NCBI GenBank assembly: GCA_902826455.1 | Contig: CADEEV010000008.1 | Coordinates: 62,001 to 126,000, forward strand | Length of the DNA stretch: 64,000 nucleotides | DNA from: an uncultured Acidobacteriota bacterium | GTDB lineage: Bacteria > Acidobacteriota > Vicinamibacteria > Fen-336 | Direction of reading: 5' to 3' | Part shown: positions 1 to 64,000 of the stretch, one piece after another | Position numbering within the stretch: the stretch's first letter is position 1 | Layout of the letters: each line of letters opens with the position of its first letter | Program-made: the position numbers and the translations under genes | Notes under the pieces: generated by a model | Seen by the model: only the letters and a program-made list of their open reading frames with translations | What the model was told of the DNA's origin: nothing | Databases searched by the model: none

Positions 1-2
1 TC

Positions 3-353
3 GCGGTGGCGCGGCGCGGCGCGCTGCTCCACTACTACTCGAACGGCGTCTCCGACTTCGTCCGGAAGCATCGGGCCCTGCCTTCGTTCGATCGCTACGC
101 GAGCGGCGCCCCCGTGGAGGCCCACAAGATCGTGTGGCGGCGGATGGCGCAGGATCCGGCCTGGACGGAGGCGCGCCTGCGGGACTACTACGAGCGCCAC
201 ATCGTGTACCCCCCCGCCGAGATCCGCCGCCTGCGGGCGACCCGCCGGTTCGGCTTCTGGCCGGTGGAGCCGGCGATCGTCGAGGTCACGGCCGTCCGGG
301 ACGCCCTCCGGGAGATGGGCCTTCTGGACACGCCCGGGGCTGACGGCGGATAA
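3..353 (+). CDS. C-terminal part of an unrecognised protein (5' end outside window)
   Basis: The frame is open from the first bases of the window to a TAA at 351-353, giving about 116 residues. A GTG at position 6 could serve as a start, but the frame continues upstream and there is no room to see a ribosome binding site, so I treat it as the tail of a longer gene. The protein is rich in Arg, Tyr and Trp (YYSNGVSDF, WRRMAQDPAW, FGFWPVEP) and has no membrane segment. I do not recognise the family. It lies 23 bases before infA in the same direction. Confidence 0.55.
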   Translation, partial: AVARRGALLHYYSNGVSDFVRKHRALPSFDRYASGAPVEAHKIVWRRMAQDPAWTEARLRDYYERHIVYPPAEIRRLRATRRFGFWPVEPAIVEVTAVRDALREMGLLDTPGADGG

Positions 354-376
354 TCAGCCGTTTAACTGGAGCGTGA

Positions 377-595
377 ATGAGCAAGGAAGACCTGATCGAA
401 CTGCAGGGTGTCGTGACGGAAGTGCTGGCGGGCGGGAACTACAAGGTGAAGTGCGGAGAGAACCACGAGGTCCTGGCCCGCTTGAACGGAAAGATGCGTC
501 AGTACCGGATTCGCGTGATCGGCGGCGACCGCGTCACGGTGGGCGTTTCGCCCTACGACCTGAAGCGCGGCCTCATCACCTACCGCGCCAAGTAG
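377..595 (+). CDS. infA: Translation initiation factor IF-1 (stand-alone copy)
   Basis: 72 residues, the normal IF-1 length. IF-1 is an OB-fold protein that binds the 30S A site and helps IF-2 and IF-3 in initiation. The C-terminal signature SPYDLKRGLITYR and the segment ENHEVLARLNGKMRQ are typical. The usual LPNAMF stretch of the first strand is replaced by LAGGNYKVK. A GGAG lies six bases before the ATG. This gene sits outside the ribosomal cluster, and a second, differently diverged infA is present at 52.8 kb in the canonical place, so the genome carries two IF-1 paralogues. The next gene begins within 8 bases of the stop. Confidence 0.93.
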   Translation: MSKEDLIELQGVVTEVLAGGNYKVKCGENHEVLARLNGKMRQYRIRVIGGDRVTVGVSPYDLKRGLITYRAK

Positions 596-602
596 TTCCT
601 CC

Positions 603-1283
603 CTGCCTCGGCTTCGCGCCGTCCTCTTCGACGCCGACCAGACGCTTCTCGACTTCGACCGGGCCCAGCGAGCCGCGCTGCGGGCGACGCTCCTGGCCGC
701 AGGCCTGCCCTGGTCGCGCCGCGCCCTCGTCGACTTCCGCGCGATCAACGAGGCGCTCTGGGAGCGCTACCGCCGCAAGGAGATCGCCCAGGACGAGCTC
801 GCCGTCGAGCGCTTCCGGCAGCTGCTCCTGAGCCTGTCGGTGGCCCGGGCAGAACCTCGCCGGCTCGCGGCCTCGTTCATCAGCGAGCTGTCGCTGCGCG
901 GCGATCTCTTCCCGGGCTGCCGTGCCCTCCTGCGCGCGCTCGCGCCCCGCTTCCAGCTCGCGATCGTCACGAACGGTATCGACCGGGTCCAGCGCTCGCG
1001 CCTGCGGGTGAGCCGTCTCGACGGTTTCTTCGGGACGATCGTGACGTCGGAGGGCTGCGGCTTCGCGAAGCCCGACCCGCGCATCCTGGGCGTTGCTCTC
1101 GAAGCCCTGGACGTCGCTCCGCGCGAGGCCGTGTACGTGGGCGACGACGTGCGCGTCGACGGTCTCGCCGCGCGCCGGGCCGGCATGGGCTTCGTCTGGA
1201 TGGATCGCGCGGGCCTCCCCGCCGGAAGCCGCGCGCCTCGCCGGCGCATCGTCCATCTCTCGGAGCTGCCGGCCGTCCTATAA
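603..1283 (+). CDS. HAD-family hydrolase (YjjG/phosphoglycolate phosphatase-like)
   Basis: 226 residues if started at CTG 603. Haloacid dehalogenase-fold phosphatases attack phosphate esters through an aspartyl nucleophile. Motif I reads VLFDADQTLLDF (nucleophile D plus acid D two residues later). Motif II is IVTNG, motif III is the K of FAKPDP, and motif IV is YVGDDVRVD. A cap region of about 80 residues follows motif I, as in YjjG-type pyrimidine 5'-nucleotidases. The substrate cannot be read from sequence. The frame is open from 564, and between there and motif I there is no ATG, GTG or TTG: CTG 603, 8 bases after the infA stop, is the only plausible start, with translation probably coupled to infA. 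The 3' end carries the -10 box of the next gene. Confidence 0.85.
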   Translation: MPRLRAVLFDADQTLLDFDRAQRAALRATLLAAGLPWSRRALVDFRAINEALWERYRRKEIAQDELAVERFRQLLLSLSVARAEPRRLAASFISELSLRGDLFPGCRALLRALAPRFQLAIVTNGIDRVQRSRLRVSRLDGFFGTIVTSEGCGFAKPDPRILGVALEALDVAPREAVYVGDDVRVDGLAARRAGMGFVWMDRAGLPAGSRAPRRRIVHLSELPAVL

Positions 1284-1284
1284 T
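1279..1284 (+). promoter_or_regulatory. -10 box TATAAT six bases before a GTG start (leaderless promoter)
   Basis: A perfect TATAAT lies across the stop codon of the HAD gene and ends six bases before GTG 1291. A transcript from it would start at or within a base of the start codon. No clear -35 hexamer is seen. The same spacing occurs before 41669 (+) and 45855 (-). Confidence 0.55.
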
Positions 1285-1290
1285 CCGTTC

Positions 1291-2181
1291 GTGGACGGTC
1301 CTGCCTTCATCCCGCGGGGCGCGGCGGCGAGCCTGGTCCACTTCGAGAGCCGCATTCCCCCGCAGCATCCCTCGGCGCCCATGCTCGGACGCGAGCGGAC
1401 GGGCGTCGGCGTCGCGATCGCTCCCGATCGCGTGCTGACCGCGCACTACCTGGTGATGGGCGCGGAGCACGTGACGCTCACGGGACCCGACGGGCGCGAG
1501 CGCGGCGTCGCCCACGTCTCGGTCGATCACGAGACGGGCCTGGCGCTCCTGACGCTCGCCGGGGAGGCTCTGGCGCCGGCGCCGCTGGGGCGCTCGTCTA
1601 CGGTCGTGCCGGGAGAACCCATCTTCCTGCTCACCCGCGACGCCGAGGGCGGGCGCCGCGGCGCCTCGGGCCACGTCGCGAGCGTCGCGCCCTTCGAGAC
1701 GTTCTGGGAATACATGCTCGAGCACGCGATCCTCACGACGGTGGTGAACCCCGGCCTGGCCGGGGCGCCGCTGTTCGACGCCGCCGCGCGCCTCGTGGGC
1801 ATCGTGTCCCTCGGCCTCGCGAACGTGGGCCGCTACAGCCTGGCCATCCCGATCGATCTCTTCCTCGAGACGCGCGAGGCCCTGGAGTCCGGCATGCCGC
1901 GGCGCCGGCCCCGGGCCTGGGTCGGCTTCTTCCCTCAGCTCTTCGAGGACTCGATCCTGATCTCGGGGGTCGTTCCGGGCGGCCCCGCCGAGCGCGCGGG
2001 CGTCGCGCGCGGCGACCTGCTGCTGTCCTTCGAGGGCCGCGTCGTGGAGTCGCTGCGCGAGCTCTACCGCGAGCTCTGGCGGCGCGCCCCCGGAGAGTCG
2101 GTGAGCGTGCAGGTGCTGCGGGACCAGGCCATCCACAGCGTCTCGATCACCGCCGCCGACCGCGGCGAGTTCTTCCGCTAG
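1291..2181 (+). CDS. HtrA/Deg-like protein with PDZ domain, catalytic residues lost
   Basis: 296 residues: trypsin-like fold (about 30-200) followed by a PDZ domain (about 205-290). The fold is recognised by the strand order and by the loop NPGLAGAPLFD, which aligns with NPGNSGGPL of HtrA/DegP, so the serine is Ala157. The usual DLALL of the second catalytic region is GLALL (Gly83), and the histidine of the TNNHVV loop is shifted by one (AHYLV). All three triad positions are therefore altered. Deg proteases normally degrade or refold envelope proteins; this one more likely binds substrates or partners through PDZ. No convincing signal peptide follows the GTG start, so a cytoplasmic site is possible. 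The start was chosen because TATAAT sits six bases before GTG 1291. Its TAG shares CTAG with the stop of the next, opposite gene. Confidence 0.82.
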   Translation: MDGPAFIPRGAAASLVHFESRIPPQHPSAPMLGRERTGVGVAIAPDRVLTAHYLVMGAEHVTLTGPDGRERGVAHVSVDHETGLALLTLAGEALAPAPLGRSSTVVPGEPIFLLTRDAEGGRRGASGHVASVAPFETFWEYMLEHAILTTVVNPGLAGAPLFDAAARLVGIVSLGLANVGRYSLAIPIDLFLETREALESGMPRRRPRAWVGFFPQLFEDSILISGVVPGGPAERAGVARGDLLLSFEGRVVESLRELYRELWRRAPGESVSVQVLRDQAIHSVSITAADRGEFFR

Positions 2182-2402
2182 GCTTCCCCGTCGGGCCTGC
2201 CGCGCGCCTCGTCGATCGCGATCAGGATGTTGACGACGCCGAGGCCGCTGACGGCGCCCCGCACCAGCGGGCTCAGGAGCAGGGCGCGCAGCAGCGGCAC
2301 GGGCTGCAGCAGGTAGTTGCCGTCCCAGAAGACCGTCCAAGGGGCCACGATGAGGACGAGGCCCACGAGCAGCGAGCTGAGCACCGACAGGAAGGTCGTC
2401 AC
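2178..2402 (-). CDS. Small two-helix membrane protein
   Basis: 74 residues from a GTG start, with two hydrophobic stretches: about residues 4-24 (LSVLSSLLVGLVLIVAPW) and about 40-62, joined by a short loop. I do not recognise the family. It lies 18 bases downstream of the large TPR gene in the same direction and has no obvious Shine-Dalgarno, so it is probably translated from the same transcript. The stop overlaps the convergent HtrA-like gene by four bases. Confidence 0.6.
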   Translation of the reverse strand: MTTFLSVLSSLLVGLVLIVAPWTVFWDGNYLLQPVPLLRALLLSPLVRGAVSGLGVVNILIAIDEARGRPDGEA

Positions 2403-2420
2403 GGGGAGAAGGCGGCGGCC

Positions 2421-5400
2421 TTAGCCCAGAGCCGCCTTCAGCTCACGCACCTTGCTCGCCACGTCGCGGAAGTTCGCGTCCAGGCCGTACAGGTCGGAGT
2501 AGATCGAGAGCGCGTGGCGCACGTCGCCGTCGGCCTCGTGGGCCATCGCGAGGTCGTAGCGCAGGGCGATGTACTCCTCTTCCTTGCGCCCGGGAGCCGC
2601 GAGGCCCTTCTCGAACCACTTCACGGCCAGCTTGGGCATGCCCTTGTCCATGAAGCAGATGCCCAGCATGCTGGCGCACTCGAGGACGCGGTTCTCGTCC
2701 TTCGCGGCGAGCTGGAACTCGGCGATGGCCTCGTCGACGAGTCCCATTTCCTTGTACGCGATGCCCAGGTTGTAGCGGGTGTCGTAGTCTTCCTTGCCGA
2801 GCTGCTTGTCGACGCCCTTCTTGAACTCCTTGAAGATCTCCTCGAGGCCGCTGTCGCCGAGCTCGGTGCTCGCGTCCGGAATCGGCGGCTCCTCGACGGC
2901 GGACTGGGTGCCGAACAGGTCCTGGAGCTCCGCGCCCAGGTCGATCCCGCCCGAAGGGACCTCGGGCGGCGAGGCCACCGTGGCGACCATCGGTTCGGGC
3001 TCGGGCTGGGGCGGCGGCTCGGGTTCCGGTTCCGGTTCCGGCTCCGGCTCGGGTGCGGGCTCGGAAAGACCGAGCTCCGCGAACGGCTCGGCGGCCTCGG
3101 GCTCCGGCGACGGGATGTCGAAGTCGAGCTCGTCGGAAGCGTCGGCCTGCGAGGGCGCAGGTTCCGGTTCCGGCTCGGGTTCCGGCTCGGGCTCCGGCTC
3201 CGGAGCGGGCGGCGGCGGCTCCTCTTCCTCTTCGACGGCAGGGGGAGCGATCGGCTCCTCGTCCTCGAGGGTCGCGGCGGGCTCGTCGAGCACGATACCG
3301 AGCGCTGCGATCTTCGCGGCGATCGCCTCGTGGCCCGGGTACTTCGCCGCGATCTCGCCCAGCGCCTCGCGCGCGTCGTCGACGAAGCCCAGCGACACGT
3401 AGGATTCGACCTCGTCCAGGACCTTCTGAAGGTCCGCAGGCACTCCCGAGACCGGGGGCGGCGCGGCCTTGGGCGGCGCGACGGTGAGGGGCGCCGGAGG
3501 CGGAGGCGGCTCCGGAACGGAGACCTCTTCCTCCTCGCCGACGTTCAGCGAGAACTCGGCATCCTCGGCGGCGATGTCCACGACGGGCGGCGGCTCCGGC
3601 GCCGGAGCTTCCTCCTCGGCAGGCTCGGCTTCGTCGAGGAAGCGGTCCGGCAGGCCCTCCTCGGACGCCTCGTCGACGCCCAGGTCGAGGTTCGGGAGCT
3701 CCTCCACCTCGGCGGCCGGAGGCTCGATCCCGGCCTCGTCCACGTCCTCGGAGACGGAGATCTCCTCCTCGGGCTCGTCGAGCTCGACGGGCGGCGTCAC
3801 TTCGGCCTCGTCGGCGAGCTCCGGCTCGGGCTCCGGTTCCGGGGCGGCGGCCGGCGCTTCGACGACCGCCTCGGCGGCGGCCGGAGCCGCGGCGCGTGCG
3901 GGGACGGACTGGGGCGCCAGGGCTCGCGCCTCGTCCTCGAAGACCTCGGCGGCCGCCGCGTCGCCCGCGAGGCGGTGGATCTCGGCGAGGGCCAGGCACT
4001 GCTCCGCGGCCTTGAGGTTGAGGCCCTTCTCGCGATACACCTCGCGCAGCTCGGTGCGCGCCTCGACGTGATCGGGAAAGCGCGCGATGATCGCCTCGAA
4101 CTGGTCGCCGGCCTTGTCCACGAGGCCGTACTTGCGGAACACCTTGCCCTCGGCGAGGTGCTCGTCGATGAACTCGCGGTCCTCGTCGGTCAGGATCCCG
4201 CTCGACTCGACGCTCGGACGCTCCAGGGCCGGGGAGGCGGGCGCCGACGCGGCGGGCGCCGGCGCCGCGGCGGCGATGTCGGCCTGCTGGAACGCGGGGA
4301 ACGACGGCTCGCTGGAGCCGGCCGGCTCGCTCTCGAAGTCGATCTCCTCCATGTCCGCCTCGGCGGCGGCCGGCTGAGGGGCGGGCGGCGGAGCGGCGGG
4401 CGCGGACGCTGCGGCGCCGCCGCCGCTGCTCTGCTTCTGGCGCACGAACTCGAGCTTGGACTTGTACTGCTGGTTCTGAGGCTCCATGCCGACCAGGATC
4501 TCGAGGATGCCCGCCGCCTGCTCGAGCTGCCCGGCGTTGATGTACGCCTCGGTCAGGTTCGAGTAGGTCTGGACCACCAGGATGTCCTTCTTCAACATCC
4601 GGTAGACCTCGGCCATCTTCGACAAGGTCTTCACGTGGGTCGGCGTCTTCTGGACGATCTGCTGGAGGAGGTTCGCGGCCTTGTCGCCCTCCTTCCGCCC
4701 GAGCATGCGGTCGACGACGGGCAGGAACTCGTCGAAGGCCCCGTCGGCGTTGCCCTGGAGCAGGTGGACGCGACCCATCTGGACGTGGGTCTCGGTGTCG
4801 TTCGGGTCCTGGTCGAGCAGGCGCCTGAACAGCGCCTCCGCCTCCGCGAAGCGCTTGGCGCCCACGTAGGCCTCGCCCAGGCGGAACAGCATCGCGGAGT
4901 CGTTCGGCGACTCCTTCGCGATCTCCTCTAGGTACTGGATGGCCTTGTCGTAGTTCTTCTGGACGACGTAGATGCGCGAGAGCTCGCCCCGCAGCTTCTG
5001 GTTCTTCGAGTCGAGCTTGAGGCCCTTCTCGAGGACCTGCAGCGCCTCGACCAGGTGGCCCTTCTTCGTGAGCTCGTCGGCGATCGCGACGTGCTCGTCG
5101 ACGGCCTTCGCGGTCGAGCCGTCGCGCATGTACAGGTCGGCGAGCTTGCTGCGCACCTTGAGGTCGGCCGGGTCGATGTCGGCCATCTTCTTGAGGACGT
5201 CGCCGGCCTCGCGGGCCTTGCCGCGCTTGATGTACTCGTCGACGACGATCTGGTACTGGCTCTTGGCCTCCATCATGAGGCCCTGCTTCGAGTACAGGTC
5301 GGCGAGGTTCAGGTACGGATCGAGGGCCGCGGGATCGAGCTTGTTGATCTGCTTCCAGATCGCGATCGACTTTAGGAGGAAGCCGTCCTTCGCGTAGAAG

Positions 5401-5603
5401 TCCGCGACCTTCGCGTACTCCTCGGTCGCCTCGCGGTTCTTGTTGAGGCGGGCGTAGAGGTCCCCGATCTTCTTGATCGTGTTCCAGTCGCGCGGGTTGT
5501 CGTCGACGAGCTGGCGGTAGAGGGAGATCGCCTGGTCGAACTTGCCGGCCTTCTCGAGCTTGTCGGCGTCCTGCTTGACCTTGACGGGGTTGATCTTGGC
5601 CAC
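2421..5603 (-). CDS. Large tetratricopeptide-repeat protein with acidic Pro-Glu linkers
   Basis: 1060 residues, no signal peptide and no membrane helix. Residues 1 to about 390 form an array of about ten TPR units, a short unit near 470-560 repeats the motif, and the last 120 residues (from [17 protein letters not shown]) form another TPR block. Between them are long Ala/Pro/Glu linkers, including runs of alternating Glu-Pro. TPR arrays are scaffolds for protein-protein contacts; no enzyme domain is seen, so the job is probably assembly of a cytoplasmic complex. GTG start, with AGGGG about seven bases upstream. It is the second-to-last gene of the ffh-rnhB run, about 30 bases after rnhB. Confidence 0.85.
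3018..3060. repeat. Hexanucleotide low-complexity tract encoding Glu-Pro repeats (copy 1)
   Basis: Repeated GGTTCC/GGCTCC/GGCTCG units, read on the minus strand as alternating Pro and Glu codons of the TPR protein. In-frame changes in unit number would lengthen or shorten the linker without a frameshift. Confidence 0.75.
3160..3207. repeat. Hexanucleotide low-complexity tract encoding Glu-Pro repeats (copy 2)
   Basis: A second block of the same six-base units, also in frame inside the TPR protein, separated from the first by about 100 bases of ordinary coding sequence. Confidence 0.75.
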
Positions 5604-5633
5604 TCTATCCCCTGGGTTTCCTGTTGTGAGCCC

Positions 5634-6305
5634 CTAGAATAACCACGGCTGCGTTCCCTGGAAAGAGCGCCTGTGGATCTGCGAGGGTCCCAGCCGTCTC
5701 AGGGCGTCGCGATGATCCTCGCTCGCGTAGCCCATGTTGTGCCCAAGGCCGTACCCGGGGTACTTCTCCTCGCACTCGCGCATGACCGCGTCCCGGGCGA
5801 CCTTCGCGATGATCGAGGCTGCGGCGATCGAGACGGACAACGCGTCGCCCTTGACGATCCCGCGCTGGGGGACGCGGACGTCGGGCAGCGTCACGGCATC
5901 GAGGAGGAGCAGGTCGGGGGCGAGGCTCAGGAGCTCGAGAGCGCGCCGCATGGCGAGGTAGGTCGCGCGCAGGATGTTGATGCGGTCGATCTCCTCGGGC
6001 TGCACCCAGCCGACGGCGAAGGCGACGGCGCGGCTCTCGACGCGCTCCGCGAGGCGCTCGCGCTGCAGCCGCGTCAGGCGCTTCGAGTCGTCGAGGCCCT
6101 CGGTGTCGAAGTCGTCGCCCAGGATGACGGCGGCGGCCACCACGGGGCCGCACAGGGCGCCGCGCCCGACCTCGTCGAGGCCGGCCACGCGCACGTAGCC
6201 TTCCCCGCGGGCGGCGTCCTCGAACTGGCGCGTGCAGCGCAGCTCGACGCCGTCGTGCACGAGCGGCTTGCGGCCCCGGCCGGCCTTGCGAGCGTCCGTC
6301 GCCAT
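5634..6305 (-). CDS. rnhB: Ribonuclease HII
   Basis: 223 residues. RNase HII cuts RNA in RNA-DNA hybrids and removes single ribonucleotides from DNA. The catalytic site is clear: LDEVGRGALCGPVVAAAV (first Asp-Glu pair), LLLDAVTLP (third acid), and later the GSSIIAKV-type segment AASIIAKVARD and the YPxYGLGHNMGY motif. The N-terminus carries a basic leader of about 35 residues (KAGRGRKP) before the fold. The ATG is directly preceded by AGGAGGAGG. It follows rplS by about 46 bases, the usual rplS-rnhB order. Confidence 0.96.
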   Translation of the reverse strand: MATDARKAGRGRKPLVHDGVELRCTRQFEDAARGEGYVRVAGLDEVGRGALCGPVVAAAVILGDDFDTEGLDDSKRLTRLQRERLAERVESRAVAFAVGWVQPEEIDRINILRATYLAMRRALELLSLAPDLLLLDAVTLPDVRVPQRGIVKGDALSVSIAAASIIAKVARDAVMRECEEKYPGYGLGHNMGYASEDHRDALRRLGPSQIHRRSFQGTQPWLF

Positions 6306-6351
6306 CCTCCTCCTGGCTAGAAGAACAAGACGACTAGCGGGTGCGACGGCC

Positions 6352-6741
6352 TCAGGCGTTGTCGCGCTTTTCCTTCATGCGGCTCGCCTTGCCCTTCCTG
6401 TCGCGCAGGTAGTAGAGCTTGGCCCGGCGCACCTTGGCGCGCTTCATGACCTCGATCTTCTCGATCGTCTTCGAGTGCAGGGGGAAGATGCGCTCGACGC
6501 CCTGGCCGAAGGAGACCTTGCGCACCGTCATCGTGGCCCGGGCGCCCGAGCCCCGCAGGCCGATGATGATGCCCTCGAAGACCTGCACGCGCTCGCGCTC
6601 GGTCTCCTTGGCCTTGCCTCCCTTTTCCTCCTTGACGCTCGTCTCTTTCACTTTGACGTGCACGCGCACGGTGTCGCCGGGGTCGAGGCGCGGCAGGCCC
6701 TGCTTCAGGTCGCCGGCTTCGATGGTGTCGATGGGGTTCAT
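6352..6741 (-). CDS. rplS: Large-subunit ribosomal protein bL19
   Basis: 129 residues; bL19 sits at the 30S-50S interface. Typical features: [11 protein letters not shown], the [23 protein letters not shown] core split by a few changes, [10 protein letters not shown] and the basic end [16 protein letters not shown]. Compared with the usual 115 residues there is an insertion of about 14 Lys/Glu-rich residues ([16 protein letters not shown]) in the loop between the second and third strands. It follows trmD by 10 bases. Confidence 0.96.
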
Positions 6742-6751
6742 GCTCTTCTTC

Positions 6752-7525
6752 CTATCTCTTGCTCAGTACGGGTTCGTTCTCTTCGTGGTGCGATCCGTCC
6801 TCGAGCTCGCGCAGCAGCGCCTGGTCCTTCGCGGACAGGCGCGCCTTCGCGAGCAGGTCGGGACGCCGCTCCCGGGTGGCCCGCAGGGCCTCCCGGCGGC
6901 GGAACTGCTTGATCTTCTCGTGATCGCCCGAGAGCAGCGCCTCGGGTACGGCGCGGCCGCGGTGGAGCGCGGGCCGGGTGTAGTGGGGCCAGTCGAGCAG
7001 GCCGTCGGCGAAGGAGTCGTACACGGCCGACTCCGCGTCGCCGAGGGCGCCGGGCAGCAGGCGCACGCTCGCCTCGACCACGGCCACGGCCGCGATCTCG
7101 CCGCCGGTCAGCACGAAGTCCCCGAGGCTCAGCTCCTCGGTGGCGAGGCCCTCCCGGACGCGCTCGTCGACGCCTTCGTAGCGGCCGCACAGCAGCACCA
7201 GCCGGTCGAGCCCGGCGTAGCGCTCGGCGCTGGCCTGGTCGAAGCGGCGACCGCGCGGCGAGAGCAGCACGACCGCGTCGCGGGGCCCCGTGCCGCCGGG
7301 CAGCAGCTCCTCGACGGCGCGGTAGAACGGCTCGGCCTTCATCACCATGCCGGGTCCGCCGCCGAAGGGCGCGTCGTCGACCGTGCGGTGCTTGTCGTCG
7401 CTCCACGCGCGCAGGTCGTGGACCCGCAGGCTCGCGACGCCCTTCTCGAGGGCGCGGGCCACGATGCCCTCGGAGAGCGGCGCCCTCACGAGGTCGGGGA
7501 AGATCGTCAGGACTTCAATGCGCAA
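6752..7525 (-). CDS. trmD: tRNA (guanine-37-N1)-methyltransferase
   Basis: 257 residues from TTG 7525. TrmD is a knotted SPOUT methyltransferase that makes m1G37 in tRNAs and prevents +1 frameshifting. Visible motifs: LTIFPDLV at the N-terminus, [18 protein letters not shown], the knot [13 protein letters not shown], and [12 protein letters not shown]. The reading frame extends upstream to 7651, but those 42 residues are low-complexity and lie over rimM. The TTG gives the family N-terminus ([10 protein letters not shown]) and has GGAG about ten bases upstream. It overlaps the 3' end of rimM by 11 bases. Confidence 0.95.
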
Positions 7526-8042
7526 CGTCGACGCTCTCCGGGATCGAGACCACGAGACGGCGCGCGGCGACGTCCACCTCGCGCAAGAACGGCTCGGCGA
7601 GGGGTACGAGGGTCTCCCCCGAGGCTCCCCGGATGACGAGGACGGTGGCACCGCCGCCCGTGTCCCAGAGGTCCTCGACGACGCCGAGCTCGGTGCCGGC
7701 CACGTCCAGGGCCCGCATGCCGAGGAGCTCGTGATGGTAGTACGAGCCCTTGGGCAGCGCGGGAAGGTCGTCGGGAGCGATGCGCAGGTCGGTGTCGCGG
7801 AAGGCTTCCGCGGCGTCGATGGAGTCGACGCCGTGGAGCTTCAGGACGAAGCGGCCCTTGTGGGGCCAGCAGGCGTCGACCGCCACCTCGCGGGGGCGGC
7901 CGTCCGAGGACGCGACGAAGGCGCGGCGCAGCGTGGTGAAGCGGTCCTCACGGTCGCTCAGGGGCAGGACGGCGATCTCCCCCTTTCGGCCCTGCGGCTT
8001 CACCATGCGGCCGATCGTCACGAACTCGGACCAGGGCTTCAA
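7515..8042 (-). CDS. rimM: 16S rRNA processing protein RimM
   Basis: 175 residues. RimM binds uS19 and helps mature the 30S head. The N-terminal domain starts FVTIGRMVKPQGRKGEIAV, the family hallmark, and the PRC-barrel C-terminal half has YYHHELLGMRALDVAG and LGVVEDLWDTGGGATVLVI. The start is TTG, overlapping the TGA of khpA by four bases (TTGA), so translation is probably coupled. Confidence 0.94.
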   Translation of the reverse strand: MKPWSEFVTIGRMVKPQGRKGEIAVLPLSDREDRFTTLRRAFVASSDGRPREVAVDACWPHKGRFVLKLHGVDSIDAAEAFRDTDLRIAPDDLPALPKGSYYHHELLGMRALDVAGTELGVVEDLWDTGGGATVLVIRGASGETLVPLAEPFLREVDVAARRLVVSIPESVDVAH

Positions 8043-8269
8043 TCCAGGATCTCCACGTCGCAGTTGGTGCCGTGCTTCTCGGCGACCGCGTCGAGGACGA
8101 TGCGCAGCGACTCGGCCGTGCGGCCGCGCCGTCCGATGACGCGACCGAGGTCGGCCGGCGCCACTTCGAGCTCGAGGAGGACTCCCTCCTCGTCGATGCT
8201 CTGGGTGACGACGACCCGGCTCGGATCGGTCACGAGGGCCCGCGCAAAGGCCTCGAGAAGTGGTTTCAC
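8039..8269 (-). CDS. khpA: KH-domain RNA-binding protein KhpA
   Basis: 76 residues, the normal KhpA (YlqC) length. A single KH domain with the GxxG-type loop [15 protein letters not shown]. In other bacteria KhpA pairs with KhpB/Jag and influences cell elongation and sRNA-mRNA contacts. The start is GTG 8269, overlapping the rpsP stop as GTGA. The rpsP-khpA-rimM-trmD order is the classical one. Confidence 0.93.
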
Positions 8270-8529
8270 TTCGCTTCCGTGGCCGCCGCGGGAGCCGGCG
8301 GGTTCTTCTTCAGCAGGCTGCGCACCGTGTCCGAGGGCTGCGCGCCCTTGGAGATCCAGTACTTGGCCCGCTCGCCGTCGATCTGGACGACGGCCGGGTT
8401 GCTGCGGGGATCGTAGTGGCCCAGGGTCTCGACGAAGCGCCCGTCGCGCCACGCCTTCGAATCCGCCACGACGACACGATAGTAGGGGCGCTTCGTCGAG
8501 CCCACCCTTCTCAGTCTGATAGCCAGCAT
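8266..8529 (-). CDS. rpsP: Small-subunit ribosomal protein bS16
   Basis: 87 residues, ATG start. bS16 stabilises the 16S central and 5' domains. The N-terminus [35 protein letters not shown] and [17 protein letters not shown] are diagnostic. It ends in a short Ala/Pro tail. It lies 27 bases downstream of ffh, as in many bacteria. Confidence 0.97.
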
Positions 8530-8556
8530 GCTCTTACTTCTTTCCTTTCAAACGCA

Positions 8557-9897
8557 CTAACGGAACTGGGGCATGCGCGCGGCGAGACGCTTCATCGCCT
8601 TGCCGCCACCGCCCCCGAAGGCCTTCATCATCTTGCGGGTCTGTGCGAACTGCTTCAGCAAACGGTTCACGTCCTCGACGGAGGTGCCGCTGCCCTTCGC
8701 GATGCGCTTGCGGCGGCTGCCGTTGATCACCGAGGGCTCCTGGCGCTCGCGCGGCGTCATGGAGTCGATGATGGCCGCCGAGCGCTTCATCTCGCGCTCG
8801 CCGCGGTCCACGTCGACACCCTTCACCTGGCCCATGCCCGGCAGCATGGCGATCACCTGGTCGAGGGGTCCCATCTTGCGCAACTGCCGCATCTGCTCGC
8901 GGAAATCCTCGAGGGTGAACTCGTTGCGCCGCAGCTTGCCGGCCAGGTCCTCGGCCTGCTTCTGGTCGAAGATGGCCTCGGCCTTCTCGATCAGGCCCAG
9001 CACGTCGCCCATGCCGAGGATGCGGCCCACCATGCGCGCCGGCTGGAAGGGCTCGAACTCGTCGACGCGCTCGCCGATGCCGGCGAACTTGATGGGACTG
9101 CCGGTGACCGAAGCCGCCGAGAGCGCGGCGCCGCCGCGGGCGTCGCCGTCGAGCTTCGTCAGGACCAGGCCCGTCGTCCCGATGCGACGGTGGAACTCCT
9201 CGGCGCTCTTGACCGCATCCTGGCCGGTCATGGCGTCGGCGACGTAGAGGATCTCGGTGGGCGACGCGAGGGCCTTGAGGTCGGCCAGCTCCGTCATCAG
9301 CTCGTCGTCGATGTGCAGGCGGCCGGCGGTGTCGACGAGCACCACGTCGTGGCCGATCGCGCGGGCCTCGGCGAGAGCGGACGTCACGAAGGCGCGGGGA
9401 TCGTTGCCCTCGGGGTGATGGACCTTCAGCTGATGGCGCTCGCCGAGGGTCTTCAGCTGCTCGCGGGCCGCGGGCCGGTAGATGTCGGTCGAGACGAGGA
9501 GGGGATGGTGGCCGCCCTTGACGAGCCAGCGGCCCAGCTTGGCCGTGCTCGTGGTCTTGCCCGAGCCCTGCAGGCCGGTCATGAGCACGACGGTCGGCGG
9601 TCGCGACGCCATCGTCAGGCGCGGCGGGGTCTCGCCGCCGAGCAGCTCGACCATCTCGTCGCGCACGATGCGCAGCACGGCCTGATCGGGAGTGAGGCTG
9701 GCGAGGACTTCCTGGCCCGTGGCCTTGGGCCGGACGCGGTCGAGGAACGTCTTGACGACCTTGAAGTGGACGTCCGCTTCGAGCAGGGCCATGCGGATCT
9801 CGCGCAGCGCGGCCTCGACGTGGGCCTCGGACAGGGTCCCCTGGCCACGCAAGGTCCGGAAGATGCCTTGGAGCCTATCGCTGAGCGACTCGAACAC
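8557..9897 (-). CDS. ffh: Signal recognition particle protein Ffh
   Basis: 446 residues from GTG 9897. Ffh is the SRP54 GTPase that binds 4.5S RNA and signal sequences and hands ribosomes to FtsY and SecY. N domain about 1-90, then the G domain with GLQGSGKTT (P-loop), DTAGRLHID and TKLDGDARGG, then the methionine-rich M domain with KMGPLDQVIAMLPGMG and the RNA-binding segment INGSRRKRIAKGSG. An alternative in-frame GTG lies at 9924 and adds nine residues; neither has a well-spaced Shine-Dalgarno (a GGGAGG sits 13 bases before 9897). The receptor FtsY is at 13.4-14.3 kb. Confidence 0.95.
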   Translation of the reverse strand: MFESLSDRLQGIFRTLRGQGTLSEAHVEAALREIRMALLEADVHFKVVKTFLDRVRPKATGQEVLASLTPDQAVLRIVRDEMVELLGGETPPRLTMASRPPTVVLMTGLQGSGKTTSTAKLGRWLVKGGHHPLLVSTDIYRPAAREQLKTLGERHQLKVHHPEGNDPRAFVTSALAEARAIGHDVVLVDTAGRLHIDDELMTELADLKALASPTEILYVADAMTGQDAVKSAEEFHRRIGTTGLVLTKLDGDARGGAALSAASVTGSPIKFAGIGERVDEFEPFQPARMVGRILGMGDVLGLIEKAEAIFDQKQAEDLAGKLRRNEFTLEDFREQMRQLRKMGPLDQVIAMLPGMGQVKGVDVDRGEREMKRSAAIIDSMTPRERQEPSVINGSRRKRIAKGSGTSVEDVNRLLKQFAQTRKMMKAFGGGGGKAMKRLAARMPQFR

Positions 9898-9924
9898 GGT
9901 TGAGGATGGGCCTCCCGCCCACAC

Positions 9925-9942
9925 GTCGGGCGCTCGCCCGAC
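9925..9942 (-). other. Perfect hairpin in the ffh 5' leader
   Basis: GTCGGGC and GCCCGAC flank a four-base loop, giving a perfect 7-bp stem between the promoter at 9953-9982 and the start of ffh. It lacks a T-run, so it is not a terminator. It may stabilise or modulate the leader; its function is unknown. Confidence 0.4.
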
Positions 9943-9952
9943 CGAACGTGAG

Positions 9953-9982
9953 ATCTTAGGCCAGGGGTCTCCGACCTGTCAA
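9953..9982 (-). promoter_or_regulatory. Sigma-70-type promoter of the ffh operon
   Basis: Read on the minus strand: TTGACA (9982-9977), 18 bases, TAAGAT (9958-9953). The -35 box is a full consensus match and the -10 differs at two positions. Placed about 55 bases before the ffh start, it should drive ffh through rnhB and the TPR gene. Confidence 0.7.
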
Positions 9983-10017
9983 ATAAGCCTCGCCGCTTCC
10001 GCAGGTTACGGGTGATT

Positions 10018-10479
10018 TCAGGAGCGATGCGAGAGCGCGAACAGCGACGCCATCTTGAGGTTCGTCTCGCGGAGCCGGCGCGCGAGGGTGCGGCCGAACG
10101 CCCAGAGGAAACGCCCCGCGAGGTCGGGCCGCGCGGCGATCAGCTCGCGCATCTCTGCATGGGGTATGGAGAAAATCTCGCACTCCCCGTGGGCCAGGAC
10201 GTGGGCGGAGGGCGCTCCCCCGTCGAAGAACTCCACCTCGCCGAACAGCTCGCCGGCCTCGAGGATCGCGAGAGCCTCCTCGCCGACGCCCGGCACGACC
10301 TTGCTGATGCGCACGCGGCCCGTCTGGATGACGTGGAGAGCGCCGCCGGGAGCGCCCTCGGTGAGGATCGTCGCGTCGCCCGGGAAGCGCCGCACGCGGC
10401 CGACCATCAGCAGCGCGGCGAGGTCGTCGTCGTCGAGCTCGGCGAAGAGGGGGTTCTGTCTGAGGTAGTGCTGGATCAA
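10018..10479 (-). CDS. Cyclic-nucleotide-binding domain protein
   Basis: 153 residues, one CAP/PKA-type cNMP-binding domain and no DNA-binding HTH. Seen: NPLFAELDDDDLAALL at the start (helix typical of this fold), GDATILTEGAPGGALHVIQTGRVRI, and the phosphate-binding cassette region AGELFGEVEFFDGGAPSAHV. The usual Arg of the GExA(L)xxxxxRxA cassette is His or Ala here, so binding of cAMP or cGMP is not assured. TTG start, three bases after ribBA. A class III nucleotide cyclase is encoded 7 kb upstream in the same block, a possible partner by context only. Confidence 0.85.
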   Translation of the reverse strand: MIQHYLRQNPLFAELDDDDLAALLMVGRVRRFPGDATILTEGAPGGALHVIQTGRVRISKVVPGVGEEALAILEAGELFGEVEFFDGGAPSAHVLAHGECEIFSIPHAEMRELIAARPDLAGRFLWAFGRTLARRLRETNLKMASLFALSHRS

Positions 10480-10482
10480 GGC

Positions 10483-11694
10483 CTACACGCTGCGCAGAAT
10501 GTGCCCGAGCTTCTCGCGCTTGGTCTTCAGGTAGCGGCGGTTCGCGTCGGAGGCGGGGATCTCGATCGGCAGGCGCTCGACGATCTCGAGGCCGTAGCCC
10601 TCGAGGCCCACGAACTTCCGCGGGTTGTTCGTGAGCAGGCGCATCTTGTGGACGCCCAGCTCGTGGAGGATCTGGGCGCCGATGCCGTAGTCGCGCTGAT
10701 CGGCCTTGAAGCCCAGCGCCTCGTTGGCCTCCACCGTGTCCTTGTCCTGCTCGTCCTGGAGCTTGTACGCCATGATCTTGTGGACGAGGCCGATGCCCCG
10801 GCCCTCCTGGCGCAGGTAGAGCAGCACGCCCCTGCCCTCGCGACCGATGAGCTCGAGGGCGGTGTGGAGCTGGTCGCCGCAGTCGCAGCGCGAGGAGCCG
10901 AAGATGTCGCCGGTCAGGCACTGGCTGTGGACGCGCACGAGCGTCGGCTCGTCGGGCCCGATCTCGCCGAGGGTGAGGGCCACGTGGTGCTCTCCGTCGA
11001 TCAGGCTCTCGTAGGCGTGGATGCGGAACGCCCCGTAGCTCGTGGGCAGCTTCGCGTCGGCCATCTTGCGCACCTGGCGCTCGTGGCGCATGCGGTGCTG
11101 CACGAGGTCCTTGACCGTGATCATCTTCAGCGCGTGCTCGCGGCAGAACGCCTCGAGCTGCGGCACCCGGGCCATGGTGCCGTCCTCGTTCATGATCTCG
11201 CAGATCACACCCGCGGGCTGCAGGCCCGCGAGACGCGCGAGATCCACGGCCGCCTCGGTCTGGCCGGTGCGCTGCAGGACGCCGCCCGGCACCGCGCGCA
11301 GCGGGAACATGTGGCCGGGCCGCGCCAGGTCCCCCGGCTGCGTCCTCGGATCCACGGCGGCGAGGATCGTCCGGGCCCGGTCGGCAGCGGAGATGCCGGT
11401 GGTGGTGCCCAGCTTGGCCTCGATCGGGACGCAGAACGCGGTCCCGAACTTCGCGGAGTTCTCGCCGTCCTGGACCATGAGCGGGATGCGCAGGAAGTCG
11501 AGGCGCTCCGCGGTCATGGGCAGGCAGATCAGGCCGCGGCCGAAGCGCGCCATGAAATTGATGATGTCGGGGGTGATCTTCTCGGCCGCGAGGGTGAGGT
11601 CGCCCTCGTTCTCGCGGTCCTCGTCGTCGCACACGACGACCATCCGTCCGGCGCGGATGTCTTCGATGGCCTCGGGAATGGAGCTGAAGGGCAT
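10483..11694 (-). CDS. ribBA: Bifunctional DHBP synthase / GTP cyclohydrolase II
   Basis: 403 residues. The N-terminal half makes 3,4-dihydroxy-2-butanone 4-phosphate from ribulose 5-phosphate (acidic motif [11 protein letters not shown]). The C-terminal half opens GTP as the first step of riboflavin synthesis: zinc cysteines in [15 protein letters not shown] and the segment [12 protein letters not shown]. Full-length for the fusion. It follows ribE by six bases; the run ribD-ribE-ribBA supplies all steps except lumazine synthase (ribH), which is not in this window. Confidence 0.97.
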
Positions 11695-11700
11695 TTCGGG

Positions 11701-12291
11701 TCAGCGCGGGAGCAGCCGCTCGACGTACTTGGCGATGACGTCCGCTTCCAGGTTCACGGGGTCGCCGGCCCGGGCGTCTCGCAGGTTCGTCTGCTCCAGA
11801 GTATACGGGATCACCGCCACGGTGAAGGCATCGGCGGCCAGTCCCGCCACGGTGAGCGAGATGCCGTCGACCGTGATCGAGCCCTTGCTCACGAGGTAGC
11901 GCAGGAGCGCTCCGGGCGGCTCCACCTCGAGCTCGGCCGACGCGCCCAGCCGCCGCAAGGCGCGCACGCGGCCGACGCCGTCGACGTGGCCCTGGACGAT
12001 GTGGCCGTCGAAGCGGCCGTCGGCGCGCATCGGGCGTTCCAGGTTGACGCGCGCGGCCGGTGCCAGGCGGCCTTCGAAGGCCGTGCGCCGCAGCGTCTCC
12101 TCCGTGAGCTCGCAGGCGAAGGCGCCTGCCGCCACGTCGACCGCGGTGAGGCAGCAGCCGTTGACCGCGATCGAGCCGCCGAGGGGCAGGCCCTGGGCGA
12201 GCCGCGGCGCGTCGATCGTGACCCTCAGGACGTCGGAGCGGCGCTCCGCGACGCGCACGACGCCGACCTCTTCGACGATTCCCGTGAACAT
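11701..12291 (-). CDS. ribE: Riboflavin synthase alpha chain
   Basis: 196 residues. Converts two 6,7-dimethyl-8-ribityllumazines to riboflavin. Begins [10 protein letters not shown], the family signature, and contains the two internally repeated lumazine-binding domains (first with [11 protein letters not shown], second with [12 protein letters not shown]) plus [15 protein letters not shown] start, three bases after ribD. Confidence 0.97.
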
Positions 12292-12294
12292 GAG

Positions 12295-13380
12295 CTACCG
12301 CTCAGGGTACCAGAGCTCGTACGAGGCGCCCCGCGGCGGCAGGCCCGGCACGAGCCGCAGCGCGTCCGCCATGCGGCGCGGGTCGTCGCCGCCGAACGCG
12401 GCCCGGCTCCCCCGGCCACCGAGCAGCAGCGGGCCCCGGAAAAGGGCCAGCTGATCGAAGCGGCGCTCGCGTACGAACGCGCCCAGGACTTCCCCGCCGC
12501 CCTCGACCATCAGGCTCCACAGGCCGAGGCGATAGAGCGCGGCGAGAGTGGCGGTCAGGGACACGCGGTCGCCGCGGCTCGCGACGACGATCACGCGGAC
12601 GCCTCGAGCCTCGAGGGCCCGACGGCGCGCCGCGCTGCGGCTCGACGTGACCACGACGACGGGGTTCCGGCGCGCGCTCGCGGCCAGCCGGCCTCGTGGC
12701 GGCAGGCGCAGCCGCGTGTCGAGCACGACGCGCGTGAAGGGCCGGCGCGTGCGGGGCTGCGGCAGGAGCCGCGGATCGTCGGCGAGCACGGTCTCGATGC
12801 CTACGACGACCGCGTCGTGGAGACGGCGCAGGGCACGCGCCTCGCGGCGCTGCGCGGCGCTCGTGATCCAGCGCGAGTCTCCCGAGGCCGTCGCGATCCG
12901 ACCGTCGAGGGTCATCGCGACCTTGAGCAGCACGAAGGGCCGCCGCTGGCCCGCGGCGATCTCGAAGCGGACGTTGAGGGCGCGCGCCTCGGCTTCCAGG
13001 CGGCCGCGGTCGACGCCGACGCCTCCGCGTCGCAGGCGCGCGAAGCCGCGCCCGTTCACCGCTCGGTTCGGGTCGCCCATGGCCGCGACGACGCGGGCGA
13101 TGCCGGCGGCCACGACGGCGTCGGCGCACGGGCCGGTGCGACCGTGATGCGCGCAGGGCTCGAGGTTCACGTAGAGCGTCGCGCCGCGGGCGCGCTCCCC
13201 CGCCTGCCGCAGCGCGACGATCTCCGCGTGGGGCCCGCCGGCGCGGGCGTGGTAGCCCTCGCCGACGACGCGTCCCTTGTTGACGACGACACAGCCCACC
13301 ATCGGGTTCGGGTTGGTCTCGCCGCGCCCGCGCGCGGCCAGGCTCAGCGCGCGCCGCAGGTAGCGCTCGTCGTCCGTCAC
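12295..13380 (-). CDS. ribD: Riboflavin deaminase/reductase RibD
   Basis: 361 residues. The N-terminal deaminase domain has the zinc motif HAEIVAL and PCAHHGRTGPC, with TNPNPMVGCVVV at the start. The C-terminal reductase domain has MTLDGRIAT, GDSRWITS, VVGIETVLADDP and MVEGGGEVLGAF. Together they carry out steps 2 and 3 of the riboflavin pathway. The start is GTG, overlapping the ftsY TGA as GTGA. There is therefore no room for an FMN riboswitch here. Confidence 0.95.
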   Translation of the reverse strand: MTDDERYLRRALSLAARGRGETNPNPMVGCVVVNKGRVVGEGYHARAGGPHAEIVALRQAGERARGATLYVNLEPCAHHGRTGPCADAVVAAGIARVVAAMGDPNRAVNGRGFARLRRGGVGVDRGRLEAEARALNVRFEIAAGQRRPFVLLKVAMTLDGRIATASGDSRWITSAAQRREARALRRLHDAVVVGIETVLADDPRLLPQPRTRRPFTRVVLDTRLRLPPRGRLAASARRNPVVVVTSSRSAARRRALEARGVRVIVVASRGDRVSLTATLAALYRLGLWSLMVEGGGEVLGAFVRERRFDQLALFRGPLLLGGRGSRAAFGGDDPRRMADALRLVPGLPPRGASYELWYPER

Positions 13381-14285
13381 CCGACGAGGCCCTCGGCGAA
13401 GGCAGCGGCGTCGAAGGGCAGCAGGTCCTCGGCCGTCTCGCCCACGCCCACGTAGCGGATCGGGACGCCCAGCTCGCGCACCACCGCCACCGCCACGCCG
13501 CCCTTGGCGGTGCCGTCGAGCTTGGTGAGCACGAGCCCCGTGACGCCGCCGGCCTTCGCGAACTCGCGGCCCTGGGCGAGGCCGTTCGAGCCCACGGTCG
13601 CGTCGAGGACCAGCAGGGTCTCATGAGGAGCCCCCGGCACCTCGCGCCCGGCGACACGCGACATCTTGGCGAGCTCGGCCATCAGGTTGTCCTTCGTGTG
13701 GAGGCGACCCGCGGTGTCGACGAGGACCGCGTCGAGGCCGCGGGCGCGCGCGAGGCGCAGGCCGTCCGTGACCACCGAGGACGGGTCCGCCCCCTCCGCG
13801 CCCCGATGGAACGGCGCGCCCGTGCGCTCGGCCCACACCTGGAGCTGTTCGGCCGCCGCCGCCCGGAACGTGTCCGCGGCCACCACGAGCACCTTGCGGC
13901 CCTCGGCCTGCCAGTTCTGCGCGAGCTTGCCGATCGTGGTCGTCTTGCCGGCGCCGTTGACGCCCACCACGAACACGACCCAGGGCGTCGCGGTGAACGG
14001 CGTGACCGACGGCCGCGCGAGGGCCTTCTGGATCTCGCCACGCAGGATCGCGCGCATGGCGGGAGCGCCGCCGTCCTTGATCTCGCCGCTGCGGATCTTC
14101 AGGACCTCGATCGCCTCCTGGACGGCCGGCACTCCGAGGTCGGCCGCCAGCAGCGCCTCCTCCACCGACTCGAGGTCCGAGGCCTCGAGCGGACGGCGGC
14201 CCCTCACGAGATCCCCGACGTCCATGTTGAGGACGGCGCGGGTCTTGGAGAGGCCCTTCGTGAGGCGGTCGAGGAAGGAGGCCAC
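13377..14285 (-). CDS. ftsY: SRP receptor FtsY
   Basis: 302 residues from GTG 14285, the short NG-domain form without a long acidic A domain. FtsY docks SRP-ribosome complexes at the membrane. N domain LTKGLSKTRAVL; G domain P-loop GVNGAGKTTTIGKLA, DTFRAAAAEQL, DTAGRLHTKDNLM, TKLDGTAKGG. The open frame runs further upstream, but that part lies over the roadblock gene and is low-complexity. The start is 8 bases after that gene's stop. The ribD start overlaps its end. Confidence 0.95.
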   Translation of the reverse strand: MASFLDRLTKGLSKTRAVLNMDVGDLVRGRRPLEASDLESVEEALLAADLGVPAVQEAIEVLKIRSGEIKDGGAPAMRAILRGEIQKALARPSVTPFTATPWVVFVVGVNGAGKTTTIGKLAQNWQAEGRKVLVVAADTFRAAAAEQLQVWAERTGAPFHRGAEGADPSSVVTDGLRLARARGLDAVLVDTAGRLHTKDNLMAELAKMSRVAGREVPGAPHETLLVLDATVGSNGLAQGREFAKAGGVTGLVLTKLDGTAKGGVAVAVVRELGVPIRYVGVGETAEDLLPFDAAAFAEGLVG

Positions 14286-14293
14286 GGGATCGG

Positions 14294-14647
14294 CTAGAGC
14301 GCGGCGTTCATGCGGGCCTGCGTGTCGGCCGAGCGATGGAGCGCCTGGCCCACGTTGGCCGAGCTGGCGAGGGAGAGGACCATGTAGTAGCCGTCCTTCA
14401 GCGGCCTCAGGATGACGTGGCCGCCTTCGTAGCGGCAATGGACGTGCTCCACGGTCCCGGTCTCGCAGCGCTCCTCGGCCGTGCGCAGCCGCATGAGGGC
14501 GATGCCCTGATAGGCGCCGATGAGCCGGTGGCGCTCCTCGCCGGTGCCGGCCTCCACGACGACCTCGCCCGAGGCGTCCATCAAGAGCGCGCCAAGAGCG
14601 CCATCGACGGAGCCGACGAGGCTCTGGAGCAGCGACTGGTAGGGCAT
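14294..14647 (-). CDS. Roadblock/LC7-domain protein
   Basis: 117 residues, a single longin-like roadblock fold: [26 protein letters not shown], then the strand-helix ending VILRPLKDGYYMVLSL. Bacterial members such as MglB act as GTPase-activating or scaffold partners of small GTPases. No MglA-like GTPase is in the window, but the gene sits directly before ftsY, which encodes a GTPase; a link is only suggested by position. ATG start. Confidence 0.85.
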   Translation of the reverse strand: MPYQSLLQSLVGSVDGALGALLMDASGEVVVEAGTGEERHRLIGAYQGIALMRLRTAEERCETGTVEHVHCRYEGGHVILRPLKDGYYMVLSLASSANVGQALHRSADTQARMNAAL

Positions 14648-14657
14648 CGCCTCGGAC

Positions 14658-15425
14658 CTAGCCGGGGAAGTTCTTCAGCAGCTCGGCGGCGCGGCGGCCG
14701 GCGGGGCCCGTCGGGTCCTTGCCCGCCACGGTCTCGAGACGCGGCCGCGCCTCCGAGAAGCGGCCGGCGCGGTAGTACGTCTCGCCCAATGCCAGCAGCA
14801 CGGTCATGTCCTGGGGCAGCTCCTTGAGCGCCTTGTCGAGCTGCAGGATCGCCTCGTCGAGGCGGCCCTGAGCCACGAGCACGTCGGCCAGCCCCAGCCA
14901 GGCGTCGGGATAGCTCTTGTTCCGGTTGAGGCTCGACTGGAACCAGTTGAGAGCCTCGGAGTAGTTCTTGTCCTCGAGGTACGCGGAGCCGAGGTTGCGG
15001 GCGGTCAGCTCCGGCGAGGGGTTGGTCGGGTCGTTGAAGGCCGCGAGGAGCTCCTTCTTGCCCGCGTCGCGCTCGCCCGCGCGCAGCAGCGCCGCGCCGA
15101 GGTCGTTGCGGGCGTCGACGTAGTACGGGTTGAGCTCGAGGGCCTTGCGGGACGCGGCGATCGCGTCGCGCAACGGAGCCTGGCGACAGGCGCCGTCGAC
15201 GCAGCGGTCGGCGAGCTGCTGGTACGCGATGCCCAGGCCCTTGTAGAAGTAGGCGTTCTTGGGGTCTTCCTTGATCGCGCCCTTGAACTCCTCGATGGCC
15301 ATCTCCAGCCGGCCCTCGCGCAGGTGCGTGAGGCCGTTGCTGAACCGCGTCTCGCCGTCGACCTTCGCCTGGGCGAAGAGCGGCGGCGCCGCCAGGATCG
15401 TCAGGACCAGCATCAGCTTTCTCAC
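14658..15425 (-). CDS. Exported TPR protein
   Basis: 255 residues from a GTG start. A signal peptide is clear (MRKLMLVLTILAAPPLFAQA, cleavage near 19-20). The mature part carries about five TPR units (EFKGAIKEDPKNAYFYKGLG, then KALELNPYYVDARNDLGAAL and so on). Cys79 and Cys84 (DRCVDGACRQ) could form a periplasmic disulfide. The layout resembles PilF/PilW-type or general periplasmic TPR scaffolds, but no partner is evident. It lies between the HD-GYP and roadblock genes in a co-directional run. Confidence 0.82.
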   Translation of the reverse strand: MRKLMLVLTILAAPPLFAQAKVDGETRFSNGLTHLREGRLEMAIEEFKGAIKEDPKNAYFYKGLGIAYQQLADRCVDGACRQAPLRDAIAASRKALELNPYYVDARNDLGAALLRAGERDAGKKELLAAFNDPTNPSPELTARNLGSAYLEDKNYSEALNWFQSSLNRNKSYPDAWLGLADVLVAQGRLDEAILQLDKALKELPQDMTVLLALGETYYRAGRFSEARPRLETVAGKDPTGPAGRRAAELLKNFPG

Positions 15426-15440
15426 GTCACCTCCTCGAGC

Positions 15441-17219
15441 CTAGTGGGTCACCGCCGGCGCCTGACGCGAGCCGATCGAGGCCTTGCGCGCCTTCGCCAT
15501 GGTCAGATCTCCCGCGGCGTGGGCCTTCTCCATGGCCGTCACGCAGGGAGCGTCGAACTTCTTGCCGGCCAGCATGCGCAGCCGGGCCAGCGACGCCTCG
15601 AAGGTCATGGCCTTCGAGTACGGACGGTCGGTCGTCATGGCGTCGAAGGCGTCCGCGACGCTCACGATCCTTCCGAGCAGCGGGATCGCGTCGCCCTTGA
15701 GACCCTCGGGATAGCCGCTGCCGTCGACGTTCTCGTGGTGCATGAGGCCCGCCCCAGCGAGCTGCTTCAGGAGCGGTACCGCGTCGAGGATCTTGAGCCC
15801 CTTCGTCGGGTGCTGCTTCATGATCTCGTACTCGTCGTCGGTGAGGGCCGCGGGCTTGCGCAGGATCTTGTCCTCGATGCCGATCTTGCCGACGTCGTGG
15901 ATGATCCCGGAGAGGTGGACCTTCTCCACTTCCTCGGGCGACATCCCGAGGTGCTTCGCGATCACCGCCGAGTAGTAGGCGACGCGCTCGGAGTGGCCCC
16001 GGGTGTAGGGATCCTTCTCGTCGATCGCGTTCGCGAGCATCCGGATCGAGCCCATGAACAGCTCCTTGTTCACGGCCGCCGTCCGGCGCACCTCGTCGAT
16101 CGCCTTCTGGATCTCCTCGCCCATCTGGTTGAAGGCTTCGGCCAGCACGCCCACCTCGTTGCGGCTGCGGACGTCGACGCGCGTGCCGTAGTCGCCGCCG
16201 GCGAGCTTGCGAGCGCCCTGGGCCAGGTCCTGGATCGGACGGCTGATCTGGCCCGCGAAGAGCGTGCCGAGCACTACGGCCATCAGGGTGACGATCGTGA
16301 CCAGGACGATCGACTGGTTCCGCATGCGCAGGGCGCTGTAGTACGCCTTCGCCTCGTCGACCTGGACGATGACGCCCCAGCCCGAGCCGTCGGGGACGCG
16401 CGTGTAGGTCCCGAGCATCGTGACGACGGACTTCTCGCCCGGCATCTCGAAGGGGACGGTGGCGGCCAGGGCGCCGCGGGACTTCAGGAACTCGCGCACG
16501 ATCTCGACGCCCGACATGTCGGGATCGCCCTTCAGGCGCTCGGGATCCGAGTGGGCGACGAGGCGCCCGCGGCTGTCGACGATGTAGACGTCGACCAGGC
16601 CCTCTTCGCCGGACTGCTTCGTCATCTCCCACAGCGGCCCCAGGCTCGCGACCGCCAGCACGACGCCCTGGACGGCGCCGGGCTTGACCGGCTCCGAGAT
16701 CACGATCACCGGCTCCTGGAGCGACGCGGAGAAGACCGGCGGGCCGACCATCGCCTTGCCTTCGAGGCCGCGCAGGTAGCCCTCCTGCAGCATCTGCTCG
16801 ATGGCCGGCTCGGGGAGCTGGGCGCCCGAGCGCGCAGCCTTGCCCGTGGCGTCGCCGATGCTGAAGGAGTAGAAGCGGCTGTCGCCGCCCACGTAGCGCT
16901 CGAGGGCCTTCGCGTCGGAGATGCGCGCGACGCGGTCGCTGAACGACGATTGTGTCGCCTCGACCTCCAGGGTGCGGGCCACGGCCGTGACGTGGGAGCG
17001 CAGGCTCTCGACGTAGACGGCGACCTGCTGCGACAGGCTGCGCGCCTTGTCGAGCTGCATCGCCTTCTGGTCGAGCTCGAGGATCTCGCGGCTGCGGGCG
17101 ACCAGCGTGAACGAGGTCCAGAGCAGGGGCACGACGCCGACGACGAAGAGCAGCAGGAGCAGGGAGACGAGGATGGTGCCGCGCCGGCGCAGTGGCGCCC
17201 GGGTGGGCTTCGGCTTCAG
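15441..17219 (-). CDS. Membrane HD-GYP domain protein with sensor and HAMP domains
   Basis: 592 residues if started at CTG 17219. Order: basic cytoplasmic N-terminus, membrane helix (about 16-36), periplasmic Cache-like sensor (about 40-300), second helix (about 303-323), HAMP (about 324-378), HD-GYP domain (about 385-570). The catalytic HD is IIHDVGKIGI (His441-Asp442), followed by KQHPTKG, MHHENVDGSGYPEGLKG (GYP 502-504) and IVSVADAFDAMTTDRPY. Intact HD-GYP domains hydrolyse cyclic di-GMP, sometimes cGAMP. No ATG, GTG or TTG is available before the first helix; GTG 17132 would cut that helix off. CTG 17219, one base after the cyclase stop and about six bases after AGAGG, fits best. Confidence 0.88.
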   Translation of the reverse strand: MKPKPTRAPLRRRGTILVSLLLLLFVVGVVPLLWTSFTLVARSREILELDQKAMQLDKARSLSQQVAVYVESLRSHVTAVARTLEVEATQSSFSDRVARISDAKALERYVGGDSRFYSFSIGDATGKAARSGAQLPEPAIEQMLQEGYLRGLEGKAMVGPPVFSASLQEPVIVISEPVKPGAVQGVVLAVASLGPLWEMTKQSGEEGLVDVYIVDSRGRLVAHSDPERLKGDPDMSGVEIVREFLKSRGALAATVPFEMPGEKSVVTMLGTYTRVPDGSGWGVIVQVDEAKAYYSALRMRNQSIVLVTIVTLMAVVLGTLFAGQISRPIQDLAQGARKLAGGDYGTRVDVRSRNEVGVLAEAFNQMGEEIQKAIDEVRRTAAVNKELFMGSIRMLANAIDEKDPYTRGHSERVAYYSAVIAKHLGMSPEEVEKVHLSGIIHDVGKIGIEDKILRKPAALTDDEYEIMKQHPTKGLKILDAVPLLKQLAGAGLMHHENVDGSGYPEGLKGDAIPLLGRIVSVADAFDAMTTDRPYSKAMTFEASLARLRMLAGKKFDAPCVTAMEKAHAAGDLTMAKARKASIGSRQAPAVTH

Positions 17220-17220
17220 G

Positions 17221-18897
17221 TCAGGCCTCTCGCTGGACCGGGGTCGCGGCGTCGGGCACGGCGACGCTCAGCACCTCGAAGACGGCGACTTCCTTCTCCT
17301 TGCCCTTGAGGGTCGCCTTCGGCAGCACGTTGACGTTGAACTGGCCCTTCACCATCTCCCAGGTGTTCTCGCCGATCACGACCATCCCGGGCTTGGCGAC
17401 GGAGCTCTCGAGCCGGCTCGCGGTGTTCACGACGTCGCCGAGCACCGTGTATTCCTTCTTGTTGATCGAGCCGATCTCGCCCGCCACCGCCCGTCCGCTG
17501 TTGATGCCGATGCGGATCCGCAGGTGCGGACCCTCCTTGCGCTCGGCGTTGAACTCCGCCAGGCGCGCCTGCATCTCGAGGCCGGACTTGATCGCGCGCG
17601 AGGCGTGGTCGGTCATCTCGAGAGGCGCGCCGAAGACCGCCATGATCGCGTCGCCGATGTACTTGTCGAGGGTGCCGTCGTACTTGAAGATGATGTCCGT
17701 CATCCGCGACAGGTAGTCGTTCAGCAGCAATGCCACGGCGGCCGGGCTCATCTTCTCCGACATGCTCGTGAAGCCGACGATGTCGGCGAACAGGACCGAC
17801 AGCTCCTTCTCCTCGGGCACGCCGAGGGCGGCGCTCTGGGACTCGGAGGTCGCGAGGATCCGGCTCGTCACCTGGGGCGAGAGGAAGCGCCCGAGGCGCT
17901 CCCTCTTCTTCTCCTCGGCCACGATCTTCTGATTGAGGCGCGCGCGCTCCACGGCCACGGCGGCGTAGTTGGCGAGGGCGGTCAGGAGGTCGAGGTCGTT
18001 CAGCGTGAAGCAGTTCGTGAGCATCATCGAGTCCACGAAGATGATCCCGATGACCTGCTCCTTGTTCCAGACCGGCGCGCACATGGCGCTCCGGATGCCC
18101 TGGAAGCGGATCGAATCGCCGGCGCTGAAGCGCGGGTCGACCATGGCGTCCGAAGTGAGGATCGAGACGCGGTCCTTCACGACGCGGTCGGCGATCGTCT
18201 TGGAGATCGCGATCTTCTGGGAGTCGGCGCCCTCGGCCTTGCGGTGCTTGATCACCATGGGCATCAGCTTCTTCTCGGGGCCGTCCTCGTGGAGCATCAG
18301 GAAGCCGCGGTCCGCCGGGATGTGGTCGAAGACGATGTCCATGACCTGGTGGAGCACCTCCTCCACCGGCCTCACGGCGATCAGGGTCTCGGCGACCTTG
18401 GTCAGCACCTTGAGGATGCGGTTCGACTTCTCGATCTCCTGGACCTCGGCCGAGGCGGGCGCCTTCTTGGCCGCGGAGCTGCCGGGCGCCGCCATCCCGG
18501 GGACGGGCATCTCCCCCGAGAGCAGCTTCGAGAGCTCGCCGACGCTGCGGATGATGGTGCCGGCCTCCTCGGAGAGCGGCTTGTCGTCGTCGAGGACGAC
18601 CTTGCCCTCGAGGGTCTTGCCGAAGCTCAGGGGCAGCTTGCCGAGCAGGATCTTGTCGCCGTCTTTCAGCAGCGCCTCGACGACGGGCACGCCGTTGACC
18701 GTGGTGCCGTTCTTCGACTTGAGGTCGATGATCCGGACGTTGCCCTCTTCGTCCACGACGATCTTCGCGTGGTTCCTGGAGATGCCGAAGTCCTTCAGGA
18801 CGACCTGGCACTCGGGCGAGCGTCCCATGAGGACCTCGCCGGTCGCGAAGCTGTAGTTCTGAGGGCTGTCGCCGTCCTGGTAGGTCAGGCGGTACAT
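17221..18897 (-). CDS. FHA-GAF-class III adenylate/guanylate cyclase
   Basis: 558 residues, soluble. FHA domain about 1-95 (GRSPECQVVL, GISRNHAKI, DLKSKNGTTVNG), GAF domain about 165-320, class III cyclase about 365-550. Metal-binding aspartates are in FADIVGFTSMSEK and GDAIMAVFG. The Lys of DKYIGDAIMA and the Thr of EYTVLGDVVNTASRLE fit the adenine-specifying K-D/T pair, so ATP is the likelier substrate (inference). The FHA domain suggests control by binding a phosphothreonine partner, the GAF domain by a small ligand. Directly followed by the HD-GYP gene; a cNMP-binding protein lies further down the same block. Confidence 0.93.
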   Translation of the reverse strand: MYRLTYQDGDSPQNYSFATGEVLMGRSPECQVVLKDFGISRNHAKIVVDEEGNVRIIDLKSKNGTTVNGVPVVEALLKDGDKILLGKLPLSFGKTLEGKVVLDDDKPLSEEAGTIIRSVGELSKLLSGEMPVPGMAAPGSSAAKKAPASAEVQEIEKSNRILKVLTKVAETLIAVRPVEEVLHQVMDIVFDHIPADRGFLMLHEDGPEKKLMPMVIKHRKAEGADSQKIAISKTIADRVVKDRVSILTSDAMVDPRFSAGDSIRFQGIRSAMCAPVWNKEQVIGIIFVDSMMLTNCFTLNDLDLLTALANYAAVAVERARLNQKIVAEEKKRERLGRFLSPQVTSRILATSESQSAALGVPEEKELSVLFADIVGFTSMSEKMSPAAVALLLNDYLSRMTDIIFKYDGTLDKYIGDAIMAVFGAPLEMTDHASRAIKSGLEMQARLAEFNAERKEGPHLRIRIGINSGRAVAGEIGSINKKEYTVLGDVVNTASRLESSVAKPGMVVIGENTWEMVKGQFNVNVLPKATLKGKEKEVAVFEVLSVAVPDAATPVQREA

Positions 18898-18908
18898 GGA
18901 TCCCTAAT

Positions 18909-19898
18909 CTACTCTCTTTTGAGGCTCCGGGACATCAGCTCGTCGACCGCCTCGCGCGCCGGCTTCGCGTCGTAGAGCACGGCTTTCATGGCCCGGGCGA
19001 TCGGCATCTCGACCTGCGAGTCCGCGGCGAGCGCGCACGCGGCGAGCGTCGTTCTCACGCCCTCGGCCACCATCCCCGAGGCCGCCGCGGTGGCCTCGGC
19101 CACGGTCGCGCCGCGACCCATCGCCTGGCCCAGGCGGCGGTTGCGCGAGAGCGCGCCGGTGCAGGTGAGCACGAGGTCCCCGAGGCCCGCGAGACCGGCG
19201 AGGCTGTCGGCGCGTCCGCCGCGCGCCACGGACAGCCGGGTGACCTCGGCGAGACCCCGGGTGATGAGCGCCGCGGCCGTGTTGGCGCCGTAGCCGAGAC
19301 CGTCGGCGATGCCGGCGGCGATCGCGATCACGTTCTTCAAGGCGCCGGCGAGCTCGATGCCGACCACGTCGTCGCTCGTGTAGGCGCGGAAGCGCGAGGT
19401 CGAGACGGCGCGCTGCAGGCCCTGGGCGACCGTGGCGTCCGCAGAGGCGACGACGACGGCCGTGGGCTGGCCCTGGGCCACCTCGAGAGCGAAGGACGGT
19501 CCGGACAGCACGGCGAGAGGATGGCCGGGCGCGGCCTCGGCCGCGACCTCCGACATGCGCCTCAGCGTGTCGGTCTCGAGGCCCTTCGTGGCCGACACGA
19601 GCCACGCTCCGGGAGGGGCGACGTCGCGCAGGCGCAAGTAGACCTCGCGGCAGAACTGCGAGGGCGCCACGACGAACACCGCGTCGGCGCCCGCGCACGC
19701 CTCCGCGAGGTCGGCCGTGACCCGGAGCGAGGCCGGCAGCGTGACCCCCGGCAGGTAGCGCGGGTTCTCGCGGGAGCCGGAGATGCGGCGCGCGAGCTCC
19801 GGGTCGCGGGCGAAGAGCCGGCTGGGCTGGCCTGCCGCGGCGAGATGCGCCGCGAGGGCCGTGCCCCAGGACCCGCTCCCGACGACCGCCACGTTCAT
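18909..19898 (-). CDS. gpsA: NAD(P)-dependent glycerol-3-phosphate dehydrogenase
   Basis: 329 residues from ATG 19898. Reduces dihydroxyacetone phosphate to sn-glycerol 3-phosphate for phospholipids. N-terminal dinucleotide motif VVGSGSWGTALA, SATKGLE, VLSGPSFALEVA, and the catalytic lysine in LAGALKNVIAIAAGI. The start codon overlaps the plsY stop (ATGA); plsY uses its product, so the pair forms the start of glycerolipid synthesis. Confidence 0.97.
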   Translation of the reverse strand: MNVAVVGSGSWGTALAAHLAAAGQPSRLFARDPELARRISGSRENPRYLPGVTLPASLRVTADLAEACAGADAVFVVAPSQFCREVYLRLRDVAPPGAWLVSATKGLETDTLRRMSEVAAEAAPGHPLAVLSGPSFALEVAQGQPTAVVVASADATVAQGLQRAVSTSRFRAYTSDDVVGIELAGALKNVIAIAAGIADGLGYGANTAAALITRGLAEVTRLSVARGGRADSLAGLAGLGDLVLTCTGALSRNRRLGQAMGRGATVAEATAAASGMVAEGVRTTLAACALAADSQVEMPIARAMKAVLYDAKPAREAVDELMSRSLKRE

Positions 19899-20479
19899 GC
19901 CCGCCGCCCCACCCGGCTCTCGGTGCCGCGTACGAGGCGCTCGAGGTTCGCGCGGTGCTTCACGATCACGAGCGCCCCGATCGCCGTCGCCGACCAGGCC
20001 ACGGCCGGCGGCCCCAAGGCGAACGCCGTGACGGCGAGCGCGACGGTGCCCGCCACCGAGCCGAGCGAGACGTAGCGGGACACGGCGGCCACGACCGCGA
20101 ACACCGCGAAGGCGACGGCCGAGGCGAGCGGCACGAGAGGCAGGAACGCCCCGCAGCCGGTCGCGACGCCCTTGCCGCCGCGGAAGCCGAGCCACACGGG
20201 ATACATGTGGCCGACCACCGCGGTGGCCGCGGCCAGGGCCGGCAGCGTCGAGCCCGTCGAGAAGCGCTGCACGAGCAGGGCGGCCACGGCGCCCTTGGAC
20301 GCGTCGAGCAGGAATGCCAGGATGCCCGCGGTCTTGCCCGCCGAGCGCATCACGTTCGTCGCACCGACGTTGCCGCTGCCGACGCTGCGCACGTCCGCCA
20401 CGCCGAACTGCCGGGCCACGAGATAGCTGAACGGGATCGAGCCGAGCAGGTACGCCGCGGCGAGCAGCAGCGCCGCCAC
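19895..20479 (-). CDS. plsY: Acyl-phosphate:glycerol-3-phosphate acyltransferase
   Basis: 194 residues, polytopic membrane enzyme that transfers acyl groups from acyl-phosphate to glycerol 3-phosphate. The three conserved loops are visible: GSIPFSY with SVGSGNVGATNVMR, GFRGGKGVATG, and the C-terminal HRANLERLVRGTE. GTG start one base after the cinA stop. The acyl-phosphate maker PlsX is not in the window. Confidence 0.96.
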   Translation of the reverse strand: MAALLLAAAYLLGSIPFSYLVARQFGVADVRSVGSGNVGATNVMRSAGKTAGILAFLLDASKGAVAALLVQRFSTGSTLPALAAATAVVGHMYPVWLGFRGGKGVATGCGAFLPLVPLASAVAFAVFAVVAAVSRYVSLGSVAGTVALAVTAFALGPPAVAWSATAIGALVIVKHRANLERLVRGTESRVGRRA

Positions 20480-20480
20480 G

Positions 20481-21725
20481 TCAGACCGGGAGGCCGAGCA
20501 GGCTTCGGCGCAGCATCTCGAGAGCCAGCTGGCCGGCCTGGAAGCGGACGCGGCCGCGGTCGCCGATGAAGGTGACGCGCTTCACGGGATCCGACGCGAT
20601 CCCCGCGAGCGCTATGAACACGGTGCCGACGGGCTTCTCCGGCGACCCACCGTCCGGACCCGCGATGCCCGTGATCCCCAGACCGAGGTCCGTCTTCGAG
20701 CGCTCGCGCGCGCCGCGCGCCATGGCGCGCGCCACCTCCTCCGAGACGGCTCCCACCGACGCGAGCAGCGCCGGATCGACGCCGAGGAGCTCGACCTTCG
20801 AGGCGTTGCTGTAGGTGACGAACGAGCGGTCGAGGAACCGGCTCGAGCCGGGGACCTCCGTCAGCCGCACGCTCACGAGGCCCCCCGTGCAGGATTCCGC
20901 GAGGGCCAGGGTGAGACCTCGCTCGATCAGCAGCTCCGCCACGACCTCGTGGAGCTCGCGGCCGTCCTCGCTGTAGATCTTGCCCGGCAGGAGCGCCCGG
21001 ATTCCCGCCGCGAGCGCCTCGTTGCGGGCGTCGGCCTCGGCGGCCGTGGCGCCCTCGGCGTTCAGGTGGAGCTCGACCTGGCCCGGAGCGCTCAGGATCG
21101 TCGTGACCGGGTTCTGGTACGTCTTGTAGAGCGGCGCCACCGCCTGCTCGATGTCGCTCTCCGAGACGGAGGCCATGCGCAGCGAGAGGCGCCGGAGCAC
21201 CGCACCGGCGGAGCGGGTGCGCAGCACCGGCAGGACCTGCTCGTCGAACATGGGCTGCATCTCGGACGGCGGGCCCGGCAGCAGGACGACGATGCGGCCG
21301 TCGGCCTCGACGTACTGGCCCGGCGCCGTTCCGCGCGGGTTGGGCAACACCACGCCGCCCCGGATGACGTCCGCCTGCTTCTCGTTCACCGGCGCCATCA
21401 CCCGGTTGTAGCGAGCGAAGCGCTCGCGCAGCTTCTCGAGGATCCCCGCGTCGCGGACCAGCTCCCGGCCGAGGGCGGCGGCCGCCGCCTCGCGCGTGAG
21501 GTCGTCTTCGGTGGGCCCGAGCCCGCCCGTGGCCACGACCACTTCCGAGCGCGACAGCGCGTCGCGGAACGCGGCCGTGAGGAGCGGGAGATCGTCGGCC
21601 ACGGTGATGCGGGCGGCGACCGGCACGCCCACCTCGCGCAGCCGGGCCGTGACGTAGGCGCCGTTCGTCTCGCCCCGCGGCGGCACGAGCAGCTCGCTGC
21701 CGATCGCGATCACCTCGGCCCTCAC
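20481..21725 (-). CDS. cinA: CinA-like protein (MoCF-like plus NMN amidase-type domain)
   Basis: 414 residues, the full two-domain form. N-terminal MoCF-like/ADP-ribose pyrophosphatase domain: AIGSELL, TGGLGPTEDDLTREA, LPGPPSEMQPMF. C-terminal nicotinamide-mononucleotide amidase domain: LALAESCTGGLVSVRLTEVPGSS, VTYSNASKVELLGV and GITGIAGPDGGSPEKPVGTVFIAL. Role in pyridine nucleotide recycling. GTG start overlapping the pgpA stop (GTGA); the pgpA-cinA order is common. Confidence 0.96.
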   Translation of the reverse strand: MRAEVIAIGSELLVPPRGETNGAYVTARLREVGVPVAARITVADDLPLLTAAFRDALSRSEVVVATGGLGPTEDDLTREAAAAALGRELVRDAGILEKLRERFARYNRVMAPVNEKQADVIRGGVVLPNPRGTAPGQYVEADGRIVVLLPGPPSEMQPMFDEQVLPVLRTRSAGAVLRRLSLRMASVSESDIEQAVAPLYKTYQNPVTTILSAPGQVELHLNAEGATAAEADARNEALAAGIRALLPGKIYSEDGRELHEVVAELLIERGLTLALAESCTGGLVSVRLTEVPGSSRFLDRSFVTYSNASKVELLGVDPALLASVGAVSEEVARAMARGARERSKTDLGLGITGIAGPDGGSPEKPVGTVFIALAGIASDPVKRVTFIGDRGRVRFQAGQLALEMLRRSLLGLPV

Positions 21726-22222
21726 GACGGCATCGCCCAGACCGCGAGGCGCAGCACCAGGTTAGCGTAGATCCCGGCCATCACGTCGTCCGCCATGATT
21801 CCCCAGCCGCCCGGGAAGCGCTCGAAGCCGCGGGCCGGCGGCGGCTTCACGATGTCCATCACCCGGAACAGCAGGAAGCCCAGGATGGCCGTGAACGGCG
21901 TGAAGGGCAGGAACACGAGGGTGATCCACATCCCGATGACCTCGTCGACCACGACGATCCCGGGATCGTGGAGGCCCGCGTGCCGGGCCACGGAGGAGGC
22001 GGCGGCGACGCCGACGAAGAAGAGGACGACGATGGCGAGCACCACCCAGGCGGGCGCGAGCCGCGCCAGCGGCCAGTACAGCGCCAGGCCCACGAGGGAG
22101 CCCGCCGTGCCGGGCGCCACCGGCGAGTAGCCGGAGCCGAGGCCTGTGGCCACGAGGCGCGCGAGGAGCGACGCCGGAGCCGCGCTGGCGCGTGAGTCTT
22201 CGGCCATGGAGGTCGAGATCAT
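21722..22222 (-). CDS. pgpA: Phosphatidylglycerophosphatase A
   Basis: 166 residues, membrane enzyme that dephosphorylates phosphatidylglycerol phosphate. Motifs: GLGSGYSPVAPGTAGSLVG, VVDEVIGMWITL with the catalytic acid, RVMDIVKPPPARGFERFPGGWGIMADDVMAGIYAN. Four hydrophobic segments. Two ATGs are possible (22222 and 22207); neither has a good Shine-Dalgarno and the first 5 residues are not conserved. Confidence 0.95.
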   Translation of the reverse strand: MISTSMAEDSRASAAPASLLARLVATGLGSGYSPVAPGTAGSLVGLALYWPLARLAPAWVVLAIVVLFFVGVAAASSVARHAGLHDPGIVVVDEVIGMWITLVFLPFTPFTAILGFLLFRVMDIVKPPPARGFERFPGGWGIMADDVMAGIYANLVLRLAVWAMPS

Positions 22223-22228
22223 AGCCGA

Positions 22229-23668
22229 CTAGCGGCGGCGCAATCGCCCCTCGGGATCGCGAGGCGCGACGCGGATCGTGTCGGAGTGGAAGACGTGGAC
22301 GCGTCCCGGGCCGCCCTTCGCGGCGCGCACGTGCTTGCGCCGCGTGACGTGGACGTCGACGCGCGCTTCCTGCCGCGCGTCGCTGAAGAACGCGGCCACC
22401 TCGGCCGCCTCCCGGATGTCGTCGGCGCCGGCGCGGCCCTCGTTGTCGCGGACGACGACGTGGGCTCCCGGAACGTCGCGCGCGTGGAGCCAGAGATCCT
22501 CGGGCCTCGCGACGCTGAAGGTGAGGTGATGGTTCTCGCGAGCGCCGCGTCCCACCAGCATGGACAGGCCGGCGCCCGTCAGGTAGTGGCGCGTTCCCGA
22601 CGCGCCGCCGGCGGCCTCGGGGGCCACCCGTACCTCGAGGTCGGCGACGTCGCTGGCGCTCTCGGCGCGCGACTCGCGCGCGCGCGATTCCTCGAGGGCG
22701 CGCCGGGTCTCCGCGAGCCTCACGGCCACGTGGCTGCGGGCGCGGTCGAGGCGCCGCGCCTTGGCGAACAGCTTGTCGGCGTTGCCGGCCAGGGAGAGCC
22801 GGGGATCGAGAGCGATCGTGAGCTCGCGCGCCGCGTCGTAGGGGTCCGGCACCCGGGCCTCGGAGGCGCCGCCCGGCGCTCCGCGGGGAGACGCGAGCAG
22901 CGCCTCGCCCTTGCGTCTCAGACTCTCCGCGTCGGGAAGGCCGGCCTCGTCCTGGGTCAGGTTGGCCTCGAGGCGTTCCAGGCGCCGGATCTCCCGGCGC
23001 GCCTCGACGAGGGTGGCCTTCTGCGCGGCCTCGAAACGGGCGCCGCGGCGTCGCGCCACGAGGTACACGGCAGTGGCGTCGCGCCACGTCGCGGGGCGCA
23101 GACCGGTGCTCGCGCCGCCCAAACGCACGGCGTCGATGGCGGCGAGGTCACGATCCCGGCAGTCCTCCCACGCACCGGGAAGCTGCACGGCAGGCGTGGC
23201 GCTCCCGGGAGGGGCCTCGGCCGCGTCCGCGGGAAGGGGCCATGCCGGGGCTCCTTCGCCGATCGTCGCGACCGCCGCGCCGTCCAGGACGACCGTGAGC
23301 GCGGGCGTGCCCGAGAGCCGTAGCGCGAGCTGCAGCGTGCCGGCGTCGACGAGGACGCTGGAGCTTCCGGCAACCCGGCGCAGCGCCACGACGCGACGGC
23401 CGACCGCGTGCTTGCGCAACAACAGCAGCGCGTGGCGATCGCGCCCCGGCACTTCGCTCTCGTCCTCGAGCGCCGCCGTTTCCGCGCGCTCCACGAGATA
23501 GAGGCCTGCCGCTCGGCGCGAGGCGTCGAGCCACAAGCGGCGGGAGCGCTCGTGGGCGAGCTCGAAGGCGACGGCATGCGGCGCCACGGAACGTGCCTTG
23601 CCCAGGACACGCCCGACGAGCGCCTTCGACAGCTCGGCGAGCCAGGCGTCGAGAACCGCGGCGTCCAC
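22229..23668 (-). CDS. NFACT-family (RqcH/Rqc2-like) protein, atypical
   Basis: 479 residues, GTG start, shorter than RqcH (about 570). N-terminal NFACT-N domain, a central coiled coil region (about 220-330 with LVEARREIRRLERLEANL), and the NFACT-R (DUF814) domain with SMLVGRGARENHHLTF, PEDLWLHARDVPGAHVV and the C-terminal KHVRAAKGGPGRVHVF. RqcH binds stalled 50S-peptidyl-tRNA and adds alanine tails. In that family an Asp-Arg pair after LLRKH is needed for tailing; here the equivalent stretch reads RRVAGSSSVLV (102-104 Ser-Ser-Ser), so tail synthesis may be lost. Between pgpA and an RDD protein, no quality-control partner nearby. Confidence 0.85.
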   Translation of the reverse strand: MDAAVLDAWLAELSKALVGRVLGKARSVAPHAVAFELAHERSRRLWLDASRRAAGLYLVERAETAALEDESEVPGRDRHALLLLRKHAVGRRVVALRRVAGSSSVLVDAGTLQLALRLSGTPALTVVLDGAAVATIGEGAPAWPLPADAAEAPPGSATPAVQLPGAWEDCRDRDLAAIDAVRLGGASTGLRPATWRDATAVYLVARRRGARFEAAQKATLVEARREIRRLERLEANLTQDEAGLPDAESLRRKGEALLASPRGAPGGASEARVPDPYDAARELTIALDPRLSLAGNADKLFAKARRLDRARSHVAVRLAETRRALEESRARESRAESASDVADLEVRVAPEAAGGASGTRHYLTGAGLSMLVGRGARENHHLTFSVARPEDLWLHARDVPGAHVVVRDNEGRAGADDIREAAEVAAFFSDARQEARVDVHVTRRKHVRAAKGGPGRVHVFHSDTIRVAPRDPEGRLRRR

Positions 23669-23695
23669 GATCCTCCGCGACGCGAGGGAGCGGCG

Positions 23696-24694
23696 CTAGA
23701 CCTTCACGACGCGGGCCCGCAGCAACCGGTCGTGGAAGGCGCGCCGCGCGGGATCGAAGAACAAGGGAAGCATGCCGAGCCCCGCCAGGGCGATGCCGGC
23801 CGCGCCGGCGGCGGCGCGGGCGACGGCCGGCAGCCAGCCCGGCCGTTCGCCGGCCTGGGTCAGCACCAGCAGCCCGAACATCATCTTTCCAGGCGTCTGG
23901 CCGCGCATGCCGGTGAACCAGGCCGCGTACACGAGACCCAGGAACGCCAGGTACCCGGCGAGCCACGGCCAGGCCGCGGCGAGCCCCGAAACGCTCGTGT
24001 GCGCGGCGCGGCTCGCGAAGTAGAGGACGACGGCATAGAGGCCCGCGAGGATCGCGGCGTCCACCGCCCCCGCCTGCAGGCGCTCGGCGAAGTGGGCCGG
24101 CCGCTCGACGCTCTCGAAGGTTCCCGGCGCCGGCTCCGGCTCTTCCTCGGCCCACTCCGCCTCGTCGTCGCCGCGCGCCTCGAGGGACTGCGGGAGGTCG
24201 AGGGGCTTCAAGGAGAACTCGGGGAGGCGCGGACGCGGGAGATCGAAGCGCAGCTCGGCGACCGGCGCGGGGACCTCGGGCTCGGGCTCCTCGAAGATCG
24301 ACTGGGGCGAGTCGGGCTGGAACTCGGAGGCCGCGTCCGCGAGCGGCGCGGCCGGGAGCTCGCTCTCGGGAATCGCCGGCGCAGACGCCTCGGCCGCCGG
24401 CGCCTCGACCGACGCCTCCTCGCGGAACAACGGCAGCTCCGAATCGGCAGCGCCGGTCTTGCGCTTCCGCTGCCGCATCCGTTCGCGAACCTCGTCCTTC
24501 CAGGCGGGCTGCGCCTTCTCGCGCTTGCGCAGCCCCGGCACGTCGCGCAAGGGCGCCGGCCCGCGCGAGGGCGGCGTGAGACGCGACGGATCCGGAGCGG
24601 CAGCGCCCATCACGACGGCCGGCACGCCCGCGCCGCACGCGAGACAGCGATCGCCGGCGGCGGCGAGAGGGCCCTGACAGCTGGGGCAGTTCAT
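23696..24694 (-). CDS. RDD-family membrane protein with N-terminal zinc ribbon
   Basis: 332 residues from ATG 24694. Residues 1-25 hold a CxxC...CxxC zinc ribbon (Cys3, 6, 17, 20). A long Ala/Pro/Glu-rich cytoplasmic linker follows to about 205. The C-terminal RDD domain (about 210-332) has three hydrophobic segments, begins AERLQAGAVDAAIL (Arg-Asp signature) and contains the GQTPGKMMFGLLVL motif, ending DPARRAFHDRLLRARV. Function unknown; RDD proteins are proposed transporters or membrane anchors. ATG overlaps the stop of the preceding gene. Confidence 0.82.
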   Translation of the reverse strand: MNCPSCQGPLAAAGDRCLACGAGVPAVVMGAAAPDPSRLTPPSRGPAPLRDVPGLRKREKAQPAWKDEVRERMRQRKRKTGAADSELPLFREEASVEAPAAEASAPAIPESELPAAPLADAASEFQPDSPQSIFEEPEPEVPAPVAELRFDLPRPRLPEFSLKPLDLPQSLEARGDDEAEWAEEEPEPAPGTFESVERPAHFAERLQAGAVDAAILAGLYAVVLYFASRAAHTSVSGLAAAWPWLAGYLAFLGLVYAAWFTGMRGQTPGKMMFGLLVLTQAGERPGWLPAVARAAAGAAGIALAGLGMLPLFFDPARRAFHDRLLRARVVKV

Positions 24695-25446
24695 CGCCGA
24701 TCCTCCTTCGTGCTCGTGGTCAGACGGCTGAGGGCCTGGGCCCGGAGCTGCTGTGCGAAGGGCCAGGCGGCGTCGCCAGGCTCGATGCGGCGGAGCGCCA
24801 GGAGCGCCGTGGCGGGATCGCCGGCCTCGAGTCGTTGCTTGGCCTCGCTCAAGGACGCGTCGGCGAGCGTCGGCTGCGGCAGCCGGGCGGCGGGCGCGAT
24901 GCCTTCGGCCGACGGGAGCGGCGGCTGCACCAGGCGGCCGAGCAGGCGCTCCCAGCTGAAGGCGAGGCTGCCGGCGAACAGCACGATAGCGACGGTCCAC
25001 ACGCCGACGAAGGCCCGTCGCATGCCGCTCGAGCCCGCTTCCGCGTGGACTCCCGCGCTCGGCCGGCCGTTGGCCGGAGGAGCCGACGACGTCAGCAGCA
25101 GGCCACGTCGCTCGTCGAGGCGGTCGAGCAGTGCCGCGGCCGCGTCGTTGTGACCGACGGCGTCGATCGCGGCCTCGAGCAACTCACGGGCTCGGGCTGC
25201 GTCGCCGCGAGCCAGCGCGGTGCGGGCCTCGGCGACCTGGGCTTCGGCGCGTCGCTCCGCCTCGGACACGGCGTTCTTGGCCCGCTCGACGCCTTCGCGG
25301 GCCACGGCGTGGGCCGGGTCGTGGGCCAGCACGCGGCCGAAGACCAGGGCGGCCTCTCCGGGATCTCCACTGGCGAAAGACGCCTCCGCTTGCGCGACGA
25401 GGGTGCGGATGCGGTCGTCTTCGGGCCCTGCCGAGAGTGGCTTCAA
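24691..25446 (-). CDS. TPR-like protein with one membrane helix
   Basis: 251 residues from TTG 25446, with GGAGG four to five bases upstream. About 1-115 are TPR-like helices (LVAQAEASFASGDPGEAALVFGRVLAHDP), a membrane helix lies near 144-164 (FVGVWTVAIVLFAGSLAFSW), and the C-terminal 75 residues contain another half TPR (SEAKQRLEAGDPATALLALRRIEP). No enzyme motif. It overlaps the RDD gene by four bases, which suggests the two act together. Confidence 0.75.
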   Translation of the reverse strand: MKPLSAGPEDDRIRTLVAQAEASFASGDPGEAALVFGRVLAHDPAHAVAREGVERAKNAVSEAERRAEAQVAEARTALARGDAARARELLEAAIDAVGHNDAAAALLDRLDERRGLLLTSSAPPANGRPSAGVHAEAGSSGMRRAFVGVWTVAIVLFAGSLAFSWERLLGRLVQPPLPSAEGIAPAARLPQPTLADASLSEAKQRLEAGDPATALLALRRIEPGDAAWPFAQQLRAQALSRLTTSTKEDRR

Positions 25447-25468
25447 TCGCCTCCGGATGACCTCGCCA

Positions 25469-26217
25469 TTATCGCGCCAGCCGGAAGCTCAAGGCAATGG
25501 TTCTGTAGAGGAACGAGACGCGACCCCCTCGTGAATGGCGATCGAACGCCGCATCCATGGCCCGATCGAAGCCGGCCCGGTCGGCCACGCCGTGCAGGAC
25601 GTAGGAGCTCGAGTAGGCGAGGCCCACGAGGCTCGCGTGGTCGAGGGCCTGGGCGTGCTCGAAGCGCGCCGTGCGCACGTCCACGAGACCGGGCGTCCGC
25701 TCGAGGCGCTCGGCCGTCCGGGCATGGGACTCCACCACGTGGTACTCGCTGCTGAAGTCGATCAGTGCCTGGTCGTAGTCGCGCATGAAGCCCGGGGCCA
25801 GGTCCCGAACGTTCCAGAAGACGGCGCACGCGCCCGCAGGCCGCAGGATGCGGCGGAACTCGGCGAGCGTCGTCTCGACGTCGAACCAGTGGAAGGCCTG
25901 CGCCACGGTCACGAGGTCGAGGCTCGCCGCCGCGAGCCCGGTCGCGGCGGCTTCGCCGCGCTGATAGCGCGCGCTTCCGCCCGCGGCGCGGGCCCGCTCG
26001 AGCATCGCTTCGTTGGGATCGACGCCGACCACGTCCAGGCCCCGCTCGGCGAACAGGCGCGTCGAGATGCCGGTGCCGCAGCCGACGTCCGCGAGTGCGC
26101 CGCCGGCCGGGAACGCCGCGGTCTCGAGGATCCAGTCGACGAGCGCTGCGGGGTAGGACGGCCGGTGCTTCTCGTAGAGAGCCGCGGCTCCGGTGAAGCG
26201 CTCCCGCGAGTCCGAGC

Positions 26218-26221
<4 letters not shown>
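25469..26221 (-). CDS. SAM-dependent class I methyltransferase
   Basis: 250 residues from GTG 26221, which overlaps the TGA of the response regulator gene. Methyltransf_11-type fold: motif I ALADVGCGTGISTRLF, acidic end of strand 2 VVGVDPNEAML, motif II region LDLVTVAQAFHWFD, motif III LRPAGACAVFWN. The N-terminus RERFTGAAALYEKHRPSYP is typical of the YcgJ/Coq5-like group often annotated as ubiquinone or sterol type, but the substrate is unknown. The co-translation with a regulator gene may be only positional. Confidence 0.88.
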
Positions 26222-27612
<1,391 letters not shown>

Positions 27613-27647
27613 CTAGTCTTCCTCGGTCCTCAGCACGGCGTCAGGCG

Positions 27648-29843
27648 TCAGCACGGCAGGTCCACGACGAAGCGCGCCCCGTGGGGCTCGCGGTCCTCGA
27701 CCCGGATCGTGCCCTGGTGCTCCTGCACGATGCGGCTCACGATCGCGAGGCCCAGGCCGCTGCCCCGCTTCTTCGTGGAGAAGTGGGGCACGAAGAGCTT
27801 GTCCTTGTCCTCGAGGGGGATTCCGGGACCGTCGTCGGCGACGCCGAGGCGCACGCGGCCCTGGGCGGCGTCGTATTCCGCCGAGACCGTCACGGTGCCG
27901 GCGCGGCCGGTCGCCTCGATCGCGTTGTCGATGAGGTTGATGAGCACGCGCTTCATCTGGTCGGTGTCGAGGCGCAGCACGGGAAGGTCGGGCGCGAGGC
28001 GCCGCTCGATCGTCACGGAGCCGAACAGGCCCTCGTAGAGCGACAGGGCCTGCTCCACGACCTCGATCAGCGAGGCGGGCTTCAGGCTCACGGCCGGCAG
28101 GCGCGCGAACTGGGCGAACTCGTCCACGAGGTTCTTGAGCGCCTCCACCTCTTGCACGATGGCGCCCGTGCACTCGAGCAGCACCTTCTCGAAGTCGGGC
28201 GCGGCCTTCAGGTGCGCCTTGCGGATGCGCTGGGCGGAGAGCTGGATCGGCGTGAGCGGGTTCTTGATCTCGTGGGCGAGCTTGCGGGCCACCTCGCCCC
28301 AGGCCGCGACCTTCTGGGCGCGCATGAGCGGCGTCAGGTCGTCCACGACGAGCACGACGCCCGGCGGCGCCCCGGCCAGGCCGGACAGCGGCACCACCGT
28401 GACGGCCAGATGGCGGTCCCGGCCCGTGGCCGGGATCTGGACCTCGCGCTCCTGACGGCCCACGCGGCCCGACAGGAGACGCTGGACGAGACCGAGCACG
28501 TCCTCGCGGCCGGTTCCGGTCAGCACCTCGTCGACGCGCCGCCCCACCTGCGACGGCTCGATGTCCAGCAGGCGGCACGCCGCGGCGTTCTGCGCGGTCA
28601 AGGTGCCCTCCGCGTCGACCACGACGACGCCGGTGCCGACGGTCTCGAGAACCGTCTCCATCAGCCGGCGCCGCTCCTCGAGCTCCTGGTTCTTGCGCGA
28701 CAGCCCCGTGCGCGAGAACTCCACCTCCTCCTCGCTGCGCGCGACGCGCTCGGACATGCGGTTGAACGACGCGATCAGGGCCGTGAACTCGTCGTTGCCG
28801 GACGAGAAGTCGACGCGCACGCCGCGCTCCCCCGCCGCGATCCGCTCGGCGCCCTCGGCGACGAGGCGCAGCGGCGCCGTGATGCGACGGGCCAGGTAGA
28901 GCGACAGCCAGACGGCCCCGAACAGGATGAAGAGCGCCGCGAAGAGGTAGATCGAGAGGTAGAAGGCGATGATCGGATCGCGATACGTCTGGGTCTTCCG
29001 GAACTTGAGGTAGCGCTCCTGGACCTCGCTCGCCTCCCCGGCCACCTCCGCGGGCACCAGGCTCGAGACCACGACCACGCCGACGACGTTGGCGTCGCCG
29101 TCGCGCACGGGCACCGCGACCCGGACCAGCTCCGCCGTGCCGTAGGGGACCGTCGCGTCCACCTCGCGGCCCTGGAAGGAGGCGTCCGCGAGGGCCTCCC
29201 CCGAGGCGCTGTCGTAGTGGGCCTGGGGCAGGCTGGGATCCGCCACCGTCAAGACCTCGCCGGCCCGGGTGAAGACGCCCACCATGTCCATGTGCAGCTC
29301 GCGCGCCCGCACTTCGACGGTGCGACGCAGCCGGCCCTGTCCCTCGGGCTCGAGGAGCCGGCGGGCCTCGAGCTCGCGAGCGAGGGCCCGGGCGTGGACG
29401 CGCGCCCCGTCCTTGACCGTCTCGCGCAACGCGGTGCCGAGAGCCTGCGACGACGAGAGGATGCGCTCGGCGTCGACGCTGAACCAGCGATCGACGGTCT
29501 GCTGGATGAGGTCGGTGCCCACGACGATCAGCAGCAGCGAGGGCGCGATCGCCATCAGCAGGAAGACCAGCACGAGCCTGAGCCTGAAGCGCGCGCCGAG
29601 CACGCCGCGGCGCTGCTCGAGGACGACGCGCACGAGGTTGCGCCCGAGCACGAACAGCAGGATCAGGAGCAGGGTGAGGTTGAGGACGGTCAGCCCGTAG
29701 AGCAGCACCGAGGCCAGGAAGTCGGGCGAGAAGTCGCGGCTCTTGCGGAGCAGAACCTCGACGAGCACGAGCATGCCGACGACGGCGGCGGCCGAGGCCA
29801 GGACCAGGCGCGCGTTGTTCCTGAAGGGGGTGCGGGAAGACAT
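27648..29843 (-). CDS. NtrY-like membrane sensor histidine kinase
   Basis: 731 residues from ATG 29843. Four or so N-terminal hydrophobic segments (about 10-30, 42-70, 85-110 and about 270-295), an extracytoplasmic region between them, HAMP (RRITAPLRLVAEGAERIAAGERG), PAS (VLETVGTGVVVVDAEG), HisKA with the phospho-accepting His in RKLAHEIKNPLTPIQLSAQRI, and HATPase with NLIDNAIEAT and GSGLGLAIVSRIV. The H-box wording is that of NtrY. It pairs with the downstream NtrX-like regulator. An upstream promoter is at 29861-29890. Confidence 0.95.
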   Translation of the reverse strand: MSSRTPFRNNARLVLASAAAVVGMLVLVEVLLRKSRDFSPDFLASVLLYGLTVLNLTLLLILLFVLGRNLVRVVLEQRRGVLGARFRLRLVLVFLLMAIAPSLLLIVVGTDLIQQTVDRWFSVDAERILSSSQALGTALRETVKDGARVHARALARELEARRLLEPEGQGRLRRTVEVRARELHMDMVGVFTRAGEVLTVADPSLPQAHYDSASGEALADASFQGREVDATVPYGTAELVRVAVPVRDGDANVVGVVVVSSLVPAEVAGEASEVQERYLKFRKTQTYRDPIIAFYLSIYLFAALFILFGAVWLSLYLARRITAPLRLVAEGAERIAAGERGVRVDFSSGNDEFTALIASFNRMSERVARSEEEVEFSRTGLSRKNQELEERRRLMETVLETVGTGVVVVDAEGTLTAQNAAACRLLDIEPSQVGRRVDEVLTGTGREDVLGLVQRLLSGRVGRQEREVQIPATGRDRHLAVTVVPLSGLAGAPPGVVLVVDDLTPLMRAQKVAAWGEVARKLAHEIKNPLTPIQLSAQRIRKAHLKAAPDFEKVLLECTGAIVQEVEALKNLVDEFAQFARLPAVSLKPASLIEVVEQALSLYEGLFGSVTIERRLAPDLPVLRLDTDQMKRVLINLIDNAIEATGRAGTVTVSAEYDAAQGRVRLGVADDGPGIPLEDKDKLFVPHFSTKKRGSGLGLAIVSRIVQEHQGTIRVEDREPHGARFVVDLPC

Positions 29844-29860
29844 TGGGGGCGACGACGGGC

Positions 29861-29890
29861 ATTGTAGCGTGGCAACCACACCCCACCCAA
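29861..29890 (-). promoter_or_regulatory. Promoter of the NtrY/NtrX-like genes
   Basis: Minus strand: TTGGGT (29890-29885), 18 bases, TACAAT (29866-29861), about 18 bases before the ATG. The -10 box matches five of six consensus positions. Confidence 0.5.
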
Positions 29891-29899
29891 GGAGCGGCA

Positions 29900-29929
29900 T
29901 TGACCGGGCCGCGCTGCGCGTGAGACAGT
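29900..29929 (+). promoter_or_regulatory. Possible promoter of the VWA-FHA gene
   Basis: TTGACC (29900-29905), 18 bases, GACAGT (29924-29929). The -35 is good and the -10 is weak. It lies in the divergent region between two opposite genes, where a promoter is expected. Confidence 0.3.
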
Positions 29930-29950
29930 AGTTCCTTAATCTGCAACGAG

Positions 29951-31168
29951 ATGCGGCGATTCCTTCTGTGCGTTGGAGCGCTACTGACGTGGGCCGCCGG
30001 CGTCGGCGCGGCGTCCCCGCCCGCCGTCGTCGTGCTGGCGCTCGACACTTCGGGAAGCATCTCGCCTGCGGATGCGCAAAGGACGCGGGCCCTGGCCGAC
30101 GCCCTGCTGACCGCCCTTCCCCCGGGAAGCGAGGTGGCGCTCCTCACGTTCGACGACCAGTCGCGCATCGTGGTGCCGCGCACCGCGAGCGCCGCCGCCC
30201 TCAAGGCGGGCCTCGCGACGATCCGCATCTCGGGCCGCTACACCGCGCTCTACGACGCCCTCTACGAGGCGAGCCGCTACCTGCGCAACGCGCCGCCCGC
30301 GCGCCGTGCGGTGGTCCTCGTCACCGACGGCCGCGACGAGAACAGCGCGCTCAACCTCGACGATGGACTGGGCGACGCACGCGACAGCGGCATCCCGATC
30401 TTCACCGTCGGCATCGGCACGTCGGAAGAACGCGTCCTGCGGCGCATCGCGAAGCTGACGGGCGGCGACTACGCGCCGATCGCCGACGTCGAGCCGGCCG
30501 CCATCGCGGGGCGCATCGCCGCGATCGAGATGCCGGAGGCGCCCCCGGAGCCGACGCCGGCCCCGCGCGCGACGCCCGCGGAGTCGACGCCGCCCGCCCC
30601 CGAGCCGGCGCGCGGCCGCGTGGCGCTGGGCCTGGTGCTGATCGGGTCCGTCGTGCTCGCGGCCTTCCTGGCCCTCGTCGTGCTGGCCTCGCGTCGCGGT
30701 CGGGCCGCGCTTCCGCCGCCGGCGCAGGGCGACGAAGGCGGGACCACGGGGCGCATCGTGCGCAGGGCCGCCCTCGTCGCGGAGGACGACGGGCCGTCAC
30801 CCACGCTGATGAAGCCCTTCGCGAGCGACGAGGACGGCCTCGACAAGACGCTCATGCTCGCCGACAAGCCCGTGCTGGTGGTCCAGGGCGGGCCCCTCGC
30901 CGGCCGCGCCTTCGTGTTGAAGCGCGAGACCACGACGGCGGTCGGCCGCGCGCGCGCGAACGACATCGTGCTCGACGACGTGGCGGTGTCGAGCCAGCAC
31001 TGCCGCATCCGTCACGAGGACGGCGGCTTCGTCCTCCACGACCTGCAGAGCACGAACGGCACCTACGTGAACGACCAGAAGGTGAGCCGGCATCGTCTCA
31101 GCACCGGCGACGTGATCCGGATCGGAGAGACCCCGCTCCTCTTCAAGCGGGAGCAGACGCCGGCCTGA
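29951..31168 (+). CDS. Membrane-anchored VWA protein with cytoplasmic FHA domain
   Basis: 405 residues. Signal peptide 1-20, von Willebrand A domain about 22-190 with the MIDAS set Asp32-Thr-Ser-Gly-Ser36, a conserved Thr in SGRYTALYDALYEA and Asp in VTDGRDENS. Then a Pro-rich stretch, a membrane helix (about 224-246), a linker, and an FHA domain (about 322-398: AVGRARANDIVLDD, SSQHCRIRH, STNGTYVND). The VWA domain would lie outside the inner membrane and the FHA inside. Two TLM motifs (SPTLMKP and DKTLML) in the linker look like phosphothreonine sites that the FHA domain could bind. Convergent with nrdR, two bases apart. Confidence 0.88.
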   Translation: MRRFLLCVGALLTWAAGVGAASPPAVVVLALDTSGSISPADAQRTRALADALLTALPPGSEVALLTFDDQSRIVVPRTASAAALKAGLATIRISGRYTALYDALYEASRYLRNAPPARRAVVLVTDGRDENSALNLDDGLGDARDSGIPIFTVGIGTSEERVLRRIAKLTGGDYAPIADVEPAAIAGRIAAIEMPEAPPEPTPAPRATPAESTPPAPEPARGRVALGLVLIGSVVLAAFLALVVLASRRGRAALPPPAQGDEGGTTGRIVRRAALVAEDDGPSPTLMKPFASDEDGLDKTLMLADKPVLVVQGGPLAGRAFVLKRETTTAVGRARANDIVLDDVAVSSQHCRIRHEDGGFVLHDLQSTNGTYVNDQKVSRHRLSTGDVIRIGETPLLFKREQTPA

Positions 31169-31170
31169 GC

Positions 31171-31620
31171 CTAGGCGAGCAGGCCCTTGAGCGTCGCCAT
31201 GAACTGGTCGACGTCCTTGAACTCGCGATAGACCGACGCGAAGCGCACGAAGGCCACCTTGTCGACCTCGCGCAGCCGCTCCATCAGGTACTCGCCGATC
31301 TGCTGGCTGGGCACCTCGTGGTCGGGGGTCTCCTGCACCATGGCCTCGACGCGGTCCGTGATGAGCTCGAGATTCTTGACGGGCACCGGGCGCTTCTCGC
31401 AGGCCCGCAGCAGCCCGGCCATTACCTTCTCGCGGTCGAAGCGCTCGCGGCGGCCGTCCTTCTTCACGACGAGGTGCGGGATCTGGTCGATGCGCTCGTA
31501 GGACGTGAAGCGCTTCGTGCACGAGAGGCACTCGCGCCGCCGACGGATGACGTCGCCTTCCTTGCTCTCCCGGGAATCCACGACCTTGTCGTCGAGGTGC
31601 TGGCAGAACGGGCACTTCAT
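31171..31620 (-). CDS. nrdR: Transcriptional repressor NrdR
   Basis: 149 residues. NrdR senses ATP/dATP and represses ribonucleotide reductase genes. Zinc finger MKCPFCQHLDDKVVDSR with the second pair in RRECLSCTKRFTSYERI, followed by the ATP-cone (VVKKDGRRERFDREKVMAGLL). Full length. ATG 31620 overlaps the stop of the flippase-like gene. No nrd gene or NrdR box was seen in the window. Confidence 0.97.
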   Translation of the reverse strand: MKCPFCQHLDDKVVDSRESKEGDVIRRRRECLSCTKRFTSYERIDQIPHLVVKKDGRRERFDREKVMAGLLRACEKRPVPVKNLELITDRVEAMVQETPDHEVPSQQIGEYLMERLREVDKVAFVRFASVYREFKDVDQFMATLKGLLA

Positions 31621-32648
31621 GCTCGGGCCTCCGGTTCGCGATTGTCCGTCATCTCCGACACCTTTCCGAACGTGAGCCCCTCGCCGCCCAGCCAGGACAG
31701 GCCGAGGACGAGCACCGGCAGGTTGGACAGCGCGTGGAGCACGAGCCCCGCCGCCGCGGCCGTGTGAGTCTCGACGCCGTAGGCCTGGGTGAGGGCGAGG
31801 CGATACGACTCGTGGAAGCCTCCGACCATGCCGGGGGTCGGCACGGCGACGCCGACCGTCAGGAAGCCCACGATCAGGAACACGCTGTGGAACGGCAGGT
31901 GGACGCCGAAGGCCTCGTTGTTGAGCCAGATCCCGAGGCCGATCGACAGCCATACCAGCACCGACTGCCCCAGGATCTTGAGGAGTCGCGCCGGCGGCGC
32001 CTCGAGCACCGCGAGGCCCGCCACGAAGGAGCGCACCGCGGCCGAGATGGGCCGTGCCACGCGCTCGGGAAGCCACGCGAGCACCCGGTCGACGAGGGCG
32101 AGGGCGCGCCCGGCCTGCAGGTGGAACGCCACGAGCAGCGCCAGCACCCCGAAGGCCGCGAGAGCCGCGAGGGCCCCGGCCGCCTTCAGGACGCCGAGCA
32201 ACGGTCCGCGCGTCTGGGCCTCGGGCAGCGGAAGCACGTAGAGGTACATGCCGAAGAGGATCAGGACGGTGATGAGGTCGACGAGGCGCTCCAGGATGAT
32301 CGAGGCGAACGCCGACGACGTGCTGAGGCCGTAGCGCCGCGCGATCAGGTACGGCCGCACCACCTCGCCGGCGCGGGGAATCACGAGGCCCGTCATGAAG
32401 CCCACGACGGTGACCGGGAAGAGCCGGGAGAACGGAACCTTCGCGAGCGGACTGAGCAGCTCGCCCCAGCGCCAGGCCCGCGCCACGTACGTCAGGATCG
32501 TGACGGCCAGGACGCCCGCGAGGTAGCCCGGACGCGCCGTTCGGATCGCCTCGGCGAGCGCGCCCCAGTCGAGCCCGCGGAAGAAGAGGCCGAGGAGCAC
32601 GAGGGCCAGCAGCCCGCCCACCCACGAACGCCCGGCGAGACCCTTCAC
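31617..32648 (-). CDS. Flippase-like integral membrane protein (LPG synthase TM / UPF0104 family)
   Basis: 343 residues from GTG 32648, about eight hydrophobic segments. Family features: YVARAWRWGELLSPL, GFMTGLVIPRAGEVVRPYLIARRYG, FASIILERLVDLITVL, and VAVPTPGMVGGFHESYRLAL. Members include the membrane part of lysylphosphatidylglycerol synthases and AglD/dolichol-linked glycan proteins; no aminoacyl transfer domain is present here. It precedes nrdR with a four-base overlap. Confidence 0.88.
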   Translation of the reverse strand: MKGLAGRSWVGGLLALVLLGLFFRGLDWGALAEAIRTARPGYLAGVLAVTILTYVARAWRWGELLSPLAKVPFSRLFPVTVVGFMTGLVIPRAGEVVRPYLIARRYGLSTSSAFASIILERLVDLITVLILFGMYLYVLPLPEAQTRGPLLGVLKAAGALAALAAFGVLALLVAFHLQAGRALALVDRVLAWLPERVARPISAAVRSFVAGLAVLEAPPARLLKILGQSVLVWLSIGLGIWLNNEAFGVHLPFHSVFLIVGFLTVGVAVPTPGMVGGFHESYRLALTQAYGVETHTAAAAGLVLHALSNLPVLVLGLSWLGGEGLTFGKVSEMTDNREPEARA

Positions 32649-32690
32649 GCGACGCGTCGCTCTTCGCGCAAAGTCTTTCTCTTCATATAC

Positions 32691-32719
32691 TTGATAGCTA
32701 GAGACGACTTTACTACAAT
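32691..32719 (+). promoter_or_regulatory. Promoter of the ECF sigma operon, also readable on the minus strand
   Basis: TTGATA (32691-32696), 17 bases, TACAAT (32714-32719): near-consensus sigma-70 promoter for the plus-strand operon. On the opposite strand the same bases give TTGTAG, 16 bases, TATCAA, a weaker promoter facing the flippase-nrdR pair. This AT-rich island stands out from the GC-rich surroundings. Confidence 0.7.
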
Positions 32720-32760
32720 GCCCGCTCCAGCGTCAAACAGCGTGCCGACGGAGCCAGAAA

Positions 32761-32792
32761 CTTGAACCACGCGGGGGGCCTCCCCGTTCAAG
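32761..32792 (+). other. Stem-loop in the 5' leader of the ECF sigma gene
   Basis: CTTGAAC (32761-32767) pairs perfectly with GTTCAAG (32786-32792); after a one-sided bulge the inner GGGG pairs with CCCC around a short loop. It lies in the roughly 100-base leader between the promoter and the TTG start. No T-run follows. Confidence 0.45.
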
Positions 32793-32829
32793 CGGTCTGA
32801 ACCCGCCGTCAGAGGAGCGATCCCGACCG

Positions 32830-33402
32830 TTGAGCGAAGGCGACGACGATCTCCTCGACCGGTGCCGCCGTGGCGACGACGCGGCGTGGAACGAGCTCGT
32901 GGGTCGCTACACACGCCGGGTGTTCGGGCTCGCCTACCGGTTCGCGGGGCGCGCGGACGAGGCCGAAGACCTGACCCAGGAAGTCTTCGTGCGCGTCTAC
33001 CAGAGCCTCGACCGCTACCGCTCGAACGAAGGCGCTTTCGGGACGTGGCTCATGACGGTGGCCCGCAACCATGCGATCGACCACTACCGGAGGCGCCGCG
33101 AGGAGCGGCTGCGGCGCACCGACGACCCGGAGCTCCTCGAGCGCGTGAGCTCCGGCGAAGAGAGCCCGGTGCTCTCCCTCGAGCGCGCCGAACGCGTCGA
33201 GATGGTCCAGAAGGGCATCCGGGCCCTGCCGCTCGACCTGCGCGAGCCCTTGATCCTGTGCGACCTGCAGGGACTACCCTATGAAGAAGTGGCGCAGACC
33301 CTGAGCATCCCGTTGGGAACCGTGAAGAGCCGCATCAATCGCGCGCGTCTCGAGCTCGCGAAGCGTCTGCTGGCGCGGCGCAACGCCGAGGCGCGGGCAT
33401 GA
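32830..33402 (+). CDS. ECF sigma factor (RpoE-like)
   Basis: 190 residues, TTG start. Region 2 (about 10-80): WNELVGRYTRRVFGLAYRF, EAEDLTQEVFVRVYQSL, FGTWLMTVARNHAIDHYRRR; region 4 (about 125-180): ALPLDLREPLILCDLQGLPYEEVAQTLSIPLGTVKSRINRARLEL. Directs RNA polymerase to a small regulon. The next gene, overlapping as ATGA, is its zinc anti-sigma. AGAGGAG lies about 12 bases before the TTG, longer than usual. The operon's own promoter looks housekeeping rather than ECF-type. Confidence 0.95.
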   Translation: MSEGDDDLLDRCRRGDDAAWNELVGRYTRRVFGLAYRFAGRADEAEDLTQEVFVRVYQSLDRYRSNEGAFGTWLMTVARNHAIDHYRRRREERLRRTDDPELLERVSSGEESPVLSLERAERVEMVQKGIRALPLDLREPLILCDLQGLPYEEVAQTLSIPLGTVKSRINRARLELAKRLLARRNAEARA

Positions 33403-34097
33403 CCCTCATGGACCACGCGCGCGCCGAGGAGCTGTTCTCCGATCACTACGACCGGACCCTGGCGCCGGAACTGCGCCTCGAGCTCGACGCGCACCTCGCC
33501 TCGTGCCCGACGTGCCGTGCCCTCAGGGAAGTGTTCGGTGAGGTGGTGGACGCCCTGCATCGCGTGCGGGACCATTCCTTCGCGGCGCCACCGGGGCTGG
33601 CCGCGCGCGCGGCCGCGGCGGCCGTGTCGGCGCCTCGCGTCGCGACGCCGGCCGCGCCCGTCGCGCGGCGCGCGCGCGAGCTGCCCCTTCCCCTGCTCGT
33701 CGGGGCGGGCGTCCTCGCGGTGCTCGTGACCCTCGGAATCCTGAGCGCCACGGGGAGCTTCGGCAGCGAGGGACGACTGGGCCGGCTGCGGGCCCGCACC
33801 CTGACGACCGGGGCCTACCTGGCGGAGCGCAAGGACCGGCTGGTCGAGGACTGGCGACTGCTCCGCATCGTCGTCGGCTCGGCCTTCGAAGGCCGTCTGG
33901 ACCGGGTGCAGGAGCGGGTCGAGGAATACCGCAGGCTGCTGGAAAAGCGGCGCCAGGGCCAGCCCAGCCCGGCCCCCCCGGCGCCTGAAGGCGGAAACGA
34001 CGCGACCACAAAATCGAACTCGTCCCGGAGCGGTCTCGTTCCATCGGACGAGCGCCAGGAACGGCGCCCACAGGCGTCAGGAAGGCAAGGAGCCTAA
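33399..34097 (+). CDS. Membrane anti-sigma factor with ZAS zinc finger
   Basis: 232 residues. N-terminal zinc anti-sigma motif: upstream His in SDHYDR, then HLASCPTCR (His-x3-Cys-x2-Cys). One membrane helix about 95-117 (LPLPLLVGAGVLAVLVTLGIL). The extracytoplasmic part has a helical, charged segment (VQERVEEYRRLLEKRRQ) and a low-complexity tail. Expected to hold the ECF sigma at the membrane until an envelope signal releases it. ATG overlaps the sigma stop by four bases. Confidence 0.9.
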   Translation: MTLMDHARAEELFSDHYDRTLAPELRLELDAHLASCPTCRALREVFGEVVDALHRVRDHSFAAPPGLAARAAAAAVSAPRVATPAAPVARRARELPLPLLVGAGVLAVLVTLGILSATGSFGSEGRLGRLRARTLTTGAYLAERKDRLVEDWRLLRIVVGSAFEGRLDRVQERVEEYRRLLEKRRQGQPSPAPPAPEGGNDATTKSNSSRSGLVPSDERQERRPQASGRQGA

Positions 34098-34101
34098 GGT
34101 C

Positions 34102-34635
34102 ATGAGCAGCCCAGTCCCCGGTCCCGAGAACGAGCCGACGACATCCTCACTCCCCCCCCTTCCCCCGGCGCCCCGGCGCGGCCTGGGACGCAACCCCTGG
34201 GTGGCGGCCGCCCTGGGCTTCCTGTTCCCCGGCCTGGGGCAGATCGCGAACGGCCAGATCTCGAAAGCGCTCGTCATCTTCACGGTGTTCTTCGGATCGA
34301 TCACGGTGATCGTCAACAGCGAGAACCCGCTGCCCTGGGTCTTCCTGCTGCCGCTCTCGTTCTTCTACGGCATCGTCGACGCGTTCCGTTCGGCGGCGGC
34401 CGCCGAGGCGCGCAACCAGGGCGTCCTCGACGAGGAAGACGCGATCGAAGGGCCCGGATGGGGCATCGCGCTCATGGGTCTCGGGCTCCTGCTGCTGCTC
34501 CACAACCTCGGCTGGCTGAATCTCGCCTCGGCCGCGCGCTTCTGGCCGCTGCTCCTGATCGTCGCCGGCGGCGCCATGCTGCGGAACTCGCTCGCCAAGG
34601 GCCAGAAGGACTCCAATGGCGGCCCGGCGCTTTAG
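34102..34635 (+). CDS. Membrane protein with LiaF/DUF5668-like helices
   Basis: 177 residues. A Pro-rich N-terminus, then hydrophobic pairs about 33-75 (NPWVAAALGFLFPGLGQIANGQ, a motif of small TM2/DUF5683-like proteins) and 77-95, and a C-terminal pair about 120-165 (GIALMGLGLLLLLHNLGWL, RFWPLLLIVAGGAML) typical of LiaI-LiaF-like N-terminal domains. AAGGAG precedes the ATG by about nine bases. It follows the anti-sigma gene by four bases. Confidence 0.78.
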   Translation: MSSPVPGPENEPTTSSLPPLPPAPRRGLGRNPWVAAALGFLFPGLGQIANGQISKALVIFTVFFGSITVIVNSENPLPWVFLLPLSFFYGIVDAFRSAAAAEARNQGVLDEEDAIEGPGWGIALMGLGLLLLLHNLGWLNLASAARFWPLLLIVAGGAMLRNSLAKGQKDSNGGPAL

Positions 34636-34810
34636 GCCCGAAGGCGTCGCCTTCGGGATCGGCCTGCTCGGACTGGGCGTCCTCGCGACCCTCGCGAACC
34701 TGGGCTACGTGGACCTGCTGCGGAGCATCCGCCTGACCTGGCCGCTGGTGCTCGTGATCTGGGGAGCCGCGGAGCTCTACAACACCTTCACCGCCGGCAG
34801 CGCCCGATGA
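34616..34810 (+). CDS. Small LiaI-LiaF-like membrane protein
   Basis: 64 residues with two hydrophobic helices (GVAFGIGLLGLGVLATLANLGYVDL and WPLVLVIWGAAELY). Its pattern, helix-NLG/W-turn-RxxWPLxLI, repeats the end of the preceding protein, so the two probably arose by duplication. It overlaps that gene by 20 bases and the next by four. Confidence 0.75.
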   Translation: MAARRFRPEGVAFGIGLLGLGVLATLANLGYVDLLRSIRLTWPLVLVIWGAAELYNTFTAGSAR

Positions 34811-36201
34811 GGCCGGGCAAGGTCGCGCTCCTCGTGGGCGTGCTGCTGGGCGGGAGCGCGATCGAAACGGCGTACCAGGTGCGGGAGCGGCTCGGCGCCG
34901 GGCCTTTCAGCTGGGCGACGTTCGGCGGACGGCACCGCGGGCCCTCGTTCACCTACGAGACCGAGAGCCAGACGCCAGTGACCGAGGGGACGCGGACCTC
35001 CATCGCGAACTCCTTCGGCGACGTGCAGGTGCGCGCCGGTAGCCCCGGCGTCGTCGACGTGAAGCTGCGGAAGGTCGTCTACCTGCACGACGACGCCAAG
35101 GCCCGCGCCTTCGCCGATCGCCTGGTGGTGAAGGCCGAGATCGTGGACGGCGCGCTGCACGTGACCACCAACCGCGCCGACCTGGAGCGCGAGGTGGAGT
35201 CCGTCGGTCCCTTCCGCGTCGACTCGATCGCCTTCGAGACCCACCTCGTGGTGCGCGTGCCGCCCGGCACCGAGGTCGAGGTGGAGGACGAGCACGGAGA
35301 CATCGACGTGGCCGAGGCCGCGCGCGCCACGATCGATTCCGCCTACGGCGATCTCGAGCTCCACCACGTCTCCCGGGACGCGAAGGTCACGCTCCGCCAT
35401 GGCAACGCGAAGTTGAGCCACGTCGGCGGAGATCTCGAGCTCGACGCGAGCTACGGCGACGTCGAGCTGGCCGAGATCGCGGGGGCGGTGCGTCTCGTCC
35501 AGGCCCACGGCGACGTGAAGACCGTGCGTACGGGCGCCCTCACCCTCGAGACGCAGTACGGGGACCTCGAGGCCGACGAGGTCGGCGGCGATCTCGAGGT
35601 CCGGGGCGCGCACTCCGCCGTCAAGGCCCGGGGCATCCAGGGCAAGGCCGACGTCGAGAGCTCCTACGACGACGTGGACCTGGGCACGGTGTCCGGGACG
35701 GCCCGCGTGAAGGTGGAGCACGGCGAGGTACGCCTCGCGGGCGTACGCGGCGCCGCCGAGGTCGAGACCAGCTACGACGACGCGATCCTCGAGGACATCG
35801 GCGGGGCGGTGACCGTCAACGTGGAGCACGGAGCGGTCCACGCGAGCCGCATCGCGGCCGGTGCGCGCGTGAAGGCCCAGGGCGACGACGTCGTCGTCGA
35901 GGGCTTCAAGGGCGGCGTCGAGGCGGAGGCGCAGCGAGGCAACGTGCGGCTCACGCCCGACGGGCCCTTCACGGGCAACGTCAAGGCGAAGTCCAGCTAC
36001 GGCAACGTCGATCTCGACGTCCCGGCGGGCAGCGCTTTCGAGCTCCGCGCCGCGAGCGACTCGGCGGACATCGAGATCGACGTGGCAGGGTTCGCGGCCT
36101 CCGAGAAGGACGACAAGCGCGTCGTGGGCCGTCGCGGCGACGGCGGCGTGCTCCTCGAGCTCGAGGCGAGCCACGGCTCCGTTCGCGTGAACGAAAAGTA
36201 G
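34807..36201 (+). CDS. DUF4097-type beta-solenoid protein (LiaG-like)
   Basis: 464 residues. A short hydrophobic N-terminus (KVALLVGVLLGGSAI) could be an export signal or anchor. From about 60 to the end it is a regular array of about 20-residue strands with recurring SYGDLEL, HGDVKT, SYDDVDL, HGEVRL and SYDDAIL turns, the signature of DUF4097 (adhesin-like, LiaG). No Cys. Such proteins appear beside Lia-type envelope stress membrane proteins. It is the last gene of the ECF sigma operon and its likely output or sensor. Confidence 0.85.
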   Translation: MRPGKVALLVGVLLGGSAIETAYQVRERLGAGPFSWATFGGRHRGPSFTYETESQTPVTEGTRTSIANSFGDVQVRAGSPGVVDVKLRKVVYLHDDAKARAFADRLVVKAEIVDGALHVTTNRADLEREVESVGPFRVDSIAFETHLVVRVPPGTEVEVEDEHGDIDVAEAARATIDSAYGDLELHHVSRDAKVTLRHGNAKLSHVGGDLELDASYGDVELAEIAGAVRLVQAHGDVKTVRTGALTLETQYGDLEADEVGGDLEVRGAHSAVKARGIQGKADVESSYDDVDLGTVSGTARVKVEHGEVRLAGVRGAAEVETSYDDAILEDIGGAVTVNVEHGAVHASRIAAGARVKAQGDDVVVEGFKGGVEAEAQRGNVRLTPDGPFTGNVKAKSSYGNVDLDVPAGSAFELRAASDSADIEIDVAGFAASEKDDKRVVGRRGDGGVLLELEASHGSVRVNEK

Positions 36202-36225
36202 CCGCCTCTTCGTCGCCTCTTCGTC

Positions 36226-36255
36226 TTGCGCCGGGAAATCCGTTTCCTGTAGACT
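36226..36255 (+). promoter_or_regulatory. Possible promoter of purC
   Basis: TTGCGC (36226-36231), 18 bases, TAGACT (36250-36255), in the 99-base gap before purC. Both boxes are imperfect. An 11-base direct repeat (CGCCTCTTCGT) lies just upstream. Confidence 0.35.
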
Positions 36256-36300
36256 CCCCTCCCTCCGAAACGGCTTCGCGAAAAAAGAGAGCGCCTCAAG

Positions 36301-37218
36301 ATGACTGCTGCCTTCCCCCATCCGCCGATCCTCGAGTCGAACATCCCCGCATTCCCGCTGTGGCGCCGCGGCAAGGTGCGGGACGTCTACGATCTCGGCG
36401 ACCGGCTTCTCATCGTGACCACCGACCGCCTGTCGGCGTTCGACGTCGTGCTGCCGACGCCGATCCCCGACAAGGGCCGGGTGCTGACGCAGCTGTCGCT
36501 GTTCTGGTTCCGGCTGCTCTCCGACGTGATCCCCAACCACATCCTGGCGAGCGAGGTGAGCGAGTACCCGGCGGAGCTCCACGCGTACCGTGACCAGCTC
36601 GAAGGGCGCTCGATGCTCGTGCGGAAGACCGACCCGCTGCCGGTCGAGTGCGTGGTCCGCGGCTACATCACGGGCTCGGGCTGGAAGGACTACAAGAAGA
36701 CGGGCTCGGTGTGCGGCATCCCGCTGCCAGCGGGCCTGCGCGAGTCCGAGCGCCTCGATCCCCCGCTCTTCACGCCGTCGACAAAGGCCGAGACCGGACA
36801 CGACGAGAACATCTCCTTCGAGGAGGTCGCGAAGCTGATCGGGCCCGAGCGCGCCGCCGAGGTCCGCGACGTGACCCTCGCGATCTACACGAAGGCCCGC
36901 GACCACGCCGCGAAGCGCGGCATCCTCCTCGCCGACACCAAGTTCGAGTTCGGCGTGCAGGACGGGCGTCTGATCTGGATCGACGAGGCGCTGACGCCGG
37001 ACTCGTCGCGCTTCTGGCCCCAGGCCGGATACGAGGCCGGCAAGGGGCAGCCCAGCTTCGACAAGCAGTACGTCCGCGACTATCTCGAGACCCTGGACTG
37101 GGACAAGACGCCTCCGGGTCCGGCCCTTCCGGACGACGTCGTCACCCGGACCCGGGCGAAGTACCGGGAGGCCTACGCGCTCCTGACCGGCCGGGACCTC
37201 GACGGGGGCGCGGCGTGA
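36301..37218 (+). CDS. purC: Phosphoribosylaminoimidazole-succinocarboxamide synthase
   Basis: 305 residues, the longer SAICAR synthetase form. Ligates aspartate to CAIR in purine synthesis. [60 protein letters not shown] and the conserved end of the active site [16 protein letters not shown] are diagnostic. ATG at the end of a leader with AGAGAGCG. No other purine gene is adjacent; instead a tiny Fis-type gene overlaps its stop. Confidence 0.97.
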
Positions 37219-37412
37219 AGCAGGAGCTCGAAGCCCTCGTCACCGAGATGATCGAGCGCGGCATCCTCTTCTCCGACGCCCGCCGCGAGTTCGAGAAGCG
37301 CTTCATCTTCCGTATGTTGCAGCGTCATCGCGGCAACATGTCCCGGGCCGCCAAGGACCTCAAGATCCACCGCAACACGCTCGGCAAGAAGGTCGAAGAG
37401 TACAAGCTCTAG
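37215..37412 (+). CDS. Tiny Fis-type helix-turn-helix protein
   Basis: 65 residues from GTG 37215, overlapping the purC stop as GTGA. The C-terminal 45 residues match the Fis/NtrC DNA-binding fold: [20 protein letters not shown], then [21 protein letters not shown]. No receiver or AAA+ domain, so it is either a nucleoid-type Fis protein or a detached NtrC-type HTH. Its TAG stop lies inside the left arm of the first CIRCE operator, so purC-HTH transcripts run into the groESL control region. Confidence 0.85.
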
Positions 37413-37435
37413 CACTCGGCTTGACAGAGTGCTAA
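37409..37435. promoter_or_regulatory. CIRCE operator 1 (HrcA binding site)
   Basis: CTAGCACTC (37409-37417), nine bases, GAGTGCTAA (37427-37435): the CIRCE inverted repeat with one change in the left arm. HrcA binds CIRCE to repress heat-shock genes. The -35 box TTGACA sits inside the spacer, so bound repressor would block RNA polymerase. Confidence 0.92.
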
Positions 37436-37449
37436 CCACCCACTAGATT
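37421..37449 (+). promoter_or_regulatory. groESL promoter
   Basis: TTGACA (37421-37426), 17 bases, TAGATT (37444-37449). The -35 is perfect and lies in the CIRCE 1 spacer; the -10 overlaps the first bases of CIRCE 2. Expected start near 37456. Confidence 0.75.
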
Positions 37450-37474
37450 GGCAGTTGACAGGGGCGAGTGCTAA
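37448..37474. promoter_or_regulatory. Degenerate second CIRCE operator overlapping a leader hairpin
   Basis: TTGGCAGTT (37448-37456, six of nine matches to the CIRCE left arm), exactly nine bases, then a perfect GAGTGCTAA (37466-37474). In addition GGGGCGAG (37461-37468) and CTCGCCCC (37477-37484) form a perfect 8-bp stem at the start of the groESL transcript. Confidence 0.6.
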
Positions 37475-37514
37475 GGCTCGCCCCGACCATCTCTTATTAG
37501 GAGACGAAACACGC

Positions 37515-39468
<1,954 letters not shown>

Positions 39469-39498
39469 GCCGCATCGAGCAGTCGTCGTCAGTCGCAC

Positions 39499-39530
39499 GA
39501 ACGGGGGCCTCGCGGCCCCCGTTCTTTTTT
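39499..39530 (+). terminator. Rho-independent terminator of groESL
   Basis: An 11-bp perfect stem (GAACGGGGGCC / GGCCCCCGTTC) around the loop TCGC, followed by six T. It also separates groESL from the convergent pseudokinase gene. Confidence 0.95.
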
Positions 39531-39545
39531 GGACGGCGAGCGGCT

Positions 39546-41567
39546 CTAGTTGGGAAGCTTGAACTGCACGCGCAGGGGCATCCAGACCTTCACGGGGATG
39601 CCTTCCTTCGTGGCCGGGCGGTACTTGCGCCGCTTCGCGTTCTCGATCGCCGCCTCGTCGAGGCCCGCGCGGCCTCCCGCGCTCGTCACCACTTGCGTGT
39701 CGGTGACGACGCCGCGCTCGTCGACGAGGATCGAGAGCTCGACCGTACCCTCGATGCGCTGCCGCAACGCGATGGGCGGGTAGACGAGGGGCGGGGTCTT
39801 GTCGGGAACGGGCGGCGTCACGCCCGTGTCGGAAAGATTCACGAGCGTGCCCGGCCTGAGGGCCGGCTGCGTCGTGGGAGGCACCGTCGTCGTGGGCGGC
39901 AGCGTGGTCGTGGCGGCGGCCGCCGCGGCGAGACGCGCTTCCTCGGCCTTGCGGCGCTCCTCGGCGACGCGCGCCTCCTCGGCCGCCTTCGCCTCCTCGA
40001 GCTTCTTCTTCTCCTCCTGCTGCTTCTTTTCCTGCTCGAGGCGGGCCTTCTTCGCGGCCTCTTCCTGGGCTTTCGCGATCGCCGCGGGATCGGCCGTGGT
40101 GCCGAGCGCCTTCGCCTGGGCTTCGAGCTTCTTCTTCGCTTCCTCGGCGGCCTTGGCTTCGGCCTCGGCCTTCTCGGCCTCGAAGGCCTTCAGCTTCTCC
40201 TCGAGCTCCTTCACGTGGGCCTGCGCGGCGATCGCCTCGGGCGACAGCGTCGTCGTGGGCGGCGCGGTGTTGACCGGGGCGCTCGGGCCGCGCCCGAACA
40301 GGTACCAGCCGCCGGCCGCCAGCAGGGCCACGACCAGGGCGCCGCCGGCCACGAGGGGGGTGCTGCTCTTCTTCGGCTCTTCCTTGTGGAACGTGAAGCC
40401 GGCGGCCGCTTCCTTCGCCGAGGCCGCCGGCGCCGGGGGCGGCTCGTGGCTCGCCGGCGCATGCGACGACGCGGGTACGGGCACCGGGGTGTGGGCGATC
40501 GGCGCGTGCGCCGCATGGGCGGCGACCGGAGCCGACACCGGGACCGGCGTCAGGGACGGGATCGACGGCGACGCCTTCGGCGCCGCCTTGTCGTCCGTGA
40601 GGAACTCGACGTAGCTCGCTTCCTTCTCGTCCTTCAGCTGCTTCGATTCCTTGTCGATGTCCTCGCGGAAGAGCGAGTGCATGAAGAACGCGAGGTTGAA
40701 CGTGGTCGGGGTGAAGTCGCCCGAGAAGAGCAGCGTGTCGATCGCCTTTCGCATCTCCGCGATCTCGGCGTAGCGACCGGCGGGTTCCTGGGCCAGCGCC
40801 TTCGCGAGGATGTCGGCGATCGCCTTCGGGATCTGGTCGTCGTCTCCGGCAGGGCTCTGGAGCTTCGCCGCGGCCAGACGCGCCGGGATGTCGGCGGCGC
40901 GTCCGCCCTGGAAGAGCGGCTGGCCCGTGAGGGTCTCGTAGAGGATGGCGCCGACCGCGAACGTGTCCGACCGCGTGTCGCCGGCGCCGCCCGCCGCCTG
41001 CTCGGGCGCGAGATAGAGCATCTCGTCCTCGCGCACGGCGCCGGCCTCGCGCACCTTGCTCGGCCAGTAGCCGAACCCGCGCACCCGCACCTCGCCCTCG
41101 TAGGAGACGAAGACGCTCGAGGGATTGACGAGCCCGTGGAAGTAGCGGACGCCCGCGTCGGTCTTGCGGCCATGGGCGTACTCGAGGGCCGAGCAGATCT
41201 TGCTCGCGATCAGCAGCGTGTGGTCGACCGAGAACGGGAAGCCGTCGCGGCGGCAGCGTGAGAAGATGCCCTTGAGGCTCTTGCCTTCGACGAACTCGTA
41301 CGAGATGTAGTACGAGGACTCGACCTTGCCGATGCCGTAGATCTTCGCGATGTTCGCGTTCTGCAGCTGGGCGGCGAGCTTCGCCTGGTCCATCAGGTTC
41401 TTCGCGAAGTCGGCGTTCTTCGAGAGATCCGGACCGAGCTTCAGGAGCGCGACGATCTTCTCGAGACCGGTCGCGCTCAGCTTCGCTGCACGGTACTCGA
41501 CGCCGAGCCCCGAGCTCTCGACCTCGTCCAGCAAGACGAACTTGCCGAATTTTTCCCGCTTGGCCAT
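39546..41567 (-). CDS. Pseudokinase-TonB fusion membrane protein
   Basis: 673 residues. Ser/Thr-kinase-like domain about 8-285: the fold is recognisable (YLAPEQ 186-190, SDTFAVGAILYETLTG at 200-215), but the catalytic loop HRDxxxxN reads FHGLVNPSS (H144 G145 L146), the DFG motif is GFG (164-166) and the glycine loop is degenerate. So it should not phosphorylate. Then a His/Pro/Ala linker, one membrane helix (404-425), a Lys/Glu/Ala coiled coil (about 444-550), and a C-terminal TonB domain (about 595-673: YPPIALRQRIEGTVELSILVDERGVV, KYRPATKEGIPVKVWMPLRVQF). TonB domains cross the periplasm to reach outer-membrane partners; the pseudokinase may sense a cytoplasmic state. ATG start, promoter at 41606-41634. 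Confidence 0.88.
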   Translation of the reverse strand: MAKREKFGKFVLLDEVESSGLGVEYRAAKLSATGLEKIVALLKLGPDLSKNADFAKNLMDQAKLAAQLQNANIAKIYGIGKVESSYYISYEFVEGKSLKGIFSRCRRDGFPFSVDHTLLIASKICSALEYAHGRKTDAGVRYFHGLVNPSSVFVSYEGEVRVRGFGYWPSKVREAGAVREDEMLYLAPEQAAGGAGDTRSDTFAVGAILYETLTGQPLFQGGRAADIPARLAAAKLQSPAGDDDQIPKAIADILAKALAQEPAGRYAEIAEMRKAIDTLLFSGDFTPTTFNLAFFMHSLFREDIDKESKQLKDEKEASYVEFLTDDKAAPKASPSIPSLTPVPVSAPVAAHAAHAPIAHTPVPVPASSHAPASHEPPPAPAASAKEAAAGFTFHKEEPKKSSTPLVAGGALVVALLAAGGWYLFGRGPSAPVNTAPPTTTLSPEAIAAQAHVKELEEKLKAFEAEKAEAEAKAAEEAKKKLEAQAKALGTTADPAAIAKAQEEAAKKARLEQEKKQQEEKKKLEEAKAAEEARVAEERRKAEEARLAAAAAATTTLPPTTTVPPTTQPALRPGTLVNLSDTGVTPPVPDKTPPLVYPPIALRQRIEGTVELSILVDERGVVTDTQVVTSAGGRAGLDEAAIENAKRRKYRPATKEGIPVKVWMPLRVQFKLPN

Positions 41568-41605
41568 GGACGGCTATCCCTCGCTCTCGACTGAGTTTGC
41601 CGGGG

Positions 41606-41634
41606 AATGTAGCATCGGCCTCCGGACCCGTCAA
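41606..41634 (-). promoter_or_regulatory. Promoter of the pseudokinase-TonB gene
   Basis: Minus strand: TTGACG (41634-41629), 17 bases, TACATT (41611-41606), 39 bases before the ATG. Both boxes match five or four of six consensus bases with ideal spacing. Confidence 0.7.
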
Positions 41635-41656
41635 CAAAACCGGCCGCGCCGGCCGC

Positions 41657-41662
41657 TAGAAT
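41657..41662 (+). promoter_or_regulatory. -10 box TAGAAT six bases before a GTG start (leaderless promoter)
   Basis: TAGAAT ends six bases before GTG 41669. No Shine-Dalgarno is present and no clear -35 box. Same spacing as at 1279 and 45862. Confidence 0.5.
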
Positions 41663-41668
41663 CCCGGT

Positions 41669-43321
41669 GTGCGCCCCCTGGAGCTCGCCTTCGCCTGCGG
41701 TGGCGCCCTCGCCCTGGCCACATCGGCGACGGCGGCCGAGCGCCGTTGCGGGACGCATGCGGACCTGTCGCGGGACCTTCTCGCGCTGCATCGCTCCGGC
41801 TCCCGCGAACTGCGGGCCGCGGCGGCCGAAGCCGACGCCGATCGCGACGTCGACGGCATCGCGGTGCTCGAGGACCGCGGCGACCTCGTGGTGCGGAGGA
41901 ACCCGCTCGACCTCGCGGACACGGCGGTGCGCCTGACGCCGAACGGCGCCTCGGGATTCGACCCGACGCCGCTCGGCCTCGGCCTCGAGGCCGGCACCGT
42001 CACCCTCACCGTCGGCGACGACGACGCGGTCGGCGTCGACCTCCCGTTCCCGTTCCCGTTCTTCGGGGCCCGCTACGGGCGAGCGTTCGTCCATTCCGAC
42101 GGGACCGTGAGCTTCGGCGCGCCCGACGTGCGGCCGGGAGGGCGCGGCCTCGGCAGCCTCCTCGTGGGTCCGCCCCGGGTCGCGGCGCTGTTCGCCGACC
42201 TCGCTCCCGCAGCCGGCGGACGCATCGCCGTCTCGGTGATGCCCGAGCGGGCGGTGGTCAGCTGGAGCGACGTGCCGGAGGCCGGCAGCGACCGGCGGAA
42301 CTCGTTCTCGATCACCCTTCACGCCGCGGGCACGATCGACCTCGTGTACGGGCGGCTGGAGACACCGGACGCGGTGGTCGGCGTCGTCCCGGGGGGCGCG
42401 GCCGCGTTCACCGCCGCCGACCTCTCGAAGGGCGAGCCGCGGGGCGCCGGCGGCGCCCTGGCCGAGCGCTTCTCGGCCCGGGACCATCTCGACCTCGTGG
42501 CCGCCACGGCGCGTTTCCTGCGCGGCCACGGCGATGTCTTCGACCAGCTCGTCGTCTACACGACGCGCCCCCTCAACCCGCAACCGGAGAGCCTCGCCTT
42601 CCAGGTGAACGTGAGCAACGACGTGCGCGGCATCGGCCTCGACCTGCGCGACGACTCCGGGGCCTGGGGCAGCGCGGGGGTACTCGCGAGCGTCGTCTAC
42701 ATGGACACGATCGACAGCTACGCGGAGGTCGACGGCTTCGAGCTGCTCGGCCACGAGGTCGGTCACCGCTGGCTCGCGCGCCTGCGCTTCCGCGACGCGG
42801 GCGGCTCCGCGAGCAGCGCCCTGCTCGGGCGGGGAGGCACGCACTGGAGCTTCTTCCTGGACACGGCGGCCTCGGTGCTCGAGGGCAACGCCCTCACAGA
42901 GCATGGGCCCGGCGCGTTCGAGACGACGGCGATCGTCACGGGCTACGGCGCCCTCGACCTCTACGCCATGGGCCTCGTGTCGGCGGCCGAGGTGCCGCCG
43001 TTCTTCTACGTGGCCGAAGCGGGCGACTTCTACCCGAGACGCACGTTCTCCGCGTCTTCGGGACCGGAGGTCGGGGTCCGCTTCACGGGCCTGCGGCGCG
43101 ACGTCACGATCGAGGACGTGATCGCGGTGGAGGGTCCGCGGGTCCCCGACGCCGCGCAGGCGCCGCACCGCTTGCGGCAGGCGTTCGTGCTGGTCGCGGA
43201 TTCCGAGGCGCCCGCGAGCGCGCCGCGCGTGGCCGCCCTGTCCCGCATCCGGGCCCGGTTCGGCCCCTGGTACGGCGCTGCCACCCGGGGCCGCGGGATC
43301 GCCGACAGCTCCCTCCCGTAG
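41669..43321 (+). CDS. Secreted HExxH zinc metalloprotease-like protein
   Basis: 550 residues from GTG 41669. Signal peptide about 1-23 (LAFACGGALALATSATAA). A nidogen-like beta domain about 120-235 (DLPFPFPFFGARYGRAFVHS, DGTVSFG) precedes the zinc motif HEVGHRW (His362, Glu363, His366). Further acidic and His residues after it (EGNALTEHGPGAFE) may supply the third ligand, which I cannot fix. No membrane anchor or sorting tail is visible. Likely exported endopeptidase; substrate unknown. It is transcribed away from the pseudokinase-TonB gene. Confidence 0.8.
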   Translation: MRPLELAFACGGALALATSATAAERRCGTHADLSRDLLALHRSGSRELRAAAAEADADRDVDGIAVLEDRGDLVVRRNPLDLADTAVRLTPNGASGFDPTPLGLGLEAGTVTLTVGDDDAVGVDLPFPFPFFGARYGRAFVHSDGTVSFGAPDVRPGGRGLGSLLVGPPRVAALFADLAPAAGGRIAVSVMPERAVVSWSDVPEAGSDRRNSFSITLHAAGTIDLVYGRLETPDAVVGVVPGGAAAFTAADLSKGEPRGAGGALAERFSARDHLDLVAATARFLRGHGDVFDQLVVYTTRPLNPQPESLAFQVNVSNDVRGIGLDLRDDSGAWGSAGVLASVVYMDTIDSYAEVDGFELLGHEVGHRWLARLRFRDAGGSASSALLGRGGTHWSFFLDTAASVLEGNALTEHGPGAFETTAIVTGYGALDLYAMGLVSAAEVPPFFYVAEAGDFYPRRTFSASSGPEVGVRFTGLRRDVTIEDVIAVEGPRVPDAAQAPHRLRQAFVLVADSEAPASAPRVAALSRIRARFGPWYGAATRGRGIADSSLP

Positions 43322-43340
43322 CGAGGGCGTGTCCCAGGCA

Positions 43341-43377
43341 ACGCGTTCGTCCAACCACGGCCGCGGCCGGAACGCGT
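43341..43377. promoter_or_regulatory. Nested palindromes upstream of the sigma-54 promoter
   Basis: ACGCGTTC (43341-43348) and GAACGCGT (43370-43377) form an 8-bp inverted repeat, with the 10-bp palindrome GGCCGCGGCC (43359-43368) between them. The set lies 30-70 bases upstream of the -24 element, where an enhancer-binding protein could sit. Confidence 0.4.
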
Positions 43378-43407
43378 CAAAGCGTTGATCTTGCTCGACA
43401 TGCGACT

Positions 43408-43422
43408 TGGCACGGCGCTCGC
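43408..43422 (+). promoter_or_regulatory. Sigma-54 (-24/-12) promoter
   Basis: TGGCACG, four bases, TCGC: matches the sigma-54 consensus TGGCACG-N4-TTGC at ten of eleven fixed positions, with the invariant GG and GC at the right distance. Predicted start near 43434, directly before a GGAGG and the 34-residue gene. A sigma-54 activator is encoded at 26.2-27.6 kb. Confidence 0.65.
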
Positions 43423-43447
43423 TTAGAGCGCCTGCGGAGGTGCAGTC

Positions 43448-43552
43448 GTGATTTTCGAAACGGTGGCTGCGGCGGCCGGCATCGGCGTAGGACTCCTGGT
43501 CGCACGAGGAGTGCTCGAGGCCATCCTCGCGCTCACGTTCGGAAAACGCTAG
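43448..43552 (+). CDS. 34-residue single-helix membrane peptide
   Basis: GTG 43448 to TAG 43552, 34 residues. The Shine-Dalgarno GGAGGT stands six bases before the GTG. The product has a short acidic N-terminus (MIFETV), one hydrophobic helix of about 24 residues rich in Ala, Gly, Val and Leu, and a basic end (FGKR), the normal layout of a small inner-membrane protein. No family is recognised. It follows a sigma-54-type promoter, and its stop codon shares CTAG with the convergent pilP-like gene. Confidence 0.65.
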   Translation: MIFETVAAAAGIGVGLLVARGVLEAILALTFGKR

Positions 43553-44013
43553 GGCTCGACCGCCAGGACGAGCTCCGCCCCCTGCGGATCGCGTAGCCGC
43601 ACGCCGCTGTCTTCGTCGGCGGCCAGCAGGGTGAAGCCGTTCGACGCCTCTCCGATCCCCAGGAGCACCATCTCCCCTCTCACGAACAGGGCGGCTCGGA
43701 CCTTTCCGCCCTTCCGCACGAAGCCCGTCAGCCTTACGGGCGGCTCAGGCATGAGCGTCGGAGCCGGCGCCAGGGCCGAAACCCGGGGCGAGTCCGCGGC
43801 ACGGCTCGGGGGCGGCACGTCGGCATAGTCGAACGGGTTCCGGGCCAGCGCCGGCTCCGGCGCCGTGGCCGGGGATTCCGGAACCGACCGCGGCTCGTGG
43901 GCGGCCGGTGCGGCAACGAGAGCCCGCTCCGGTTGTGGCGTCCGGCCCAGGGCGAAGGCGATCGCCGCGAGCCCCACGCCGAGGAGCGCACCCACCGCGG
44001 CCCGGCGCCTCAC
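43549..44013 (-). CDS. PilP/GspC-like inner-membrane protein
   Basis: 154 residues from GTG 44013. One N-terminal membrane helix (about 6-24), a Pro/Ala linker, then a compact beta domain (VRLTGFVRKGGKVRAALFV, MVLLGIGEASNGFTLLAADEDSGVRLRDPQG) with the pattern of PilP or the GspC homology region, which contacts the secretin. Last gene of the PilM-N-O-P-like run; GTG overlaps the stop of the preceding gene. No secretin gene is in the window. Confidence 0.68.
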   Translation of the reverse strand: MRRRAAVGALLGVGLAAIAFALGRTPQPERALVAAPAAHEPRSVPESPATAPEPALARNPFDYADVPPPSRAADSPRVSALAPAPTLMPEPPVRLTGFVRKGGKVRAALFVRGEMVLLGIGEASNGFTLLAADEDSGVRLRDPQGAELVLAVEP

Positions 44014-44501
44014 GAGCCCCCCAGGAGCCTGAGACCGTCGATGGAGATCGCCACGGCGCCGTCCTCGGGCGCGAACCGCACGCGGTCGAGCACGAGCCCC
44101 CAGCGGTTCGTCAGCTCGGACGAGAGGCGGTTCGCTTCGAGCAGGCTTCCGCGGGCCGAGAGGCGCAGCGTCGCCGCCACCGGCGGACGGGACGGAAGCA
44201 CGGCGAGGCGGACGCGCGAGACCCCGACGGCGCCCACCGCGGCCACGACGTCCCGGCGCAGGCGAAGGACGGGATCTCCAGGCTCGGAGCGAACGCCGTC
44301 CATCAGCGTCCGCGCGCGCTCGCGGCGCGCTTCGCGGCGCTCGGCGAGACCCAGGGCCTGGCCCACGGAGCGCCGCTCGTCACGGACGCGACGAAACGCA
44401 TCGCCGGCCGCCGCGACGTCGGCCTGGGCCGGGGCGGCGACGAGCAGGCGGAGCGCGAGGGCCGCCAGGAACATCAGGCCGGCGACGAGGCGCAGTCTCA
44501 C
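44010..44501 (-). CDS. PilO/GspM-like inner-membrane protein
   Basis: 163 residues from GTG 44501. Membrane helix about 5-25 (VAGLMFLAALALRLLVAAPAQA), which could also be read as a signal peptide, then a coiled-coil segment rich in Arg and Glu (RRVRDERRSVGQALGLAERREARRER split here by Val), and a ferredoxin-like domain (VRLAVLPSRPPVAATLRLSA, DGAVAISIDGLRLL). This is the PilO/GspM layout. Overlaps neighbours by four bases on both sides. Confidence 0.65.
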   Translation of the reverse strand: MRLRLVAGLMFLAALALRLLVAAPAQADVAAAGDAFRRVRDERRSVGQALGLAERREARRERARTLMDGVRSEPGDPVLRLRRDVVAAVGAVGVSRVRLAVLPSRPPVAATLRLSARGSLLEANRLSSELTNRWGLVLDRVRFAPEDGAVAISIDGLRLLGGS

Positions 44502-45010
44502 GAGCGCGTGCCGCTCCAGGTCATGCGAACGCCGGAGCGCACCGCGCCGTCCCGCTGCTCCTGTGCCGGCCGGACCGACGTGAAGCTCCGGGACCGGGAG
44601 AGCCGCTCGAGGAAGTCGTCCCAGGAGGCGGGCGAACGGGCCTCGACGTCGAGAGCGACCTCGACCGCGTCGCCGTACACGAAGCTGGCCGAGCGCAGCC
44701 GCACGCCCTCGGGCAGGAGGGCGGTGATCTCGGCGAGGAGCCGCGGCGGAGGGGCGTCGGTCGTCAGCTCCTGGCGCGACGCGAGGCGTTCGCTGTCGCC
44801 GCCACGGCGCGTCCCGAGACTGCGCAGGCGCGCCTGTGCCGAGGCCACCTCGGTCTGGACCTGGGCGAGCGCGGCTCGCACGACCTCGCGCTCGCGCCGC
44901 GCCGACACGGCGTCCCAGGTGGCCGCGGCCAGGACGAGCCCCGCGATGGCCAGGACTGCGATATCGCCCTTCGCCTGCCGTGCTCGCGGTCGGCTCGAGA
45001 AATCCATCAT
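44498..45010 (-). CDS. PilN-like inner-membrane protein
   Basis: 170 residues from ATG 45010. Short basic cytoplasmic tail, membrane helix about 17-35 (IAVLAIAGLVLAAATWDAV), coiled coil about 38-70, then a ferredoxin-like domain (LLAEITALLPEGVRLRSASF, VEVALDVEARSPASWDDFLERL). The usual PilN N-terminal INLLP motif that binds PilM is not present (DFSSRPRARQ instead). The ATG overlaps the TGA of the pilM-like gene. Confidence 0.72.
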   Translation of the reverse strand: MMDFSSRPRARQAKGDIAVLAIAGLVLAAATWDAVSARREREVVRAALAQVQTEVASAQARLRSLGTRRGGDSERLASRQELTTDAPPPRLLAEITALLPEGVRLRSASFVYGDAVEVALDVEARSPASWDDFLERLSRSRSFTSVRPAQEQRDGAVRSGVRMTWSGTRS

Positions 45011-45855
45011 GGCAGGGCCAGACCGACCCCCGGGATCCCGGCCGCCTCCACGGGCAGCCCCACGCCGGCCGCCCCCCCTCCCCGCACCGCGCGCGCCCCC
45101 CCCCCCGACAGAGGCCGCGCCATCGCCGACGCCCCGGGCCCGACCACGCGGACGTGGGGCGAGGCTCCATCGCCGGCCAGCGTCGCGGTCCGCAACACCT
45201 CGGCCGCGACGCGCTCGGTCTCGTCCAGGCCCGCCACGCGAAGCCGGCTGCGGAACACGCGCAGCGAGCCGCCGATGTGGGCCGCGAGGCTCAGGGCGGT
45301 GTCGCCGAGGATGACGTCGACGGTCGAGTCGGCGCGTCCGGGAAGGCGCAGCAGGCCCTCGAGGGCCGCCATGGAGGCGAGATCGACGCGCTCCACGGTC
45401 AAGCCGGCGGCCTCGGCGACGCTCTCGTAGCCCTCGACCACCCGGCGCCGGATCGCGATGCCGAGAAAGCGCCCGTGCCCGAGGCTGCGCACGTCGACGA
45501 GAGCGTCCGCGGCGGGGTACGGGAGGCTCGTCGACAGGCGGAACCGGGCCTGCTCCACCGGGGCGATCCCGCTCGTGGCCTCGAAGACCACGCCGCGGCC
45601 GGTGCCGTCCGGGAGGACGAGCGTCGCGCCCGTGCGCGACCCACCGATGCTGTCGAGCAGCCGGTTGAGCGTGGCCCGGACCGCCTCGGGATCCAGGACG
45701 TTGACGTCCGTCGGCGACGGCACCAGGGCGCCGCGCGCGAGCTCGAGTCGCGCCGCGCTCGCGAGCCGAGCCCCTCCCAGTCCGCGGGTGAGGCTGCCGC
45801 CGGACAGGGACGCGGCATCGAACGCCACGAGGGGTCTCGCGCGGGCCCACGGCAT
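45007..45855 (-). CDS. PilM/GspL-like actin-fold protein with an 11-G tract
   Basis: 282 residues from ATG 45855. Actin-like ATPase fold of the PilM/GspL cytoplasmic type: LVAFDAASLSGGSL, TLVLPDGTGRGVVFE, YPAADALVDVRSLG, IRRRVVEGYESVAEAAGL, VDVILGDTALSLAAHIGG. Shorter than typical PilM (about 350). PilM couples the pilus motor to PilN. Near residue 250 the coding strand has eleven consecutive G, so slippage would change the end of the protein and break the coupling with pilN. The -10 TATAAT ends six bases before the ATG; a leaderless message is likely. Confidence 0.75.
   Translation of the reverse strand: MPWARARPLVAFDAASLSGGSLTRGLGGARLASAARLELARGALVPSPTDVNVLDPEAVRATLNRLLDSIGGSRTGATLVLPDGTGRGVVFEATSGIAPVEQARFRLSTSLPYPAADALVDVRSLGHGRFLGIAIRRRVVEGYESVAEAAGLTVERVDLASMAALEGLLRLPGRADSTVDVILGDTALSLAAHIGGSLRVFRSRLRVAGLDETERVAAEVLRTATLAGDGASPHVRVVGPGASAMARPLSGGGARAVRGGGAAGVGLPVEAAGIPGVGLALP
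45096..45106. repeat. Homopolymer of 11 C (11 G on the coding strand)
   Basis: Eleven C in a row on the plus strand, inside the pilM-like gene, with a seven-C run nearby at 45072-45078. Homopolymers of this length are prone to slippage in replication and to sequencing error. Confidence 0.95.
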
Positions 45856-45861
45856 TTTTCG

Positions 45862-45867
45862 ATTATA
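45862..45867 (-). promoter_or_regulatory. -10 box TATAAT six bases before an ATG start (leaderless promoter)
   Basis: Perfect TATAAT on the minus strand, ending six bases before ATG 45855 of the pilM-like gene. No matching -35 box at 16-18 bases was found. Confidence 0.55.
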
Positions 45868-45890
45868 GACCTCGCCCCTTCGGAACCCGC

Positions 45891-45920
45891 TTGCCGCTCG
45901 TCGGGCCCGCGATCTATGAT
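45891..45920 (+). promoter_or_regulatory. Promoter of the EF-G-like gene
   Basis: TTGCCG (45891-45896), 18 bases, TATGAT (45915-45920), about 35 bases before ATG 45956, in the divergent gap with the pilM-like gene. Confidence 0.5.
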
Positions 45921-45955
45921 CCGCGACACTGCCGCATGTGAGCTCGGGGGGTTGC

Positions 45956-48058
45956 ATGAAGACCTTCGAAGCGCCGGGCATCCGCAACGTCGCCGTGGTC
46001 GGCCACGGCGGCTCGGGAAAGACCTCCCTCGTCTCCGCCCTGCTCTACGGCATGGGCGCCGTGAACCGGCTGGGCCGCGTCGACGACGGCTCGACCGTGA
46101 CGGACTTCGACCCCGACGAGATCGAGCGTCGCATCAGCCTGCAGACCGCCCTGGCCCACGGCGAGTGGCGCAAGACCAAGATCAACCTCCTCGACACCCC
46201 GGGCTACGCGAACTTCCTCTCGGAAGCGCGCGCCGCCCTGCGCGTCGCCGACGCGGCGCTGGTGGTGGTCGACGCCGTCGCCGGCGTCGAGGTGCAGACC
46301 GAGAAGGTCTGGCGCTACGCGGAGGAGTTCGGGCTGCCGCGCGTCGTGGTCGTGAACCGCATGGACCGCGAGCGCGCCTCCTTCGCCCGCACCCTAGAGT
46401 CCCTCGAGCGCAGCTTCGGCCGCGGTGTCGTTCCCGTCGCGATCCCCCTCGGCGAGGAGAAGGGCTTCGTGGGCATCGCGGACCTGCTGGCCAATCGCGC
46501 CGACGTGTACCACGACGACCAGAGCGGCCGGTTCGAGCAGGTCGACGTGCCCGACGGCATCAAGGCCGCGGCGACCGATGCCCTGGGCCGCCTCGTGGAG
46601 ATGGTCGCGGAGACGAACGAGGTGCTGCTGGAGGAGTTCTTCGAGAGCGGGACGCTCGGTCACGACGACCTGGTGAAGGGGCTGAGGGCGGCCGTCGCGG
46701 CCGGCAAGCTCTTTCCGGTGTTCCCCGTGTCGTCCCTGCGGAACATCGGCGTGCAGCCGCTCCTCGACGACGTCGTGGACCTGCTGCCCTCGCCGGCGGA
46801 TCGCGGGGCCAGTGTCGGACTCGATCCCACCCGCAAGACGGAGGCCGCGCGCAAGCCCGTCGCAGCCGAGCCGTTCTCGGCCTTCGTCTTCAAGACGCTG
46901 GCCGATCCCCACGCCGGGCGCCTGAGCCTGTTTCGCGTCTACTCCGGCACGTTCAAGTCGGACTCGACCGTTCACAACGCCTCGCGGGACCTGCCCGAGC
47001 GCGCCGGCCACCTGGAGTTCCTCCAGGGCAAGACCCCGGTGACCACCACCGAGATCCAGGCGGGGGACATCGGGGCCGTCGCGAAGCTCAAGGAGACCCA
47101 GACGAACGACACGCTGTGCGACAAGGCCCACCCGATCGCCTACCCGCCCATCGTGTTCCCCGAGCCGGCCACCACGTTCGCGATCGAGCCCAGGACGCGC
47201 GGCGACGACGACAAGATCTCGGTCGCGCTGCACCGCGTCATGGAAGAGGACCCGGTGCTGCGCCTGTCCCGGGACGCCCAGACCCACGAGATGCTCCTGT
47301 CGGGGGTCGGCCAGCTCCACATCGAGGTGGTGGTGGCGAAGCTGCGCAAGCGCTTCAAGGTCGAGGTCAACCTCAAGAAGCCGAAGATCCCGTATCGGGA
47401 GACCATCAAGACGGCCTCCGAGGGCCACGGGCGCCACAAGAAGCAGACCGGCGGCCACGGGCAGTTCGCGGACTGCAAGATCCGGGTGAAGCCCCTGCCT
47501 CGCGGCTCGGACTTCCAGTTCGTCGACGACATCTTCGGGGGCTCGATCCCCAAGAACTACATCCCTGCCGTGGAGAAGGGAATCCAGGAGGCGCGCCTGC
47601 GCGGGCTCGTCGCGGGGTTCCCGATGGTCGACTTCCAGGTCGAGCTCTACGACGGCCAGTACCACGACGTGGACTCGTCGGAGATGGCCTTCAAGATCGC
47701 GGGCTCCCTCGCCTACAAGGACGCCGTGGCCAAGAGCCGGCCGACGCTGCTCGAGCCCGTGATGAGCGTCGAGATCGCGGTCCCGGAGGAGTACGCCGGG
47801 GCGGTGATGGGCGATCTCTCGAGCCGTCGCGGCCGCCCCCAGGGCATGGAGCCCCGCGGCTCCCTGCAGGTGATCAAGGCCGAAGTGCCCCTGTCCGAGA
47901 TGCTCTCCTACGACGCCGAGCTCACGTCGATGACGGGGGCGCGCGGCTCCTACCACATGGAGATGTCGCACTACGACGAGGTGCCCGGCCACCTGCAGGA
48001 CAAGGTCGTGGCCGCCGCCCGTGCCGAGCACGGGGACCACCCGCGGGCCGAAGAGTAG
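45956..48058 (+). CDS. Elongation factor G-like GTPase (EF-G2 type paralogue)
   Basis: 700 residues from ATG 45956, with GGGGGG five bases upstream. Five-domain EF-G architecture. G1 is GHGGSGKTS rather than the AHIDAGKTT of housekeeping EF-G, which marks the EF-G2/EF-G-like group. G3 is DTPGYANF and G4 is VNRMD. Domain IV carries GRHKKQTGGHGQFADCKI and GGSIPKNYIPAVEKGI; domain V GRPQGMEPRGSLQVIKAEVPLSEM. Such paralogues may have roles under stress or in ribosome recycling; housekeeping fusA is expected in the str operon upstream of rplD, beyond the window. Starting at GTG 45938 would add six residues. Confidence 0.92.
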   Translation: MKTFEAPGIRNVAVVGHGGSGKTSLVSALLYGMGAVNRLGRVDDGSTVTDFDPDEIERRISLQTALAHGEWRKTKINLLDTPGYANFLSEARAALRVADAALVVVDAVAGVEVQTEKVWRYAEEFGLPRVVVVNRMDRERASFARTLESLERSFGRGVVPVAIPLGEEKGFVGIADLLANRADVYHDDQSGRFEQVDVPDGIKAAATDALGRLVEMVAETNEVLLEEFFESGTLGHDDLVKGLRAAVAAGKLFPVFPVSSLRNIGVQPLLDDVVDLLPSPADRGASVGLDPTRKTEAARKPVAAEPFSAFVFKTLADPHAGRLSLFRVYSGTFKSDSTVHNASRDLPERAGHLEFLQGKTPVTTTEIQAGDIGAVAKLKETQTNDTLCDKAHPIAYPPIVFPEPATTFAIEPRTRGDDDKISVALHRVMEEDPVLRLSRDAQTHEMLLSGVGQLHIEVVVAKLRKRFKVEVNLKKPKIPYRETIKTASEGHGRHKKQTGGHGQFADCKIRVKPLPRGSDFQFVDDIFGGSIPKNYIPAVEKGIQEARLRGLVAGFPMVDFQVELYDGQYHDVDSSEMAFKIAGSLAYKDAVAKSRPTLLEPVMSVEIAVPEEYAGAVMGDLSSRRGRPQGMEPRGSLQVIKAEVPLSEMLSYDAELTSMTGARGSYHMEMSHYDEVPGHLQDKVVAAARAEHGDHPRAEE

Positions 48059-48099
48059 CCCCTCCCAGCACGAGACAGGCGGCGGAAAAAAGAGTGAGA

Positions 48100-49638
48100 A
48101 TGCTGGACATGGATGCCTTGTCCCGTCAGCCCCGTCTCGGAAGGTCCGCGCTCGCGTCTTCCCTCGTCCTGAGCCTCGCGCTCCTCGTCGCCGGCGCCGC
48201 GCGTGGAGCCGACGACGCCGCTCCCAGGGTGGCGGGCCAGGACGTGCCTCCGCCCAAGCGCGTGCGCACCGTGCTTCCCGAGTTCCCGGCCGAAGCGCAG
48301 GCCCAGGGTCTGCACGGGATCGTGATCCTGGAGCTGGTCATCGGCACCGACGGGGTCGTCAGCGAGGCCAAGGTGGTGCGCAGCATTCCGCCCTTCGACG
48401 ACGCGGCCCTGGCCGCCGTGAAGAAGTGGGAGTACGAGGTCACGAAGCTGGACGGCAAGCCGGTCCGGGTGGTCCTGACGGTCCCGATCACCTTCGCGCT
48501 GAAGCTGCCCGACGTGTCGCGACAGGACGGCATCCCGGAGCTCCGGCAGGGCGCGACGCCCGTGTTCCCCAACGCCAAGGGCGGCGCCAAGGTCACGGCC
48601 GATATCACCCTCGATCCCGACGGGCGCATCGCGGACGCCCTGGTGACCGAGGGGGACAGCCCGTGGGCCGACGCGATCCTGCAGGCGCTGCGTACCTGGC
48701 GCTTTGCGGCCGTCGAAGAGCCGGCGACCTACGCGTTCCGCCTCGAGGCGGAGTTCCAGCCGGCGAAGGGCGACAAGCCGCAGAAGGTCGCGATGCGCCT
48801 CTCCGGCCTGCGCAAGACCGCGAGCGCCGCGACACCCGCCCCGACGCCTTCACCGGCGCCCGTCGCCGAGGCCGCGCCGGCGGCCGCTCCGACGGCCGTC
48901 GCGAGCACCCCCGCTCCGGCGCCCGTGACGCCGCCGGCGACGGCGGCCAGCGCCCCCGAACCGGCGAAGCCCGTGGCCGTGGCGCCCGCTCCGGCGAAGC
49001 CGGCGACGAAGGCCGCCCAACCGGCGACCGAGGTGCTGAGCGTGCCGCTGCCGCCCCAGCCGGTCGCGGCGTCGACGCCGCCCCCGCCGCCGCTCCAGCC
49101 GGGCGTGTCCGCGGTGGAGGGAGTCGCCCTGGCCCTGGGCGTGCCCGATCTCACGACCGGGCGCCGACCTTCGGCTCCGCCCTTCGCGCGCCTCGCCGGG
49201 GAGTACGGGGCGGTGAACGTGATGTTCGCGGTGAACGCCGCGGGCGCGGCCTCGGTGCTTTCCACGGACGGCCCGGCGCTGCTCAAGCCCGCGGCCGAAG
49301 TGACCGTGAACTCCTGGGGCTTCCGCCGCACGTCCGCGGAGCGCCTCTACCTCACGGCCGCCGTGACGTATCGCGCCGAGGGCGCCCAGGCGGTCGTGAC
49401 GCCGACGCCGATCGAGTTGCAGCCCGCTCCCAAGCCGGCTCCGACGCCTCTCGTGGTGCCGGTAGCCCCGCCGGTCGCGCCACCGGCCGCTCCGGCCCCG
49501 TCCCTTCCGACCGCGACGCCCTTGCCCCTGGCACCGACACCGCCGCCGCCGGTCGTGGCGACGCCCGCTCCGGCTCCGCTCGCGACGCCGGTGCCGACGC
49601 CGTCTCCGACGCCGCAGCCGCCGGCCCCGCGGCCCTAG
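48100..49638 (+). CDS. Exported protein with three TonB-C-like modules and Pro/Ala linkers
   Basis: 512 residues from ATG 48100. Signal peptide about 10-36 (LASSLVLSLALLVAGAARGA). Module 1 about 48-130 is a clear TonB C-terminal domain (VRTVLPEFPAEAQAQGLHG, VILELVIGTDGVVSEAKVV, KKWEYEVTKLDGKPV). Module 2 about 140-225 (GAKVTADITLDPDGRIADAL, ALRTWRFAAVEEPATYAF). After a Pro/Ala/Thr linker, module 3 about 360-430 has the same strand plan (AVNVMFAVNAAGAASVLS, NSWGFRRTSAERLY). It ends in a Pro-rich tail. No membrane anchor after the signal, so it is likely periplasmic. It starts 41 bases after the EF-G-like gene. Confidence 0.83.
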   Translation: MLDMDALSRQPRLGRSALASSLVLSLALLVAGAARGADDAAPRVAGQDVPPPKRVRTVLPEFPAEAQAQGLHGIVILELVIGTDGVVSEAKVVRSIPPFDDAALAAVKKWEYEVTKLDGKPVRVVLTVPITFALKLPDVSRQDGIPELRQGATPVFPNAKGGAKVTADITLDPDGRIADALVTEGDSPWADAILQALRTWRFAAVEEPATYAFRLEAEFQPAKGDKPQKVAMRLSGLRKTASAATPAPTPSPAPVAEAAPAAAPTAVASTPAPAPVTPPATAASAPEPAKPVAVAPAPAKPATKAAQPATEVLSVPLPPQPVAASTPPPPPLQPGVSAVEGVALALGVPDLTTGRRPSAPPFARLAGEYGAVNVMFAVNAAGAASVLSTDGPALLKPAAEVTVNSWGFRRTSAERLYLTAAVTYRAEGAQAVVTPTPIELQPAPKPAPTPLVVPVAPPVAPPAAPAPSLPTATPLPLAPTPPPPVVATPAPAPLATPVPTPSPTPQPPAPRP

Positions 49639-49657
49639 CCGTCGGGCCCTGAAAATG

Positions 49658-49690
49658 CGAACGGGCAGGCCGTCCTGGCCTGCCCGTTCG
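49658..49690. terminator. Bidirectional hairpin terminator between convergent operons
   Basis: A 14-bp perfect stem (CGAACGGGCAGGCC / GGCCTGCCCGTTCG) with a five-base loop. For the minus-strand ribosomal operon it is followed by CATTTT; on the plus strand the T content is poor. Confidence 0.75.
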
Positions 49691-49710
49691 GTTCGAGACG
49701 ACGAAGAGAA

Positions 49711-50220
49711 CTACTCGGCGGCCTTCTCGGCCTTGGCCTTCTTCGCCGGCTTGGCTTTCTTGGGCGCGGCGGCGTCGGCGTCCTTCTTGGCCGCCTTTTC
49801 CTTCGCGGGCGCCTTCTCCTTCACGGTCGCCTTCTGCTCCTTGGTCTCGACCTTGTACTCGGAGCCCAGGAGCTCGACGATGGCCATCTCGGCGCCGTCA
49901 CCGCGGCGCGGGCCGAGGCGGAGGATGCGCGTGTAGCCGCCCGGACGCGCCGCGAAGCGCGCGCCGAGGCTGTCGAAGAGCTTCTTGACGATCGTCTGGT
50001 CCTTGATGTCGCGCAGGACCAGGCGCCGCGCGTGGAGCCGACCGTCCTCGCGCTTGGCCAGGGTGATGATCTTCTCGGCGAAGGGACGCAGCTCCTTCGC
50101 CTTGGCGAGGGTCGTCTGGATCCGCTCGCGCTCGAACAGAGCGGTGGCGAGATTCCGGAGAAGGGCGATCCGATGGGGCGTCACGCGCCCCAGCTTGCGG
50201 TAACCGACTCTGTGTCGCAT
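49711..50220 (-). CDS. rplQ: Large-subunit ribosomal protein bL17
   Basis: 169 residues. Core of about 120 residues ([58 protein letters not shown]) followed by a 45-residue Lys/Ala tail that is absent from the E. coli protein. Last gene of the ribosomal cluster, seven bases after rpoA, ending at the hairpin 49658-49690. Confidence 0.97.
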
Positions 50221-50227
50221 GGCCTTC

Positions 50228-51217
50228 TTACTGGTTCTGAGCCTGCGGGTAGTTGTCGAGCTTCATGCCGAGGGAGAGACCCATGCTGGTGAGGATCTCC
50301 TTGATCTCGTTGAGCGACTTCCGCCCGAAGTTCTTGGTCTTGAGCATCTCGGCTTCGGTCTTCTGCACGAGCTCGCCGATCGTCCGGATGTTCGCGTTCT
50401 TGAGGCAGTTGTAGGAGCGCACCGAGAGCTCCATCTCGTCGACGCTCTTGCCGAGCTTCTCCCACCAGATCTCGCGATCCGCCGGGTTCACCTCGACCGC
50501 CTGCTCCTCGGAAGCCTCGTCCTCTTCGATGTTGATGAAGATCGTGAGGTGGTCCTTCATGAGCTTCGACGCGAGACCGACGGCGTCACGCGGCGTGACG
50601 GCGCCGTTCGACCAGACCTCGATCGTCAGCTTCTCGTAGTCGGTGGCCTGGCCGACGCGGGCGTTCTCGACGAAGTAGTTGACCTTCTTGATCGGCGAGT
50701 GGACGGAGTCCACCGGGATCCAGCCGATCGACAGGTCCTCGTCGAAGTTCTTGTCGGCCGAGACGTAGCCGCGCCCGGGCTTCACGCGCATCTCGATCGT
50801 CAGGGTCGAGTTCTGGCCGAGGGTCGCGACGTAGGCCTCCGGGTCCAGGATCTCGATGTCGGGATCGGACGTGATGTCCTTCGCGCGCACCTCGCCCGCC
50901 TGGGACGTCTTCAGGGTGAGGGTCTTGGGATGGTCGACGTGCATCTTGAGCGGGATGCGCTTCAGGTTGAGGATCAGGTCCGTCGTGTCCTCCATCGCCC
51001 CGGGAATCGGGGAGAACTCGTGGAGGACGCCCTCGACGCGAACCGCGGTGATGGCCGCGCCTTCGATCGAGGACAGCAGCACCCGGCGCAGCGAGTTCCC
51101 CACGGTCGTGGCGAACCCCCGCTCGAAGGGCTGTGCGTGGAAGCGGCCGTAGTGGTCGGTCAGGCTCTCCCGATCGACCTCGAGGCGCTTCGGCTTCTGG
51201 AAACCTTTCCAAAGCAT
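50228..51217 (-). CDS. rpoA: RNA polymerase alpha subunit
   Basis: 329 residues, ATG start. N-terminal dimerisation domain ([27 protein letters not shown]) and C-terminal alpha-CTD ([22 protein letters not shown] written here as [19 protein letters not shown], then [18 protein letters not shown]) are complete. Sits between rpsD and rplQ as usual. Confidence 0.99.
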
Positions 51218-51242
51218 CTTGTTTAGAGTCCTCTCTTCTCTC

Positions 51243-51878
51243 TTACTTCGAGTACAGCTCGACGATCAGCTGCTCCTGGATCGGGAAGTTCACGTCGTCG
51301 CGCGCGGGCAGCGACAGGACCTTTCCCTTGGCGCCATCGGCGTCCAGCTCCAGCCACTTCGGGATGCCGCGGGACTTCACGTCCTCGAGGGACTCCGCGA
51401 CGAAAACGTTCTTGGCGGCGCGCGCGCCCAGGGCGACCTGGTCGCCGACGCTCACCTGGTACGACGCGATGTTGACCTTCTTGTCGTTGACCTTCACGTG
51501 GCCGTGGTTCACGAGCTGGCGCGCGGCGGCGCGCGTGGTCGCGAAACCGAGGCGGTAGACGGTGTTGTCGAGGCGCCGCTCGAGCATGCTGAGCAGCGTC
51601 TCGCCGACGACGCCCTTCTCCTTGGAGGCGCGCTCGAAGGTCAGGCGGAACTGCTTCTCGAGCAGCCCGTAGATGCGCTTCACCTTCTGCTTCTCGCGAA
51701 GCTGCAGGCCGTAGCCCTGGACCTTCGTCTTGACGCGGGCGCCCTTGCCGTGCTGACCGGGCGGGTAGTTGCGCCGCTCGATGGCCGCCTTGCCGCTGGT
51801 GTCGCGACGTCCCTTCAGGAAGAGGTTGACGCCCTCGCGGCGGCTCAGCTTTCCGGTGGGTCCGATGTATCTCGCCAC
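51243..51878 (-). CDS. rpsD: Small-subunit ribosomal protein uS4
   Basis: 211 residues, GTG start. Primary 16S binder. The N-terminal domain lacks the zinc cysteines ([21 protein letters not shown]), so this is the cysteine-free form. S4 RNA-binding domain: [30 protein letters not shown]. In enteric bacteria S4 represses the alpha operon; no corresponding pseudoknot was traced here. Confidence 0.98.
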
Positions 51879-51890
51879 TATCTTGCTCCC

Positions 51891-52301
51891 TTACACCCGG
51901 CGCCGCTTGGGCGGCCGGCAACCGTTGTGCGGAATCGGGGTGACGTCGCGGATCGACTTGATCTCGATCCCGGCCGCCTGCAGGGCGCGGATCGCCGATT
52001 CGCGTCCGCTGCCCGGGCCCTTCACGCGGATGTCCACGGAGCGCAGGCCGGAATCCTTGGCCGCGGTCGCGCAGGTGGTGGCCGCCTGCTGGGCGGCGAA
52101 GGGCGTGCCCTTGCGGGAGCCCTTGAAGCCCAGTGTGCCCGAGGAGGACCACGAGACCACGTTCCCCTCGAGGTCAGTGATCGTCACGTGGGTGTTGTTG
52201 AAGGAGGCATGGATGTGCACGATGCCGTGCACGACGTGCTTCTTCTCCTTCTTGCTCTTCTTCGGCGTCGCGACCTTGCCGGTCGTCGGGGTCGTGCTCA
52301 T
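51891..52301 (-). CDS. rpsK: Small-subunit ribosomal protein uS11
   Basis: 136 residues with a basic N-terminal tail. [42 protein letters not shown], and the conserved C-terminus [18 protein letters not shown]. Ten bases after rpsM. Confidence 0.98.
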
Positions 52302-52311
52302 GGTTTGTCTC

Positions 52312-52695
52312 CTACGCCTTCGGGGCGGCGGCCTTGGGGCGGATCAGGCTGCGACGGGGCCCCTTGCGCGTGCGGGCGTTCGTATGGGTGCGCTGGCCCC
52401 GCACCGGCAGGCTGCGGCGGTGGCGCATGCCCCGGTAGGAGCCGACCTCCATGAGCCGCTTGATGTTCATGGCGATCTCCTTGCGGAGATCGCCTTCGAT
52501 GCTGCCTTCGGCCTCGATGGCCTTCGCGATCTTGGACACCTCCTCCTCGGAGAGGTCCTTGACGCGCACGGCGACGTCGATGCCGGACTTCTTGAGGATG
52601 GAGTTGCTGCGGGCGACCCCGATCCCGTAGATGTACGTGAGGGCGATCCCGATCCGCTTCTGACGCGGAAGGTCGATGCCTGCGATGCGTGCCAT
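52312..52695 (-). CDS. rpsM: Small-subunit ribosomal protein uS13
   Basis: 127 residues. [34 protein letters not shown], and the C-terminal basic segment [20 protein letters not shown] that reaches the P-site tRNA. Three bases after rpmJ. Confidence 0.98.
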
Positions 52696-52698
52696 GCT

Positions 52699-52812
52699 CT
52701 ACCCCTGCCTCTGCTTGTGCTTCTGGTTCGCGCAGATGATCCGCACCACTCCCTGGCGCCGGACCACTTTGCACTTCACGCAGATCTTTTTGACCGAAGA
52801 CCTAACTTTCAC
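52699..52812 (-). CDS. rpmJ: Large-subunit ribosomal protein bL36
   Basis: 37 residues from GTG 52812 to TAG 52699. Starts [19 protein letters not shown] and ends KHKQRQG. Zinc ligands Cys11, Cys14, Cys27 and His32 are all present, so it is the zinc-binding (C+) form. It sits between infA and rpsM, its usual place. Confidence 0.96.
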
Positions 52813-52822
52813 GTTCCTTACC

Positions 52823-53047
52823 TCAGGACCTACGGCGGACGATGCGCCCGCGCGTCATGTCGTACGGCATCAGTTCCACGACCACTCCGTCTCCCGTGCG
52901 CACCCGCGTCACGGCCGCGGCGCCCCCGGAGAGATGGGCGGTCACCACCGCGCGGCTCTCGTTCTCGAGCTCCACGCGGTAGAGCGCGTTCGGCAACGAC
53001 TCCGTCACCCGGCCGTTCACCTCGAGGCCCTTGCCTGCATCAGGCAT
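52823..53047 (-). CDS. infA: Translation initiation factor IF-1 (ribosomal-cluster copy)
   Basis: 74 residues. [19 protein letters not shown] and [15 protein letters not shown] are IF-1 signatures. The middle is diverged: the conserved HISGKMRKNYIRI region reads [19 protein letters not shown], losing the basic GKMR cluster. ATG lies inside the end of map (8-base overlap ATGCCTGA). The stand-alone copy at 377 keeps GKMRQYRIRV, so the two copies have diverged in complementary parts. Confidence 0.93.
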
Positions 53048-53819
53048 GGCTCTCGCGGCCCTGGGCGAAGGGGTACGGCTCCGACAGGATCCAGGGCCCG
53101 TGCTCCGTCACCGCGATCGACAGCTCGAAGTGGGCCGACAGGCTTCCGTCGGCGGTCACGGCCGTCCAGTCGTCGTCGAGGACCCGCACCTCGGGCCCGC
53201 CGACGTTGACCATGGGCTCGATGGCCAGGCACATGCCGGCCACGAGGCGCTCGCGGCGCCCGGGCGGGCCGTAGTTCGGGACCTGGGGCTCCTCGTGGAG
53301 GCTCGTCCCGATGCCGTGGCCGACGAACTCGCGCACGACCGAGTAGCCGCCGGCCTCGGCCAGGTTCTGGACCGCGTGGCCGATGTCGCCGACGCGCTTG
53401 CCGGGCCAGCACTGGGCGATCCCCGCCTTCAGGGAATCCTCGGTGACCTGCAGCAGGCGCCGGGCCTCGGGGCTCGCCTCGCCCACCGCCACGGTCCGGG
53501 CGGCGTCACCGTAGAACCCGTCCACGATGCAGCCTAGGTCGAGGCCCACGATGTCGCCCTGCTTCAGCTTGCGCGAGCCGGGGATGCCGTGGACGACCTC
53601 CTCGTTGACCGAGATGCACAGCGTCGCCGGATAGCCCCGGTAGCCGAGGAACGCGGGCTTGGCGCCGGCCTTGCGGATCTCGTCGAGAGCAATCTTGTCG
53701 AGCTCCTTCGTCGTGACGCCCGGCTGCGCCGCGGCGGCGAGCACGCCCAGGGTGTCGACGACGATGGTGCACGCGCGGTGCATCTTCTGGAGCTCGGCCC
53801 AGGACTTCTGCACGCTCAT
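53040..53819 (-). CDS. map: Methionine aminopeptidase type I
   Basis: 259 residues from ATG 53819, which overlaps the adk stop. Removes N-terminal Met. Metal ligands: Asp in VGLDLGCIVDGFYGDAARTV (two), His in REFVGHGIGTSLHEEP, Glu in MCLAIEPMVN, Glu in SAHFELSIAVTEHGP region. Full length; no extra zinc finger. Confidence 0.98.
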   Translation of the reverse strand: MSVQKSWAELQKMHRACTIVVDTLGVLAAAAQPGVTTKELDKIALDEIRKAGAKPAFLGYRGYPATLCISVNEEVVHGIPGSRKLKQGDIVGLDLGCIVDGFYGDAARTVAVGEASPEARRLLQVTEDSLKAGIAQCWPGKRVGDIGHAVQNLAEAGGYSVVREFVGHGIGTSLHEEPQVPNYGPPGRRERLVAGMCLAIEPMVNVGGPEVRVLDDDWTAVTADGSLSAHFELSIAVTEHGPWILSEPYPFAQGRESHA

Positions 53820-54502
53820 CGCTGGCCCTCGAGGTAGCCGACGAGCTCGCGGAACACGACGTCGGCGGGCCGGAAGCCGTCGATCGAGTGGAAGCGCGCG
53901 TGGTGCATGTAGTACTGGATCAGCGGCTTCGTGCGCTCCTCGTACTCCTGGAGCCGCTTCGCCACTACCGATTCCTTGTCGTCCTCGCGCTGCACCAGCT
54001 TCGTGCTGCAGCGATCGCACACGCCGGCCTTCGCCGGAGGGTTCGAGTCCACGTGGTACGTCGACTGGCACTTCGGGCACCAGCGCCGTCCCGACAGCCG
54101 GCGCATGAGCTCGGCGTGGGGCACCTCGACGTTGAACACGAAGAAGCGATCGTCGGCCTCGCGGCCGGCGATGTTCTCGAGGCCGTGGGCCTGGGGCAGC
54201 GTGCGCGGGAAGCCGTCGAGGATGTAGCCGTTCTGGCAGTCCTCGCGGGAGACGCGCTCGCGGATCATCGCGATCAGCAGGTCGTCTGGAACGAGCTTCC
54301 CGCGATCCATGATGGGCGCCGCCTGCTGGCCCAGGGGCGTGCCCTCGGCGATGGCCTGCCTCAGCATGTCGCCCGTCGAGATGCGCACGAGCTTGCGCTC
54401 CGCGGACAGACGTCCCGCCTGGGTCCCCTTCCCGGCTCCTGGAGAGCCGAGGAAGATGATCCGCGTCGGACCGCCTGCCGCAAAAGCACTACCTCCGACC
54501 AC
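53816..54502 (-). CDS. adk: Adenylate kinase (zinc LID form)
   Basis: 228 residues from GTG 54502, with GGAGG five bases upstream. AMP + ATP to 2 ADP. P-loop LGSPGAGKGTQ (19-29), AMP site ISTGDMLR, DGFPRTLPQ. The LID carries a four-Cys zinc site (WCPKCQSTY and VCDRCSTKL). The start gives a 12-residue N-terminal extension compared with most adenylate kinases and overlaps secY by 14 bases; no later in-frame ATG, GTG or TTG exists before the P-loop. Confidence 0.96.
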   Translation of the reverse strand: MVGGSAFAAGGPTRIIFLGSPGAGKGTQAGRLSAERKLVRISTGDMLRQAIAEGTPLGQQAAPIMDRGKLVPDDLLIAMIRERVSREDCQNGYILDGFPRTLPQAHGLENIAGREADDRFFVFNVEVPHAELMRRLSGRRWCPKCQSTYHVDSNPPAKAGVCDRCSTKLVQREDDKESVVAKRLQEYEERTKPLIQYYMHHARFHSIDGFRPADVVFRELVGYLEGQR

Positions 54503-55892
54503 GAATCCTCCGGCCGCCCTTGCCCCCGAAGCCTTCGTAGTGCCGCATGACCAGCTGGGCCTCGACCTGGGCCACCGTGTCCATGGCAACGCCGACGACG
54601 ATCAGGAGCGACGTTCCGCCGAAGTAGAAGTTGAGCCCCAGGCCCCGCGTGATCCAGTCGAGGTTGTTCTGGGTGAGGAAGTTGTCCAGGGGGATCCCGA
54701 TGACCGGGATCGGATCGACGCGGAAGCCCGCGATCAGGAACTCGGGCAGGAGCGCAACGATCGCGAGGTAGACCGCCCCGCCGAACGTGATGCGCCCGAG
54801 GATGTGATCGAGGTGCTCCGCCGTCTTCTTGCCCGGACGGATCCCCGGGATGAAGCCGCCGTACTTCCGCATGTTCTCCGCGACGTCGTCGGGATTGAAG
54901 ACGATCGCCGTGTAGAAGTAGCAGAAGAAGATGATGAAGGCGATGTAGAGCAGGTTGTAGAGCGGCATCGACCAGCGCAGCTGGTCCGAGACGGCCTGCA
55001 TCCAGGGGTTGTTGGCCTGGAAGAAGGACGCGATCGTCTGCGGGAAGGCGATGATCGAGGACGCGAAGATCACGGGGATGACGCCGCTCGTGTTGACGCG
55101 CAGCGGCAGGTGGGTGGACTGACCGCCGTACATGCGGCGCCCCACGACCCGCTTCGCGTACTGCACCGTGATGCGCCTCTGGCCACGCTCCACGAACACG
55201 ATGATCCCGATGACGAACACCATCATCGCCACGAGGACGAGGGCCGCGATCAGGGACAGCTCCTGGCGCATGACCTTCTGGGCCGTGTCGATCAGGCCGC
55301 GCGGGAAGCCGACGACGATGCCGGCGAAGATGATCAGGCTCATCCCGTTGCCGATGCCGCGATCGGTGATCTGCTCGCCGAGCCACATGATGAAGGCCGT
55401 GCCCGTCGTGAGGGTGAGCACGCACATCAGCTTGAAGCCGATGCCGGGGTGGTCGACGATGTGGAACTTGTCCTGGAGCGTCATGCGCTCGAGGTAGGCC
55501 GCGATGCCCAGGGACTGGATGATCGAGAGCACGACGGTGCCGTAGCGGGTGTACTGGGTGATCTTCCGGCGCCCGAGCTCGCCTTCCTTCGAGAGCTTCT
55601 CGAGGTAGGGCCAGACCACCGTGAGCAGCTGCAGGATGATCGACGCGGAGATGTACGGCATGATCCCGAGGGCGAACACGGTGACCTTGCCGAGGTTGCC
55701 TCCCGAGAACATGTCGACGAGGCCCATCCAGTTGCCGCGGTTCTGCTCGAAGAAGTCGATGAGCGCCTTCGAGTTGATGCCGGGCGTCGGGACGTGGGCT
55801 CCCAGGCGGTACACGCCCAGCAGGCCGAGGGTGAACAGCACCCTCTTCCTCAGGTCGGGGATTTCCCAGATGTTCTTGAGGCTCTGAAGCAT
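54489..55892 (-). CDS. secY: Protein translocase subunit SecY
   Basis: 467 residues, ten membrane helices. Central channel of the Sec translocon. DLRKRVLFTLGLLGVYRLGAHVPTPGI at the start, plug region, GIGNGMSLIIFAGI, and cytoplasmic loop GRRMYGGQSTHLPLRVNTSGVIPVIFA. C-terminus Arg/Gly-rich (GKGGRRIRGRR). Upstream rplO, downstream adk. Confidence 0.99.
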   Translation of the reverse strand: MLQSLKNIWEIPDLRKRVLFTLGLLGVYRLGAHVPTPGINSKALIDFFEQNRGNWMGLVDMFSGGNLGKVTVFALGIMPYISASIILQLLTVVWPYLEKLSKEGELGRRKITQYTRYGTVVLSIIQSLGIAAYLERMTLQDKFHIVDHPGIGFKLMCVLTLTTGTAFIMWLGEQITDRGIGNGMSLIIFAGIVVGFPRGLIDTAQKVMRQELSLIAALVLVAMMVFVIGIIVFVERGQRRITVQYAKRVVGRRMYGGQSTHLPLRVNTSGVIPVIFASSIIAFPQTIASFFQANNPWMQAVSDQLRWSMPLYNLLYIAFIIFFCYFYTAIVFNPDDVAENMRKYGGFIPGIRPGKKTAEHLDHILGRITFGGAVYLAIVALLPEFLIAGFRVDPIPVIGIPLDNFLTQNNLDWITRGLGLNFYFGGTSLLIVVGVAMDTVAQVEAQLVMRHYEGFGGKGGRRIRGRR

Positions 55893-55901
55893 CTTCTTTG
55901 C

Positions 55902-56351
55902 CTACTTCGCGAGCACCTCGGCCTTGCCGCCGAGGGAGGCGATCTTCTCCTGCGCCTGCGCGCTGAACCTGTGGGCCTGCACGGTGAGAGCCTTGGTCAG
56001 GTTGCCCTTGGCCAACACCTTCACGCCGTCCATCAGCTTCTTGATCATGCCCTTCTGCAGCAGCACCTCGGGTGTGACGATGGTGCCGGCCTCGAAGGCC
56101 TCGAGGGTGCCGAGATTGACGTAGGCGAATTCCTTCTTGAAGCGCGCGTTCGTGAAGCCGCGCTTGGGAATGCGCCGGTGGAGCGGCATCTGGCCGCCTT
56201 CGAACCCGATCCGGTGGCGGTAGCCGCTGCGGCTCTTGTGGCCCTTCTCGCCGCGCGTCGAGGTCTTGCCCATGCCGCTGCCGGGGCCGCGGCCCACGCG
56301 CTTGCGGCTGCCGGTCGCGCCCTTCGCGGGCTTGAGGTTGTCGAGTTTCAC
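55902..56351 (-). CDS. rplO: Large-subunit ribosomal protein uL15
   Basis: 149 residues. Gly-rich N-terminus [48 protein letters not shown], and the C-terminal [19 protein letters not shown]. Nine bases before secY. Confidence 0.98.
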
Positions 56352-56360
56352 GTTCTCTCC

Positions 56361-56570
56361 CTACTCCACGATCGCGACGAGGTGAGGCACCTTCTTCACC
56401 ATCCCGCGGATCTCGGGCGTGTCCATGCGCTCCACGACCTGGTGCATCTTGCGCAGGCCCAGGCCGCGCACGGTGGCGCGCTGCTTCTCGGGGCAGCCGA
56501 TGACACTGCCGATCATCTTGACCTTGATCTTGCCGGCCGCCTTCGCGGCCTTCTTCACCTTGGTGGCCAT
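56361..56570 (-). CDS. rpmD: Large-subunit ribosomal protein uL30
   Basis: 69 residues; core [31 protein letters not shown] and [12 protein letters not shown]-type end. A Lys/Ala leader of about 13 residues precedes the core. Confidence 0.97.
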
Positions 56571-56577
56571 GACTCTC

Positions 56578-57135
56578 CTACGCCTGGACCGGGGCCGCGG
56601 GCGCCTTCTTCTCGTCGAGGCCCAGGATCTCGGCGACGGTCTTGCCGCGCAGGCGTGCCACGCGCTCGGGCTGCTTGAGGCGGGTCAGGGCGTCGACCGT
56701 GGCCTTGACCACGTTGTGGGCGGTCGTCGACCCGAGGCTCTTGGTGAGGATGTTCTGGATGCCGGCGGCCGTGATCACGGCGCGGACGGCGCCGCCGGCG
56801 ATGACGCCGGTGCCTTCGGAGGCGGGCTTGAGCAGCACGCTGCCCGAGCCGTAGTACCCCGTCACCGTGTGGGGGATGGTGGCGCCCTTCTCGGTGATCG
56901 GCACGCGCAAGACGTTCTTCTTGGCCGCTTCGACGCCCTTCTTGATCGCGGAGGACACCTCGCGGGCCTTGCCCATGCCGTAGCCGACGTGGCCGTGACC
57001 GTCGCCGATCACCACCAGGGCGCTGAAGGAGAGGTTCTTGCCGCCCTTGACGACCTTGGTCACGCGGTTGATCGCGACGACCTGGTCCTTGAGCTCCAGG
57101 CTGGCGATGTCGATCTTCTCGCTCACATGCTTCAT
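56578..57135 (-). CDS. rpsE: Small-subunit ribosomal protein uS5
   Basis: 185 residues. [39 protein letters not shown] (double-stranded RNA-binding part) and [17 protein letters not shown]-terminal extension of about 15 residues ([12 protein letters not shown]). Confidence 0.98.
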
Positions 57136-57146
57136 CGGTTCCTTCT

Positions 57147-57512
57147 CTAGAACTTGAGACCGCCCTCGCGGGCGGCGTCAGCGAGGGCCTTGACGCGGCC
57201 GTGGTACTGGAAGCCGCCGCGGTCGAACACGACGGCCTCGACGCCCTTTTCCTTCGCGCGCGTCGCGATCAGGTTGCCGACGGCCTTGGCCGCGGCCACG
57301 TTCCCGCCGCGCTTCATCTGCGTCTTCAGGTCCTTGTCGAGGGACGAGGCGGAACACAGCGTCTTGCCCACCTCGTCGTCGATGACCTGGGCGTAGATGT
57401 GGGTCTGGCTCCGGAACACCGCGAGGCGGGGCCGCGCGGTCGTGCCCGAGAGCTTCTTCCGGATGCGGTTGCGGATCCGGGTGCGGATGTCTTCCTTCGT
57501 CTTGATCTTCAT
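57147..57512 (-). CDS. rplR: Large-subunit ribosomal protein uL18
   Basis: 121 residues. [35 protein letters not shown], and the 5S rRNA-binding end [29 protein letters not shown] start. Confidence 0.98.
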
Positions 57513-57515
57513 TTC

Positions 57516-58070
57516 TTACTTCGCCCCGGAGCCGGTCGCGCCAGCCTTGCCGGCCTTCTTCTTCAGGACCTCGCCCACGTAGCGGATGCCCTTCTGCTTG
57601 TAGGGATCGGGCTTGCGCAGGCCGCGGATCTCGGCGGCGACCTGGCCGACCTTCTGCCGGTCGATGCCCGAGACGACGATGTGGGTCTGCTTGTCCACCG
57701 CGATCTTGATCCCCTCGGGGATCTTGAACTCGATCGGATGGGAGTAGCCGAGGGCGAAGACGACCTTCGAGCCCTCGAGGTTCGCCCTGTACCCGACACC
57801 CACGATGTCGAGCTCCTTGCTGAAGCCCTCGGTGACGCCCTTGATGGCGTTCTGGGCGAGGGCCCGCGCGAGACCGTGGAACGCGCGCTGCTGGCGCTCG
57901 TCGTTCTTGCGGGCGCAGACGAGCTCGGTGCCGTTGACCGAGAAGCTGATGCCCGTGGGCACCGGCGACTCGAGCTTGCCCTTGGGTCCCTGGACGGAGA
58001 TGGAGGTGGCGGAGACCGACACCTTCACGTCCTTCGGGATTGGAATGGGCTTTCTACCGACGCGAGACAT
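57516..58070 (-). CDS. rplF: Large-subunit ribosomal protein uL6
   Basis: 184 residues. MSRVGRKPIPIPKDVKV, the two repeated domains, and the C-terminal signature GLRKPDPYKQKGIRYVGE followed by a Lys/Ala/Gly tail. Confidence 0.98.
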   Translation of the reverse strand: MSRVGRKPIPIPKDVKVSVSATSISVQGPKGKLESPVPTGISFSVNGTELVCARKNDERQQRAFHGLARALAQNAIKGVTEGFSKELDIVGVGYRANLEGSKVVFALGYSHPIEFKIPEGIKIAVDKQTHIVVSGIDRQKVGQVAAEIRGLRKPDPYKQKGIRYVGEVLKKKAGKAGATGSGAK

Positions 58071-58082
58071 GGGTGAAGCTCC

Positions 58083-58481
58083 TTACCAGACGTTGAAGAG
58101 AATCTCGCCGCCCACGCCTTCGCGGGCCGCGCTCTTCCCGGTCATGAGCCCGCGGGAGGTGGAGAGGACGTTGATGCCCAGTCCGCCGTACACGCGGGGA
58201 ATCTCGCCCTTGCCGCAGTAGATGCGGCAGCCGGGTCGGCTGACGCGCTGCAGGTCGGTGATGACCCGCTCCATACCGGGGCCGTACTTGAGGTACACCC
58301 TGAGGACTCCCTGCTTGTCGTCCTGGGTGACCTTGAAATTGGAGATGTAACCCTCGTCCTTGAGGATACGGGCGATCTCCGACTTCAGCTTCGACGAAGG
58401 CACGTCGACCTTCTGAAGCTTCGCTCGGACCCCGTTCCGGATGCGGGTGATCATGTCCGCGATGGGATCGGTCATGTTCAT
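58083..58481 (-). CDS. rpsH: Small-subunit ribosomal protein uS8
   Basis: 132 residues. MTDPIADMITRIRNGVRAKL, and the C-terminal GLGINVLSTSRGLMTGKSAAREGVGGE. 12 bases before rplF. Confidence 0.98.
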   Translation of the reverse strand: MNMTDPIADMITRIRNGVRAKLQKVDVPSSKLKSEIARILKDEGYISNFKVTQDDKQGVLRVYLKYGPGMERVITDLQRVSRPGCRIYCGKGEIPRVYGGLGINVLSTSRGLMTGKSAAREGVGGEILFNVW

Positions 58482-58505
58482 GTTCGGTTTCCTCTTGGCC
58501 CTTCC

Positions 58506-58691
58506 CTACCAGCTCGCCTTGATGACACCAGGGATGTCCCCGGCGAGGGCCAGCTGGCGGAAGCAGATGCGGCACATCTCGAATTTCCGGAGGTACGCGC
58601 GGGGCCGGCCACAACGGCGGCATCTCGTGTACTTGCGGACGGCGAACTTCGGCTTCCGCTGGGACTTGGCAATGAGAGACGTCTTCGCCAC
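58506..58691 (-). CDS. rpsN: Small-subunit ribosomal protein uS14, zinc (type Z) form
   Basis: 61 residues from a GTG start. The short zinc-binding form: Cys24, Cys27, Cys40, Cys43 ([10 protein letters not shown] and [12 protein letters not shown]). Ends [11 protein letters not shown], the family end. Confidence 0.97.
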
Positions 58692-58705
58692 TTCCTCCCC
58701 CTCCT

Positions 58706-59251
58706 CTACTGATTCCGGAACGGCATGCCGAGGGACTGGAGCAAGAGCTTCGACTCCTCGTCGGTCCTGGCCGTCGTCACGAAGGTCACGTTCATTCCAC
58801 GGAGCTTCTCGACCTTGGAGTAGTCGATCTCCGGGAACAGGATCTGGTCCTTGAGTCCCAGGGTGTAGTTGCCCCGTCCGTCGAAGGCGTTGCCCGGCAC
58901 GCCGCGGAAGTCGCGCACGCGGGGCAGCGCCACGTTGAAGAGCCGGTCGCAGAACTCGTACATGCGGTCGCCGCGCAGCGTCACCGTGGCCGCGATCGGC
59001 ATGCCCTGGCGCAGCTTGAAGGCCGCGATGGACTTCTTCGAGCGACGCATGGCCGGCTTCTGGCCGGTGATCTTGCCGAGCTCCTCGACGGCCGCGTCGA
59101 GGATCTTGATGTTCTGGGTGGCCTCGCCGACGCCCATGTTCACCACCACCTTGGTCAGGCGGGGAACGGCCATCACGCTCGAGTACTGCCGCTCCTTCAT
59201 GAGGCGCGGCACCACCGTCTTGTAGTACGTCTCCTTGATACGAGCAGCCAT
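58706..59251 (-). CDS. rplE: Large-subunit ribosomal protein uL5
   Basis: 181 residues. [63 protein letters not shown], and [16 protein letters not shown]. Binds 5S rRNA and the P-site tRNA. Confidence 0.98.
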
Positions 59252-59266
59252 CTTGACTATCCCGCC

Positions 59267-59611
59267 TTACTTATCGAGCACCGTGCCGCTCTTGGCGACA
59301 CGGACCCGCTTGCCGTCTTCCAGGACCTTGCTGCCGATCCGCGTCCGCTTGTCGGACTCGGGATCGACGAGCATCACGTTCGACACGTGGATCGCCGCTT
59401 CCCGCTCGGCGATCCCGCCCTTGATGTTGCGCTGCGGGTTGGGGCGGGTGTGGCGCTTGATGAAGTTGACGCCCTGGACCACCACGCGGTTCTTGTCGCG
59501 CAGCACGCTCAGGACCTTCCCGCGCTTGCCCGCGTCCTTGCCCGAGATCACGACGACGGTGTCGTTCGTGCGGAGGCGGATGCGATTGCGCTTCTTTTCG
59601 GGAGCGGCCAT
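59267..59611 (-). CDS. rplX: Large-subunit ribosomal protein uL24
   Basis: 114 residues from ATG 59611. KOW motif [26 protein letters not shown], then [24 protein letters not shown]. Two bases after rplN; the open frame upstream overlaps rplN and was not used. Confidence 0.97.
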
Positions 59612-59613
59612 GA

Positions 59614-59988
59614 CTACAGCACCTCCGGCGCCAGGGACACGATCTTCATGAACTTCTTGTCGCGCAGCTCGCGGGCCACGGGACCGAAGACGCGGGTCCC
59701 GACGGGCTCGCCGTCGTCCTTGATCAGGACGGCCGCGTTCTGGTCGAAGCGGATGTAGGAGCCGTCCTTGCGGCGCTGCTCCTTGCGGCAGCGGACGATC
59801 ACGGCCTTCACGACCTTCCCCTTCTTGACGTTCTCGGGGGCGTCGGGGGCCGATTCCTTCACGTTCGCTGTGATGATGTCGCCGAGGCTGGCGTAGCGGC
59901 CGGTCGAGCCTCCGAGCGGGAGGATGCACGAAATCCTCCGGGCGCCGGAGTTGTCGGCCACCTCGAGCATGGTGCGCATCTGGATCAT
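59614..59988 (-). CDS. rplN: Large-subunit ribosomal protein uL14
   Basis: 124 residues. [22 protein letters not shown], signature, then [14 protein letters not shown] and VVRCRKE-type [27 protein letters not shown]. Confidence 0.98.
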
Positions 59989-60012
59989 GGCAGTTCTCCC
60001 TGGTCGCTCTGG

Positions 60013-60321
60013 TTACGCCTGGGCCGCGGGCAGCGCGTCGTCTTCGCGCACCAGGGCCTTAGCCACGATCTCTTCGACCACCCAGCGCTTGCGCTTCGAG
60101 AGCGGACGGCTCTCGACGATGCGGACGCGATCGCCCTTCTTGGCGCCCTTCTCGTCGTGGGCCATGAAGCTCGAGGTCCGCTTGATGGTCTTGCGGTAGA
60201 CGTCGTGGCGCACCAGGCGCTCGACGGCGACGACCACGGTCTTCGTCATCTTGGCGGACACCACCACACCGATCTTCTCGCTGCGACGGGCCGCGGTTTC
60301 CTTCTTCTCCATCTCCGCCAC
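60013..60321 (-). CDS. rpsQ: Small-subunit ribosomal protein uS17
   Basis: 102 residues. [59 protein letters not shown]. About 15 residues longer at each end than the E. coli protein. Confidence 0.97.
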
Positions 60322-60325
60322 CTTC

Positions 60326-60532
60326 TTAGGACTGCGCCTGGCTGGAACGGCTCTTCTGGCCGAGGATCGTCTTGACGCGGGCGATGTCGCGGCGCGTCTC
60401 GCGGATCTTCAAGGCGTTGTCGATCTGCCCGAGGGACTTCTGCAGGCGGAGCTTGAAGAGCTGCTCCTGCAGCTTCTTCTCCTCGCCGGCGAGCTCGCCC
60501 TCGCTCATCTCACGGATCTTCTCGGCCTTCAC
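60326..60532 (-). CDS. rpmC: Large-subunit ribosomal protein uL29
   Basis: 68 residues from GTG 60532, overlapping the rplP stop (GTGA). [30 protein letters not shown] and [18 protein letters not shown] are typical. Confidence 0.96.
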
Positions 60533-60954
60533 TGCGCCACCTCCGCCTCGAAGCGCTTCACGAACTTGGTCTTGATCCCGAGCTTGTGGGACGCGAGACG
60601 CAGCGCCTCGCGGGCTTCGGTCTCGGGCACGCCCTCCATCTCGTAGAGGATGCGGCCGGGCTTGATCACCATGACCCAGTGGTCGAGGGCGCCCTTGCCC
60701 TTTCCCATTCGGGTTTCCTGGGGCTTGCGGGTGATGGGCTTGTCCGGGAACACGCGGATCCAGATGCGGCCGTTGCGCTTGATGAAGCGCGTGATCGCGA
60801 TGCGGCCGGCCTCGATCTGGCGGTCCGTGAGGTGCCCGCACTCGAGGGCCTTCAGGCCGAAGTCCCCGAACGCGACACTGCTGCCGGTCCAGGCCTTGCC
60901 CTTCATCCGGCCCTTCTGCATCTTGCGGTACTTGACCTTCTTGGGCATCAGCAT
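60529..60954 (-). CDS. rplP: Large-subunit ribosomal protein uL16
   Basis: 141 residues. [45 protein letters not shown], and [21 protein letters not shown]. Two ATGs, two codons apart; the second gives the family start MPKK. Confidence 0.97.
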
Positions 60955-60965
60955 TGCGATAACTC

Positions 60966-61616
60966 CTAGTTGAGGCCCTTGCCCGGCTTGAAGGCTTCAG
61001 CTTCGCCCTTGTAGATCCAGCACTTGACGCCGATACGGCCGAACGTCGTGCCGGCTTCGTGGAAGCCGTAGTCGATGTCCGCGCGCAGCGTGTGGAGCGG
61101 GAGCTGGCCGTGGAGGTACCACTCCGAGCGCGCGATCTCGGCGCCGTTCAGGCGGCCCGAGACGCGGACCTTGATGCCGCGGGCGCCGAAGCGCAGCGCG
61201 GCGTCGACCGCCTTGCGCATGGCGCGGCGGAAGGCGATGCGCTTCTCGAGCTGGAGAGCCACGGACTCGGCCACGAGCTGGGCGTCGAGCTCCGGCTTGA
61301 GGATCTCCTGGATGTTGATGAAGACCTCCTTGCCGGTCTTCTTCTGGATCTCGAGCTTCAGCTTGTCCACTTCCTGGCCCTTGCGGCCGATGATGATGCC
61401 GGGGCGCGAGGTGTAGATGCTGATCTTGAGCTTGTTCGCGGCCCGCTCGATCTCGACCTTCGAGACGCCGGCGTGGGCGAAGCGCTTCTTGAGATCCTTC
61501 TTGAGGGCGACGTCCTCGTGGAGGAGGTTCGCGTACTCCTTCTCGGAGTACCAGCGGCTCCGCCAGGTCTTGATGTACCCGAGACGGAACCCGATGGGAT
61601 GGACTTTCTGACCCAT
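60966..61616 (-). CDS. rpsC: Small-subunit ribosomal protein uS3
   Basis: 216 residues. [23 protein letters not shown], type II KH domain [17 protein letters not shown], and [20 protein letters not shown]. Part of the mRNA entry channel. Confidence 0.98.
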
Positions 61617-61620
61617 TCCT

Positions 61621-61980
61621 TTACTTCTCCCTTTCGGCGAGCTCGACCGTGAGATGGGCGGAGCGCTTGATGACCTGGTAGGCCCGGCCCATGGGCGCCG
61701 GCCGGACCCGCTTCATCGAGGGGCCCTTGTCGGCATAGCAGGCCTTGACGTAGAGGTCTTCCTCGTCGAGGCGCCGCTTCTGGTTCTTGTCTGCCACCTG
61801 CACGGCGTTGGCGATCGCCGAGCGGAGGGCCTTTTCGATGTCCCGCGCCACGGACTTCTTCGTGAAGCGCAGGATGGCGAGGGCTTCGCTCGCCTTCTTG
61901 CCGCGGATCAGGTCGAGGACGAGCCCCGCCTTCTGCTGCGACGTGCGGATGTACTTGCTCTGGGCGCGAACTTCGAGCAT
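61621..61980 (-). CDS. rplV: Large-subunit ribosomal protein uL22
   Basis: 119 residues. [35 protein letters not shown], and the hairpin lining the exit tunnel [23 protein letters not shown]. Confidence 0.98.
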
Positions 61981-61983
61981 GGC

Positions 61984-62313
61984 TTACCCCTTGGCCCCGG
62001 CGCCCGCGCCGGCGGCTGCCGGCGGCGCGCCGGCGACCTTCGCCACCTTCTCGACCTTCGAGGAGTGGCCCTTGAACTGACGCGTCGGCGAGAACTCGCC
62101 GAGCTTGTGGCCGACCATGTTCTCGGTCACGTACACCGGCACGAACTTCCGGCCGTTGTAGACGGCGAGCGTGTGGCCGACCATCTCGGGCGTGATCGTG
62201 GAGCGGCGCGACCACGTCTTCACCACCTTGCGGTCGTTCGCGGCGTTCATCGCCTCGATCTTCTTCATCAGGTGGTCGTCGACGAACGGGCCCTTCTTGA
62301 GCGAGCGTGCCAT
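61984..62313 (-). CDS. rpsS: Small-subunit ribosomal protein uS19
   Basis: 109 residues. [65 protein letters not shown]. An Ala/Gly tail of about 15 residues follows the normal end. Confidence 0.98.
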
Positions 62314-62316
62314 GGC

Positions 62317-63138
<822 letters not shown>

Positions 63139-63148
63139 GTTTCTTCTC

Positions 63149-63442
63149 TTAGGCCTGGTCGAAGAACTCGATCATCTTTTCGCCCTCTTTGAGGACGACG
63201 TACGCCTTCTTCCAGTCCGGGCGCTGGCCCGCGTAGCGGCCCTGGCGCTTGACCTTGCCGTGGACGCGCGCGACACGCACGTCCTTCACCTTCACGCTGA
63301 AGAGGGTCTCGACGGCCTTCTTGATCTCGGGCTTGGTGGCGTCGCGGTGGACCTCGAAGCACACCGCGCGTTGCGTCTCGCGCACGGCCGTGGACTTCTC
63401 GGTGATCAGCGGGCGGCGCAGCACCTCGTAGACGTTCTTCAT
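63149..63442 (-). CDS. rplW: Large-subunit ribosomal protein uL23
   Basis: 97 residues from ATG 63442, overlapping the rplD stop. [16 protein letters not shown] and [45 protein letters not shown]. uL23 is the docking site for trigger factor and SRP at the tunnel exit. Confidence 0.97.
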
Positions 63443-64000
63443 CGCGCGAGCCTCTCTTCGAGCCGGCCCAGGGCGTCTTGCGAGACGACCAGGGTCTTGC
63501 AGTCGAGGATGTCGTAGACGGTCAGGTGCGACTCGTCCACGACCTTGACGTGGGGCACGTTCCGGCCGGAGAGCACGAGCGCGTCGCTCGGCTGGCTGTC
63601 GACGATGACGGCCTTGCCGGCCACTCCGATCTTCGCGAGGAAGGCGACGAGCTCCTTGGTCTTCGGGGCGCTGAAACCGAAGCCCTCGACGACCTTGAGG
63701 GAGCCCTCCTTCAGGCACTGCGAGAGGGCGGCGCGCAAGGCGGCGGCGCGGGCCTTCTTCGGCATGCTGTAGGAGTAGTCCCGGGGCATCGGCCCGAAGG
63801 TCGTGCCGCCGTGACGCCAGAGCGGGTTCCGGGCCTCGCCGACGCGAGCGCGGCCGGTGCCCTTCTGCTTCCACGGCTTCTTGCCCGTGCCGGAGACCAT
63901 GGCGCGGGTCTTGGTCTTGTGGGTGCCCGCGCGTCCGCCGGCGCGGTACTGCTTGACCGCCTCGTAGAGCAGGTGGGTGTTGATCTTCGCGCCGAACACG
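63439..64000 (-). CDS. rplD: Large-subunit ribosomal protein uL4 (5' end cut by window edge)
   Basis: About 187 residues visible, from VFGAKINTHLLYEAVKQY to the C-terminus. Full uL4 has about 20 more residues before this point, so the start lies outside the window. RAGTHKTKTRAMVSGTGKKPWKQKGTGRARVGEARNPLWRHGG is the tunnel loop. In enteric bacteria uL4 represses the S10 operon; the leader is not visible here. Confidence 0.97.
   Translation of the reverse strand, partial: VFGAKINTHLLYEAVKQYRAGGRAGTHKTKTRAMVSGTGKKPWKQKGTGRARVGEARNPLWRHGGTTFGPMPRDYSYSMPKKARAAALRAALSQCLKEGSLKVVEGFGFSAPKTKELVAFLAKIGVAGKAVIVDSQPSDALVLSGRNVPHVKVVDESHLTVYDILDCKTLVVSQDALGRLEERLAR

Follow-up and report, generated by a model that had tools for sequence, protein, structure and literature searches.

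Several described bacterial proteins share part of their design with the protein analyzed here. The MviN (MurJ) pseudokinase of M. tuberculosis, in the group ActPs3, is a Hanks-type pseudokinase anchored at the inner membrane that regulates peptidoglycan synthesis through FhaA without binding ATP; it is joined to a carbohydrate-binding domain and to a polytopic membrane protein that peptidoglycan synthesis requires (PMC12599244). YukC/EssB, a component of Gram-positive type VIIb secretion, is an ATP-free transmembrane pseudokinase scaffold with a cytoplasmic pseudokinase, a single transmembrane helix, and an extracytoplasmic helical part (PMC9600267). GltG and GltJ of Myxococcus xanthus, which belong to the AglRQS motor complex, combine a cytoplasmic regulatory domain (FHA in GltG), a transmembrane segment, a periplasmic helical domain, and a TonB_C domain (PMC3169522; PMC5349195). 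The GLW pseudokinases, which are mostly proteobacterial, have a hydrophobic residue for the beta3 lysine within a leucine run, have lost HRD, and have a C-terminal transmembrane segment (PMC12599244). A Hanks-type kinase fold is also linked to the transglycosylase MltG in Firmicutes, where the PASTA kinase IreK phosphorylates MltG directly (PMC12369325).

We analyzed a pseudokinase gene in a window of 64,000 nucleotides from contig CADEEV010000008.1 of an uncultured Acidobacteriota bacterium. The product shares features with each of these systems, and its combination of features matches none of MviN, EssB/YukC, GltG, or IreK. MviN is actinobacterial, lacks TonB_C, and has lost other motifs, and the ActPs3 architecture of MviN membrane protein and carbohydrate-binding domain is not that of the window protein. 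EssB/YukC also lacks TonB_C and has a very divergent kinase fold. GltG and GltJ have no kinase fold, whereas the window protein has one instead of a GltG-type FHA domain, and its genome has two ExbB-type genes and not the AglRQS motor. The GLW family carries GLW at the HRD position, where the window protein and its relatives have H-G-[LFM] and no family member has GLW; TonB_C is not mentioned for that family (PMC12599244). IreK is catalytically active and carries PASTA rather than TonB_C. The statement in an initial sequence-only reading of the window, that no characterized system of this kind exists, was therefore too strong given the partial parallels of GltG, MviN, and EssB/YukC, although the combination itself is unmatched. 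We found no description of a pseudokinase-TonB fusion in the open-licence literature, and neither TonB nor Acidobacteria comes up in a 2025 review that covers seven families of bacterial pseudokinases. The protein represents a new family of a known kind, the transmembrane bacterial pseudokinases.

Domain architecture and predicted structure

The gene is an uninterrupted open reading frame on the minus strand, with its ATG at 41567, and has the following parts:

39546..41567, minus strand: pseudokinase, transmembrane, coiled-coil, and TonB_C protein, 673 aa (ORF, Pfam, AlphaFold2)
40713..41567, minus strand: dead Hanks-type kinase fold, residues 1-285 (Pkinase E 5.5e-17; pLDDT ~95; Foldseek PknB/PknA)
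40356..40571, minus strand: disordered Pro/Ala-rich linker N-terminal of the transmembrane helix, approximately residues 333-404 (pLDDT <50)
40296..40355, minus strand: single transmembrane helix without Ser-x3-His, residues 405-424 (hydropathy)
39915..40241, minus strand: periplasmic coiled coil, residues 443-551 (AlphaFold2 helices 443-487 and 494-551)
39555..39791, minus strand: TonB_C domain, residues 593-671 (PF03544, E 8.3e-19; pLDDT ~96)

The Pfam Pkinase match spans residues 37-267. In an AlphaFold2 model of the 673-aa protein built with 42 orthologues, the kinase fold (1-285) and the TonB_C domain (~587-673) were both predicted with a pLDDT of ~95, and the transmembrane helix and its flanks with low confidence. 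Two helices, 289-299 and 301-316, directly follow the kinase fold. The top PDB matches of the model in a Foldseek search were PknB and PknA (target TM-score 0.73-0.80). Structure prediction, together with Pfam and hydropathy, thus bears out the order of kinase fold, transmembrane helix, coiled coil, and TonB_C that had been proposed from the letters of the window.

Loss of catalytic residues

The active-kinase residues at three key positions are gone:

41442..41444, minus strand: Leu42 for Lys at the beta3 VAIK position (ungapped alignment with the active paralogue L105)
41130..41138, minus strand: HGL for HRD, residues 144-146, with Leu146 at the Asp position (sequence and alignment)
41070..41078, minus strand: GFG for DFG, residues 164-166, with Gly164 at the Asp position (sequence and alignment)

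The beta3 position was assigned with L105, the closest active paralogue in the same genome, whose VALKR aligns without a gap to VALLK in the window protein; Lys43 is one residue off the position that Leu42 occupies. In alignment with the active paralogue, Gln61 also replaces the helix-C Glu and Ser151 the catalytic-loop Asn, and the glycine-rich loop is degraded. What has been kept, namely APE (187-189), the alpha-F Asp201, and Arg265, are positions that maintain the fold. The sequence-only reading had correctly described HGL, GFG, the intact APE, and the structural Asp; the beta3 Lys, helix-C Glu, catalytic-loop Asn, and glycine-rich loop are losses beyond the two it had listed. Judged from the sequence, phosphotransfer by the window protein is very unlikely and nucleotide binding improbable. 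The combined loss of the beta3 Lys, helix-C Glu, catalytic Asn, DFG Asp, and glycine-rich loop makes the suggested role of the protein in reading nucleotide unlikely.

An Acidobacteriota-wide family

A scan of ~85,000 species with exact peptides recovered 60 relatives, nearly all of them titled Acidobacteriota. They include Vicinamibacteria, Thermoanaerobaculia, Holophagae, and the cultured Sulfidibacter corallicola and Acanthopleuribacter pedis, and one relative from a 'Deltaproteobacteria' MAG clusters with Thermoanaerobaculia in the tree. The absence of the family outside Acidobacteriota is based on this exact-peptide scan, which distant relatives in other phyla could escape. A profile of the kinase part searched over 297 acidobacterial genomes added divergent members, and verified members now come from at least 24 acidobacterial families, counted by family code.

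The shared state of the family is uniform in its main features. HRD is absent from all 101 distinct members and every one has a transmembrane helix, while a TonB_C C-terminus is found in 98, the other three appearing to be cut at contig ends. The window protein has all of these features together with the TFNxAF motif described below. A leucine run with a hydrophobic residue at the beta3 Lys position recurs (VALLK, VVLLR), and the aligned set shows no variation at G145, P149, G158, and D201. Loss of the DFG Asp is not universal, as some lineages keep an Asp at this position (YDTL, VDAP). Being common to all 101 members, the loss of HRD goes beyond chance, and the loss of catalysis is ancient and fixed; because it runs through the whole clade, we interpret it as an old family state and ruled out a recently decayed kinase gene. 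Computation thus establishes both the anatomy of the protein and its conservation across Acidobacteriota, in what is apparently a large and so far undescribed family.

We explored the origin of the family with a tree made by a quick method, arbitrarily rooted, excluding the motif columns and using 61 thinned pseudokinases. All 61 fall on one side of a branch with SH-aLRT 99. Their neighbors are soluble active kinases (L105, L093, L089, and L120), followed by the L106 type. The same genome also encodes three fusions of an active kinase with PEGA-like repeats and TonB_C (L111, L112, and L113, on contigs C15, C11, and C1). We considered whether these belong to one family with the window protein and ruled this out: HRD and DFG are intact, PEGA-like repeats are present, and they lie far from the pseudokinases in the tree. 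Given that distance, TonB_C has probably been joined to kinases more than once. Two of the three have a transmembrane helix, as the window protein does; the remaining one has no clear transmembrane segment, and its TonB_C domain may be cytoplasmic.

A conserved motif behind the kinase fold

The most distinctive feature of the family lies at the start of the helix that follows the kinase fold:

40677..40703, minus strand: family signature TFNLAFFMH, residues 289-297, at the start of the post-kinase helix (all dead members, with small variations)

TFNLAFFMH or a near variant stands right behind the kinase fold, all of its carriers lack HRD, and it is missing from all HRD kinases compared. Its invariance in the first 42 orthologues is partly circular, as most of these were fetched with the scan peptide FNLAFFMH. 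We place more trust in the profile-retrieved set for this reason. There, T-F-N-[LMI]-A-[FYL] is strongly conserved without being invariant, with variants such as FNLAFYM, FNLALFM, FNMAFFM, and FNIAFLM. The post-kinase motif has thus been kept where the catalytic residues have not, and its helix is the best candidate for a surface that would contact a partner or pack against the kinase lobe.

Gene neighborhoods

We examined the genes around family members, choosing neighborhood genes by codon usage. Upstream sequence of at least 500 nt was available for 96 distinct loci. In 45 of these, the gene immediately ahead of the pseudokinase gene on the same strand is mltG, 32-400 nt from the start of the kinase domain, an adjacency that describes gene order and is not a demonstration of physical interaction. 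These loci span ~12 family codes, and one further locus has mltG as a convergent neighbor; both mltG copies that we checked were YceG/PF02618. The linkage is essentially limited to one large part of the tree. At L052/L192, two pseudokinase-TonB genes lie in tandem right after mltG, the second with the diverged motif PFDLACFI.

Other lineages have other neighbors. In the Sulfidibacter/Acanthopleuribacter group, an SLT transglycosylase gene is found downstream, followed by ftsEX in part of the loci, and part of them have a LapB-like TPR gene on the upstream side. In another lineage the pseudokinase gene is followed by recJ, lptCA, and an lptB-like ABC gene; in yet another it comes after a TPR gene, which at one examined locus is itself preceded by an FHA-cyclase gene. 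In one lineage (L038, L039, L041, L042, L064, L126-L130, and L206), 26-60 nt separate the pseudokinase gene from the ATP synthase b-subunit gene downstream of it. In L175-L180 and L199-L201, which include some closed genomes, the upstream gene encodes a conserved ~220-aa protein without a Pfam match, and in most of them this is preceded by a gene for an NtrC-like regulator. No type VIIb secretion genes were seen among the neighbors examined, and no active kinase gene is regularly adjacent to family members.

The window locus is flanked by groEL on one side and a pil-like run on the other, and mltG is not adjacent. The features between and beyond are:

41669-43321, plus strand: divergent 550-aa ORF separating the pseudokinase gene from the pil-like run (ORF call)
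43549..45987, minus strand: four-gene run, tentatively named pilMNOP-like, upstream of the pseudokinase gene (ORFs, order, and topology)

The first pil-like gene has no Pfam match; 10 of the compared loci have it upstream and on the same strand, and in several relatives it lies ~1-1.8 kb ahead of the pseudokinase gene. The 550-aa ORF, also without a Pfam match, contains an HEVGH stretch like that of a zinc metallopeptidase, and related ORFs occur in a few relatives. The sole mltG of this genome lies on another contig and is divergent from the gene of an active kinase of a nearby lineage (C3:144557-147100, L106). That kinase has intact HRD and DFG, and the same divergent arrangement is present in L095 and L098.

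The gene order in these loci suggests envelope assembly as a common theme, most strongly for murein transglycosylases, to which the window's own locus adds little. The ATP synthase-linked lineage, and others whose neighboring genes have no clear role, indicate that the linkage may partly reflect chromosome order. What defines the family is that catalysis was lost once, in its ancestor, that its members share a motif of their own and an unchanging trans-envelope architecture, and that they are repeatedly linked to mltG.

Possible functions

We give an even chance to a reading in which the protein would be an ATP-independent trans-envelope scaffold built on a dead kinase, regulating the assembly of the envelope and probably of peptidoglycan. 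As to partner, ligand, and output, we infer a chain of steps. The pseudokinase domain and the TFNxAF helix would bind a cytoplasmic partner without ATP; as candidates we consider active kinases, FHA proteins, and the cytoplasmic tails of envelope enzymes. The transmembrane helix and coiled coil would dimerize and relay the state of this complex across the membrane, and TonB_C would dock on peptidoglycan or an outer-membrane protein. In this way the scaffold would most likely control or position the assembly of the envelope, chiefly the termination of glycan strands by MltG, whose gene is the most frequent neighbor. Precedents for single elements of this chain are MviN for ATP-free control of peptidoglycan synthesis by a membrane pseudokinase, EssB/YukC for a transmembrane pseudokinase scaffold, GltG for a cytoplasmic signaling domain linked to TonB_C across the membrane, and IreK for control of MltG by a kinase.

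A TonB_C domain could also point to an energized TonB, that is, a transducer driven by ExbBD that serves outer-membrane receptors and is regulated from the cytoplasm by the pseudokinase. The TonB_C domain and coiled coil are genuine, and the genome contains 29 receptor plug domains. However, none of the 101 family members has the Ser-x3-His pair through which the transmembrane helices of TonB and TolA contact ExbB and TolQ (PMC12215075), whereas three further TonB_C proteins encoded by this genome do. The genome's only two ExbB-type genes lie on contigs C4 and C30, where one adjoins a TonB pair of its own and the other belongs to a tol-like cluster. The pseudokinase gene is on C8, and no exbBD genes were seen next to it in the loci compared. 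The earlier suggestion that the protein takes force from ExbBD is unlikely given this pattern of Ser-x3-His and these separately partnered ExbB-type genes, and an energized TonB as a whole is highly improbable. Another explanation is a linker for gliding or surface motility, in which a GltG/GltJ-like adaptor, acting through a TolQR-like motor, would join a regulator in the cytoplasm to an adhesion complex of the outer membrane. The 640-aa GltG has the same layout, FHA-TM-TonB, and binds AglR (PMC3169522; PMC5349195), and in the window's own family the gene follows the pil-like run. Yet we recognized no glt or aglRQS homologue nearby, the genome has no dedicated TolQR-like motor, and the systems have no gene neighborhood in common, leaving this explanation improbable.

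Two further explanations concern the kinase fold itself. As a pseudo-receptor, the dead domain would be the regulatory subunit of an active kinase from the same genome, with TonB_C as a periplasmic sensor like PASTA or PEGA. The three active PEGA-TonB_C kinases of the genome, the active soluble kinases of the sister lineage, the related active kinase that adjoins mltG, and the back-to-back dimers formed by MviN (PMC12599244) are all consistent with this, but the TonB_C kinases are not close relatives and family members have no regularly adjacent active kinase gene. We consider the pseudo-receptor unlikely as such; it overlaps with the scaffold, and sequence cannot separate the two. We give very little credence to a non-canonical enzyme, in which the fold would have gained another reaction, as in SelO or SidJ. 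The invariance of G145, P149, G158, and D201 might suggest one, but these are structural positions, and the alignment offers no conserved group of charged active-site residues in place of those lost.

The scaffold reading can be extended, as a tentative and rather doubtful possibility, to an ATP-free signaling rod across the whole Gram-negative envelope, whose cytoplasmic dead-kinase head would determine how active MltG-type transglycosylases are or where they sit while TonB_C would read the state of the outer membrane or peptidoglycan. If so, the family would be the Acidobacteriota counterpart of the PASTA kinases and MviN in Gram-positives. Known functions are scarce among bacterial pseudokinases, and the family offers the testable idea that a dead kinase connects cytoplasmic signaling with cell-wall growth in Gram-negatives, for which the cultured carriers Sulfidibacter corallicola and Acanthopleuribacter pedis provide an experimental entry.
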